From: Armatimonadota bacterium
GTDB lineage: Bacteria > Armatimonadota > UBA5829 > JAUSEB01
Length of the DNA stretch: 32,500 nucleotides
Direction of reading: 5' to 3'
Assembly: GCA_030650495.1 (NCBI GenBank)
Contig: JAUSEB010000404.1
Location: forward strand, 1-32,500
Both the position numbers and the translations under genes were made by a program. Shown here piece by piece: positions 1 through 32,500 of this stretch. Every line of letters starts with the position of its first letter. The stretch's first letter is position 1. The notes beneath the pieces are model-generated. The model made no database searches. It was not told the origin of the DNA and was given only the letters and a program-made list of their open reading frames with translations.

Positions 1-29
1 TCCATTCAAATCCCGAAACACCGGCGCTC

Positions 30-57
30 TTCTAACTTCTAACTTCTAACTTCTAAA
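30..57. repeat. Heptanucleotide tandem array, unit TTCTAAC x4
   Basis: Four consecutive 7-base units (TTCTAAC, the last ending in A) lie downstream of the minus-strand ligase gene. On the minus strand the unit reads GTTAGAA and carries a TAG in each copy. It belongs to the period-7 family seen throughout the intergenic spaces of this window. Confidence 0.9.
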
Positions 58-71
58 TCGGGGGAGGTCTC

Positions 72-92
72 CCTCAACCCTCAACCCTCAAC
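72..92. repeat. Heptanucleotide tandem array, unit CCTCAAC x3, abutting a stop codon
   Basis: Three perfect copies of CCTCAAC. On the minus strand they read GTTGAGG and follow directly after the TGA stop codon (93-95) of the ligase gene, with no base in between. Confidence 0.9.
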
Positions 93-1358
93 TCAATGAT
101 ATACATCTGATTTCACGACCTTGAACTTGCCGTTTGGTTCAAGAGGAAGGCGGGAAACCCGTTCCACCGACACGCGAACCTTAAAGCCGATGGCAGCGGT
201 GACCGCCGATCTTATCCGCTCGTCATCCACCCCGTTCGCCCCAAGAAGCCTGACTTTAATGTCCAATATGCTTTCTTGAACTACTTGAAATTGCTGAACG
301 CCCGGAATGTCTTCCACCGCGCACGTAACTGAATATGGTGAGAGCTTGCGCCCATCAGGACTTAGAACGAAATCTACCAGCCTGCCGTGGATTGAAGACA
401 ACAAGGGAAGAGCGCGTCCGCAGGAACACTTCTGCCTGCCAAGCGTTCCGACATCGCCTGTGGCGTAACGAATCAAAGGGGCCGCGTCAGAGTGCAGGTT
501 CGTGATAACCAGTTCCCCTTCTTCGCCGGGCTTTACGGGCGTGCCGTCCTGCAGAAGCTCGACTATAAGGCAATCGGAGTTGATATGGTAACCGTTACGC
601 TCTTCACACTGCCAGGCAATCCAACCGAACTCCATGGAACCGTAAAAGTCGAGGGGTTCAGCGCCAAAAGCGTTTTTCAGAAGACGCCTCGTGACCGGGT
701 CAAGCAATTCAGCCGATGACATTAGGATTTTGGGGCTATGGATTGGGTTCCTTCCGGAAAGAATCGCTTCGGCCAGAATTCGCAGGGTCGATGTATATCC
801 GTAGATCACATGCGGACGGTGAGATTTGATTTTGGCTATCTGCGCGTGCTCGGGATCGAAGATGGAAACATAGTTGCGCCGCATAAGCCCGAGTCTCTGC
901 GGCAGCCCCTTGCATTCCACCAGGCATCTTGGCTCAACGAAAATCAACATGCGGTCCGTCATTTTGTAACCATTAGCAAAGAGCGCCCTAAGCTCCTTGA
1001 GCGCCCGGCGGTCTTTATCTTGACGCATAAATGGAAGACTCAGCGGAGAACCGCTTGAGCCGCTTGTTTTGAGCCAGACGCTGTTCGATGATTTTATCCC
1101 AGTGTTGTATAAATCTTCCCCAGCCGCCAAAATATCCGATTTGTGTATTATCGGCAAGAACTGCAAATCAGATAGGCTTCGCAGGTCTTCCGGTTGAAAA
1201 TCGATTGCGGCAAAATGTTTTCTGTAAAACGGCGAGAACTCCCAAGCCAGTGACACTTGTCTTTTGAGTTTCGACAAAGTAATCGCTTCGAGGTCTTCTT
1301 TGCTCATCCACTGTTGTCGATTGAGCTTATGCAACTCATTTATAAGAAATAAAGACAT
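93..1358 (-). CDS. PaaK/CapK-family adenylate-forming ligase (phenylacetate-CoA ligase-like)
   Basis: A 421-residue member of the AMP-binding superfamily, closest in style to phenylacetate-CoA ligase and the CapK proteins of capsule loci. Visible motifs are the phosphate-binding loop TSGSSGSPLSLPF near residues 97-109, a central FYGSMEFGWIAWQC segment, and the late GELVITNLHSDAAPLIRYATGD motif region that normally binds the AMP ribose. A short CSCGR motif follows. The family activates a carboxylate as an acyl-adenylate and usually transfers it to CoA, but the substrate cannot be read from the sequence. It lies 45 bases downstream of a pyruvyl transferase-family gene on the same strand, so an envelope-polysaccharide role is more likely than aromatic catabolism; no paa gene is nearby. 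The length is normal and the gene looks intact. Confidence 0.85.
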   Translation of the reverse strand: MSLFLINELHKLNRQQWMSKEDLEAITLSKLKRQVSLAWEFSPFYRKHFAAIDFQPEDLRSLSDLQFLPIIHKSDILAAGEDLYNTGIKSSNSVWLKTSGSSGSPLSLPFMRQDKDRRALKELRALFANGYKMTDRMLIFVEPRCLVECKGLPQRLGLMRRNYVSIFDPEHAQIAKIKSHRPHVIYGYTSTLRILAEAILSGRNPIHSPKILMSSAELLDPVTRRLLKNAFGAEPLDFYGSMEFGWIAWQCEERNGYHINSDCLIVELLQDGTPVKPGEEGELVITNLHSDAAPLIRYATGDVGTLGRQKCSCGRALPLLSSIHGRLVDFVLSPDGRKLSPYSVTCAVEDIPGVQQFQVVQESILDIKVRLLGANGVDDERIRSAVTAAIGFKVRVSVERVSRLPLEPNGKFKVVKSDVYH

Positions 1359-1403
1359 TTTGCGATCCTTGAAAGATATTTGGAACGCCGCGGCGAGCGT
1401 TCT

Positions 1404-2678
1404 CTATTCGTTTCCTGAATAAGGCGAGACGGGCTCGCCATTAAGCATTTGCCTTATGATCTCGACGTTCCGCCCGGCCATCGCGCGCACTCTCGGCATC
1501 TCCATCTGAAGCGATTCCCGCATCGAAAACCGCCTCTCCCACGCATCTTTGACCAACAATCCGAGCATCTCGGCGGTAACTCCCCTGATGTCAACAGCCC
1601 AGTCGCGCTGTCCGGCAAGGTCCATTATCCCAAAGGCTTTCGGCCCATACGCGATCGAGATAGTAGGAACGCCCATCGAGAGGGCCGCGATGCAAGAGTG
1701 CATCCGCACGCCGACAAACAAGTCCATTTGACCGATAATCGCCTTTATCTCTTCGGCGGCATAGTCGCCCGGCAGAACCACGGTTTCGCGTCCATGCTCA
1801 GCCAGGTCGGCTATCCGCATGGCGGTCCGCCGGTCATCACGGTTCTCTCCAGGACCCGTAACATGCGACACCATAACGGGAGTAAATCCCATAGAGACCA
1901 CCTTATCAAGCGTCTTAGCGATCTCCAACTCCCAGTTAAGTGGTTTGCCAAGAGCGGGACTCCCCAGCATGTGGCCGGGCAGCCGGCTCACTGAAAAGCC
2001 TATCAGAGGCTTATCGAATCGAACTCCCTCGGCAGCCAATATCTCGCGCGCTCTTTGCGGAGCCGCCGGCTCCATTAGAAACGCCATATCCGCCGCAAGG
2101 GATAGATGAGGCTCCATGAAACCAAGGCTGGAAAGATAATCAAGTGTCAGATATTCTCGCGCTGTGACTTTGTCGGAATTCCGCAGCAGCCAACTGCACA
2201 AAGCCCGCGTCTTCTGAAGTGGGCCTATTGTCTGAGCGCATACGAATACGGGTTTGTGGAACAACCTGCCGAGAGCAATCGGAACGAGGTGGGAAATGAG
2301 GCACTTAACCCCATATTCTTCCGTCAGGCCGTCACCGCTGAGGTCCACGATCAAATCGCTGCCGTGGTAGGCCTCCAGTTCGTCATTAAGAATCCACGAT
2401 TGGTCTCCACCGAACACCCTGTGCAGCGCTCGCCACGCCGCGGCTTGAAGTATAAGAGCAATTGCCTTGCGCGGTTGTCGCCGGCTGCAGCGGAAAATGG
2501 CGCTTCCATTATAGGCGGGGTAATCAAGCTCGGGAAAAGGCGTCATTATGACAACATAACAGTTTGGTATAGCTTTTCGTATCTCCGTCGAAAGGGCTAT
2601 GCGCATCGCCGCATCCCCTTTGTTCAGAGAACAGAATGTGCCCGTTATTACTATGCGCCTGCTTGCGTCAGTTTCCAT
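1404..2678 (-). CDS. Polysaccharide pyruvyl transferase family protein
   Basis: A 424-residue protein of the polysaccharide pyruvyl transferase family (CsaB/WcaK-like), which adds ketal-pyruvate to cell-surface sugars; some members act on other donors. The N-terminus has the family's nucleotide-sugar-fold start with FCSLNKGDAAM, an FVCAQTIGPL strand near the middle, and the diagnostic C-terminal motif GVRMHSCIAALSMGVPTISI around residues 325-344, followed by YGPKAFGIMDLAG. There is no signal peptide, as expected for a cytoplasmic enzyme. The ATG at 2678 has no clear Shine-Dalgarno sequence, so the exact start is less certain than the family. The gene is co-oriented with the downstream PaaK/CapK-like ligase (45-base gap), suggesting one transcription unit for modifying a surface polymer. 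Confidence 0.85.
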   Translation of the reverse strand: METDASRRIVITGTFCSLNKGDAAMRIALSTEIRKAIPNCYVVIMTPFPELDYPAYNGSAIFRCSRRQPRKAIALILQAAAWRALHRVFGGDQSWILNDELEAYHGSDLIVDLSGDGLTEEYGVKCLISHLVPIALGRLFHKPVFVCAQTIGPLQKTRALCSWLLRNSDKVTAREYLTLDYLSSLGFMEPHLSLAADMAFLMEPAAPQRAREILAAEGVRFDKPLIGFSVSRLPGHMLGSPALGKPLNWELEIAKTLDKVVSMGFTPVMVSHVTGPGENRDDRRTAMRIADLAEHGRETVVLPGDYAAEEIKAIIGQMDLFVGVRMHSCIAALSMGVPTISIAYGPKAFGIMDLAGQRDWAVDIRGVTAEMLGLLVKDAWERRFSMRESLQMEMPRVRAMAGRNVEIIRQMLNGEPVSPYSGNE

Positions 2679-2834
2679 GCGTGGTTTCTACGCCTGCCTT
2701 CGGAATTTGGTGTTTAAATACCGGATCATAAAGACATCCAAGAGCAGTCCGGTATCAACCACAGCCTGATAAAGCCGCAAAGGAAGTTCCCAACCTTGGT
2801 AGATTCTAAACCATGTTGGGTGATGGGGGCTTGG

Positions 2835-2855
2835 GGTTGAGGGTTGAAGGTTGAG
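2835..2855. repeat. Heptanucleotide array, GGTTGAG/GGTTGAA x3
   Basis: Three consecutive 7-base units, GGTTGAG, GGTTGAA, GGTTGAG. This is the CCTCAAC family in the opposite orientation. Confidence 0.88.
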
Positions 2856-2864
2856 AGAAAGTCA

Positions 2865-2892
2865 GCGATGAGCGATGAGTAACGAGCGATGA
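2865..2892. repeat. Heptanucleotide array, unit GCGATGA x4 (one degenerate)
   Basis: Units GCGATGA, GCGATGA, GTAACGA, GCGATGA run in strict 7-base phase. The third copy is diverged. Each intact copy contains TGA. Confidence 0.87.
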
Positions 2893-2930
2893 GTTCGTCG
2901 TTCGTAGTCCGGTGTTTCGGCATTTCCTAT

Positions 2931-3005
2931 GCTTCGGGATACGCATTTCATCCCGAAGCTATCTCACTTGCCGGACACTTCGGGACGAAAAACGAGTCCC
3001 GAAGT
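2931..3005. repeat. Two tandem CTTCGGG-type hairpins
   Basis: The first hairpin has perfect 10-base arms GCTTCGGGAT (2931-2940) and ATCCCGAAGC (2950-2959). The second has perfect 10-base arms ACTTCGGGAC (2977-2986) and GTCCCGAAGT (2996-3005). The outer pairs differ between the two but stay complementary. A related hairpin lies at 7859-7884; it shares a 19-base stretch (arm plus the adjoining TAGGAAATG side) with this one in inverse orientation. No T-run follows, so these are dispersed palindromes rather than obvious terminators. Confidence 0.8.
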
Positions 3006-3034
3006 ATAATCCAGCTGACTTTATTCGCGGGCTG

Positions 3035-3361
3035 TTAGCCGTTTTCGGACTTCTGGAGCTTCGAAATCAGCAGGCCGACCATTGCGACTGATATGCATAA
3101 TAAACCTATTGAAGAACCTTCTCTTGAACCTTTGAGGATAAAATTATACTTGTAAATAAGCTCATTCAGGAGATTGAGAAAACCAACCCCGAATGATATG
3201 TATAAGCTTCGCTCTGCCCAACTTCTGGTTTTTGCGACTAGTATAAAAGCTGCTATAGCCGAAGCGCCAACATACGCATAATTAGCCCACATACCGGAGT
3301 TAATCAATAGTAATACAATAAGAATAAAGATAATATTATATAAGTACTTTGCCCATGCCAT
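3035..3361 (-). CDS. Small integral membrane protein of unknown function
   Basis: I do not recognise this 108-residue protein. It is strongly hydrophobic, with probable membrane segments near residues 9-22, 28-43, 50-66 and 84-100 and a short lysine-rich tail. It is AT-richer and uses more ATA/TTA codons than its neighbours. The ATG at 3361 has a good Shine-Dalgarno sequence (TAGGAG, spacer of about 7). It starts 26 bases after the apt stop on the same strand, so it is probably the last gene of the mtnP-mtnA-apt unit. Whether it has any link to purine salvage cannot be told; the low GC content could mean later acquisition. Confidence 0.65.
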   Translation of the reverse strand: MAWAKYLYNIIFILIVLLLINSGMWANYAYVGASAIAAFILVAKTRSWAERSLYISFGVGFLNLLNELIYKYNFILKGSREGSSIGLLCISVAMVGLLISKLQKSENG

Positions 3362-3387
3362 AAATCTACTCCTAATTCATATTGGGA

Positions 3388-3912
3388 TCAATAACAAACA
3401 AGCGTCCGTACGTCGTAGCCCTGCAGTTTCTTGCGGCCGTCCAGGAATCCGAGTTCTATCAGAAACACGAGACCGGCCACTTCTCCTTCCAGCTCCTCGC
3501 TCAATTGCACCGCCGCCGCCGCCGTGCCGCCGGTCGCAAGCAGATCGTCCACAACGACCACTCGCTGTCCAGGCACGATAGCGTCCTTATGTATCTCGAC
3601 AACGTTGGTCCCGTACTCAAGCGCGTATTCCGCCTTTATCGTATCGGCAGGCAGCTTGCCCATTTTCCGCACAGGCACGAATCCCACGCCCAACTCGAGC
3701 GCAATCGGCGCGCCCAAAATGAAGCCGCGTGACTCGATGCCCACAATTATATCGGGCTTTAGCTCCGCAACCTGCTCCGCCATGGAGCAAACCACCTGCT
3801 TGAAGCTGTCGGCGTCCCGCAGCACAGGGGTTATATCGCGGAACATGATGCCGTCCACTGGGAAATCAGGCACGTCCCGGATCAGTTCCTTGATGACTTC
3901 TTCTTTCAGCAT
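3388..3912 (-). CDS. apt: Adenine phosphoribosyltransferase
   Basis: A 174-residue type I phosphoribosyltransferase that converts adenine and PRPP to AMP in the cytoplasm. The PRPP-binding motif VVVVDDLLATGGT sits at residues 118-130, and the N-terminal IRDVPDFPVDGIMFRDITPV and central GIESRGFILGAPIA segments are typical of Apt, not hypoxanthine enzymes. Length is normal. I chose the ATG at 3912 because it lies 8 bases after a GAGGTG Shine-Dalgarno sequence; an in-frame GTG at 3918 is too close to that site. Upstream, after a 221-base repeat-filled spacer, lies mtnA, and before it mtnP, which produces adenine: Apt is thus placed to recapture the base released from methylthioadenosine. A TTCTAAC-type heptad array ends just before its ribosome-binding site. 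Confidence 0.95.
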   Translation of the reverse strand: MLKEEVIKELIRDVPDFPVDGIMFRDITPVLRDADSFKQVVCSMAEQVAELKPDIIVGIESRGFILGAPIALELGVGFVPVRKMGKLPADTIKAEYALEYGTNVVEIHKDAIVPGQRVVVVDDLLATGGTAAAAVQLSEELEGEVAGLVFLIELGFLDGRKKLQGYDVRTLVCY

Positions 3913-3929
3913 ATTCACATCACCTCGAT

Positions 3930-3964
3930 TTAGAAGTTAGAAGTTAGGAGTTAGGAGTTAGAAT
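3930..3964. repeat. Heptanucleotide array, TTAGAAG/TTAGGAG x5, next to apt ribosome-binding site
   Basis: Five units in phase: TTAGAAG twice, TTAGGAG twice, TTAGAAT. On the minus strand the array ends about 3 bases before the GAGGTG Shine-Dalgarno sequence of apt, so it forms part of the immediate upstream region of that gene. Confidence 0.92.
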
Positions 3965-3979
3965 AAGACCCCACCCCAA

Positions 3980-3999
3980 CCCTCCCCTGAAGGGGAGGG
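3980..3999. repeat. GC-rich palindrome (CCCTCCCCT family)
   Basis: Perfect 9-base arms CCCTCCCCT and AGGGGAGGG with a 2-base centre. On the minus strand it is followed by TTGGGGTGGGG, the same tail seen after the palindrome at 17543-17564. Confidence 0.85.
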
Positions 4000-4003
4000 A
4001 GTT

Positions 4004-4048
4004 CCGGCGCTTTCAGCGCCGGCATCGGCAGCAGGCTACCGATGCAAC
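4004..4048 (-). repeat. REP-like double-hairpin element, copy 1
   Basis: Read on the minus strand, the first hairpin (GCATCGGTAGC, CT loop, GCTGCCGATGC, one G-T wobble) is followed directly by a second hairpin with a GAA loop. The first 27 bases are identical to the copies at 13360 and 17495. The second hairpin has CGGCGCT/AGCGCCG arms instead of GGCGCC/GGCGCC, so the arm changes are compensated. All three copies have the same orientation relative to the genes around them. Confidence 0.88.
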
Positions 4049-4063
4049 AGGGAGCACAAGTCC

Positions 4064-4081
4064 CCCCTCCTTTAGGAGGGG
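4064..4081. repeat. GC-rich palindrome variant
   Basis: Arms CCCCTCCT and AGGAGGGG are perfect 8-base complements around TT. It lies between the REP-like element and the mtnA stop. Confidence 0.75.
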
Positions 4082-4122
4082 TTAGGGGGAGGTCTTCTCT
4101 TCTCCCACCTCTAAACTCTCAA

Positions 4123-4143
4123 CCCATCACCCATCACCCAACA
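4123..4143. repeat. Heptanucleotide array spanning the mtnA stop codon
   Basis: Units CCCATCA, CCCATCA, CCCAACA in phase. On the minus strand they read TGTTGGG, TGATGGG, TGATGGG; the TGA of the second unit is the mtnA stop codon (4134-4136), and the preceding unit encodes the last residues of MtnA (V-G). Confidence 0.88.
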
Positions 4144-5177
4144 CGTTTCGCCGCCCAGGCAAGACTTTCCTCGTACGGCGGGCGCAAAACGCCCTCTTCA
4201 GTGATTATGGCCGCGATCAACCGCGCGGGGGTTACATCAAATGCAGGATTGTATACATTCACGCCTTCAGGGGCAATCCGAACACCCTCGATGTGCGTCA
4301 TCTCTTTGTCCGAACGCTCCTCGATGGGAATTCCGGCGCCTGTCTCGATTGAAAGGTCCACGGTGGACATCGGCGCGGCGATGTACATGGGAATACCGTG
4401 CGCATTTGCCAGAACGGCGAGAGAGTACGTGCCTATTTTGTTGGCGGCGTCTCCATTCGCAGCAATACGATCGGCCCCAGTTATAACGCAGTCGATCTTG
4501 CCCTGCCGCATGAGGCTAGCGGCCATGTTGTCGGCAATGAGGGTGACTGGGATACCGTCGCGCATCAACTCCCAAGTCGTAAGCCTCGCGCCCTGAAGTC
4601 TCGGGCGCGTCTCATCGGCGTAAACGTGGACCCGCTTGCCCGCCTCCACGGCAGCCCTTACAACGCCAAGCGCGGTGCCGTAGCCCACCGTGGCCAAGCC
4701 ACCGGCATTGCAGTGAGTCAGAACGCTTGCGCCGTCCGGAATCAACGCCGCGCCGTGGCAGCCCATGCGCCTGTTGGCTTCCACATCCTCTTCCAGCAGG
4801 TCGTATGAGGTTCTTAACAATCGCGCCTGTATTTCCGAGACCGGCGCTCCGGCGCTTGCTCGAAGCGCCGCAAGCATTCTATTGATCCCATGGAATAGAT
4901 TTGCGGCGGTAGGCCTGGTTGCCCGGATGATCTTCACGGCGGCGTCGATGTCGCGCTGGAGTTCGTCGTATGTCTGTGCGGATGAGTGTATGGCGGCGAT
5001 TGCCACTCCCGCGGCGGCTGCGGCCCCGATAGCCGGCGCGCCGCGCACTTTCATGGACTGTATCGCTTCGGCCACTTCTTCGACAGAACGCAGCTCTATG
5101 TAGACCAAAGCAGCGGGAAGCCGGTTCTGTTCGATGATAAAAAACTTATTCTCCCGCCATTCGACGGTTCGCAGCAT
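4134..5177 (-). CDS. mtnA: S-methyl-5-thioribose-1-phosphate isomerase
   Basis: A 347-residue member of the eIF2B-alpha-like isomerases that converts 5-methylthioribose-1-phosphate to 5-methylthioribulose-1-phosphate. Seen in order are the N-terminal RTVEWRENKFFIIEQNRLP, MKVRGAPAIGAAAAAG, THCNAGGLATVGYGTALGV with the catalytic cysteine region, YADETRPRLQGARLT and ITGADRIAANGDAANKIGT with the conserved aspartate. I chose the ATG at 5177 because it overlaps the mtnP stop as TAATG, indicating translational coupling; an upstream reading-frame extension of 14 residues would run into mtnP. The C-terminal VG and the stop codon lie within a heptad repeat. No mtnB, mtnC, mtnD or mtnK occurs in the window, so the fate of the product is unknown. 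Confidence 0.95.
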   Translation of the reverse strand: MLRTVEWRENKFFIIEQNRLPAALVYIELRSVEEVAEAIQSMKVRGAPAIGAAAAAGVAIAAIHSSAQTYDELQRDIDAAVKIIRATRPTAANLFHGINRMLAALRASAGAPVSEIQARLLRTSYDLLEEDVEANRRMGCHGAALIPDGASVLTHCNAGGLATVGYGTALGVVRAAVEAGKRVHVYADETRPRLQGARLTTWELMRDGIPVTLIADNMAASLMRQGKIDCVITGADRIAANGDAANKIGTYSLAVLANAHGIPMYIAAPMSTVDLSIETGAGIPIEERSDKEMTHIEGVRIAPEGVNVYNPAFDVTPARLIAAIITEEGVLRPPYEESLAWAAKRVG

Positions 5178-5983
5178 TATGAAAGCCTCGCATGCTCCAA
5201 TCTTAGCGAGCATGGACACGAACGCTCCACGGAAGCGCGCTCGATCATCTCAAGTATAACCGCCTTGACGCGCTCGTTATTCGCAAGGAACATCTTCTCG
5301 ACTTCTTCAGCCGTGACCGGAGTCGTTCCAAGCTCGCCGACCAGACCGGTGTCATAATCCGTCACTAACGCAATGTTGACGTAGCACATCTCTAGCTCGA
5401 TCGCCAATATACATTCGGGGTATTGCGTCATATTGATGATGTCCCAACCCATGCTGGTAAACCACTTGCTTTCCGCTTTGGTCGAGAACCTGGGGCCCTG
5501 TATGACCACGGTAGTCCCGCGATCATGCACCGGCAATCCTTTCTTCCTGATAAGGCCGGCAGCCAGTTCTCGCAATTCCGGGCAGAACGGGTCCGCGGCG
5601 GAGATATGCGTGGTGATCGGGCCGTCATAGAAAGTGTCCTTCCGGCCTGTCGTACGGTCTATGAACTGATCGCAAACCATAAAGTCGCCGGGCTTGACGT
5701 GCGCCTGCAGGCTCCCGACCGCGCTGGGAGCTATTATTCGCGTCACGCCAAGCTCTTTCATAGCCCAAATGTTTGCTCTATAAGGGATCACATGCGGTGG
5801 AAGCTCGTGCTTCCGGCCATGTCTGGGTATGAACGCAACCCGTTTGTCTCCGACTCTGCCTATTGCTACCAGGTCACTCGGAGCGCCATAAGGGGTTTCC
5901 ACTTTGATCTCGCGCACATCGTCAAGCAGCGAGTAAAAACCCGAACCTCCGAATACTCCAATATCCGCCCGCTCTTCTATCAT
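5177..5983 (-). CDS. mtnP: S-methyl-5'-thioadenosine phosphorylase
   Basis: A 268-residue trimeric-type purine nucleoside phosphorylase family enzyme that cleaves methylthioadenosine to adenine and methylthioribose-1-phosphate. The start has IGVFGGSGFYSLL, followed by the phosphate-site FIPRHGRKHELPPH and the base-site INMTQYPECILAIELEMCYV and VTDYDTG. The TDYD residues favour a 6-aminopurine (adenine) over guanine or hypoxanthine; this is family knowledge applied to the sequence. I chose the ATG at 5983, preceded by GAGGTGA with a suitable spacer, over a TTG at 6004. The stop overlaps the mtnA start. A probable promoter lies at 6078-6107. The C-terminus is slightly extended with two cysteines (SCPCS). 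Confidence 0.95.
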   Translation of the reverse strand: MIEERADIGVFGGSGFYSLLDDVREIKVETPYGAPSDLVAIGRVGDKRVAFIPRHGRKHELPPHVIPYRANIWAMKELGVTRIIAPSAVGSLQAHVKPGDFMVCDQFIDRTTGRKDTFYDGPITTHISAADPFCPELRELAAGLIRKKGLPVHDRGTTVVIQGPRFSTKAESKWFTSMGWDIINMTQYPECILAIELEMCYVNIALVTDYDTGLVGELGTTPVTAEEVEKMFLANNERVKAVILEMIERASVERSCPCSLRLEHARLS

Positions 5984-6077
5984 TTTCACCTCATGAATTC
6001 CCAACTTAAACGGCTGCGCCGCATATTCTGTATATCGGTTACAAAGCGCCTGATTTCCAGTTGCTTTCTATACCGGC

Positions 6078-6107
6078 ATTATACAAGCGGAATGGCTGTG
6101 GCCGCAA
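6078..6107 (-). promoter_or_regulatory. Probable sigma-70 promoter for mtnP-mtnA-apt
   Basis: On the minus strand a -35 TTGCGG (6102-6107) is separated by 18 bases from a perfect -10 TATAAT (6078-6083). This gives a leader of roughly 90 bases before the mtnP ATG. No riboswitch fold was recognised in the leader. Confidence 0.55.
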
Positions 6108-6260
6108 GCAGGAGGGAGAAGTGAGTTCAGGAATGCAGAGATCTTTTCACCCTCACCCCTTCGGCTTCGCTTTCATCAGAGAGCGGGGCCTTTGTTACGT
6201 GGGTTATGATGGAGGGGTATAAAAGCATCCAAGCTCCAATGAATTTGCGAGGCGGATGCT

Positions 6261-7442
6261 ATGAATATATTGGTCTACACTGATGAGTTTCTGATGCGGT
6301 CGATGACCTTCATATACCGTCCTCTACTAGAGATTGCAGGGAAGGCGAATGTTTCCGCTGCGTGCCTTCAGCGGTTCAATGAGGATTTATTCCCGTTTGA
6401 AAACGTTTATGCTGTGCCGAATAAATGCGTGTCCCAGCGATTTGCCCGTAAGGTTCTGCGGAGGTCAGGACTGGCGCTTGCCGTAAATGACACTCGCTTT
6501 GAAAGGTATTTACATTCGCATATATGCGAAAAGGGATTCGACCTTGCGCATGCGCACTTTGGGCCGGGCGCTTTGCGCATATATCCTGTCTTGAGGCGGC
6601 TCGATATACCGCTTCTCGTGTCGTTTCACGGATATGATGTTTCCAGTTGGTTCAGGTATCGCGGATATACGGAAGCTATTATATCGCTTATGAGCCGCCG
6701 CGAAGTGCATGGAATCACAGTGTCTAACAAGATGAGGGAGGCTCTATCAAATCGTGGGATAAACGTTAAGCGAATCGCGCCGCTTCATCCGGGAATAGAC
6801 ACAACCTTTTTTGATTCGCGTTTAGTAAAAACAAATAGAAATCCACGAGAGTTCGTCTTTCTGCAAATCTCGAATATGGTAGAGAAGAAGGGGCATGAAT
6901 ACACATTGGCGGCGTTTGCCCGCGCTATCAGCTCTTTGCCGCCGGATTTGGATAAAAAGCCCGCTCTCGTCATTGCCGGTAACGGCCCCTTGAGGGGATG
7001 GTTGAAAACTCTGGCGGCCCGGCTGGGGCTGTCGGAGTGGGTCAGGTTTGCAGGTCCCGTTGATCGGGAGCAGGCAAGGGATATGATGACGGGCGCCGAC
7101 ATGTTCGTCCACCACAGCGTCACAGCGTCAAGCGGCGACCAGGAGGGTCTGCCAAGCGCTCTTATGGAGGCAATGGCTATGGGCCTGCCAATTCTGTCGA
7201 CGCGGCACTCTGGAATCCCCGAACTCGTTCGTGAAAGAGTAGATGGGATTTTAGTCGACGAAAAGGATGTTTCCGGTTATGCCGAGGCTATGCGGCTGGC
7301 TTTTATAGGGAAAATGAACTGGCACGATCCGGCGGCGTCACGGCGCAGGATTATCGAAGAGTATGACCTTGTAAGCCAGTCGAAGCGGTTGTTGGATATG
7401 TATGCTAAGATAATTGGAGGAAACCGGCAGGCCGCCGCTTAA
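6261..7442 (+). CDS. GT4-family glycosyltransferase (WcaL/AmsK-like)
   Basis: A 393-residue GT-B fold glycosyltransferase, presumably retaining and using a nucleotide-sugar donor at the cytoplasmic face of the membrane. The N-terminal acceptor half has LAHAHFGPGALRIYPVLR and PLLVSFHGYDVS; the C-terminal donor half begins at FLQISNMVEKKGHEYTL and contains the characteristic EGLPSALMEAMAMGLPILST near residues 294-313, with the E-x7-E pattern. The start ATG is preceded by GAGGCGG with a 5-base spacer. The pattern resembles colanic-acid/amylovoran transferases, but acceptor and sugar cannot be assigned. A hairpin at 7470-7495 lies just after its stop. It stands alone between the mtn genes and the rml group, and is likely part of the same surface-polysaccharide capability as the genes on both sides. 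Confidence 0.92.
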   Translation: MNILVYTDEFLMRSMTFIYRPLLEIAGKANVSAACLQRFNEDLFPFENVYAVPNKCVSQRFARKVLRRSGLALAVNDTRFERYLHSHICEKGFDLAHAHFGPGALRIYPVLRRLDIPLLVSFHGYDVSSWFRYRGYTEAIISLMSRREVHGITVSNKMREALSNRGINVKRIAPLHPGIDTTFFDSRLVKTNRNPREFVFLQISNMVEKKGHEYTLAAFARAISSLPPDLDKKPALVIAGNGPLRGWLKTLAARLGLSEWVRFAGPVDREQARDMMTGADMFVHHSVTASSGDQEGLPSALMEAMAMGLPILSTRHSGIPELVRERVDGILVDEKDVSGYAEAMRLAFIGKMNWHDPAASRRRIIEEYDLVSQSKRLLDMYAKIIGGNRQAAA

Positions 7443-7469
7443 TAAACTCGCAAGGTTGAGAGACAGACT

Positions 7470-7495
7470 GGGTGGGGATTTCCGAATCCCCACCC
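7470..7495 (+). terminator. Probable transcription terminator after the glycosyltransferase
   Basis: A perfect 11-base stem (GGGTGGGGATT with AATCCCCACCC) around a TCCG loop lies 28 bases after the stop and is followed by only TTTA, so termination may be partial. The fold itself is strong. Confidence 0.6.
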
Positions 7496-7574
7496 TTTAC
7501 CAAACACTTTATGCTCATCTGGTTTATAAATTCCCGGCAAATATCCGATAATATCTTGACGAAGGAGTCAGATG

Positions 7575-7600
7575 CTTCGGCTTGTAGTTCAAAGCCGAAG
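7575..7600. repeat. CTTCGGCTT hairpin
   Basis: Perfect 9-base arms CTTCGGCTT (7575-7583) and AAGCCGAAG (7592-7600). The same arms form the hairpin at 13322-13347. Confidence 0.8.
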
Positions 7601-7635
7601 CCTATAGTAGTAATGTTGCCTTCGGCTTCAAAGAG

Positions 7636-7774
7636 GGAGTGTTCAAAAAGTCGGCGGACGGCACGACACGTCATTTCGAGCGAAGCGAGAAATCTGCTTT
7701 TAAGCACGATTCGGGGTCTTTGAAAAGCAGATTCCTCGTCGTTCCTCCTCGGAATGACGGTTTTTGAACACTCC
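7636..7774. mobile_element. MITE-like 139-base inverted-repeat element
   Basis: Terminal inverted repeats are perfect over 14 bases: GGAGTGTTCAAAAA (7636-7649) and TTTTTGAACACTCC (7761-7774). Inside is a second inverted pair built on GTCATTTCGAG...AATCTGCTTTT (7670-7701) and AAAAGCAGATT...CTCGGAATGAC (7723-7758). No coding potential and no obvious target-site duplication. The inner motif recurs at 26434-26477 without the outer repeats. Motifs of this CATTTCGAGCGAAGCGAGAAATCT type are, from memory, common dispersed repeats in many bacterial genomes; mobility is an inference. Confidence 0.65.
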
Positions 7775-7858
7775 TAAGAACAAGCCGAAGGATAGAAGCG
7801 CTCCGTGATGAAGTTCAGCATTATGACGTATAAAAGGATGGTATTTGCACAGTCGCAG

Positions 7859-7884
7859 GCTTCGGGGCAAAAACTTCCCGAAGC
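7859..7884. repeat. CTTCGGG-type hairpin
   Basis: Arms GCTTCGGG (7859-7866) and CCCGAAGC (7877-7884). The right arm plus the adjoining ATAGGAAATG is an inverse copy of the left flank of the hairpin at 2931. Confidence 0.75.
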
Positions 7885-7914
7885 ATAGGAAATGAAATTT
7901 AGTTTAGGTTTGTA

Positions 7915-7942
7915 TTCTAACTTCTAACTCCTAACTTCTAGA
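7915..7942. repeat. Heptanucleotide array TTCTAAC/TCCTAAC x4, next to rmlA ribosome-binding site
   Basis: Units TTCTAAC, TTCTAAC, TCCTAAC, TTCTAGA in phase. The array ends one base before the GGGAGG Shine-Dalgarno sequence of the next gene. Confidence 0.9.
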
Positions 7943-7956
7943 TGGGAGGTTGTTTT

Positions 7957-9027
7957 ATGCCAATGAAGGCTTTGATATTGAGCGGAGGCCGGGGAACGAG
8001 GCTTCGCCCCATAACGCACACCAGCGCGAAACAGCTTGTGCCGATTGCGAACAAGCCCATTCTTTTCTATGCGATCGAGGCGATTCGAGACGCGGGAATT
8101 TCCGACATCGGCATCATCGTCGGTGACACTCATTGCGAGATCGAAGAGGCTGTTGGCGACGGGTCGATTTGGGGCGTAAAGGTTACATACATACCCCAGG
8201 ATGCTCCGCTGGGCCTTGCACATGCCGTGAAAACCGCCCAGCCTTTCTTAAAAGATGATCCTTTTGTAATGTTCCTCGGCGACAATCTCATCAGAGACGG
8301 CATCGCACGATTAGTGAGCGAATTCAGCAAAAGCAAAGCGAACTCCCAAATCCTTCTGGCGCATGTGAAAAACCCCCAGGATTTCGGCGTGGCCGAGCTT
8401 GACGGCGACCGTGTGTTCAGGCTGCGGGAGAAGCCAAAGGAGCCTAAGAGCGATCTTGCCCTGGTCGGCGTGTATATGTTCGACCGCAATGTCTTCGAGG
8501 CAGTTGACGCGATTACTCCCTCCGCAAGGGGCGAATTGGAAATAACCGACGCCATCCAGTATCTCATCGACCACGGTTATGACGTGCGGTGGCAGGTTGT
8601 CAACGGATGGTGGAAGGATACTGGCAAGCTGGAGGACATGCTTGAGGCTAACCGTCTGGTTTTGGACGGTTTGGAGACCTGTATGGAAGGCAACGTCGAT
8701 GGGAAATCCAGCGTACATGGACGGGTGTGCATAAAACCGGGCGCGAAGATAATAAATAGCACGGTTCGCGGCCCGGCGATTATCGGGGAAGACTGCATTA
8801 TAGAGAACTCCTATATCGGGCCGTATACATCCATATATAATGGTGTTACCATACTCAACAGCGAGGTGGAGCACAGCATAATACTCGAAAACAGCAGCGT
8901 CAAAGATATTGGAAGCCGGATCGAAGACAGTTTAATAGGTAAGAGCGTCGTTGTAAGCAAAGACAATCAAAAACCCAGAGCCTATCGGTTCATGTTGGGT
9001 GACAACAGCGAGGTAAGTGTGATATGA
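7957..9027 (+). CDS. rmlA: Glucose-1-phosphate thymidylyltransferase, long form (RmlA/StrD-like)
   Basis: A 356-residue sugar nucleotidyltransferase that makes dTDP-glucose from dTTP and glucose-1-phosphate. The N-terminal LILSGGRGTRLRPIT signature is the nucleotide and metal site; KQLVPIANKPILFYAIE and MFLGDNLI follow, and GWWKDTGK marks the end of the catalytic domain. The C-terminal 100 residues show hexapeptide-type periodicity (ARGPAIIGEDCIIENSYIG-like), giving a left-handed beta-helix; this is the long form typical of archaea and of antibiotic or surface-sugar clusters, in contrast to the 290-residue enterobacterial RmlA. The start ATG at 7957 follows GGGAGG by 7 bases. It overlaps the next gene by ATGA. 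A uridylyl- or other specificity cannot be excluded, but the rmlB neighbour supports dTDP. Confidence 0.9.
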   Translation: MPMKALILSGGRGTRLRPITHTSAKQLVPIANKPILFYAIEAIRDAGISDIGIIVGDTHCEIEEAVGDGSIWGVKVTYIPQDAPLGLAHAVKTAQPFLKDDPFVMFLGDNLIRDGIARLVSEFSKSKANSQILLAHVKNPQDFGVAELDGDRVFRLREKPKEPKSDLALVGVYMFDRNVFEAVDAITPSARGELEITDAIQYLIDHGYDVRWQVVNGWWKDTGKLEDMLEANRLVLDGLETCMEGNVDGKSSVHGRVCIKPGAKIINSTVRGPAIIGEDCIIENSYIGPYTSIYNGVTILNSEVEHSIILENSSVKDIGSRIEDSLIGKSVVVSKDNQKPRAYRFMLGDNSEVSVI

Positions 9028-9494
9028 GTAAGCGCGCGATAATCCAGGGAGTGGAAATTAAGCAACTGCGGAAAATGGTTGATGAACGCGGTTATCTCAT
9101 GGAGATGCTCCGAGCCGACGATGCCATATTCGATAAATTCGGCCAGTGCTATGTCGCGCTTAATTATCCGGGTGTTATCCGAGCCTGGCACTATCACAAG
9201 CTGCAGATTGATTTCTGGGTTGTCGTGAAAGGCGAAGTCAAAGTCGGCCTTTACGACGCGAGAGAGGACTCTCCCACGAAGGGAGTAGTCAACGAGTTTT
9301 TCCTTGGAGAAAACAACCCGGTTTTGCTCAAGATACCAATTGGTGTATTGCATGGGTATAAGACGGTTGGCGTCGAACCTTCGCTTCTCCTCAACTTCCC
9401 GACGCAGCCGTATAATCCGGCGGAGCCTGATGAATATCGGACGCCTTACGACACCGAAGACATCCCGTACGACTGGGATATAGTGATGGTGTAG
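9024..9494 (+). CDS. rmlC: dTDP-4-dehydrorhamnose 3,5-epimerase-family cupin (RmlC-like)
   Basis: A 156-residue cupin related to RmlC, which epimerises dTDP-4-keto-6-deoxyglucose at C3 and C5. IRAWHYHKLQIDFWVVVKGEVKVGLYD carries the histidine and strand pattern of the active-site half, and VLLKIPIGVLHGYKTVG the second cupin motif. It is shorter than typical RmlC (about 180 residues), and the usual RGLH motif is RAWH, so it could be a single-site epimerase or a related ketosugar-modifying cupin. The ATG overlaps the rmlA stop (ATGA) and it ends 2 bases before rmlB, so it certainly acts in the same pathway. No rmlD reductase is present in the window. Confidence 0.82.
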   Translation: MSKRAIIQGVEIKQLRKMVDERGYLMEMLRADDAIFDKFGQCYVALNYPGVIRAWHYHKLQIDFWVVVKGEVKVGLYDAREDSPTKGVVNEFFLGENNPVLLKIPIGVLHGYKTVGVEPSLLLNFPTQPYNPAEPDEYRTPYDTEDIPYDWDIVMV

Positions 9495-9496
9495 AT

Positions 9497-10504
9497 ATGA
9501 AAAGATTAGTTGTAACCGGCGGAGCTGGATTTATCGGCAGCAACTTCGTGCGGCGGATGGTCAATAGATGTCCTGATTACCGGATAACCGTGTTGGACGT
9601 TATGACATACGCGGGCAATCTGGAGAATTTAGCGGGCTTGTTGGACGGCGAGAAGGTCAAATTCGTCAAGGGGGATATTCGCGACCGTGAGATCGTCCGC
9701 GAGGTTCTGCGCGACGCCGATATGGTTGTCAACTTCGCTGCGGAAAGTTTCGTCGACCGCTCGATTTTAGAGCCGGACGGGTTCATTACCACGGACGTGC
9801 TGGGCGCTTTCGTGCTTCTTGAGGCAGCCAAGGAGTTCGGTCTGGAGAAATTCCTTCAGGTTTCCACCGACGAAGTATATGGAAGCGTTGAGGAAGGCTC
9901 ATCTACCGAACTCGACGCCATTTTGCCGAACAGCCCATATTCCGCGAGCAAAGCCGGCGGCGATTTGCTGGCAAGATCGTATTTCGTCACCTATGGGGTC
10001 CCTGTGGTTATGACTCGCGGCTCCAACACCTACGGCCCGTATCAGCATCCCGAAAAGCTTATTCCTTTATTCATCAGCAACGCGGTCGATGACAAGCCGC
10101 TTCCCGTCTACGGTGACGGCGGCCAGGTGCGCGATTGGCTATACGTTGAAGACCACTGCTCGGCGGTTGACCTCGTCCTTCACAAAGGAACGCCTGGAGA
10201 AGCCTATAACGTGGGCGGCGGCTGCGAGCGCACGAACATGCATGTCACCAGTCTGATACTCCAGTATCTGGAAAAACCTTCAAGTTTGATCCGATATGTC
10301 ACGGATAGGCCTGGACATGACCGGCGATACTCATTAAACTGTGATAAGCTTCGAGGTCTTGGCTGGGACACTACAAAGCAGTTTGAGGACGGTCTCAAGG
10401 AGACGGTGGAGTGGTATTTGCAAAACCAGGACTGGTGGCGGAAGGTGAAGGACAGTGACAGCTACCGGGAGTTTAACCGGACGTGGTACTCGGATCGAAA
10501 GTAA
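9497..10504 (+). CDS. rmlB: dTDP-glucose 4,6-dehydratase
   Basis: A 335-residue extended short-chain dehydrogenase/reductase converting dTDP-glucose to dTDP-4-keto-6-deoxyglucose with bound NAD. Visible are the Rossmann motif TGGAGFIGSNF (residues 7-17), NFAAESFVDRSI, the catalytic STDEVYG with the Asp-Glu pair characteristic of the 4,6-dehydratase, YSASKAGGD with catalytic Tyr and Lys near 148 and 152, and RGSNTYGPYQHPEKLIPLF. Length and motifs are complete. Its last 50 bases overlap the start of the NlpC/P60 gene. With rmlA and rmlC it supplies an activated deoxysugar for a surface polymer. Confidence 0.94.
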   Translation: MKRLVVTGGAGFIGSNFVRRMVNRCPDYRITVLDVMTYAGNLENLAGLLDGEKVKFVKGDIRDREIVREVLRDADMVVNFAAESFVDRSILEPDGFITTDVLGAFVLLEAAKEFGLEKFLQVSTDEVYGSVEEGSSTELDAILPNSPYSASKAGGDLLARSYFVTYGVPVVMTRGSNTYGPYQHPEKLIPLFISNAVDDKPLPVYGDGGQVRDWLYVEDHCSAVDLVLHKGTPGEAYNVGGGCERTNMHVTSLILQYLEKPSSLIRYVTDRPGHDRRYSLNCDKLRGLGWDTTKQFEDGLKETVEWYLQNQDWWRKVKDSDSYREFNRTWYSDRK

Positions 10505-11351
10505 GGCAGCTTCTGAGAGCCGCTCAGCCCTTGGGACTGTTGTTATCTCAAAAAACGTCGCCAATATGCACGCCTCCTCCGACAGGTCTTCCGAGCAAGT
10601 CAGCCAGGCCGTATTAGGCCAGGTCGCTGCAATTCTGGATAAATCCGACGGCTGGCTTCACATCAAGACCCCCGACGGCTACACAGGCTGGGTGGAGGTC
10701 CGCTGGACTATCGAAGACATACGCGGGCGCAGCTATGGCTCATCCGGCATCATTGCAAAGGTGGCAAACCTCTTTGTGGACATCCTCGATTGGCCGGACC
10801 CCGCCGCCGAAATAATAACAAAAGCAGTGATCGGGACCGAGCTTGAAGTGGCGGATACTCCCGACGATTGGGTGATTGTCCGCCTGCCGGACGGCAAACC
10901 CGGCGCCATCAGGAGATACGCCGTAGAGCTGACCGACCGCGCCGTTTGGCCGCTGCCGCTTGACCCAACCGGCTTCGAGATCGTGATGACGGCAAAGCGC
11001 TTCATCGGCGTTCCGTATCTCTGGTGCGGAGTAACCGCCTTCGGTCTCGACTGCTCAGGATTCGTGCAACTGGTCCACAAGCTGAACGGCGTCCAGCTTC
11101 CAAGAGACGCCTATATGCAAGCTGACGATGACCGCTTCGGCGCAATCAGCGGGGAATCCCTTATGCCCGGCGATCTTGTTTTCTTCGGCGTTTCCAACGT
11201 TTCCCAGCCGCGGCGGGAAATAACTCATACCGGTATAGCCCTGGGAAACGGTAAGTTCATCCACTCAAGCGGAGGCGCGGGCGTTATGATCTCAGAATTA
11301 TCGGAACCCCGCTACGCGGCGATTTTCAAAAAAGCCAAAAGGCTGATTTGA
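10455..11351 (+). CDS. NlpC/P60 peptidase with two bacterial SH3 domains (YkfC-like)
   Basis: A 298-residue cysteine peptidase of the NlpC/P60 family. Two SH3b-like segments occupy about residues 28-165, followed by the catalytic domain with GLDCSGFVQL (Cys200), ITHTGIALGNGKFIH (His258 and a second His) and the entry motif FIGVPYLWCGV. The layout matches YkfC-type gamma-D-glutamyl-L-diamino acid endopeptidases that process murein peptides. No signal peptide is visible, consistent with a role on recycled muropeptides in the cytoplasm, though an unconventional export cannot be excluded. The GTG at 10455 lies within rmlB and follows GAAGGTG by 7 bases; the next in-frame start is inside the SH3 domain, so the 50-base overlap is real if the gene is functional. 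Confidence 0.88.
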   Translation: MTATGSLTGRGTRIESKAASESRSALGTVVISKNVANMHASSDRSSEQVSQAVLGQVAAILDKSDGWLHIKTPDGYTGWVEVRWTIEDIRGRSYGSSGIIAKVANLFVDILDWPDPAAEIITKAVIGTELEVADTPDDWVIVRLPDGKPGAIRRYAVELTDRAVWPLPLDPTGFEIVMTAKRFIGVPYLWCGVTAFGLDCSGFVQLVHKLNGVQLPRDAYMQADDDRFGAISGESLMPGDLVFFGVSNVSQPRREITHTGIALGNGKFIHSSGGAGVMISELSEPRYAAIFKKAKRLI

Positions 11352-11354
11352 GAA

Positions 11355-11403
11355 AGTGGTTAGTGATTAGTGGCTAGTGAATACTAGCCACCAGCCACTA
11401 CTT
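11355..11403. repeat. Heptanucleotide array x7 forming an inverted repeat
   Basis: Units AGTGGTT, AGTGATT, AGTGGCT, AGTGAAT, ACTAGCC, ACCAGCC, ACTACTT in 7-base phase, beginning 3 bases after the NlpC/P60 stop. The middle folds as a 9-base hairpin (GTGGCTAGT, GAAT loop, ACTAGCCAC; 11370-11391). There is no T-run. Confidence 0.82.
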
Positions 11404-11422
11404 CCCCGTGCGGGTAGCGTAG

Positions 11423-11566
11423 TTGTATATCGAACTCAGATTAATGTATAATCAGTTCAGTTGTTGCGCTGGCGCTCCGGGGCTGGTGAGGATTGAAACG
11501 CTGCGACAACAAGGCAAACAAAAAAGGGAAAACGCACTCGCAGCTTGCGAAGTGGTTCTCCCTTTT
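11423..11566 (+). ncRNA. Candidate small RNA, promoter to terminator
   Basis: A consensus-like promoter (TTGTAT at 11423-11428, 18 bases, TATAAT at 11447-11452) points into a non-coding stretch that ends in a strong hairpin at 11522-11566. Transcription from about 11459 would give an RNA of about 110 bases. Its 5' part can pair GTTGTTGC with GCGACAAC. No open frame with a plausible product is present. I recognise no known RNA family: the SRP RNA and 6S signatures are absent. It could also be only a stray promoter facing the rpmB terminator. Confidence 0.3.
11522..11566 (-). terminator. Terminator of rpmB (possibly bidirectional)
   Basis: A long hairpin with arms AAAAGGGA and TCCCTTTT plus inner pairing lies 25 bases past the rpmB stop. 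On the minus strand it is followed by TTTTTTGTTTG, a normal intrinsic terminator. On the plus strand it ends in TTTTATTG and may also stop plus-strand transcription. Confidence 0.8.
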
Positions 11567-11591
11567 ATTGTTGATGGGGTTTGCCTAAGCC

Positions 11592-11807
11592 TTAGGTGGC
11601 TCTGACGACCTTTCCAGCCTTCATGCACTTGGCGCAGACTTTTGCGCGCTTGGGCGTATTGTTTTGCACTATTCTGATGTGCTGTAAGTTCGGCAGCCAC
11701 CTGCGCTTTGTGCGCGGGGCGCGCAAAGCCCAAGAACCGGAGTGAACGTGTCGAATGTTCTGTCCGAACTGGGGCCCCTTGCCGCAGATTTCACAACGAT
11801 TTGCCAT
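11592..11807 (-). CDS. rpmB: 50S ribosomal protein L28
   Basis: A 71-residue bacterial L28, a component of the large ribosomal subunit. It starts MANRCEICGKGPQFGQNI, continues RHVHSGSWALRAPRTKRRWLPNLQ and ends with KVCAKCMKAGKVVRAT. The two CxxC pairs indicate the zinc-binding (C+) form. I chose the ATG at 11807, which has GGAGGA 7-8 bases upstream, instead of an in-frame codon 10 residues earlier that lacks a site and would add non-family residues. A good promoter lies at 11851-11880 and a terminator follows the gene, so it is transcribed alone. Confidence 0.96.
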   Translation of the reverse strand: MANRCEICGKGPQFGQNIRHVHSGSWALRAPRTKRRWLPNLQHIRIVQNNTPKRAKVCAKCMKAGKVVRAT

Positions 11808-11850
11808 ATCGGGGTCCTCCGTTATAACTCTAACCAAAATTGCAGAAAGT

Positions 11851-11880
11851 ATAATAGCACAGAGCGACCGAACTAGTCAA
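11851..11880 (-). promoter_or_regulatory. Sigma-70 promoter of rpmB
   Basis: On the minus strand TTGACT (11875-11880) and TATTAT (11851-11856) are separated by 18 bases, about 44 bases before the rpmB ATG. The -35 box lies only 5 bases from the divergent CBS-DUF1385 start codon. Confidence 0.75.
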
Positions 11881-11885
11881 ATTTA

Positions 11886-13061
11886 ATGGATTTAAGACTC
11901 GACAAACCAATAATCAATTTCGCCAGGCCAGTAAGGGCGCTGGAGCCATCGGACAGCGCCGCGCGCGCCGCCGGGTTGTTCCATGCAGTCGGCGTAAGCT
12001 CGCTTCCGGTTGTCGTGGATGGCCGCGTAGCCGGTGTCGTGACCGAGGCAACCATACTCAAGCTGATAGCCGAAACCCTGCGCGACGGCGGTTCAGCGGA
12101 GCAAATGCCAATCGCTGAAGCCATACGGCGGCAGACTGTGTTCGCCCACAGAGATATGACAGTTGGGCAAGTCGCGGGAGCATTTGCATCATCCGATGAA
12201 GAAGCGCTGCCTATAGTAGACGAGTTCGGCGGGTTCTATGGAATGGTCAGCCGCACCGATATATTGGCTTTCCTTTCCGGTTCGTTAAGGCCGGCGAATA
12301 TAGCGGGGATGGCTACGCCTTTGGGAGTATATCTAACAAATGGAAGCGTTCGCGCCGGAGCGGGCAATATCGGACTGTTCCTCAGCGGGGTTATGCTGGG
12401 ATTCATTATGATGCTCTCAAGCGGGACAGTGTGGGCTATTGCCTGGTTGATGCAGCGTATTACGGGCCTGCAATTTCTAAATCTGCTTCTGCCGTACTAC
12501 ATGCATCTTAACCCAAAATGGCTTAACGCGATACAATGGGTTCCGCCGGTATTAGTGATATTATTAGTAATGCTGTTTATCCGATTTTCGCCGCTGTCCG
12601 GTTATCATGCGGCGGAGCATATGACCGTACACGCCATCGAGGACGGCGAAGAGTTGACACCGGAGATTGTGCGGTATATGCCAAGGGTTCATGTCAGATG
12701 CGGCACAAATTTGCTGGCGGCGTCATCGATTTTCCTGATTATAGCCGGGAGTTTCTCCAGCGACATCGCAGTCCTGCTTGCGATAGCGGTAGTCATAATC
12801 GGCTGGCGTTCCGTTGGTGGCTACATCCAGCGTATCGCCACCACGAAAACGCCTTCGCCTAAGCAGCTTGAAAACGGCGTGCGAGTAGGGCAGGAGCTTA
12901 TAGCAAAATATCAGGATATGCCGAGCTACCAGGCGCGTGGTTTTGCGAGAATATGGAATATAGGAATTCTCCAGAGCATGGCCGGATTGGCGTTCGTAAT
13001 CGGTTTGGAATCTCTGGCTTCGAAACTGTTTAAATTCTCTCTCCCGTTTTTAGGAGTGTGA
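11886..13061 (+). CDS. CBS-domain / DUF1385 (YqhQ-like) membrane fusion protein
   Basis: A 391-residue protein joining two recognisable parts. Residues 1-135 form a pair of CBS repeats (SSLPVVVDGRVAGVVTEATI and ALPIVDEFGGFYGMVSRTDI), which in other proteins bind adenine nucleotides. From about residue 150 to the end is a DUF1385 membrane region with segments near 160-185, 215-235 and 280-310 and the family signature YHAAEHMTVHAIEDGEEL plus RVHVRCGTNLL near 238-280. DUF1385 function is unknown; in Firmicutes the single-domain YqhQ often lies beside rpmE and prfA. Here the neighbour is rpmB, divergently. The ATG at 11886 has no clear ribosome-binding site, so the start is tentative. Nucleotide-regulated membrane function is an inference. 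Confidence 0.85.
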   Translation: MDLRLDKPIINFARPVRALEPSDSAARAAGLFHAVGVSSLPVVVDGRVAGVVTEATILKLIAETLRDGGSAEQMPIAEAIRRQTVFAHRDMTVGQVAGAFASSDEEALPIVDEFGGFYGMVSRTDILAFLSGSLRPANIAGMATPLGVYLTNGSVRAGAGNIGLFLSGVMLGFIMMLSSGTVWAIAWLMQRITGLQFLNLLLPYYMHLNPKWLNAIQWVPPVLVILLVMLFIRFSPLSGYHAAEHMTVHAIEDGEELTPEIVRYMPRVHVRCGTNLLAASSIFLIIAGSFSSDIAVLLAIAVVIIGWRSVGGYIQRIATTKTPSPKQLENGVRVGQELIAKYQDMPSYQARGFARIWNIGILQSMAGLAFVIGLESLASKLFKFSLPFLGV

Positions 13062-13066
13062 TAATT

Positions 13067-13285
13067 ATGGAAATGAAACCGTATGTGACAAGAGATACCA
13101 GCATAGCGGAGTTGCTTCAAAAGTACCCGCAAACAGCCGACGTGTTCAGCAGTCATGGTTTGGGCTGCTTTGTGTGTTTGGGCGCGTCTATGGAGACGGT
13201 GGAAGAAGGCGCGATGATGCATGGTTTGGACGCAGACACGATAATAGAGGAGCTGAACCGGGTAATTGGGGAGCAGTTGGTTTAG
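13067..13285 (+). CDS. DUF1858 domain protein (small cysteine-containing, redox-disulfide type)
   Basis: A 72-residue protein matching the DUF1858 family, found alone or attached to hybrid-cluster proteins and thought to have a redox-active disulfide. MYVTRDTSIAELL-like opening, then the HGLGCFVCLGAS motif with a CxxC pair, then an acidic helix. The ATG at 13067 is chosen because GGAG lies 10 bases upstream, overlapping the end of the preceding gene; an in-frame GTG at 13058 is too close to that site. It starts 5 bases after the DUF1385 gene, so they are cotranscribed. Its TAG stop lies within the first unit of a TTAGAAG heptad array. Partner proteins are unknown. Confidence 0.82.
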   Translation: MEMKPYVTRDTSIAELLQKYPQTADVFSSHGLGCFVCLGASMETVEEGAMMHGLDADTIIEELNRVIGEQLV

Positions 13286-13309
13286 AAGTTAGAAGTTAGG
13301 AGTTAGAAG
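13282..13309. repeat. Heptanucleotide array TTAGAAG/TTAGGAG x4, containing a stop codon
   Basis: Units TTAGAAG, TTAGAAG, TTAGGAG, TTAGAAG in phase. The TAG of the first unit is the stop codon of the DUF1858 gene (13283-13285). Confidence 0.92.
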
Positions 13310-13321
13310 GGGGAATTTATC

Positions 13322-13347
13322 CTTCGGCTTGTTCTTTGAAGCCGAAG
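13322..13347. repeat. CTTCGGCTT hairpin
   Basis: Perfect 9-base arms CTTCGGCTT (13322-13330) and AAGCCGAAG (13339-13347). The left arm with flanks (19 bases, from 13318) is an inverse copy of the sequence just after the MITE-like element near 7777-7795. Confidence 0.8.
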
Positions 13348-13359
13348 ATAAGTTGTTTT

Positions 13360-13406
13360 GTTGCATCGGTAGCCTGCTGCCGATGCTGGCGCCGAAGGCG
13401 CCAAAC
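13360..13406 (+). repeat. REP-like double-hairpin element, copy 2
   Basis: A 47-base element identical over its full length to the copy at 17495-17541: hairpin GCATCGGTAGC/GCTGCCGATGC followed by GGCGCC-GAA-GGCGCC. It ends 27 bases before the argS start codon, within the leader of that gene. Confidence 0.92.
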
Positions 13407-13433
13407 TCCCCCGACTCCCTAGAACGAGGATAT

Positions 13434-14834
13434 ATGATCAAAAGTGAACTTGTTGAAAACACGCTGCGCCGGATTGTCTCCGAGGGGGATAACTACGGCC
13501 GCGCTCAGCTTCACACTGGGGAAAAGGTTCTGGTGGAATATGTCAGCGCTAATCCGAACGGCCCGATAACGGTCGGCAGCGCAAGGGGCGGCGTAATTGG
13601 CGATGTTCTGTCCAACCTTCTGCAAGCTGTTGGATATGATGTCTGCCGCGAATACTACATCAACGACGCCGTGAACAGCCTTCAGATGCAGCATTTCGGC
13701 AAATCCCTCGAAGCAAGATATTTGCAGGCTTTGGGACAGGACGTGGAGTTCCCCGAAGACGGTTATAAAGGCGAATACGTCACGCATATAGCAAAACATG
13801 TAGTCGAGCGTCACGGTGACAAATACCTCACAATGTCAAAGACCGAGCGGCTTAAGGCGTTCACAAGCATTGGGGAACGCGAAATGCTGGCCCAGCAGAA
13901 GGCGGATTTGGCCGCGTTCGGAGTGGTATTTGACAACTGGTATTCCGAGCGGACTCTGCACGAATCGAGCAAGGTTGAGACGGCGGTCGGAGTTCTGAAA
14001 GATAAAGGCTACGCTTATGAGGACAAGGACGCAATCTGGCTGAAGTCAACCGCATTTGGTGACGATAAAGACAGGGCGCTGATCAGACGCAACAGCCAGC
14101 CGACCTACATCGCAAGCGACGCGGCGTATCACGCGGACAAGTTCAATCGCGGCTTCGGCAAATTGATTAACATTTGGGGGCCGCAGCACAATGGCTACAT
14201 CGCCAGGACCAAAGCTGCTGTTTCCGCTCTTGGTTACGATCCAGATAAACTCGATATTATCATCTACCAAACTGTCCGGCTGTTCTCCGGCGGTGAGTTG
14301 GTTATGATGTCCAAACGCGCTGGAGAGTTGATACCCCTGAGCGAGCTTGTGCAGGAGGTCGGCAAAGACGCATCCAGGTTCTTCCTGTTAATGCAAGGCG
14401 CTGATACTCCGCTCGATTTCGACCTTGAGCTTGCCAACCAGCAGTCTTCGGAAAACCCTGTTTATCAAGTGCAATACGCCCACGCAAGTATTTGCGGCAT
14501 TTTACGATCCGCCGAAGAGCAGGGTGTCGCGGTTCCTGACGCTTCGAAGACAGACCTGTCCATGCTTGGTCACAACAGCGAGGTCGATCTTGTCAAAAAG
14601 CTGGCTGAGTATCCCGATGAGATCATCAGCGCGGCGGAGTCATATCAACCTCACCGGCTTACGGCTTACGCAAGGGAGCTTGCGTCCAGCTTCCACGCCT
14701 TCTATCGGGACTGCCGTGTGCTTGGAGAAGAGCTATCTCTGACAAATGCCCGGCTTGTTTTAGTGGCTGCAGCTCGCACAACGCTCCGAAACGTTCTAGC
14801 CATACTCGGTGTCAGCGCGCCGGAGCGCATGTAG
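13434..14834 (+). CDS. argS: Arginyl-tRNA synthetase, N-terminally short, altered HIGH motif
   Basis: A 466-residue class I synthetase of the ArgRS type. GDNYGR and KVLVEYVSANPNGP lead into the HIGH region at residues 45-49, but this reads ITVGSARGG in place of the usual LHVGHAR, so both histidines are replaced. The remainder is typical: GYDVCREYYINDA, INIWGPQHNGYIAR, the KMSKS equivalent VMMSKRAGELIPL, and a DALR anticodon domain containing ENPVYQVQYAHASICGILR. The N-terminal tRNA D-loop domain of about 75-80 residues is missing; the DNA upstream is heptad and REP repeat, so it cannot be restored by a nearby frameshift. ATG 13434 has GAGGA just before it. It is either a lineage-specific variant or a paralogue with reduced or changed activity. 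Confidence 0.85.
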   Translation: MIKSELVENTLRRIVSEGDNYGRAQLHTGEKVLVEYVSANPNGPITVGSARGGVIGDVLSNLLQAVGYDVCREYYINDAVNSLQMQHFGKSLEARYLQALGQDVEFPEDGYKGEYVTHIAKHVVERHGDKYLTMSKTERLKAFTSIGEREMLAQQKADLAAFGVVFDNWYSERTLHESSKVETAVGVLKDKGYAYEDKDAIWLKSTAFGDDKDRALIRRNSQPTYIASDAAYHADKFNRGFGKLINIWGPQHNGYIARTKAAVSALGYDPDKLDIIIYQTVRLFSGGELVMMSKRAGELIPLSELVQEVGKDASRFFLLMQGADTPLDFDLELANQQSSENPVYQVQYAHASICGILRSAEEQGVAVPDASKTDLSMLGHNSEVDLVKKLAEYPDEIISAAESYQPHRLTAYARELASSFHAFYRDCRVLGEELSLTNARLVLVAAARTTLRNVLAILGVSAPERM

Positions 14835-14906
14835 CCGCCGGGAACTATCCGCCGCCGCAACTCGTCGTTTGAATATGGATGAGCATTCTCATTTCAGGTG
14901 TTGGAT

Positions 14907-17429
14907 ATGCGTAATTTAATCCGGTTGGTGGTAAGCATAGCGTTCTGCGCCGCTGTTTTAAGCGGTACAGTTCTGGCGGACGCCGCTCCGGCGGCGTCCG
15001 GCGTGTTTGTAGATAAAGACGGGCAAAGCCACGCCTGGCGCGTCAATGAATCGCATGCGCTGATCTGGGACGAGTCTCCATATCTTCCAGTGGGTTTTGT
15101 TTTTAAGTCCGCCTATTTGCAGGCCCAAGCGGATGAGAATTGGCAATCTGACGTTAAGACACTCGAATCTCTTAAAGCCAAAGGCGTAACGGACATTCTT
15201 GTCAGAGCCGGAGGGCCGGCCACTTCGATTCCTCCCGAAGTCTGGCAAAAGCTGATCGCTTATCTCGATGAACAGGGCTTCAAATATGGCATTGAGATCG
15301 CGGATGGCCCCAAGACTCGCGCCGCTGGGTTCGTCATCTCACCTCGGAAGTATAAACTCCCCAATGTGACAAACGGCCAGATGGAATTGAGCATCCCCGG
15401 CGTTCGCGGAGGGTTTTTCATCACAGCCGAGCCAAATAGCGGGGCAATCCTGGACGGAGGCGTCATTCGCACATCCGGCGATAAGGCTGTCTTGAACGTC
15501 AGGGTGGATAAAGATTTGTCGCCTACTCTGGTTGTTTTTCCCGCGAAAGGTATCTCTACAGACAGTGGTGTAATGCCGGATGTGTGGCTGGGGTCGGACG
15601 AGTACCGCGACAGGTTGATGGACTTCCTTAACTCGGTAAAATTCGGCAAAGGCCTCAGATTCCTTATCGATCCATTTGACGGCGGTATGGCTCCGACTGG
15701 TGAAATGGCCGCCGCAATCCCGGATTCTCCAGGTTTCCGCATAGAGTTTGAAGGCTGGCTCAGCTTGAAGTATAAAACTCCCGAGGAGTTATTCGAAGCG
15801 TGGGGGATCTCAAGAGGCAATAAAGCCGCTTACGATGTCGCGGCCCGCCTACTGCCGCTCTGGTGGGAGGGCAGAGGAGTGTCGTACGTTTACGACCGCG
15901 CCAGCGATCAGTATCTGGAGGCGGACACAAATAAGTCCGGCATGTGGCGCGACATCCTCGAATTCCGTGATTCCTCGATACAGCAATATATGAATTCCGT
16001 CGCGGATGCATTGAAGCGTTTCGGCGCGGATGTTCCTGTAGTTTTCACGGCGGACTCATATAACCGCGTTTTCGCGAACAGTCGTAGCGACGGTGGTTTT
16101 GATGGTTTGAGCGCTTCCATTTTCAGCGATTCGGATGAAGACACCGCGTCCGCCGGGCAGGCTTACGCCCTGACTCTGGAGGCCGGCAAGACTTCATGGT
16201 TTATCGGAACCGGGGTCGCGGGAGCGGATACCACGAATCTGCCTAAAGCTATGTCGCGTTTGAATGAAATCGGCGCAAAGGGTTTCTTTATATCGGCGCC
16301 TGAAGGGACCGCGCTTGATACATTGGCCGGCTTAAAGAGCCGCCTGGTTCAGTCAGCGGACTACTCTCCTGAGATTCTTTACTATCCGTCCGGTGTTCTC
16401 ACCGGCGCGCATGTGAAGAAGCTGGACTACAAGACCTGGTGGCTTCCCACACTGCGAAATGGTGAACTTGTGCAATTCGGCGATAATATCTTTGGATACA
16501 AACTGTCCGGCGATATGCGAATACCCGCGGAATCAGCCCCGCCGGCGGCGGGTTCGGACAAACAGACTGTGTCGCTGGTGGACGGCGTGTGTCTTTGGTC
16601 TAACAATGGACAGGCTGCAGTGACGATAAAACTTTGGGGGCGGCAGTTCGCCGTCTCTGCCGCAAATCAGTCGGCTGCCCAGTATGCGCCCAAGAAAGAT
16701 CTCCTGACTCTGCGATTATCCGATATGCCTGTTGTGATCTACGGTTTGTCAGTAGAGCAACTGTTCCCAATGGAAATTGCCCGTTCTGAGATCGACATGC
16801 TTGAGAAAGCCTTGGCCATTCTCACCAAGACCGGGGCAAAGGCTCCGTTGCAGATTGCGGCTGTCGGGAGGGCGAAGAATCTGCTCAATGGCGATTATCC
16901 GCTGCAGGCTTACAATATCGCGGCGTCGAATCTGAACGAGCTTGCCGCTACTTTTAACTCGTATATCTGGATGGAGGGAGAAAGCTCCCGTGACCACAGT
17001 TTTGACGGAACCTCGGCGCTTATAGGCAGCAGCGGCGCCGGTTATCTCAAACTGGATATGCCTGACGACCACCCGTTGAAACCGTACTCCGCCGCGTATT
17101 CGTTCAGCGCTCAAGTTACGGGCAGTTACGACTTGTGGATTGCGGCTGCGCCGCCGGGACAATCGAGCGCATCCGATCTGCAATTTTCAATTGACGGCGC
17201 GGAATGGCAGCCGGTTTCCGTAACGAATGCAACCGAGCTTTACGCCGGATCTATGACGTGGTTCAAAGCCGGTTCCGCCACTCTCTCCAGCGGAGCGCAT
17301 ACATTGACCATCCAGGTTGTCCGGCCAAAAGCCGGCGAACCTTACAGCGCAGCCATTGATGTGGTATTATTGGCAAGAAGGCCATTCACACCGCGCGGAC
17401 CGGAAAAACCTTCAGGGATAGCGCCGTGA
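14907..17429 (+). CDS. Secreted glycoside hydrolase-like protein with C-terminal carbohydrate-binding-like domain
   Basis: An 840-residue probably exported protein. A signal peptide is clear (MRNLIRLVVSIAFCAAVLSG, cleavage near VLADAAPA). The middle part resembles the TIM-barrel region of GH42/GH-A-like glycosidases: GLRFLIDPFDGGMAPTGEMA, FRIEFEGWLSLKYKTPEEL with the following AWG typical of the beta-galactosidase layout, and DVPVVFTADSYN. The final 150 residues look like a galactose-binding-type sugar module (IWMEGESS...YDLWIAAAPP...GAHTLTIQVV). I cannot name a catalytic pair or substrate, so activity is uncertain. The ATG at 14907 follows AGGTG by 6 bases; an in-frame GTG at 14898 is the alternative. 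Its TGA stop is the first three bases of a TGATGGG heptad array. Downstream genes for a dehydrogenase and a sugar kinase fit sugar use. Confidence 0.72.
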   Translation: MRNLIRLVVSIAFCAAVLSGTVLADAAPAASGVFVDKDGQSHAWRVNESHALIWDESPYLPVGFVFKSAYLQAQADENWQSDVKTLESLKAKGVTDILVRAGGPATSIPPEVWQKLIAYLDEQGFKYGIEIADGPKTRAAGFVISPRKYKLPNVTNGQMELSIPGVRGGFFITAEPNSGAILDGGVIRTSGDKAVLNVRVDKDLSPTLVVFPAKGISTDSGVMPDVWLGSDEYRDRLMDFLNSVKFGKGLRFLIDPFDGGMAPTGEMAAAIPDSPGFRIEFEGWLSLKYKTPEELFEAWGISRGNKAAYDVAARLLPLWWEGRGVSYVYDRASDQYLEADTNKSGMWRDILEFRDSSIQQYMNSVADALKRFGADVPVVFTADSYNRVFANSRSDGGFDGLSASIFSDSDEDTASAGQAYALTLEAGKTSWFIGTGVAGADTTNLPKAMSRLNEIGAKGFFISAPEGTALDTLAGLKSRLVQSADYSPEILYYPSGVLTGAHVKKLDYKTWWLPTLRNGELVQFGDNIFGYKLSGDMRIPAESAPPAAGSDKQTVSLVDGVCLWSNNGQAAVTIKLWGRQFAVSAANQSAAQYAPKKDLLTLRLSDMPVVIYGLSVEQLFPMEIARSEIDMLEKALAILTKTGAKAPLQIAAVGRAKNLLNGDYPLQAYNIAASNLNELAATFNSYIWMEGESSRDHSFDGTSALIGSSGAGYLKLDMPDDHPLKPYSAAYSFSAQVTGSYDLWIAAAPPGQSSASDLQFSIDGAEWQPVSVTNATELYAGSMTWFKAGSATLSSGAHTLTIQVVRPKAGEPYSAAIDVVLLARRPFTPRGPEKPSGIAP

Positions 17430-17468
17430 TGGGTGTTGGGTGTTGGGTGTTGGGTGTTGGGTGATAGG
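17427..17468. repeat. Heptanucleotide array TGATGGG/TGTTGGG x6, starting at a stop codon
   Basis: Units TGATGGG, four times TGTTGGG, TGATAGG in phase. The first three bases are the TGA stop codon of the glycosidase-like gene. Confidence 0.93.
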
Positions 17469-17477
17469 TTCTCCCCA

Positions 17478-17491
17478 TTCTAACTCCTAAC
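17478..17491. repeat. Heptanucleotide array TTCTAAC-TCCTAAC
   Basis: Two units just before the REP-like element. The stretch CCATTCTAACTCCTAAC recurs at 17586-17602. Confidence 0.75.
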
Positions 17492-17494
17492 TTT

Positions 17495-17541
17495 GTTGCA
17501 TCGGTAGCCTGCTGCCGATGCTGGCGCCGAAGGCGCCAAAC
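17495..17541 (+). repeat. REP-like double-hairpin element, copy 3
   Basis: Identical over 47 bases to the copy at 13360-13406. It is followed at once by the GC-rich palindrome at 17543. Confidence 0.92.
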
Positions 17542-17542
17542 C

Positions 17543-17564
17543 CCCTCTCCCTTGAGGGAGAGGG
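17543..17564. repeat. GC-rich palindrome (CCCTCTCCCT family)
   Basis: Perfect 10-base arms CCCTCTCCCT and AGGGAGAGGG around TG, followed by TTGGGGTGAGGGTG. The same palindrome-plus-tail occurs at 3966-3999 on the minus strand. Confidence 0.85.
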
Positions 17565-17588
17565 TTGGGGTGAGGGTGAAATATCCCA

Positions 17589-17616
17589 TTCTAACTCCTA
17601 ACTTCTAACTTCTAAT
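17589..17616. repeat. Heptanucleotide array TTCTAAC/TCCTAAC x4, abutting a start codon
   Basis: Units TTCTAAC, TCCTAAC, TTCTAAC, TTCTAAT in phase. Only one base separates the array from the ATG of the dehydrogenase gene, so the array occupies the place of a ribosome-binding site. Confidence 0.92.
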
Positions 17617-17617
17617 T

Positions 17618-18634
17618 ATGAAAGCCGTTGTCTTTACAGAACCAGGCAAGTTTATAGTCACTGATCGTCCGGTTCCCCAAATGGGGCCGGGCGATTTGCT
17701 GCTGAAGGTCGATTCCTGCGGCGTGTGCGGCACGGACATTCACATCTTCCACGGGGAGCATTTCGTCGAGTTTCCGGTTATTCCAGGACACGAATACTCC
17801 GGTGTTGTTGTCGAAGCAGGATCTGAAGTAAAATATATAACCATTGGCGATCACGTCGCGGTCGATCCGAATATAGTATGTGGAGTCTGCCATTTCTGCC
17901 GGCGGGGGCAAATACATCTCTGTGAAAAACTGACCGCGCTCGGCGTGAACATGGACGGCGGATTTGCCGAATACTCCCTAGTACCCGGAAAGCAGGCTTA
18001 TCTACTCCCAAAAAGCCTACCATTGGAACATGCCGCATTAGTTGAACCACTCGCCTGCTGCGTTCACGGGATCGACCAGGCGGAAATAGGTGTAGGCGAT
18101 GATGTTCTTGTCATTGGAGCAGGGCCAATTGGGCTAATTATGACCCAGCTTGCAAGGCTTGCCGGGGCGCGGCGAGTTATCGTGAGTGAGCCGAGTGAAA
18201 CCCGCCGTGAGTTGGCTGCTGAATTGGGCGCTGATATAGTCATCGATCCAATAAATCAAGATTTGCGCGGGGAAGTCCTGAAAGCGACTGAAGTAGGAGC
18301 CGGCGTCGTAATTGAATGTGTCGGCAAAGCTTCAACGGCGGAGCAGGCAATAGGACTTGCAAAACGCGGAGGTATGATACTGCTATTTGGCGTCACAAGC
18401 CCCGGCGAAGAATCCCGCATAAAACCGTATGATGTCTTCTTTAGAGAACTTACGATACGAGGCTCGTTCATAAACCCGTTCACCCACGCCAGGGCCGTTA
18501 ATCTGCTTGCGGAAGGAAAAGTCAATGTCGAGCCGCTTATCAGCCACAGACTTAGGCTCGAAGACTTCGGAAAAGCCCTCGCACTGGCTGGAACGCCCGC
18601 CGCGGCCAAAATACTCATCAAACCAGGTGACTGA
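17618..18634 (+). CDS. Zinc-dependent medium-chain alcohol/polyol dehydrogenase
   Basis: A 338-residue medium-chain dehydrogenase of the sorbitol/threonine dehydrogenase branch, oxidising a secondary alcohol with NAD(P). Catalytic zinc ligands are in CGVCGTDIHIFHG and GHEYSGVV; structural-zinc cysteines are in CGVCHFCRRGQIHLC; LVEPLACCVHG and the Rossmann motif VIGAGPIGLIMTQLA follow. Substrate is not determined by these motifs: a polyol or sugar alcohol is likely given the sugar kinase downstream. The start is clear from homology (MKAVVF), yet no Shine-Dalgarno sequence is present because a TTCTAAC heptad array runs to one base before the ATG. Its end overlaps the next gene by 8 bases. Confidence 0.92.
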   Translation: MKAVVFTEPGKFIVTDRPVPQMGPGDLLLKVDSCGVCGTDIHIFHGEHFVEFPVIPGHEYSGVVVEAGSEVKYITIGDHVAVDPNIVCGVCHFCRRGQIHLCEKLTALGVNMDGGFAEYSLVPGKQAYLLPKSLPLEHAALVEPLACCVHGIDQAEIGVGDDVLVIGAGPIGLIMTQLARLAGARRVIVSEPSETRRELAAELGADIVIDPINQDLRGEVLKATEVGAGVVIECVGKASTAEQAIGLAKRGGMILLFGVTSPGEESRIKPYDVFFRELTIRGSFINPFTHARAVNLLAEGKVNVEPLISHRLRLEDFGKALALAGTPAAAKILIKPGD

Positions 18635-19415
18635 TATAGAAGAGCGGAAGCAGGACATTTCCCCATCAGACTACGTTCCAAAGCCATGGGTTACGTTGAA
18701 GCGAGCCGTCGGTGACTTATACGATAACCTGGGACTTGTCCTCATCGCCAGCTTCGCCTGGTTTGCAGTAGCGGCTATCCCCACGGGCCTCGGACTGAGC
18801 TTACTGTCAAATCTCCCAATCCCATACCTTGGGTTTATTATCTTTGTTTGGCACACGCTCGTAGTCGCTCCCGTCCTTGCCGGTATATTCCATCTCGCGG
18901 GCAACATTGCCAAGCGCGAGTCCCCTGCGATACTGGACATCATTGAAGGCGCGCGCCGATTCCTCATCCCGTCTTGGCAACTAGCGGCATTGCAGCTTAT
19001 TGTGACCGCCATATTAGTGACTGACGTGGTATTCTTCCTCAGCCTTTTTGTGTCAACTCGCCAAACTCTCTATGCGCCGCTGATGGCCGTTGCGCTCTAC
19101 GCTCTTCTTTTCTGGGGGATGATGGTCCTTTACCAGTGGCCTTTACTAGTCGAGCAGCGACCCCCGACATTCAAGCTCATATACCGTTCATTCCTCCTCG
19201 TAGCCGACAACCTTTCCTTTACAACGATTGTCTATTTTGCTATAATTTTGCTGACCATCCTGTGCATTTCGCCTGGGATGGCTATTTTGTATATGGGAGC
19301 CGCCGCCGTCATTTCCACCAATGCTCTGCGGGATTTACTGAAGAAATATGGACTAGTTGAAGTTGAGCCTGAAGTGATCGAAGACAAAGGTTGGCGCCTC
19401 GGTAAGAAAAACTAG
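18627..19415 (+). CDS. Polytopic membrane protein, DUF624/YesL-like
   Basis: A 262-residue integral membrane protein with about five or six hydrophobic segments (roughly residues 40-65, 70-95, 110-140, 145-170, 200-225). The opening TLKRAVGDLYDNLGLVLIASFAWFAVA and the layout resemble the DUF624/YesL family, often located in carbohydrate-use operons, but similarity is judged by eye. I chose the GTG at 18627, which overlaps the dehydrogenase stop by 8 bases; the longer open frame starting at 18507 would translate 120 bases of dehydrogenase DNA out of frame and looks spurious. A charged C-terminus (VEPEVIEDKGWRLGKKN) probably faces the cytoplasm. It lies 15 bases before the sugar kinase. Confidence 0.7.
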   Translation: MTDIEERKQDISPSDYVPKPWVTLKRAVGDLYDNLGLVLIASFAWFAVAAIPTGLGLSLLSNLPIPYLGFIIFVWHTLVVAPVLAGIFHLAGNIAKRESPAILDIIEGARRFLIPSWQLAALQLIVTAILVTDVVFFLSLFVSTRQTLYAPLMAVALYALLFWGMMVLYQWPLLVEQRPPTFKLIYRSFLLVADNLSFTTIVYFAIILLTILCISPGMAILYMGAAAVISTNALRDLLKKYGLVEVEPEVIEDKGWRLGKKN

Positions 19416-19430
19416 CGCGGTGGGATTAAC

Positions 19431-20375
19431 ATGGCTGATGTAGTTTGCGTTGGTATACTGGTCGCCGATATTGTCGGCAAACCCGTTGATAAATGGCCTG
19501 GTCGGGGCGAGCTTGAACTCATAGACCGGCTGGAGCTTCACACCGGCGGATGCGCCGCAAGCGCGGCAATCGCTCTTGCGAAGATCGGCGTTGACGTGAG
19601 CCTTATCGGCAAAGTAGGAAAAGACGGGTTCGGCGATTTTATGATCTCGGCGCTCAAGTCCCACGGCATAGACACCGCCGGGGTAGTGCGGAGCGAGCGT
19701 TACAACACCTCCGGCACAATGGTGATGGTCCACAGCGACGGCGAGCGCAGCTTCATCCACTATCTTGGGGCAAATGGGGATTTCGTCGAAGGCGATGTGA
19801 ACATGGACATAGTCGCGAAAAGTCCCATCATGCACATCGCGGGATCGTTCCTTATGCCCAGCTTCGACGGCGAGCCGACAGCGAGGATTTTGAAGAAAGC
19901 CAAAGCTCTCGGCGTGACTACCTGCCTCGACACCGCATGGGACTCGACCGGCAAATGGATGAAAGTTTTTGAGCCATGCCTGCCGCACATAGACTATTTC
20001 CTGCCGAGCATTGCCGAAGCGGCCATGTTGACCGGCAAGCAGGCCCCGTCGGATATAGCCTCTGCTTTGCTCGACGCGGGAGTTGGAACCGTCGCCCTCA
20101 AAATGGGAGAGGCTGGGAGCTACATCCGCACAAAAGACACGGAGATCGCCATCCCGCCGTTTTGTGTTGAATCGGTCGATGCATTAGGCGCAGGTGACTG
20201 TTTCGCCGCCGGATTCCTTACGGGTCTTGTGAATAAGTGGGATTTGGAGCGGACGGGCAAGTTCGCAAATGCCGTAGGCGCGTTCTGCGTAACCGCCCTC
20301 GGCGCCACGACCGGCATCAAAGACCAGGCGACGATTGAGGCGTTTATCGAAAGCCAAACGTCTTGTAGTTGTTGA
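19431..20375 (+). CDS. PfkB-family carbohydrate kinase
   Basis: A 314-residue ribokinase-fold kinase that phosphorylates a sugar or nucleoside with ATP. N-terminal GILVADIVGKPV and LHTGGCAASAAIALAKIG form the substrate site with PfkB motif 1, LIGKVGKDGFGDFM follows, and DALGAGDCFAAGFLTGL is PfkB signature 2 with the catalytic aspartate (GAGD). The sequence alone does not separate ribokinase, 2-keto-3-deoxygluconate kinase or other specificities. The C-terminus ends SCSC, which is unusual. It is the last gene of the dehydrogenase, membrane protein, kinase set and probably feeds the product of sugar oxidation or import into central metabolism. Confidence 0.92.
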   Translation: MADVVCVGILVADIVGKPVDKWPGRGELELIDRLELHTGGCAASAAIALAKIGVDVSLIGKVGKDGFGDFMISALKSHGIDTAGVVRSERYNTSGTMVMVHSDGERSFIHYLGANGDFVEGDVNMDIVAKSPIMHIAGSFLMPSFDGEPTARILKKAKALGVTTCLDTAWDSTGKWMKVFEPCLPHIDYFLPSIAEAAMLTGKQAPSDIASALLDAGVGTVALKMGEAGSYIRTKDTEIAIPPFCVESVDALGAGDCFAAGFLTGLVNKWDLERTGKFANAVGAFCVTALGATTGIKDQATIEAFIESQTSCSC

Positions 20376-20389
20376 AAACTGAGGTAATC

Positions 20390-20405
20390 CTCGACAGTTG
20401 TCGAG
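20390..20405. promoter_or_regulatory. Inverted repeat upstream of the toxin-antitoxin genes, possible operator
   Basis: Perfect 7-base arms CTCGACA and TGTCGAG around GT, 27 bases before the antitoxin ATG. Such symmetrical sites upstream of RelB-type genes often bind the antitoxin. No clear -35/-10 pair was found beside it. Confidence 0.45.
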
Positions 20406-20432
20406 AAGCAACCGAAAAGTGAAGTGAAACTT

Positions 20433-20627
20433 ATGCCAAGAACAGGAAGCATCGAATACATAATTGATGATAGAGGCCGGAAGAAATCCGTCGTCATGAG
20501 CTATCGAACATATCTGCGCTTACTGGAAGATATAGCTGATTTGCGCGCGATAGCGGAACGACGCGACCAAACACCGGAAGACCTGGAGTCAGTCATCGCG
20601 GACATGAAGAATGCCGGAAGAGTATAG
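20433..20627 (+). CDS. RelB/Phd-like antitoxin
   Basis: A 64-residue small acidic protein. It starts MPRTGSIEYIIDDRGRKKSVVMSYRTYLRLLEDIADLRAI; the YIIDDRGRKKSVV strand and following helix match the DNA-binding part of Phd/RelB antitoxins, and the rest is the toxin-binding helix. An in-frame GTG three codons earlier (20424) is an alternative start. Its end overlaps the toxin gene by 17 bases, the classic arrangement. An inverted repeat at 20390-20405 could be the autoregulatory operator. Confidence 0.85.
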   Translation: MPRTGSIEYIIDDRGRKKSVVMSYRTYLRLLEDIADLRAIAERRDQTPEDLESVIADMKNAGRV

Positions 20628-20871
20628 AGTTCAGATCATGCCTTCGGCCAGGCGTGAACTTGAGTCGTTACACGATCCTATGCTCAAACGAGCGCTATCA
20701 GCTTTGACTACGCTGGCTTCAGATCCAAGGCCACGCGGCAGTAAGAAGCTTGTCGGACGCGGCTCGAACTACCGGTTGCGCGTTGGCGATTACAGGATTG
20801 TATACGATATAAACGACGCGGACAAATTGGTTGTAGTATATCGGATACGCCACCGTAGGGAAGTCTACTAA
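20611..20871 (+). CDS. RelE/ParE-family toxin
   Basis: An 86-residue RelE-superfamily protein. The family pattern is complete: YRVQIMPSARRELESL, the central GSKKLVGRGSNYRLRVGDYRIVYDI and the C-terminal VVVYRIRHRREVY. The arginines in RLRVGDYRIVY and the terminal RHRREVY favour an mRNA-cleaving RelE toxin over the gyrase-targeting ParE type, but the distinction is not firm. Translation starts inside the antitoxin gene. Confidence 0.9.
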   Translation: MPEEYRVQIMPSARRELESLHDPMLKRALSALTTLASDPRPRGSKKLVGRGSNYRLRVGDYRIVYDINDADKLVVVYRIRHRREVY

Positions 20872-20880
20872 GTAATCATA

Positions 20881-21096
20881 ATGAAAAAATACATCGTTGT
20901 ATATGAGCATACCGAAAACAACTGGTCGGCATATTCGCCGGATGTTCCGGGTTGCATGGCGACCGGCAAAACCAGAGATAAGGTAGAGCGGAATTTCAAA
21001 GACGCGCTGGCTTTTCATATCGAAGGACTGAAAGCGGATGGGCTTCCGGTTCCGGAATCTACATCGGAAACCGGACGAGTAAGCATAGCAGCTTGA
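20881..21096 (+). CDS. HicB-like antitoxin-family protein without HicA
   Basis: A 71-residue protein of the HicB/UPF0150 fold: KYIVVYEHTENNWSAYSPDVPGCMATGKTRDKVERNFKDAL is the typical partial RNase H-like domain, followed by a short LPVPESTS tail. The C-terminal DNA-binding domain found in long HicB proteins is absent. No HicA toxin (a dsRNA-binding-like protein of about 60-80 residues) is encoded on either side. It sits 9 bases after the RelE toxin and just before alaS, so it may be a retained orphan. Confidence 0.85.
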   Translation: MKKYIVVYEHTENNWSAYSPDVPGCMATGKTRDKVERNFKDALAFHIEGLKADGLPVPESTSETGRVSIAA

Positions 21097-21108
21097 TTGG
21101 ATAAATAC

Positions 21109-23757
21109 ATGCTAAGCAGTGAACTTAGAACCAAATACCTGGAATTCTTTGAGAGCAAGGGGCATTTGATACACGCAAGCGATTCGCTGGTGCCGGATGA
21201 CCCGTCGCTGCTCTACACCTCGGCGGGGATGGTGCAGTTCAAGCCCTATTTCGTGGGCGAGCGCGTGCCGCCGTCGAAGAGGATAACCACTTGCCAGAAG
21301 TGCCTCCGCACGGATGATGTCGATGAAGTCGGCGACGCCGTTCACCATACGTTTTTCGAGATGCTCGGCAACTTCAGCTTTGGCGACTATTTCAAGCGCG
21401 AGGCGATTACATGGGCGTGGGAGTTTTTGACGGATGTCTTGAAGATCAACCCTGAGCATCTATGGACCAGCGTCTATTTGGACGACGACGAGGCCGCCGA
21501 TGTCTGGATAAACGAGATCGGTTTTCCCGCCGATAGAGTCGTAAGACTGGGCGAGGATAAGAACTACTGGCCCGCGAATGCGCCGAGCAAAGGTCCGAAC
21601 GGCCCCTGCGGACCGTGCAATGAGATATTCCTGGACGTGACTCCCGAACTTGGCCCCCCGGAAGATCCGACTTGGGCAATCGCGCATGACGGCAACCGGT
21701 TCGTTGAGATTTGGAATTTGGTATTCACGCAATACGACCGCCAGGAAGACGGCTCTATGAAACCGCTTCCGGCCAAGAACATAGACACCGGCATGGGCCT
21801 TGAGCGGACAATTGCCGTTTTGCAGGGCACGAAAACCGATTACGAAACCGATCTTTTCCTGCCCATCATAAAGCAGGTCGAGAAGCTGTCCGGGAAGACT
21901 TACGGCGAGTCCGAAGAACTCGATGTGCCGATGCGCGTCATCGCCGATCACGCCAGAGCTGCCGTGTTCGCCATCGCGGACGGCGTGATGCCGTCGAACG
22001 TTGGCCGGGGTTACGTGCTTCGCAGGGTTATCCGAAACGCTATCGTCAAAGGCCGCAAGCTGGGACTCCGCAAATCGTTCCTTGCGGGTATTGTGCCGAC
22101 GGTGGTCGAGATAATGGGCGGCGTGTATCACGAGATCGCCGACCGCCAGCCGTATGTTGAAAAGGTTATTTCGAGCGAAGAGGAGAAGTTCCGCCGCACA
22201 CTTGAGAGTGGATTGCAGAGGTTGGAGGACCAGATTGAAGCCGCTGTTTCATCCAACGCTGTTCTTGCCGGAGATGTCGCGTTCACGCTGTATGACACTT
22301 ACGGATTCCCATTTGAGCTGACCAAAGAGATCGCCGCCGAGAGAAACATCACGGTCGATGAGGAAGGGTTCCGCGCCGCTATGGAAGAGCAGCGCAAGCG
22401 CGCGAAAGAGGCAAGCGGGATTCCCGCCGCGCTATTCGGCGAAGGCGGAAGCGCGATACTCGAACTCGAAAAGACAATTGAGCCTACGGAATTTGTCGGC
22501 TATGAGAAGCTTGAAGCCGACGGCGTTGTTCAGGCGATATTGAAGGCCGGAGAGCTTGTGCTAATTGCCGAGGAAGGCGATGAGATTGAGATCGTAACCG
22601 ACGTTACTCCGTTCTACGCCGAAACCGGCGGACAGGTGGGTGACACTGGGGAGATTGCGTCCGATTCGGCAAATCTTGAAGTTACCGACACCATCAAGGC
22701 GTCGCGATTCTTCTTCCACAACGCCAAGGTGAAATCAGGTTCTATTTCAGTCGGGGATTCGGTCAGGCTGAAGGTTGATACCGCCCGACGAATGGCGATT
22801 GCCAGAAACCACACCGCGACCCACCTGCTTCACGCCGCCCTGCGTAAGGTTTTAGGAGAACACGCATTGCAGGCAGGTTCTGTTGTTGAGCCGAACAGAC
22901 TGCGTTTCGACTTCTCGCATTTCCAGGCGTTGACCCATGAGGAATCGCGCAGGATCGAGGATGAAGTCAACACAATGATTCTGGCCGATTTGCCCGCTTC
23001 GACGACGATCACCAACGTCGATGAAGCCCGGAAGATGGGAGCGATCGCGCTTTTCGGTGAGAAATACGGCGAGAAGGTCCGCGTCGTCAAAATGGGAGAC
23101 ATTTCGACCGAACTCTGCGGCGGAACTCATCTTGAGCGCTCGTCTCAAGTTGGGTTTTTCAAGCTATTGAGCGAGTCGAGCATTGGCGCGGGACTGCGCA
23201 GGGTCGAAGCCGTCACCGGAGAAGCCGCAATCAATTACGTACACGATTTGGAAGACCAGCTTCAAAAAACCGCCGATGCTTTGGGAACCAACCAGGCTGA
23301 ATTAGTATCCACCGCCGAACGATTGGCGCAAAGCGCTCGTGACGCGCAAAAAGAGATCGAAAAGTTGAAAGCCAAAGGCGCGGCGGAAACAGCGGGCGAA
23401 TTGGCTGAATCCGCCCAAGAAGCTGAGGGAGTGAAGTATGTCACCGCTACAATTCCCACGGTTGACGTCCCTACTCTCCAAAAGCTGGCCGATGGCATCG
23501 CCGATAAGCTCAAATCCGGTGTAGTCGTGCTTGCGGGCGTGGCGGACGGCAAAGTCCTATTCATCGGCAAGGTCACATCCGATCTGGTCGGCAAGGGATT
23601 TCATGCCGGCAATATCCTCCGTGAAGTCGCAAAGGTCGCGGGCGGCGGCGGAGGCGGAAAACCCGAATTTGCCCAGGCGGGAGCCAAAGACCCAAATAAA
23701 GTGGACGAAGCCCTTGCCAAGGCAGCCGAAATGGTGCGTTCGCAGGCGGAGGCTTAG
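21109..23757 (+). CDS. alaS: Alanyl-tRNA synthetase
   Basis: An 882-residue class II synthetase that charges tRNA-Ala. The catalytic domain begins SSELRTKYLEFFESKGH and includes SLLYTSAGMVQFKPYF, HHTFFEMLGNFSFGDYFK and FVEIWNLVFTQY. The editing domain has the metal-binding HTATHLLH (about residue 567) and CGGTH (about 669), and the C-Ala domain ends with the glycine run before KPEFAQAG. Length is full. I chose ATG 21109, which matches the family N-terminus; a TTG at 21097 is in frame and directly follows the HicB-like stop. No good Shine-Dalgarno sequence is seen for either. It heads the run of housekeeping genes that follows. Confidence 0.97.
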   Translation: MLSSELRTKYLEFFESKGHLIHASDSLVPDDPSLLYTSAGMVQFKPYFVGERVPPSKRITTCQKCLRTDDVDEVGDAVHHTFFEMLGNFSFGDYFKREAITWAWEFLTDVLKINPEHLWTSVYLDDDEAADVWINEIGFPADRVVRLGEDKNYWPANAPSKGPNGPCGPCNEIFLDVTPELGPPEDPTWAIAHDGNRFVEIWNLVFTQYDRQEDGSMKPLPAKNIDTGMGLERTIAVLQGTKTDYETDLFLPIIKQVEKLSGKTYGESEELDVPMRVIADHARAAVFAIADGVMPSNVGRGYVLRRVIRNAIVKGRKLGLRKSFLAGIVPTVVEIMGGVYHEIADRQPYVEKVISSEEEKFRRTLESGLQRLEDQIEAAVSSNAVLAGDVAFTLYDTYGFPFELTKEIAAERNITVDEEGFRAAMEEQRKRAKEASGIPAALFGEGGSAILELEKTIEPTEFVGYEKLEADGVVQAILKAGELVLIAEEGDEIEIVTDVTPFYAETGGQVGDTGEIASDSANLEVTDTIKASRFFFHNAKVKSGSISVGDSVRLKVDTARRMAIARNHTATHLLHAALRKVLGEHALQAGSVVEPNRLRFDFSHFQALTHEESRRIEDEVNTMILADLPASTTITNVDEARKMGAIALFGEKYGEKVRVVKMGDISTELCGGTHLERSSQVGFFKLLSESSIGAGLRRVEAVTGEAAINYVHDLEDQLQKTADALGTNQAELVSTAERLAQSARDAQKEIEKLKAKGAAETAGELAESAQEAEGVKYVTATIPTVDVPTLQKLADGIADKLKSGVVVLAGVADGKVLFIGKVTSDLVGKGFHAGNILREVAKVAGGGGGGKPEFAQAGAKDPNKVDEALAKAAEMVRSQAEA

Positions 23758-23760
23758 GCC

Positions 23761-26001
23761 GTGACCGCTCACATATCGGAAAGCCGCGCTCAGCAGTTTT
23801 TCCTATTAGTTGTCGTATTGGCCGCATGTGCGCTGCTATTATCCTCACCCGCGTTGGCGCGAAACCAGGTCATCCTCGTCATAGCTGACAGATTAACGCT
23901 GTCCGATCTCACCGAGCAATCCCCCCCGGCTATCAAACGTCTTATCAACGGCGGCTCAATCGGTTTCGTCAATTCAAACTGCAACGGCAGGAGAAGCCCA
24001 GAAGGCGCCTATGTATCTATGAGCGCGGGTTCAGGACTTGCCGGGTCGATGGCGGTCTATCAATGCCATGATTGGGATGAAATCGTGGAAGGCAGCCCGG
24101 CGGGAATTGTTTACGAACGCCGCATGGGCCGCAAAGCTCCACGTGACTCAGTTGTGAATATCTCTCTTGGGCGTTTAATAAGCGTCAACGAAGCTAAGGG
24201 TATACCCAGCGTTCCCGGAGCTTTGGGGGAAGCGCTGCGACGGAGCGGAAGGCGAGTGGCGGTATTCGGCAACTCGGATGTTGACGAAAATCCGCTTCGC
24301 CCCGCCGTTACTATTGCCATGGACGCTTCAGGAATTGTACCCGAAGGCGCGGTTGGATCCAGTTTACTGATTGATGAGCCGCTAAGCCCCACGGGAAAGA
24401 TTACCAACGTTCCGCTGCTGCTGCGTTTGGCAGCCGGCGCCGCCAAGCGCGCCGATCTTATAGTCATTGATTTCGGCGACACCGCCCGGCTTGAGGAGTA
24501 TCGACCCCGGCTTGCCGATGAAGCGCACTCGCTGTATCTGCGAGACTCGGTTCTCCATCTCGACCGGCTGATTTCCGGCCTGCTCGAAATAGCTAATAAG
24601 CGTAATAGCAGCGTGATACTCGTCTCGCCCTTGCCGCGTTTGGAAGATACGACTATTGACCATTTATCTCCAATGGTTATCTATTCAGGCTCGTCAAACG
24701 GTTCGCTGCTCACATCCGCTACTACACGGACTCCGGGGCTGGTCACTATAATCGATATTGCTCCGACAATTCTATCTATGCTGTCGGCCAAGCCCATTAC
24801 CCAGATGTTCGGTAAGCGAATTGAATCGATAACTGTTCAAGACCGTATGGCGCAAATGCGGCGCATCGAGTCGGTGGTTAAACTCCACGCGCATTCGGAA
24901 TTTCCAGTTTTAGGCGTAATCGCCGGAATCATGGCAGTGGTAATAACTTCCCTTTCCCTGATAGTAGCCTTTAAGGTCGCGGTTCCGCATTGGACAATAG
25001 CGACTCTCCGCATGTTGGCCGCAGTTGGGATGGCTTTCCCGCTGGGAATTCTCATCGCAAGCGCTTATCGAGGAGCCGGCGTAGTAATGTACAGCGCCAT
25101 TGTTGCCGCCGTCGCTTTGGCTTTGGTTTTGGTCTTATCCATAATCGCGCGGCTTCTGAAAGGGAGTTCCGGCGCTGACGCTGGGCCGATCTCCGCGCTG
25201 CCTGCTGTAATTGCGCTAACTACGGCGGTTGCTATTGTTATCGACGTTCTGGCCGGAGCTTATCTAAGCAGTTATTCTCTGATAAGCACATACCAACTCA
25301 GAGGCTATCGGTTTTATGGCATCGGTAATGAATACGCTGGGGTTTTGATCGGGTGCGTTATGGTCGCCGCCATTTGGATCAGGCAAAGACTGCCGTCGGG
25401 GCCGCTAAGTTCGCGCGTTCGTATTGCATACGCTTTGGGTTTTACATTCATCGCCCTGGTCATCGGCCTGCCGGACTTTGGCGCGGATTTTGGCGGGGCC
25501 ATTGCCGCCGTTGTAGCGTTCGGGCTATGTTACAGGGCTGTGGCGGGAAAGCGTGTTACGCTGAAAAGCGTAATTTGTCTTCTAGTTTGCGGCGTTGTTG
25601 TGATTGGCGCTCTTGCGGCGCTGGATATGGCATTGCGGTTTGGCGCCGGTTCTCATATCGGTCAAACCGCTGAGGCGGTTGCCGGCGGCGGTTGGCTGTA
25701 TCTGTGGGGAACTATAGTCCGCAAATTAGCGTTTAATTTACAGTTGATAGGCACGCGACAAGGAGAGACCGCCCTGCTTGGTTTCACGCCGTTCTTCATG
25801 CTTTGGCTTTGGGGAGTTCAGCGGCATGTGAGCGCCCGGTTAAAAACAAAGCCGGAGATCGCGAATGGATTTGTGGCCGTGGTTGTAGGGGCCGCGGCGG
25901 CGCTTTTGTTCAACGACTCCGGGGTGGTGGCAGCGAGCTTTATACTTGTGACTTCGGTGGTTACTCTACTATACTCTCTGTCAGGCGATAGCGCGTCATG
26001 A
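23761..26001 (+). CDS. Membrane protein with extracytoplasmic alkaline-phosphatase-like domain
   Basis: A 746-residue protein with an N-terminal signal or anchor (residues 11-33, ending in ALA), an extracytoplasmic region to about residue 375, and about nine or ten hydrophobic segments in the remainder. The extracytoplasmic part resembles the alkaline phosphatase/phosphoglyceromutase superfamily: VILVIADRLTLSDL at its start, VSMSAG, then LIVIDFGDTARL and TIIDIAPTILSML. Several of the expected metal-binding histidines are not obvious, so enzymatic activity is doubtful. The GTG at 23761 follows GGAGG by 10 bases, 3 bases past alaS, and its end overlaps ruvX by ATGA. Function is unknown; an envelope-related role is inferred from topology and from nearby mltG. 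Confidence 0.72.
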   Translation: MTAHISESRAQQFFLLVVVLAACALLLSSPALARNQVILVIADRLTLSDLTEQSPPAIKRLINGGSIGFVNSNCNGRRSPEGAYVSMSAGSGLAGSMAVYQCHDWDEIVEGSPAGIVYERRMGRKAPRDSVVNISLGRLISVNEAKGIPSVPGALGEALRRSGRRVAVFGNSDVDENPLRPAVTIAMDASGIVPEGAVGSSLLIDEPLSPTGKITNVPLLLRLAAGAAKRADLIVIDFGDTARLEEYRPRLADEAHSLYLRDSVLHLDRLISGLLEIANKRNSSVILVSPLPRLEDTTIDHLSPMVIYSGSSNGSLLTSATTRTPGLVTIIDIAPTILSMLSAKPITQMFGKRIESITVQDRMAQMRRIESVVKLHAHSEFPVLGVIAGIMAVVITSLSLIVAFKVAVPHWTIATLRMLAAVGMAFPLGILIASAYRGAGVVMYSAIVAAVALALVLVLSIIARLLKGSSGADAGPISALPAVIALTTAVAIVIDVLAGAYLSSYSLISTYQLRGYRFYGIGNEYAGVLIGCVMVAAIWIRQRLPSGPLSSRVRIAYALGFTFIALVIGLPDFGADFGGAIAAVVAFGLCYRAVAGKRVTLKSVICLLVCGVVVIGALAALDMALRFGAGSHIGQTAEAVAGGGWLYLWGTIVRKLAFNLQLIGTRQGETALLGFTPFFMLWLWGVQRHVSARLKTKPEIANGFVAVVVGAAAALLFNDSGVVAASFILVTSVVTLLYSLSGDSAS

Positions 26002-26417
26002 GCAGAACAATGGCGCTCGACGTAGGCGACAAGACTATTGGCGTTGCGATAAGCGACCCGCTGGGCATTACCGCTGAGCCGTTGACGGTAATCAAGCGCT
26101 CGGCAAGCGTCAAAGCGGATTTGAGGGAAATAGAGGACCTGATCCGGCAATACGATATATCGCGAATCGTAGTCGGTATCCCGATAATGCTGGCAGGAGA
26201 AGAAGGAGTTCAAGCAGGCAAGGTCAGAGAGTTTGTCGAAAGACTCAAAAGGCGGCTCAGGATTCCCGTAGCAACATGGGACGAGAGACTGACTACCGTC
26301 GAGGCCGAACGAGCGCTTTTGGAAGCCGACGAGAGCCGCGCTAAAAGACGGCAGGTTATAGACAAGGTCGCGGCGGCGATTATTTTGCGGAATTACATGG
26401 CGGCTAACAAGGAATGA
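25998..26417 (+). CDS. ruvX: Putative pre-16S rRNA nuclease / Holliday junction resolvase
   Basis: A 139-residue YqgF/RuvX protein with an RNase H-like fold, implicated in processing the 5' end of 16S rRNA. Motifs are MALDVGDKTIGVAISD with Asp8, IVVGIPI, the WDERLTTVEAE segment with Glu96, and IDKVAAAIIL with Asp122, giving the usual acidic triad. The length is typical. It overlaps the preceding membrane protein gene (ATGA) and is followed, after a 295-base repeat spacer, by mltG. Confidence 0.94.
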   Translation: MSRTMALDVGDKTIGVAISDPLGITAEPLTVIKRSASVKADLREIEDLIRQYDISRIVVGIPIMLAGEEGVQAGKVREFVERLKRRLRIPVATWDERLTTVEAERALLEADESRAKRRQVIDKVAAAIILRNYMAANKE

Positions 26418-26433
26418 TACAATTGCAGCCGCC

Positions 26434-26477
26434 GTCATTTCGAGCGGAGCGTAAGCGGAGTCGAGAAATCTGCTTTT
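26434..26477 (+). repeat. Dispersed CATTTCGAG...GAAATCTGC repeat
   Basis: A 44-base copy of the inner half of the element at 7670-7701, with a 12-base insertion of related sequence (GGAGCGTAAGCG). It starts 17 bases after the ruvX stop. It can fold through CGAG/CTCG-like pairing but no terminator T-run follows. Confidence 0.7.
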
Positions 26478-26483
26478 GGGTAT

Positions 26484-26542
26484 AGCTTTCAGCTATCAGC
26501 CGTCAGCTATCAGTTGATAGCTGATAGCTGACCACTGATAGC
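26484..26542. repeat. Heptanucleotide array x8, AGCTATC family, with inverted halves
   Basis: Units AGCTTTC, AGCTATC, AGCCGTC, AGCTATC, AGTTGAT, AGCTGAT, AGCTGAC, CACTGAT followed by AGC, in strict 7-base phase. The left half (AGCTATC) and right half (GATAGCT) are inverse copies, so the array can form a hairpin. Confidence 0.85.
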
Positions 26543-26550
26543 TTGTTCAT

Positions 26551-26686
26551 ATACTGCGGGAACGGTGTGTTTAGAAGAACCGCGGATTAAGCATAAGGCA
26601 GTTCCCGCAGTATGCCGTCGATATAAGCTGCGGGAATTGCGGTCGATTAAGCACATAAGTCTCTGCTATAAGACCATTCCCGCAGC
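26551..26686 (+). repeat. Tandem double-hairpin element, copy A (upstream of mltG)
   Basis: Hairpin 1 has 13-base arms ATACTGCGGGAAC (26551-26563) and GTTCCCGCAGTAT (26601-26613) with a 37-base loop. Hairpin 2 has 11-base arms GCTGCGGGAAT (26627-26637) and ATTCCCGCAGC (26676-26686) with a 38-base loop. Both share the core CTGCGGGAA/TTCCCGCAG, so the outer arms could also pair with each other. The loops share GATTAAGCA and ATAAG motifs. The element ends 26 bases before the mltG GTG, with only its ribosome-binding site in between. Function unknown; structured RNA leader or dispersed DNA repeat are both possible. Confidence 0.85.
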
Positions 26687-26712
26687 ATAGTAACAATTAA
26701 GGACGTGGCGAA

Positions 26713-27786
26713 GTGGCGCGTATAAAAGAGATACTAGCGACAGTCCAGGTATATATCCTTATATTGGTCGCGCTCCTTGCCGCGTCAACATGGGCATTGA
26801 ACTGGGTCTCCTCGCCCATCTCAAACGACAACACGCCGGTAATGGTGACCATACCCAAGGGCGCGTCCGGGGCCGAGATCGCGCGGCGGCTGAAGGACGC
26901 CGGACTGATTCGCAGCCGCCTGGCTTTCATTTACACCGTCCGAACACGGCGCGCTGGCGAAATGCTAAAACCCGGGGAATACGAACTGCGCCGCAGCATG
27001 AGCCTGTTGGAGATTATAGAGAAACTGGAGCGCGGCGAGGTTGCCGCTGCGTCGATAACTATCCCTGAAGGATACACCGTACGACAAATCGCTCATCTAT
27101 TGGGGGAGAAGGGGATAGTTAATGAGAAAGAGTTCTTATATATAGCTCTGCATGGGGCAGGCCGGTTCAAGAGCATCGTCGCTGTCCCATCTCCGAGTCT
27201 TGAGGGCTATATCTTCCCGGAGACATATCAGTTTCCCAGGAAGTTATCCCCTGATTTTGTGATACGCGAGATGCTTGCCGTTTTCAACAAGAAAGTCGCG
27301 GAACAGTTCCGGCAGGAAATCCAAGACTATAATCCTCCCCAGGCCGGGACGTTGACTCTATCGGGCGGCGAGTTTAAGTATAATTTGCACGAAATCATCA
27401 CTATGGCGTCCATCGTGGAGCGCGAAGCCAGGACGGATGAAGACAGGCCGCTTATAGCTTCTGTCATCAACAACCGATTGCGGAAAGGTATTCGCTTGCA
27501 GATAGACGCTACTGTCCAATACGCTATGGGCGAGCACAGGCCGCGTCTTTTCTTTCGTGACTACAAAACGCCGTCTCCATACAATACCTACTTGTGTTTG
27601 GGCCTTCCGCCGGGGCCAATTGCAAATCCGGGCATCAAGTCCATCGAGGCCGTCTTATACCCAGCGACAACGGACTATCTGTATTATGTGGCGAACGGAG
27701 ACGGCTCACATGTCTTTACCAGGACACTTGAGGAGCACGCCCAGGCTGTGTCCGAAACGCGAACTGGACGGCAGAATTCACAATGA
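26713..27786 (+). CDS. mltG: Endolytic murein transglycosylase MltG
   Basis: A 357-residue YceG/MltG protein that cleaves nascent peptidoglycan strands from the outer face of the cytoplasmic membrane. A single membrane anchor covers about residues 10-32, then a LysM-like GYTVRQIAHLLGEKGIV region, LEGYIFPETYQF, the MASIVEREA motif with the catalytic glutamate, NRLRKGIRLQIDATVQYAMG and the closing LPPGPIANPGIKSIEAVLYP. The start is a GTG with AAGGA 9 bases upstream. It overlaps yqeG by ATGA, beginning the mltG-yqeG-aroE coupled unit. Confidence 0.95.
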   Translation: MARIKEILATVQVYILILVALLAASTWALNWVSSPISNDNTPVMVTIPKGASGAEIARRLKDAGLIRSRLAFIYTVRTRRAGEMLKPGEYELRRSMSLLEIIEKLERGEVAAASITIPEGYTVRQIAHLLGEKGIVNEKEFLYIALHGAGRFKSIVAVPSPSLEGYIFPETYQFPRKLSPDFVIREMLAVFNKKVAEQFRQEIQDYNPPQAGTLTLSGGEFKYNLHEIITMASIVEREARTDEDRPLIASVINNRLRKGIRLQIDATVQYAMGEHRPRLFFRDYKTPSPYNTYLCLGLPPGPIANPGIKSIEAVLYPATTDYLYYVANGDGSHVFTRTLEEHAQAVSETRTGRQNSQ

Positions 27787-28337
27787 TAGTTGAACTGTTC
27801 TGTCCTTCGGCAATCGCGAGGTCGCTGGACCAGGTGGACTTGGACGACCTCCAGGCGCGAGGTATAGACTCCGTTATCCTGGATTTGGACAATACTATCG
27901 TCGCCTGGCAGCGGTTCGATGTGCCCGATAGCATCATTCAGTGGATGAGCGAGGCGCGAAAACGGGGTATTAGACTCTGCATAGCGTCCAACACCCGGAA
28001 CACCCGAAGGTTGGACGAGATCGCCGGCAAGTTAGCGGTTCCATCCATTTGCCGCGCGCTCAAGCCCCGCCGGAAGGGTTTTATCGAGGCTTTGAAACTT
28101 ATGGGTAATGACGCCGCCCATACGGCGGTGATCGGCGACCAGATACTGACTGACGTCTTAGGCGGCAACCGGGTCGGTATGTATACTATACTGGTAGCGC
28201 CAATGCACAGGCGAGAATTCATCGGCACAAAGGTCAGCCGGATATTCGAAAAACTGCTGATTATGTGGTTCTGCAGGAAGGGTTTAATGGGAACAAAGCC
28301 ACTAACTTCACAGTCAGAAAGAGAGGAGCGGCCTTGA
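27783..28337 (+). CDS. yqeG: YqeG-family HAD phosphatase
   Basis: A 184-residue HAD superfamily IIIA phosphatase of the YqeG type. Motif I is VILDLDNTIVAW with the nucleophile and acid aspartates, motif II is IASNTR, the motif III lysine is in KPRRKG and motif IV is IGDQILTDVLGG. Its physiological substrate is not established for the family. It overlaps mltG (ATGA) and its stop overlaps the TTG start of aroE. In other bacteria yqeG commonly precedes aroE or a ribosome-assembly GTPase, and the order here agrees with that. Confidence 0.9.
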   Translation: MIVELFCPSAIARSLDQVDLDDLQARGIDSVILDLDNTIVAWQRFDVPDSIIQWMSEARKRGIRLCIASNTRNTRRLDEIAGKLAVPSICRALKPRRKGFIEALKLMGNDAAHTAVIGDQILTDVLGGNRVGMYTILVAPMHRREFIGTKVSRIFEKLLIMWFCRKGLMGTKPLTSQSEREERP

Positions 28338-29209
28338 AGGGGATCACTGGGCAAACGAAGCTTCTTGGAGTGTTTGGGCATCCTGTTGTGCACAGCCTGT
28401 CACCGGCTATGCACAACGCGGCGCTTGAAGAACTAGGCCTTAACTGTGTGTATCTCCCCTTCGATGTAGACCCCGCGCATCTGGAGCAAGCGGTTCATGC
28501 TATCCGCGCGCTCGGAGCCATTGGGGTCAACGTGACGATCCCGCACAAGGAAAAAGTGATCCCGTTCCTTGACGAAGTCTCGCCGCAAGCGAGGCTCATC
28601 GGCTCCGTAAACACAATAAGTAACAAAGATGGCCGGCTGCTCGGCGAAAGCACGGACGGCGAAGGTTTTCTCCAGGCGCTGAAGGCGGTTGGGACCAACG
28701 TTAAAGGCAAGCGAGCGGTTGTGATTGGCGCCGGAGGATCATCGAGGGCGGTAACATACGCTCTGGTTTCTCACGGCGCGTCTGTTACCGTCGCCAACCG
28801 GACCCTGGAGCGCGGCGAGGAGTTGGCGAGATCGATCAACGAGATCACATCGTCCGATGATGCGCATGCGGTGTCTCTTGCGCCGGAAGAGCTGAAAGAA
28901 GCTATCGAAGGCGCTGATATACTGGTCAACAGCGCCTCTATGGGCATGTGGCCGGATGTTGATTTCACTCCGTGCCCGGAAGAGCTTCTTCATCCAGGAC
29001 TGTTGGTTTATGATTTAGTATATAACCCGCTGCACACGAAGTTGCTGCAGGCAGCCGAGCGTGTAGGAGCGGCGACGATCAGCGGGATAAAAATGTTGGT
29101 TTACCAGGGAGCGATTTCGTTCAAAATCTGGACGGGGCGCGATCCTTCGGTAGATGTCATGGAGAGCGCGGCTCTCGCTGAGTTGACGGCGAGACAAGCG
29201 CCCAGTTAA
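28334..29209 (+). CDS. aroE: Shikimate dehydrogenase
   Basis: A 291-residue NADP-dependent enzyme reducing 3-dehydroshikimate to shikimate in aromatic amino acid synthesis. Substrate-binding GVFGHPVVHSLSPAMHNAAL opens the protein, with the catalytic lysine in GVNVTIPHKEKV, the STDGEGFLQAL segment, the Rossmann motif VIGAGGSSRAVTYAL, VANRT and the closing GIKMLVYQGAISF. I chose the TTG at 28334: it overlaps the yqeG stop (TTGA), has GAGAGGAG 5 bases upstream and matches the family start. A longer frame from 28265 would translate yqeG DNA. Confidence 0.94.
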   Translation: MKGITGQTKLLGVFGHPVVHSLSPAMHNAALEELGLNCVYLPFDVDPAHLEQAVHAIRALGAIGVNVTIPHKEKVIPFLDEVSPQARLIGSVNTISNKDGRLLGESTDGEGFLQALKAVGTNVKGKRAVVIGAGGSSRAVTYALVSHGASVTVANRTLERGEELARSINEITSSDDAHAVSLAPEELKEAIEGADILVNSASMGMWPDVDFTPCPEELLHPGLLVYDLVYNPLHTKLLQAAERVGAATISGIKMLVYQGAISFKIWTGRDPSVDVMESAALAELTARQAPS

Positions 29210-29212
29210 TAT

Positions 29213-29241
29213 GCTTCGCGGGCTGCTTTTCGCCCCGAAGC
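29213..29241. repeat. Imperfect CTTCGGG-type hairpin after aroE
   Basis: Arms GCTTCGCGGG and CCCCGAAGC pair with one mismatch. It begins 4 bases after the aroE stop and belongs to the palindrome family seen at 2931 and 7859. Confidence 0.55.
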
Positions 29242-29267
29242 GCTCTCAGTTGCAGGACTCTTCACTA

Positions 29268-29403
29268 TCCTGCGGGAACGGTGTGTTTAGATAAACTTTG
29301 GATTAAGTATAAGGCAGTTCCCGCAGGAATTCAGCCTAGATAAGCTGCGGGAATTGCGAGCGACTTAGTGCATCAGTCTCTACTATAAGACCATTCCCGC
29401 AGC
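29268..29403 (+). repeat. Tandem double-hairpin element, copy B (upstream of pilB)
   Basis: Same structure as copy A: hairpin 1 arms TCCTGCGGGAAC (29268-29279) and GTTCCCGCAGGA (29317-29328), loop 37 bases; hairpin 2 arms GCTGCGGGAAT (29344-29354) and ATTCCCGCAGC (29393-29403), loop 38 bases. Loop lengths equal those of copy A. The base pair next to the CTG core is A-T in copy A and C-G in copy B, a compensatory change. It lies upstream of the probable pilB promoter at 29439-29447, so it is not necessarily part of the pilB transcript. Confidence 0.85.
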
Positions 29404-29438
29404 ATACAGGTCAGGTGACGGACGATAGTAACTCACTA

Positions 29439-29447
29439 TGGTATAAT
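29439..29447 (+). promoter_or_regulatory. Extended -10 promoter of pilB-pilT
   Basis: TGGTATAAT is a perfect -10 hexamer (29442-29447) with the TGn extension. No good -35 is seen at the usual distance, as is allowed for extended -10 promoters. The start of transcription would be about 20 bases before the pilB start codon. Confidence 0.6.
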
Positions 29448-29473
29448 CTTTTAGAAGCTTTACAGGTGCAGCA

Positions 29474-31228
29474 GTGGTTATGACGAGAAAAGACATAGGG
29501 GAATTACTGGTTGCGAAGAAAGCCATAACGGCTGAGCAACTAGCGCAGTCGAGAGAGGTCCAGAGAAGCGCTCCGGGCGATCTCGGCAGGATTGTAATCG
29601 ACTTGGGGTTTGCCACGGACAAACAGGTGACCCAGGCGCGCGCTGAGGCGTTGGGGCTTCAATTCGTGGACCTCAGTACCGCGCGCGTCGACTCAGGCGC
29701 CGTAAATATGGTGCCCGAGCGCCTGGCAAAGCAGCACAATTTAATCGCCGTCTCTAAGAACGGAACAAAGCTGATCGTCGCCATTTCCGATCCCAACAAC
29801 CCCATAGCGCTGCAAGACCTGCGTCTGGCCACCGGCTGCCAAATCCTTCCCGCTCTTGCGACTGAGGACGACATCAGCGAGGCGATCCGGCGCAACTATC
29901 GAGCGTCGGATGATGGAAATCTCCCGACCGCGGTAGGCGTTCAATCGGCGAATCTTACTTCGCTTGACTCATCGCTAAGCGCGGCGATTGCGTCTTATGG
30001 CGCAAGAGAAGACGCCAGTGAAGAAGACGTAGAGGCGATGACCAAGGTCGCTGAAGAAGCGCCTATCATCCGCATCGCGCACACTATAATCCTTCAGGCT
30101 ATCCGGGACGGCGCAAGTGATATTCACGTGGAGCCGGACCGCCGGGGAGTCCGCGTCAGATACCGCATTGACGGCGTTCTTCACGAGACAATGAGCGTTC
30201 CGAAGTACATTCAGGCGCCGCTCATCTCCAGGCTCAAGATCATGGCCGAAATGAACATTGCTGAGAGGCGCATACCCCAGGACGGCCGTATTCCTATTAC
30301 CCATGAGAAAAAAGACTACGACATGCGCGTCTCCTGCCTGCCAACCATCTTCGGCGAAAAGATAGTTATGAGAATTTTGGACAAATCCAGCGTGCTTTTG
30401 GGTATGTCCAAGCTCGGTTTCACCCCTGAAGACCAGGCGGTCATAGATGAACTTACGATGCAGCCGAACGGTATGTTCCTGAGCACGGGGCCGACCGGAA
30501 GCGGCAAAACGACTACGCAGTATTCCGTCTTACACAAGATCAACTCGATTGAAAGAAACATTATCACCATTGAAGACCCGGTAGAGTATCAGCTAGGCGG
30601 TATATCGCAGGTGCAGGTAAACAAAAAGGCCGGACTCACGTTCGGCGGCGCTCTGCGGAGTTTCCTGCGCCAGGACCCCGACATCATCATGGTTGGTGAA
30701 ATGCGAGACCTTGAAACAGCCGAAATCGCCGTCGAAGCCTCGCTTACCGGTCACCTTGTTCTCTCGACCTTGCACACAAACGACGCTCCGTCAGCCGTTA
30801 TCCGAATGGTGGATATGGGCGTGGAGCCTTACTTAATATCGGCCACCGTCATAGGAGTCTTGGCCCAGCGTCTTGCCCGGCGCAATTGCTCCAACTGCAA
30901 GGTTCCTTTCCAAGTGCCCGGCACAGAGCTGCGGCGTTTCGGCTTCAAGCCAAACAACCCGGACGATATGGTGACTCTATACCGCGGCCAGGGATGCGAA
31001 ACCTGCCGTCACACCGGTTACAAAGGAAGAATCGGTATTTATGAGCTTATGCGCATGAACGACTATATTGCGGAACTGGTTGTACATCGAGCTCCTCTGG
31101 CCGACATCCGTGAGGCGTCTAAAGCGAATGGGATGCACGAGTTGAAAGAAGACGGCCTGTTGAAAGTTCTCGAAGGCGTCACTACACCGGATGAGGTTAT
31201 GAGGGTCGTATTTACCGCTGGTCACTAA
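29474..31228 (+). CDS. pilB: Type IV pilus assembly ATPase PilB (GspE family)
   Basis: A 584-residue hexameric ATPase of the GspE/PulE/PilB family that drives pilus extension or type II secretion at the inner face of the membrane. An N-terminal MshEN-like domain (about residues 1-150) contains LGLQFVDLS and VAISDPNNPIALQDL. The motor has the SDIHVEP motif, Walker A GPTGSGKTTTQY near 339, the Walker B region DPDIIMVGEMRD near 400, a LVLSTLHTNDAP box, and the zinc-binding four-cysteine motif CSNC...CETC from about 472. The GTG at 29474 follows AGGTG by 5 bases; an ATG two codons later is possible. The pilT partner starts 19 bases downstream, so this is pilus-type rather than purely secretion-type. 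Confidence 0.94.
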   Translation: MVMTRKDIGELLVAKKAITAEQLAQSREVQRSAPGDLGRIVIDLGFATDKQVTQARAEALGLQFVDLSTARVDSGAVNMVPERLAKQHNLIAVSKNGTKLIVAISDPNNPIALQDLRLATGCQILPALATEDDISEAIRRNYRASDDGNLPTAVGVQSANLTSLDSSLSAAIASYGAREDASEEDVEAMTKVAEEAPIIRIAHTIILQAIRDGASDIHVEPDRRGVRVRYRIDGVLHETMSVPKYIQAPLISRLKIMAEMNIAERRIPQDGRIPITHEKKDYDMRVSCLPTIFGEKIVMRILDKSSVLLGMSKLGFTPEDQAVIDELTMQPNGMFLSTGPTGSGKTTTQYSVLHKINSIERNIITIEDPVEYQLGGISQVQVNKKAGLTFGGALRSFLRQDPDIIMVGEMRDLETAEIAVEASLTGHLVLSTLHTNDAPSAVIRMVDMGVEPYLISATVIGVLAQRLARRNCSNCKVPFQVPGTELRRFGFKPNNPDDMVTLYRGQGCETCRHTGYKGRIGIYELMRMNDYIAELVVHRAPLADIREASKANGMHELKEDGLLKVLEGVTTPDEVMRVVFTAGH

Positions 31229-31247
31229 CCCATTCGGAGGTCCAACA

Positions 31248-32390
31248 GTGCAGGAAGCAACAACAACCCAGATTCCGGCGGCGAGCCAGAAGCCGGCGCC
31301 AATCGAAAACGTTCATATCGACGATCTTCTGAAAGCGGTGGTTGAAAAGAACGCTTCCGACTTGCATATCTGCGTCGGCGTACCTCCCGTGCTTCGCGTA
31401 GACGGCCAACTGATCCCGCTGAACTTCGAGAAGCTCACTCCAACCGACAGCCTTCGACTCATGTACGACATCCTCAGCGACGAGCAAATCCAGCGGTTCG
31501 AAAGCAACCTGGAATTGGACTTCTCGTACTCGTTGGCCAAGGCAGCGCGATTCAGGGTCAATGTCTACAAAGACAAAGGCAATGTGGCTTCGGCGTTTAG
31601 GTTGATCCCCGCCAAGATTCCGACTATACGCGATCTGAACCTGCCTTTAGTACTCGAAGACCTGACAAGGCGTCCGCGCGGCCTCGTACTTGTCACCGGC
31701 CCCACGGGCAGTGGTAAATCCACCACTCTGGCGGCTATGATAAACCAGATGAACCGCGAGCGCAGCCTGCATATCATAAGCATCGAGGACCCGATAGAGT
31801 ATCTGCACAGCCATAACTACAGCATAATCAATCAGCGAGAGCTTATGTCGGACACCAAGACCTTCGGGAACGCGCTGCGCGCCGCGCTGCGCGAAGACCC
31901 GGACGTCATACTTGTCGGCGAGATGCGCGACCCGGATACCATCGGCACGGCTATAACCTGCGCTGAAACAGGGCACTTGGTGCTTTCAACGCTTCATACA
32001 AACAGCGCGGCGCAGACAATCGACCGAATAATCGACGTCTTCCCCCCCGGCCAGCAAGAGCAAATCCGCGTCCAGATGTCCAACAACCTGGAGGCGGTGT
32101 TATGCCAGCAACTTTTGCCCAGGGCCGGTATGCCGGGCCGGGTGTGCGCAATGGAGATAATGATTGCCACACCAGCCGTTCGGAATCTCATAAGAGAAGG
32201 GAAGACGCATCAGATAACGTCGGTAATCCAGACAAGCGGGAGCGTGGGAATGCAGACTATGGACCAACACCTGCGCGACCTGTGCCAGAAAGGACTTATC
32301 GGTTTCGACGAAGCCATAATGCGCGCGATGAACCCGGACGAGCTGAAGAAGATGATGGCCGCTCCAACGGTCGCGCCCGTGGCAAGGTGA
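31248..32390 (+). CDS. pilT: Type IV pilus retraction ATPase PilT
   Basis: A 380-residue PilT ATPase that powers pilus retraction and twitching. NASDLHICVGVPPVLRVDG is the family start after a disordered N-terminus, Walker A GPTGSGKSTTLA lies near residue 150, the Walker B region DPDVILVGEMRDPDTI near 217, and LVLSTLHTNSAAQTIDRIID and the C-terminal GMQTMDQHLRDL follow; the last resembles the AIRNLIRE-type retraction segment (AVRNLIREGKTHQ). The GTG start has a strong GGAGG 7 bases upstream. The TGA stop is the first three bases of a heptad array. pilC or pilin genes would be expected beyond the window. Confidence 0.95.
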   Translation: MQEATTTQIPAASQKPAPIENVHIDDLLKAVVEKNASDLHICVGVPPVLRVDGQLIPLNFEKLTPTDSLRLMYDILSDEQIQRFESNLELDFSYSLAKAARFRVNVYKDKGNVASAFRLIPAKIPTIRDLNLPLVLEDLTRRPRGLVLVTGPTGSGKSTTLAAMINQMNRERSLHIISIEDPIEYLHSHNYSIINQRELMSDTKTFGNALRAALREDPDVILVGEMRDPDTIGTAITCAETGHLVLSTLHTNSAAQTIDRIIDVFPPGQQEQIRVQMSNNLEAVLCQQLLPRAGMPGRVCAMEIMIATPAVRNLIREGKTHQITSVIQTSGSVGMQTMDQHLRDLCQKGLIGFDEAIMRAMNPDELKKMMAAPTVAPVAR

Positions 32391-32464
32391 TGGGTGATAG
32401 ATTAGGAGTTAGGAGTTAGAAGTTAGGAGTTAGGAGTTAGAATCCCAACCTTGAACCTTGACTC
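32388..32464. repeat. Heptanucleotide array x11 with changing units, starting at the pilT stop codon
   Basis: Eleven units in unbroken 7-base phase: TGATGGG, TGATAGA, TTAGGAG, TTAGGAG, TTAGAAG, TTAGGAG, TTAGGAG, TTAGAAT, CCCAACC, TTGAACC, TTGACTC. The first three bases are the pilT stop codon. Three unit families (TGATGGG, TTAGGAG and the CCTCAAC-like TTGAACC) join without a change of phase. A further CTCTCGA-type repeat follows to about 32480. Confidence 0.9.
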
Positions 32465-32500
32465 TCTCGACTCTCTCGACTCCCGATGGTGATCTCCTTG

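Follow-up and report, generated by a model that had tools for sequence, protein, structure and literature searches.

The locus analyzed here, an arginyl-tRNA synthetase (ArgRS) gene with a shortened 5' end and an aberrant HIGH motif in a member of the Armatimonadota, raises the question of whether it encodes a minimal synthetase on which the cell depends, a protein that has taken up another role, or the remnant of a superseded enzyme. The window is the entire stretch of 32,500 nucleotides from contig JAUSEB010000404.1 (assembly GCA_030650495.1, forward strand). The original prediction, made from its letters alone, described an ArgRS with about 75-80 N-terminal residues missing, repeat DNA upstream, TVGS at the HIGH position and all other ArgRS motifs present; a minimal enzyme with unusual catalysis was proposed should this be the only argS, and a paralogue with another role should there be a second. 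Our analysis points instead to an ancestral argS, probably superseded by one of foreign origin and now eroding at its original locus.

Identity and architecture of the truncated ArgRS

The open reading frame begins with ATG and encodes 466 residues followed by a stop codon. Its product scores 374 bits against the TIGR00456 model (equivalog cut-off 262), covering only model positions 87-569, and Pfam recovers the class I catalytic domain (PF00750, 56.6 bits) and the DALR domain in it. The N-terminal domain PF03485, present in both the argS of the relative G001 and the second argS described below, gave no Pfam match in the window protein. The AlphaFold2 model has a mean pLDDT of 93.7, and its best match in the PDB is the ArgRS of Campylobacter jejuni (3fnr; TM-score 0.94 normalized by 3fnr). 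The identification as an ArgRS is thus borne out by profile, domains and fold alike. The main features are:

13434..14834, plus strand: truncated type-1 argS (TIGR00456, Pfam, AlphaFold2)
13569..13580, plus strand: HIGH position, T-V-G-S, residues 46-49 (alignments; ancestral to the clade)
14304..14315, plus strand: KMSK position, M-M-S-K followed by R-A-G, residues 291-294 (alignments; catalytic lysine retained)
14469..14831, plus strand: DALR anticodon-binding domain, residues 346-466 (PF05746, 119 bits)

Downstream of the new start there is neither a frameshift nor an internal stop; the 5' part of the gene is gone. A GAGG lies four bases before the ATG at 13434, and an alternative TTG start at 13329 lengthens the frame by repeat-derived residues only.

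TVGS in place of HIGH is the norm of the lineage

Class I synthetases are defined by two signature motifs, of which HIGH is one; its replacement by TVGS was correctly noticed from the sequence. We considered TVGS as a product of decay in the window copy and rejected this, as it is ancestral and occurs in full-length relatives. In an alignment of orthologues drawn from 40 related genomes it accompanies a full N-terminal domain in G001 (same family, 80% identical), in G003 and G005 (same order) and in G019 (same class; a single-contig genome), and the orthologues of G021 and G023, likewise with a full N-terminal domain, show TVAS. In G005 and G019 the TVGS-bearing argS is the sole TIGR00456 match. 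These alignments indicate that TVGS is the lineage norm and predates the truncation; it is very probably the working HIGH variant of this clade.

To place this in the context of the phylum we collected 134 ArgRSs, which a 500-bit cut divided into 101 of type 1 (that of the window) and 33 of "type 2". The type-1 set comprises listed and fetched sequences out of 201 genomes with a match, and includes the window copy and several degenerate copies, termed relicts below (e.g. L022, L024, L025, L064, L067); with the same cut, L062, the relict of G039, falls into the group of 33. Before counting, duplicate loci were removed, five in all (L001, L002, L028, L041, L050). A histidine occupies the first HIGH position in 29 of the 101 type-1 sequences and the fourth in 40; both are present in just 9 and neither in 41, so that the premise of the original prediction that ArgRS normally has HVGH fails in this phylum. 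The 41 sequences devoid of either histidine read SVVN (17), TVGS (5), TIGS (5), AVVQ (3), TVAG (3) or other variants, and the HIGH position has 29 spellings across the 101. In this clade TVGS is thus compatible with activity. For 25 of the 41 the source genome is at least 90% complete and has exactly one TIGR00456 match (the other 16 are from genomes with more than one match or missing from the match-count table). Judging from its being the only copy, many of these bacteria very probably depend on an ArgRS lacking both HIGH histidines, which makes a class I active site without them directly testable. TIGR00456 found no match in G007, G066, G098 and G108, each at least 90% complete.

Among named type-1 ArgRSs from outside the phylum both histidines are present in 57 of 78 and neither in 3; these 78 derive from a pattern-selected set, limited to the 80 best-ranking among at least 597 candidates, after removal of L170 (Armatimonadetes) and L182 (Chthonomonas), whose ArgRSs match members of the phylum sample at 91% and 64-65%. 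TVGS, ordinary within its clade, is thus unusual among ArgRSs in general. The three exceptions, L155, L171 and L210, belong to two Bacillota/Firmicutes bins and one Actinomycetota bin and have the spellings VVVQ, NVVN and NVVS. Variation is also seen in type-2 ArgRSs, namely GIGH in G210, G189, G191 and G190 and GIHH in G043 (L069, L070, L071, L072, L076).

Loss of the N-terminal domain at a conserved locus

The gene neighborhood of the window argS is that of its full-length counterpart in G001: a CBS-DUF1385 gene, a DUF1858 gene, argS and a gene for an 843-residue protein follow one another in both:

11886..13061, plus strand: CBS and DUF1385 membrane protein, the upstream neighbor of argS in the phylum (Pfam, synteny)
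13058..13285, plus strand: DUF1858 protein of 75 residues, upstream of argS in G001 too (Pfam, synteny)
13285..13433, no strand assigned: sequence standing in for the argS leader and 5' part, with a repeat core at about 13357-13410 (repeat matches in the same genome; DUF1858-argS spacing)
14898..17429, plus strand: 843-residue protein with a signal-peptide-like start, the downstream neighbor (no Pfam match; synteny)

The CBS-DUF1385 gene lies directly 5' of type-1 argS phylum-wide, relicts included (L272, L273, L274, L275, L277, L278, L279, L280), and a functional link between the two products is possible.

The distance from the DUF1858 gene to the first conserved argS codon is 181 bp in the window as against 588 bp in G001, and the 181 bp include the repeat. 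The latter has at least 53 matches in its own genome (40 of 398 candidates scored). It is a genome-specific, dispersed element whose core measures about 50 bp, other instances being at 17492-17545 of the window and at C204:16296-16365; a search of G001, G003, G004, G005 and G019 yielded one weak match, in G005, and none in the other four. Hence the reported loss of the N-terminal part next to repeat DNA stands, though its extent was underestimated, about 95-100 codons being missing relative to G001 rather than 75-80 residues. When the G001 N-terminal domain was used as a query, the window's genome returned only the C204 argS and a chance match with E=0.56. The comparison with ArgRSs of the phylum that the original prediction had proposed gave a divided answer: TVGS is shared, but a shortened N-terminus is exceptional. 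None of the closest type-1 relatives is shortened, and the only other copies found devoid of the N-terminal domain are relicts of another family that likewise has a second argS.

The N-terminal domain of ArgRS is the part that reads A20 in the D-loop of tRNA-Arg, and its loss should weaken recognition of tRNA-Arg by the window protein. A20 is described as a major recognition site in bacteria (PMC8318970).

A complete second argS of probable foreign origin

A search for a second argS, also proposed at the outset, recovered a complete gene on contig C204 of the same genome. It encodes the N-terminal, catalytic and DALR domains, reads MHVGH at the HIGH position and is of the other ArgRS type. A sole minimal enzyme with unusual catalysis is consequently not implied. 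C204 carries the genome-specific repeat also found upstream of the window argS, and the LigA encoded on it shares 76% identity with that of G001, 63-67% with those within the order and 57-60% with those in the class and beyond; the shared repeat and the expected LigA ranking make contamination unlikely.

In a phylogenetic tree the closest partner of the C204 ArgRS is the type-2 enzyme of G177, which belongs to a different family (support 1.0), and it lies apart from the type-2 versions of its own order (G003) and of family f2. This grouping with another family suggests that the C204 argS was probably acquired horizontally. Strictly, then, "paralogue" would be an imprecise term for the window copy, which appears to be the ancestral, vertically inherited gene, with the C204 copy as the incomer. 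Two type-2 argS genes on different contigs (L059 and L060) were also observed in G015 of family f2.

Probable erosion of the window copy and tests of selection

The retention of all other ArgRS motifs, as originally claimed, holds for MSKR but not for five conserved residues that have changed (conservation is given for the other 100 phylum type-1 sequences and for the 80 named sequences, which here include L170 and L182):

14094..14096, plus strand: G221S (G in 82 of 100 and 78 of 80)
14190..14192, plus strand: H253N, in the DHHGY motif (H in 70 of 100 and 76 of 80)
14394..14396, plus strand: R321Q (R in 74 of 100 and 72 of 80)
14466..14468, plus strand: Y345Q, bordering the DALR domain on its N-terminal side (Y in 95 of 100 and 78 of 80)
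14487..14489, plus strand: R352S, in the YAHAR motif (R in 100 of 100, in 32 of 33 low-scoring (type-2) sequences and in 80 of 80)

None of the five columns varies among the 16 nearest full-length relatives compared (17 aligned type-1 sequences); in the wider samples the sites are less invariant, R352 excepted. Private changes at otherwise invariant columns number 0 or 1 in each of the 12 nearer relatives, with a single case of 4, and 8-12, among 58-86 unique residues, in each of the four most divergent. Relative to all its unique residues the window copy shows an excess of such losses, 5 of 31, compared with a total of 7 of 247 for 12 of the 16 relatives (Fisher p = 0.006; the four most divergent were omitted as too distant). 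Its branch is also longer, at 0.171 versus 0.087 for its sister G001 in a trimmed tree; an untrimmed tree gave 0.282, a value raised by residues of the open frame upstream of the homologous part. Of 15 outgroups, just 3 yield a significant relative-rate test (chi-square above 3.84). Under a codon model with saturated synonymous sites, omega = 1 is rejected for the branch as a whole, counted from its divergence from G001 (2dlnL 20.4), and a separate omega for the window branch brings no gain (2dlnL 0.03). With such saturation, which pairwise comparison shows as well, a recent relaxation is not measurable, and a search for a relative of the same genus found none. The data fit a gene that was long under selection and released recently, a fit that does not amount to proof of the release.

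Taken together, we consider it likely that the window gene is an ancestral argS displaced by a foreign argS and now eroding in place, at an early stage. Under this scenario a vertically inherited type-1 argS, with TVGS already in place, would have been the original housekeeping enzyme of the cell. A complete HVGH argS of the other type, that on C204, would then have been acquired and have taken over Arg-tRNA synthesis. Subsequently a copy of the dispersed repeat, together with a deletion, would have replaced the argS leader along with some 100 codons at the 5' end, including the N-terminal domain. The remaining frame would have stayed open with a usable ATG, gathering changes at residues that other ArgRSs keep, and its product may by now be weak or inactive in aminoacylation. 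Counting against erosion are the intactness of the frame over 466 codons and the good predicted fold.

Relict ArgRS copies across the phylum and alternative explanations

The most serious alternative, which we nevertheless judge unlikely, is that the window copy has been retained for a new role, binding tRNA-Arg or associating with partners without charging, as an early member of a class of relict ArgRSs. Such a class can be recognized elsewhere in the phylum. We searched 28 genomes, picked for a suspected type-2 or odd argS along with some neighbors, with the type-1 profile: 14 combine a type-1-like copy with a type-2 argS, while type 2 occurs alone in 8 and type 1 alone in 6. In 11 of the 13 paired genomes besides that of the window the ancestral copy is degenerate, and among all 14 a type-1 copy with both the N-terminal domain and the SKR lysine occurs only in G003 and G051. 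The N-terminal domain is absent from the window copy and those of G039, G045, G049 and G050, and the SKR lysine from those of G028, G032, G039, G041, G042, G044, G045, G049, G050 and G177; most pairs thus have a type-1-like copy that has lost one or the other. The copy of G031 retains the lysine within a broken motif. Several relicts are still at the ancestral locus, with the DUF1385 gene upstream in G028, G031, G041, G042, G050 and G177; the large protein is encoded downstream of those in G039, G045, G049 and G050.

Three pairs of relicts are under strong purifying selection, with dN/dS in the range of about 0.09-0.21: 0.11 over 344 codons for G039/G045 (bootstrap 0.07-0.15; the type-2 pair of the same genomes has a close value of 0.13), 0.21 over 419 codons for G041/G042 (bootstrap 0.13-0.31) and 0.09 over 564 codons for G177/L170 (bootstrap 0.06-0.12). 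This implies that the degenerate copies of these three lineages are very probably functional proteins, and they are likely to be ArgRS-derived proteins with another role.

These relicts differ considerably in what they preserve. Those of G039 and G045 (L269 7564-8718 and L270 7275-8423) start immediately before VSANP and are devoid of the N-terminal domain, SKR and much of DALR. The G044 relict (L276 at about 7883-9031; G044:C19:8882-10030) has the N-terminal and DALR domains in one open frame, with most of the catalytic domain gone. The G177 copy (L278 7863-9554) and L170, from a named Armatimonadetes bin, are 91% identical, with MSKR replaced (SGAMPEH / AGAMYDG). The clustering of relicts in the ArgRS tree is probably due to long-branch attraction, and we claim no single origin for them.

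By analogy, an obvious model for the relicts would be the vertebrate protein DALRD3, an ArgRS-like binder of tRNA-Arg that does not charge it (PMC7237682); the loss of much of DALR in the G039/G045 relicts argues against a simple tRNA adaptor there. This precedent, together with the DALR and catalytic folds that appear intact in the predicted structure of the window protein, speaks for a new role of the window copy as well. Against it, there is no truncated counterpart within the order of the window genome, R352 has been lost in the window copy but is kept in all other type-1 sequences, and the truncation is accompanied by a repeat, as expected of decay.

A broader speculation, to which we give little credence at present, is that the HIGH motif of ArgRS has drifted freely in this phylum, in many cases losing both histidines, and that enzymes displaced by an incoming foreign ArgRS repeatedly become non-charging tRNA-binding proteins in place, many of them stripped of the N-terminal domain or the KMSK lysine, the window copy being the youngest found so far. 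Were this so, the window gene would still show the point of departure, a TVGS enzyme with its N-terminal domain cut away by a repeat. The displaced copies form a graded series, from intact (G003) through truncated (the window copy) to motif-less yet selected (G039/G045, G177), which lets the fate of an essential gene after its replacement be asked.

Returning to the displaced and eroding argS that we favor, two further alternatives have very little probability. The first holds that the window gene is the sole argS and a minimal working enzyme, with C204 originating from contamination or another strain; the bin has an estimated contamination of 5.8%, and the 3fnr chain, solved with about 28 residues before the shared part, indicates that the fold stands without the N-terminal domain. 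We rejected it given the complete argS on C204, a contig tied to the same genome by the repeat and the fitting LigA ranking, and the five conserved residues lost in the window copy. The second, an assembly artefact at a short high-copy repeat in a draft of 464 contigs, is hardly credible, since both flanks are the syntenic neighbors, so that a collapse would still require a repeat copy within argS, the N-terminal domain occurs elsewhere in the assembly only in the C204 argS, and the substituted residues are encoded at a distance from the repeat.

Comparison with known systems

Among characterized ArgRSs the closest in structure, that of C. jejuni (3fnr), shares with the window protein the TIGR00456 profile family, the fold and the MSKR lysine, and represents type 1, with SANP-x-G-P and MSKR. 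It differs in having HIGH, whereas the window protein has TVGS, no N-terminal domain and five altered conserved residues; the 3fnr chain itself has merely the aforementioned 28 or so residues before the shared part.

DALRD3 and the relicts are both ArgRS-like. DALRD3 lacks the catalytic motifs and keeps the DALR domain; it differs in being a eukaryotic protein with a demonstrated partner, METTL2 (PMC7237682).

The displacement itself recalls redundant aminoacyl-tRNA synthetases arising through gene transfer, where two enzymes of different origin reside in one genome and one is dispensable, as set out in a review (PMC9437257) and by Igloi (PMC8318970). The likeness lies in two ArgRS or other synthetase origins within a single genome; in the cases treated there active duplicates are retained or lost outright, whereas here a displaced ArgRS is probably eroding in place.

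A literature search, conducted largely outside subscription journals and over partial texts, found nothing on Armatimonadota ArgRSs or on ArgRSs devoid of the HIGH histidines. Working enzymes with naturally altered HIGH motifs are described for other amino acids, namely TrpRS with TIGN (PMC10201369) and the hyper-resistant IleRS2 with GXHH (PMC10485003). The ArgRSs of this phylum resemble them in having a natural alteration of the motif, and differ in the enzyme concerned and in the extent of the variation, which, with the 29 spellings among 101 sequences, is far wider.

Follow-up and report, generated by a model that had tools for sequence, protein, structure and literature searches.

A dispersed long-loop REP-type hairpin family and its putative RAYT in an Armatimonadota genome

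What are the two similar double-hairpin elements that stand before mltG and pilB on one contig of an Armatimonadota genome, and do they belong to those genes? The window analysed here is the entire contig C101 (32,500 nucleotides), part of a 3.59 Mb assembly of 464 contigs. An earlier note had placed the copies at 26551-26686 and 29268-29403 and had offered three options for them, a structured RNA, a protein-binding DNA element or a mobile repeat. Both copies are present, in conserved blocks that reach slightly further, 26549-26690 for copy 1 and 29265-29407 for copy 2, each on the forward strand. Copy 1, which served as the query (100%) of the genome-wide search, occupies the gap between an ORF end at 26417 and mltG; copy 2, 84% identical to it, lies in the aroE/pilB gap, and the flanks of the two copies are unrelated to each other. 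Directly before copy 1, at 26480-26546, are nested copies of AGCTATCAG/CTGATAGCT, and runs resembling these occur in other gaps of the same genome and before pilB in the nearest relative, G001.

Each copy contains two hairpins with the stem core CTGCGGGAA/TTCCCGCAG. The loop lengths of 37 and 38 nt described before hold if the stem is taken to include one more pair, C-G in hairpin 1 and T-A in hairpin 2; outside the first stem, copy 1 indeed has an A-T pair and copy 2 a C-G pair. Hairpin 2 is a diverged inverted copy of hairpin 1 (TGCGGGAAYGG...CARTTCCCGCA on the other strand), and when it is read on that strand both hairpins follow one plan, TGCGGGAA[C/T]GG ... CA[G/A]TTCCCGCA. Thus, each copy is an inverted doublet (BIME/REPIN-like) of one ancestral unit. 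In a covariance-model search, copy 1 resolves into unit A at 26549-26612 on the forward strand (tag ATAT at 26549-26552, hairpin ends 26555-26609, E 4.8e-12) and unit B at 26627-26690 on the reverse strand (hairpin ends 26629-26684, reverse-strand tag CTAT at 26687-26690, E 3.8e-12). The corresponding units of copy 2 are at 29265-29328, forward (tag CTAT at 29265-29268, hairpin ends 29271-29325, E 1.3e-12), and 29344-29407, reverse (hairpin ends 29346-29401, reverse-strand tag GTAT at 29404-29407, E 4.1e-11). RNA folding of the forward strand bears out the two alternative folds proposed previously: the best fold of copy 1 is the two local hairpins (-57.5 kcal/mol, z-score -5.5), and that of copy 2 is one nested outer pairing (-60.9 kcal/mol, z-score -6.4). 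A "switch" of this kind is normal for an inverted REP doublet.

The two copies belong to a family that is far beyond chance in its own genome, with about 100 hairpins at about 60 sites. A genome-wide search for the pattern TGCGGGAA-N25..55-TTCCCGCA returned 83 hairpins, compared with none for the reversed pattern, and, at E <= 0.01, a covariance model built from 64 units matched 105 times, a few sites being counted on both strands. The doublet query yielded 55 BLAST matches, a count that takes in some second-strand and short matches and includes solo first units and solo second units; the other doublets have diverged to 74-92% identity to copy 1. Pattern matches in Firmicutes, Verrucomicrobia and one alphaproteobacterium resembled the family in little other than the arms used for the search and were discounted as chance matches. 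Hairpins occur either solo, in some cases flanked by TATGC...GCATA, or as "+ -" doublets, the arrangement of 23 of the 26 neighbouring unit pairs, 20 of them with a gap of 18-21 nt.

A unit is about 60 nt long (53-58 nt between its T and A ends), with an imperfect stem of 10-13 bp and a loop of about 37-40 nt. Arms and length are conserved, and the loops split into several subfamilies, each with its own loop sequence. Directly 5' of the foot, TAT stands at positions -5 to -3 in 86 of 88 oriented units, the full tags of the 88 being CTAT (37), TTAT (20), ATAT (15) and GTAT (14); this NTAT tag is one-sided, the 3' side of the unit being less conserved. Of 96 units, 93 retain a G.A mismatch that follows the pair-9 position. 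Because the arms themselves served to collect the units, an arm pair that never varies has no weight as evidence; pairs 9 and -2, which the collecting pattern did not specify, give a fair test of covariation. Among 64 sequences, 41 have C-G at pair 9, 23 have T-A and none has a broken pair, and the outer pair -2 is G-C in 39, C-G in 13 and A-T in 7 of 66 units. Judged from these alignments, both pairs show true compensation, and the stem covaries.

Units lie almost entirely between genes. In the part of the genome sequence that was counted, using a simple home-made gene caller and with overlapping stretches that leave a few duplicates, 40 units stood in tandem gaps, 5 in convergent and 4 in divergent ones, in both orientations and without a fixed orientation to the genes; six more were scored as intragenic, most of them through loose and spurious matching. 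A special link to envelope genes was not confirmed, the mltG and pilB sites being two of about 60. Eight relatives were compared. In G001, a genome of the same family whose PilB is 88% identical, the gap between aroE and pilB has no such element (compared at the level of the gap), no unit was found near or upstream of pilB in any of the eight, and one of them, G001, has a single unit of a different loop subfamily about 170 nt before mltG. We thus rejected a conserved position before mltG or pilB; placement is lineage-specific, and the two genes mark two of many landing sites. At pilB, a TATAAT box at 29442-29447 on the forward strand, a putative promoter that was not among the consensus-scan matches, is retained in G001 as GGTATAATCTT. 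Copy 2 lies upstream of this conserved box and is thus probably outside the pilB leader.

The strongest clue to the origin of the family is on another contig, C311, where a 183-aa ORF (L029:777-1328) sits amid an array of the hairpins, with five units on its upstream side and three on its downstream side, most of them alternating in orientation. Its product matches the NCBIfam model for REP-associated tyrosine transposases (NF047646) at E 3.4e-22, with a score of 78.9 against a cut-off of 80. The sole domain matched, Pfam Y1_Tnp, is weak and below cut-off (E 6e-4), and the only PDB match is TnpA-REP (4er8, E 2.6e-4). The IS200 model fits the protein much less well than the REP model does, and its HUH and Y---NP motifs are intact, the latter being the class 2 signature (PMC6006769). 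This is the one intact copy of its close kind in its own genome. Across 291 Armatimonadota genomes, close RAYTs (E <= 1e-30) number five genes in four genomes, and all five have family hairpins 13-130 nt away, imperfect ones in the case of G011:C179; family hairpins stood beside none of 25 other Armatimonadota RAYT loci checked. The hairpin model matches just 8 of the 291 genomes, all of the same order or class, and the four with close RAYTs are all among them. In a tree, the hairpin-bearing RAYTs group together plus two others, with modest support (83/82).

The order "+ unit, RAYT, - unit" recurs in the genome itself, G003 and G021, and the doublet may thus be a gene-less form of this arrangement. 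Hairpins are present and an intact RAYT of the close kind is absent in G001, G002, G005 and G017, and no RAYT was found between the hairpin pairs of G005:C197. G001 has at least 93 family hairpins, yet the cognate kind of RAYT is found there only as short fragments, so that its hairpins are either an orphan population or the mark of an assembly gap. Residues Q95, E100, H101 and R104 are among those involved in GTAG contact in the E. coli enzyme (PMC6006769); in an alignment with PDB 4er8, on which this comparison rests, the C311 RAYT has K, A, V and D at these positions and keeps W94. Other RAYTs of Armatimonadota likewise differ at the GTAG-contact positions. The substitutions would fit a different guide, a correlation and not proof.

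Two further RAYT-like genes in the same genome are each bounded by a hairpin family of their own. On contig C324, inverted copies of GC[AT]TCGGTAGCCTGCTGCCGA[AT]GC flank the RAYT gene (L041:1325-1801), and the family supplies a second dispersed palindrome of the window (13357-13410, 17492-17545 and, on the reverse strand, 4006-4049). This palindrome consists of TGTTGCATCGGTAGCCTGCTGCCGATGC plus a small GC hairpin and has at least 41 genome copies, those listed being 90-100% identical, which suggests recent spread. The third gene, on contig C114 (G000:C114), lies between inverted 78-nt hairpins GTTTCGGGA...TCCCGAAAC (L069:1398-1475 and 2062-2139), of which more copies are found on contig C204 (L063); its relative in G001 (L111) has two stop codons and similar hairpins. 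That one genome holds three such enzymes, each with a repeat family, makes an accidental pairing of enzyme and repeat much less likely. Heptamer-like runs (TTAGAAG/TTAGGAG) also occur on both strands in between-gene gaps of the window, at 30-64, 3927-3964, 7906-7949, 13279-13316, 17474-17615 and 32392-32443.

We therefore read the element as a REP/BIME (REPIN)-type repeat with its RAYT, at a probability of roughly 90%; the mobility itself is what we infer. Of the options raised earlier, the mobile repeat is the one favoured, with features of protein-binding DNA, by the dispersed copies in both orientations, the 5' tag and the RAYT within the array, and the structured RNA is unsupported. The statement that the element matched no known riboswitch or REP family stands as regards Rfam, where there was no match at gathering and, at E up to 10, merely chance matches outside the element, and as regards REP sequence; its anatomy is nonetheless that of a REP/BIME with a RAYT. 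Because the hairpins are dispersed between genes and clustered at one RAYT, they were most likely spread by that enzyme. E. coli TnpA-REP needs a 5' tetranucleotide and a stem bulge and cuts single-stranded REP (PMC8266576). By analogy, the C311 RAYT would bind the folded single-stranded hairpin, read the mismatched stem and the NTAT tag, the latter as its guide, and cut and rejoin single-stranded DNA. Doublets and solo units would in this way be copied or moved into gaps between genes, two of these gaps happening to lie before mltG and pilB. Effects on the two genes, through mRNA end stability or supercoiling, would be secondary.

The alternative that survives best is that the repeat is immobile now and serves the host as a DNA element that the RAYT or some other protein maintains, either as a protein-binding site or to stabilise mRNA 3' ends. 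The doublets have drifted, yet tag, stem and mismatch are fixed, and known REPs bind host proteins (PMC6006769, PMC8266576); spread is favoured instead by the lineage-specific placement and by the array around a single RAYT, and we consider such a role unlikely as the whole explanation, although it adds to the REP/RAYT reading more than it excludes it. Far less probable is a MITE-like element carried along by a conventional transposon that cuts both strands and has TATGCTGCGGGAA at its ends: the inverted ends of the doublet and the TATGC...GCATA flanks of some solo units would suit it, but no transposase gene other than the RAYT was seen with such ends, the flanks differ between the 5' and the 3' side, and each half is a hairpin by itself that is also found solo. 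We give least credence to a riboswitch-like cis-regulatory RNA in the mltG and pilB leaders, toggling between a pair of local hairpins and a single outer pairing, since the stable alternative folds, the compensatory stem pairs and the same-direction genes behind both window copies are outweighed by the lack of an Rfam match, the roughly 60 sites in both orientations relative to genes, the relatives without a unit upstream of pilB and the TATAAT box downstream of copy 2, and since the covariation suits single-stranded DNA equally well. Integron attC sites were also rejected, as the arms are without the attC core motifs.

Among known systems, the closest likeness is to REP/BIME with RAYT/TnpA-REP (REPtrons), such as E. 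coli group 2 (PMC8266576, PMC6006769), which shares the many intergenic imperfect palindromes, the inverted doublets, the 5' tag at the hairpin foot, the conserved stem irregularity and one intact cognate RAYT (HUH, Y---NP) inside a repeat array. The E. coli tag is GT[AG]G, whereas the Armatimonadota family has NTAT and a loop of about 37-40 nt, and the four contact residues differ as described above; without a GT[AG]G tag, the family is not a canonical GTAG REP. In TIRtrons, compared by description, a RAYT-like gene (TIRYT) likewise stands between long inverted repeats, some of which are self-complementary; the repeats recur elsewhere as dispersed copies, dimers and clusters among them (PMC3733652). 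Most TIRYTs carry a C-terminal helix-turn-helix extension (PMC3733652), which the C311 RAYT is without, and the conserved 5' tag and mismatched stem of the present family are as in REPs. TnpA-Y1 class 3 and subclass 2.6 share a non-GT[AG]G tag, dispersed copies and a structure found only by inspection beside the gene (PMC6006769). Both are set apart by description, class 3 by a Y----Q motif and a CnGA foot, compared with Y---NP and NTAT here, and subclass 2.6 by its weaker structures and mostly Bacteroidetes hosts (PMC6006769). IS200/IS605 elements likewise have a Y1 HUH enzyme with hairpins next to its gene; here, the protein is nearer the REP model, and a single intact close copy goes with about 100 dispersed hairpins. 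No report of a RAYT or REP in Armatimonadota turned up in the open-licence papers searched. The repeats are thus a new long-loop REP family of a kind, REP/BIME with RAYT, that is already known. We propose further, and only tentatively, that they may represent a RAYT-REP lineage with a rule of its own, in which an NTAT guide and a long-loop mismatched hairpin would be read by a RAYT that had lost all four GTAG-contact residues, and the doublets would be gene-less derivatives of "+ RAYT -".

The RAYT/REP partnership is known mainly from Proteobacteria, and the present family, whose tag differs and whose enzyme has a changed contact patch, extends it to Armatimonadota. A false riboswitch lead is removed, the regulatory-RNA reading for mltG and pilB being not supported. 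The altered tag and the altered contact residues together pose a testable question of recognition, a natural test of how RAYT enzymes choose their hairpin, and one genome with three RAYT genes, each with its own hairpin family, offers a compact system for enzyme-repeat co-evolution.
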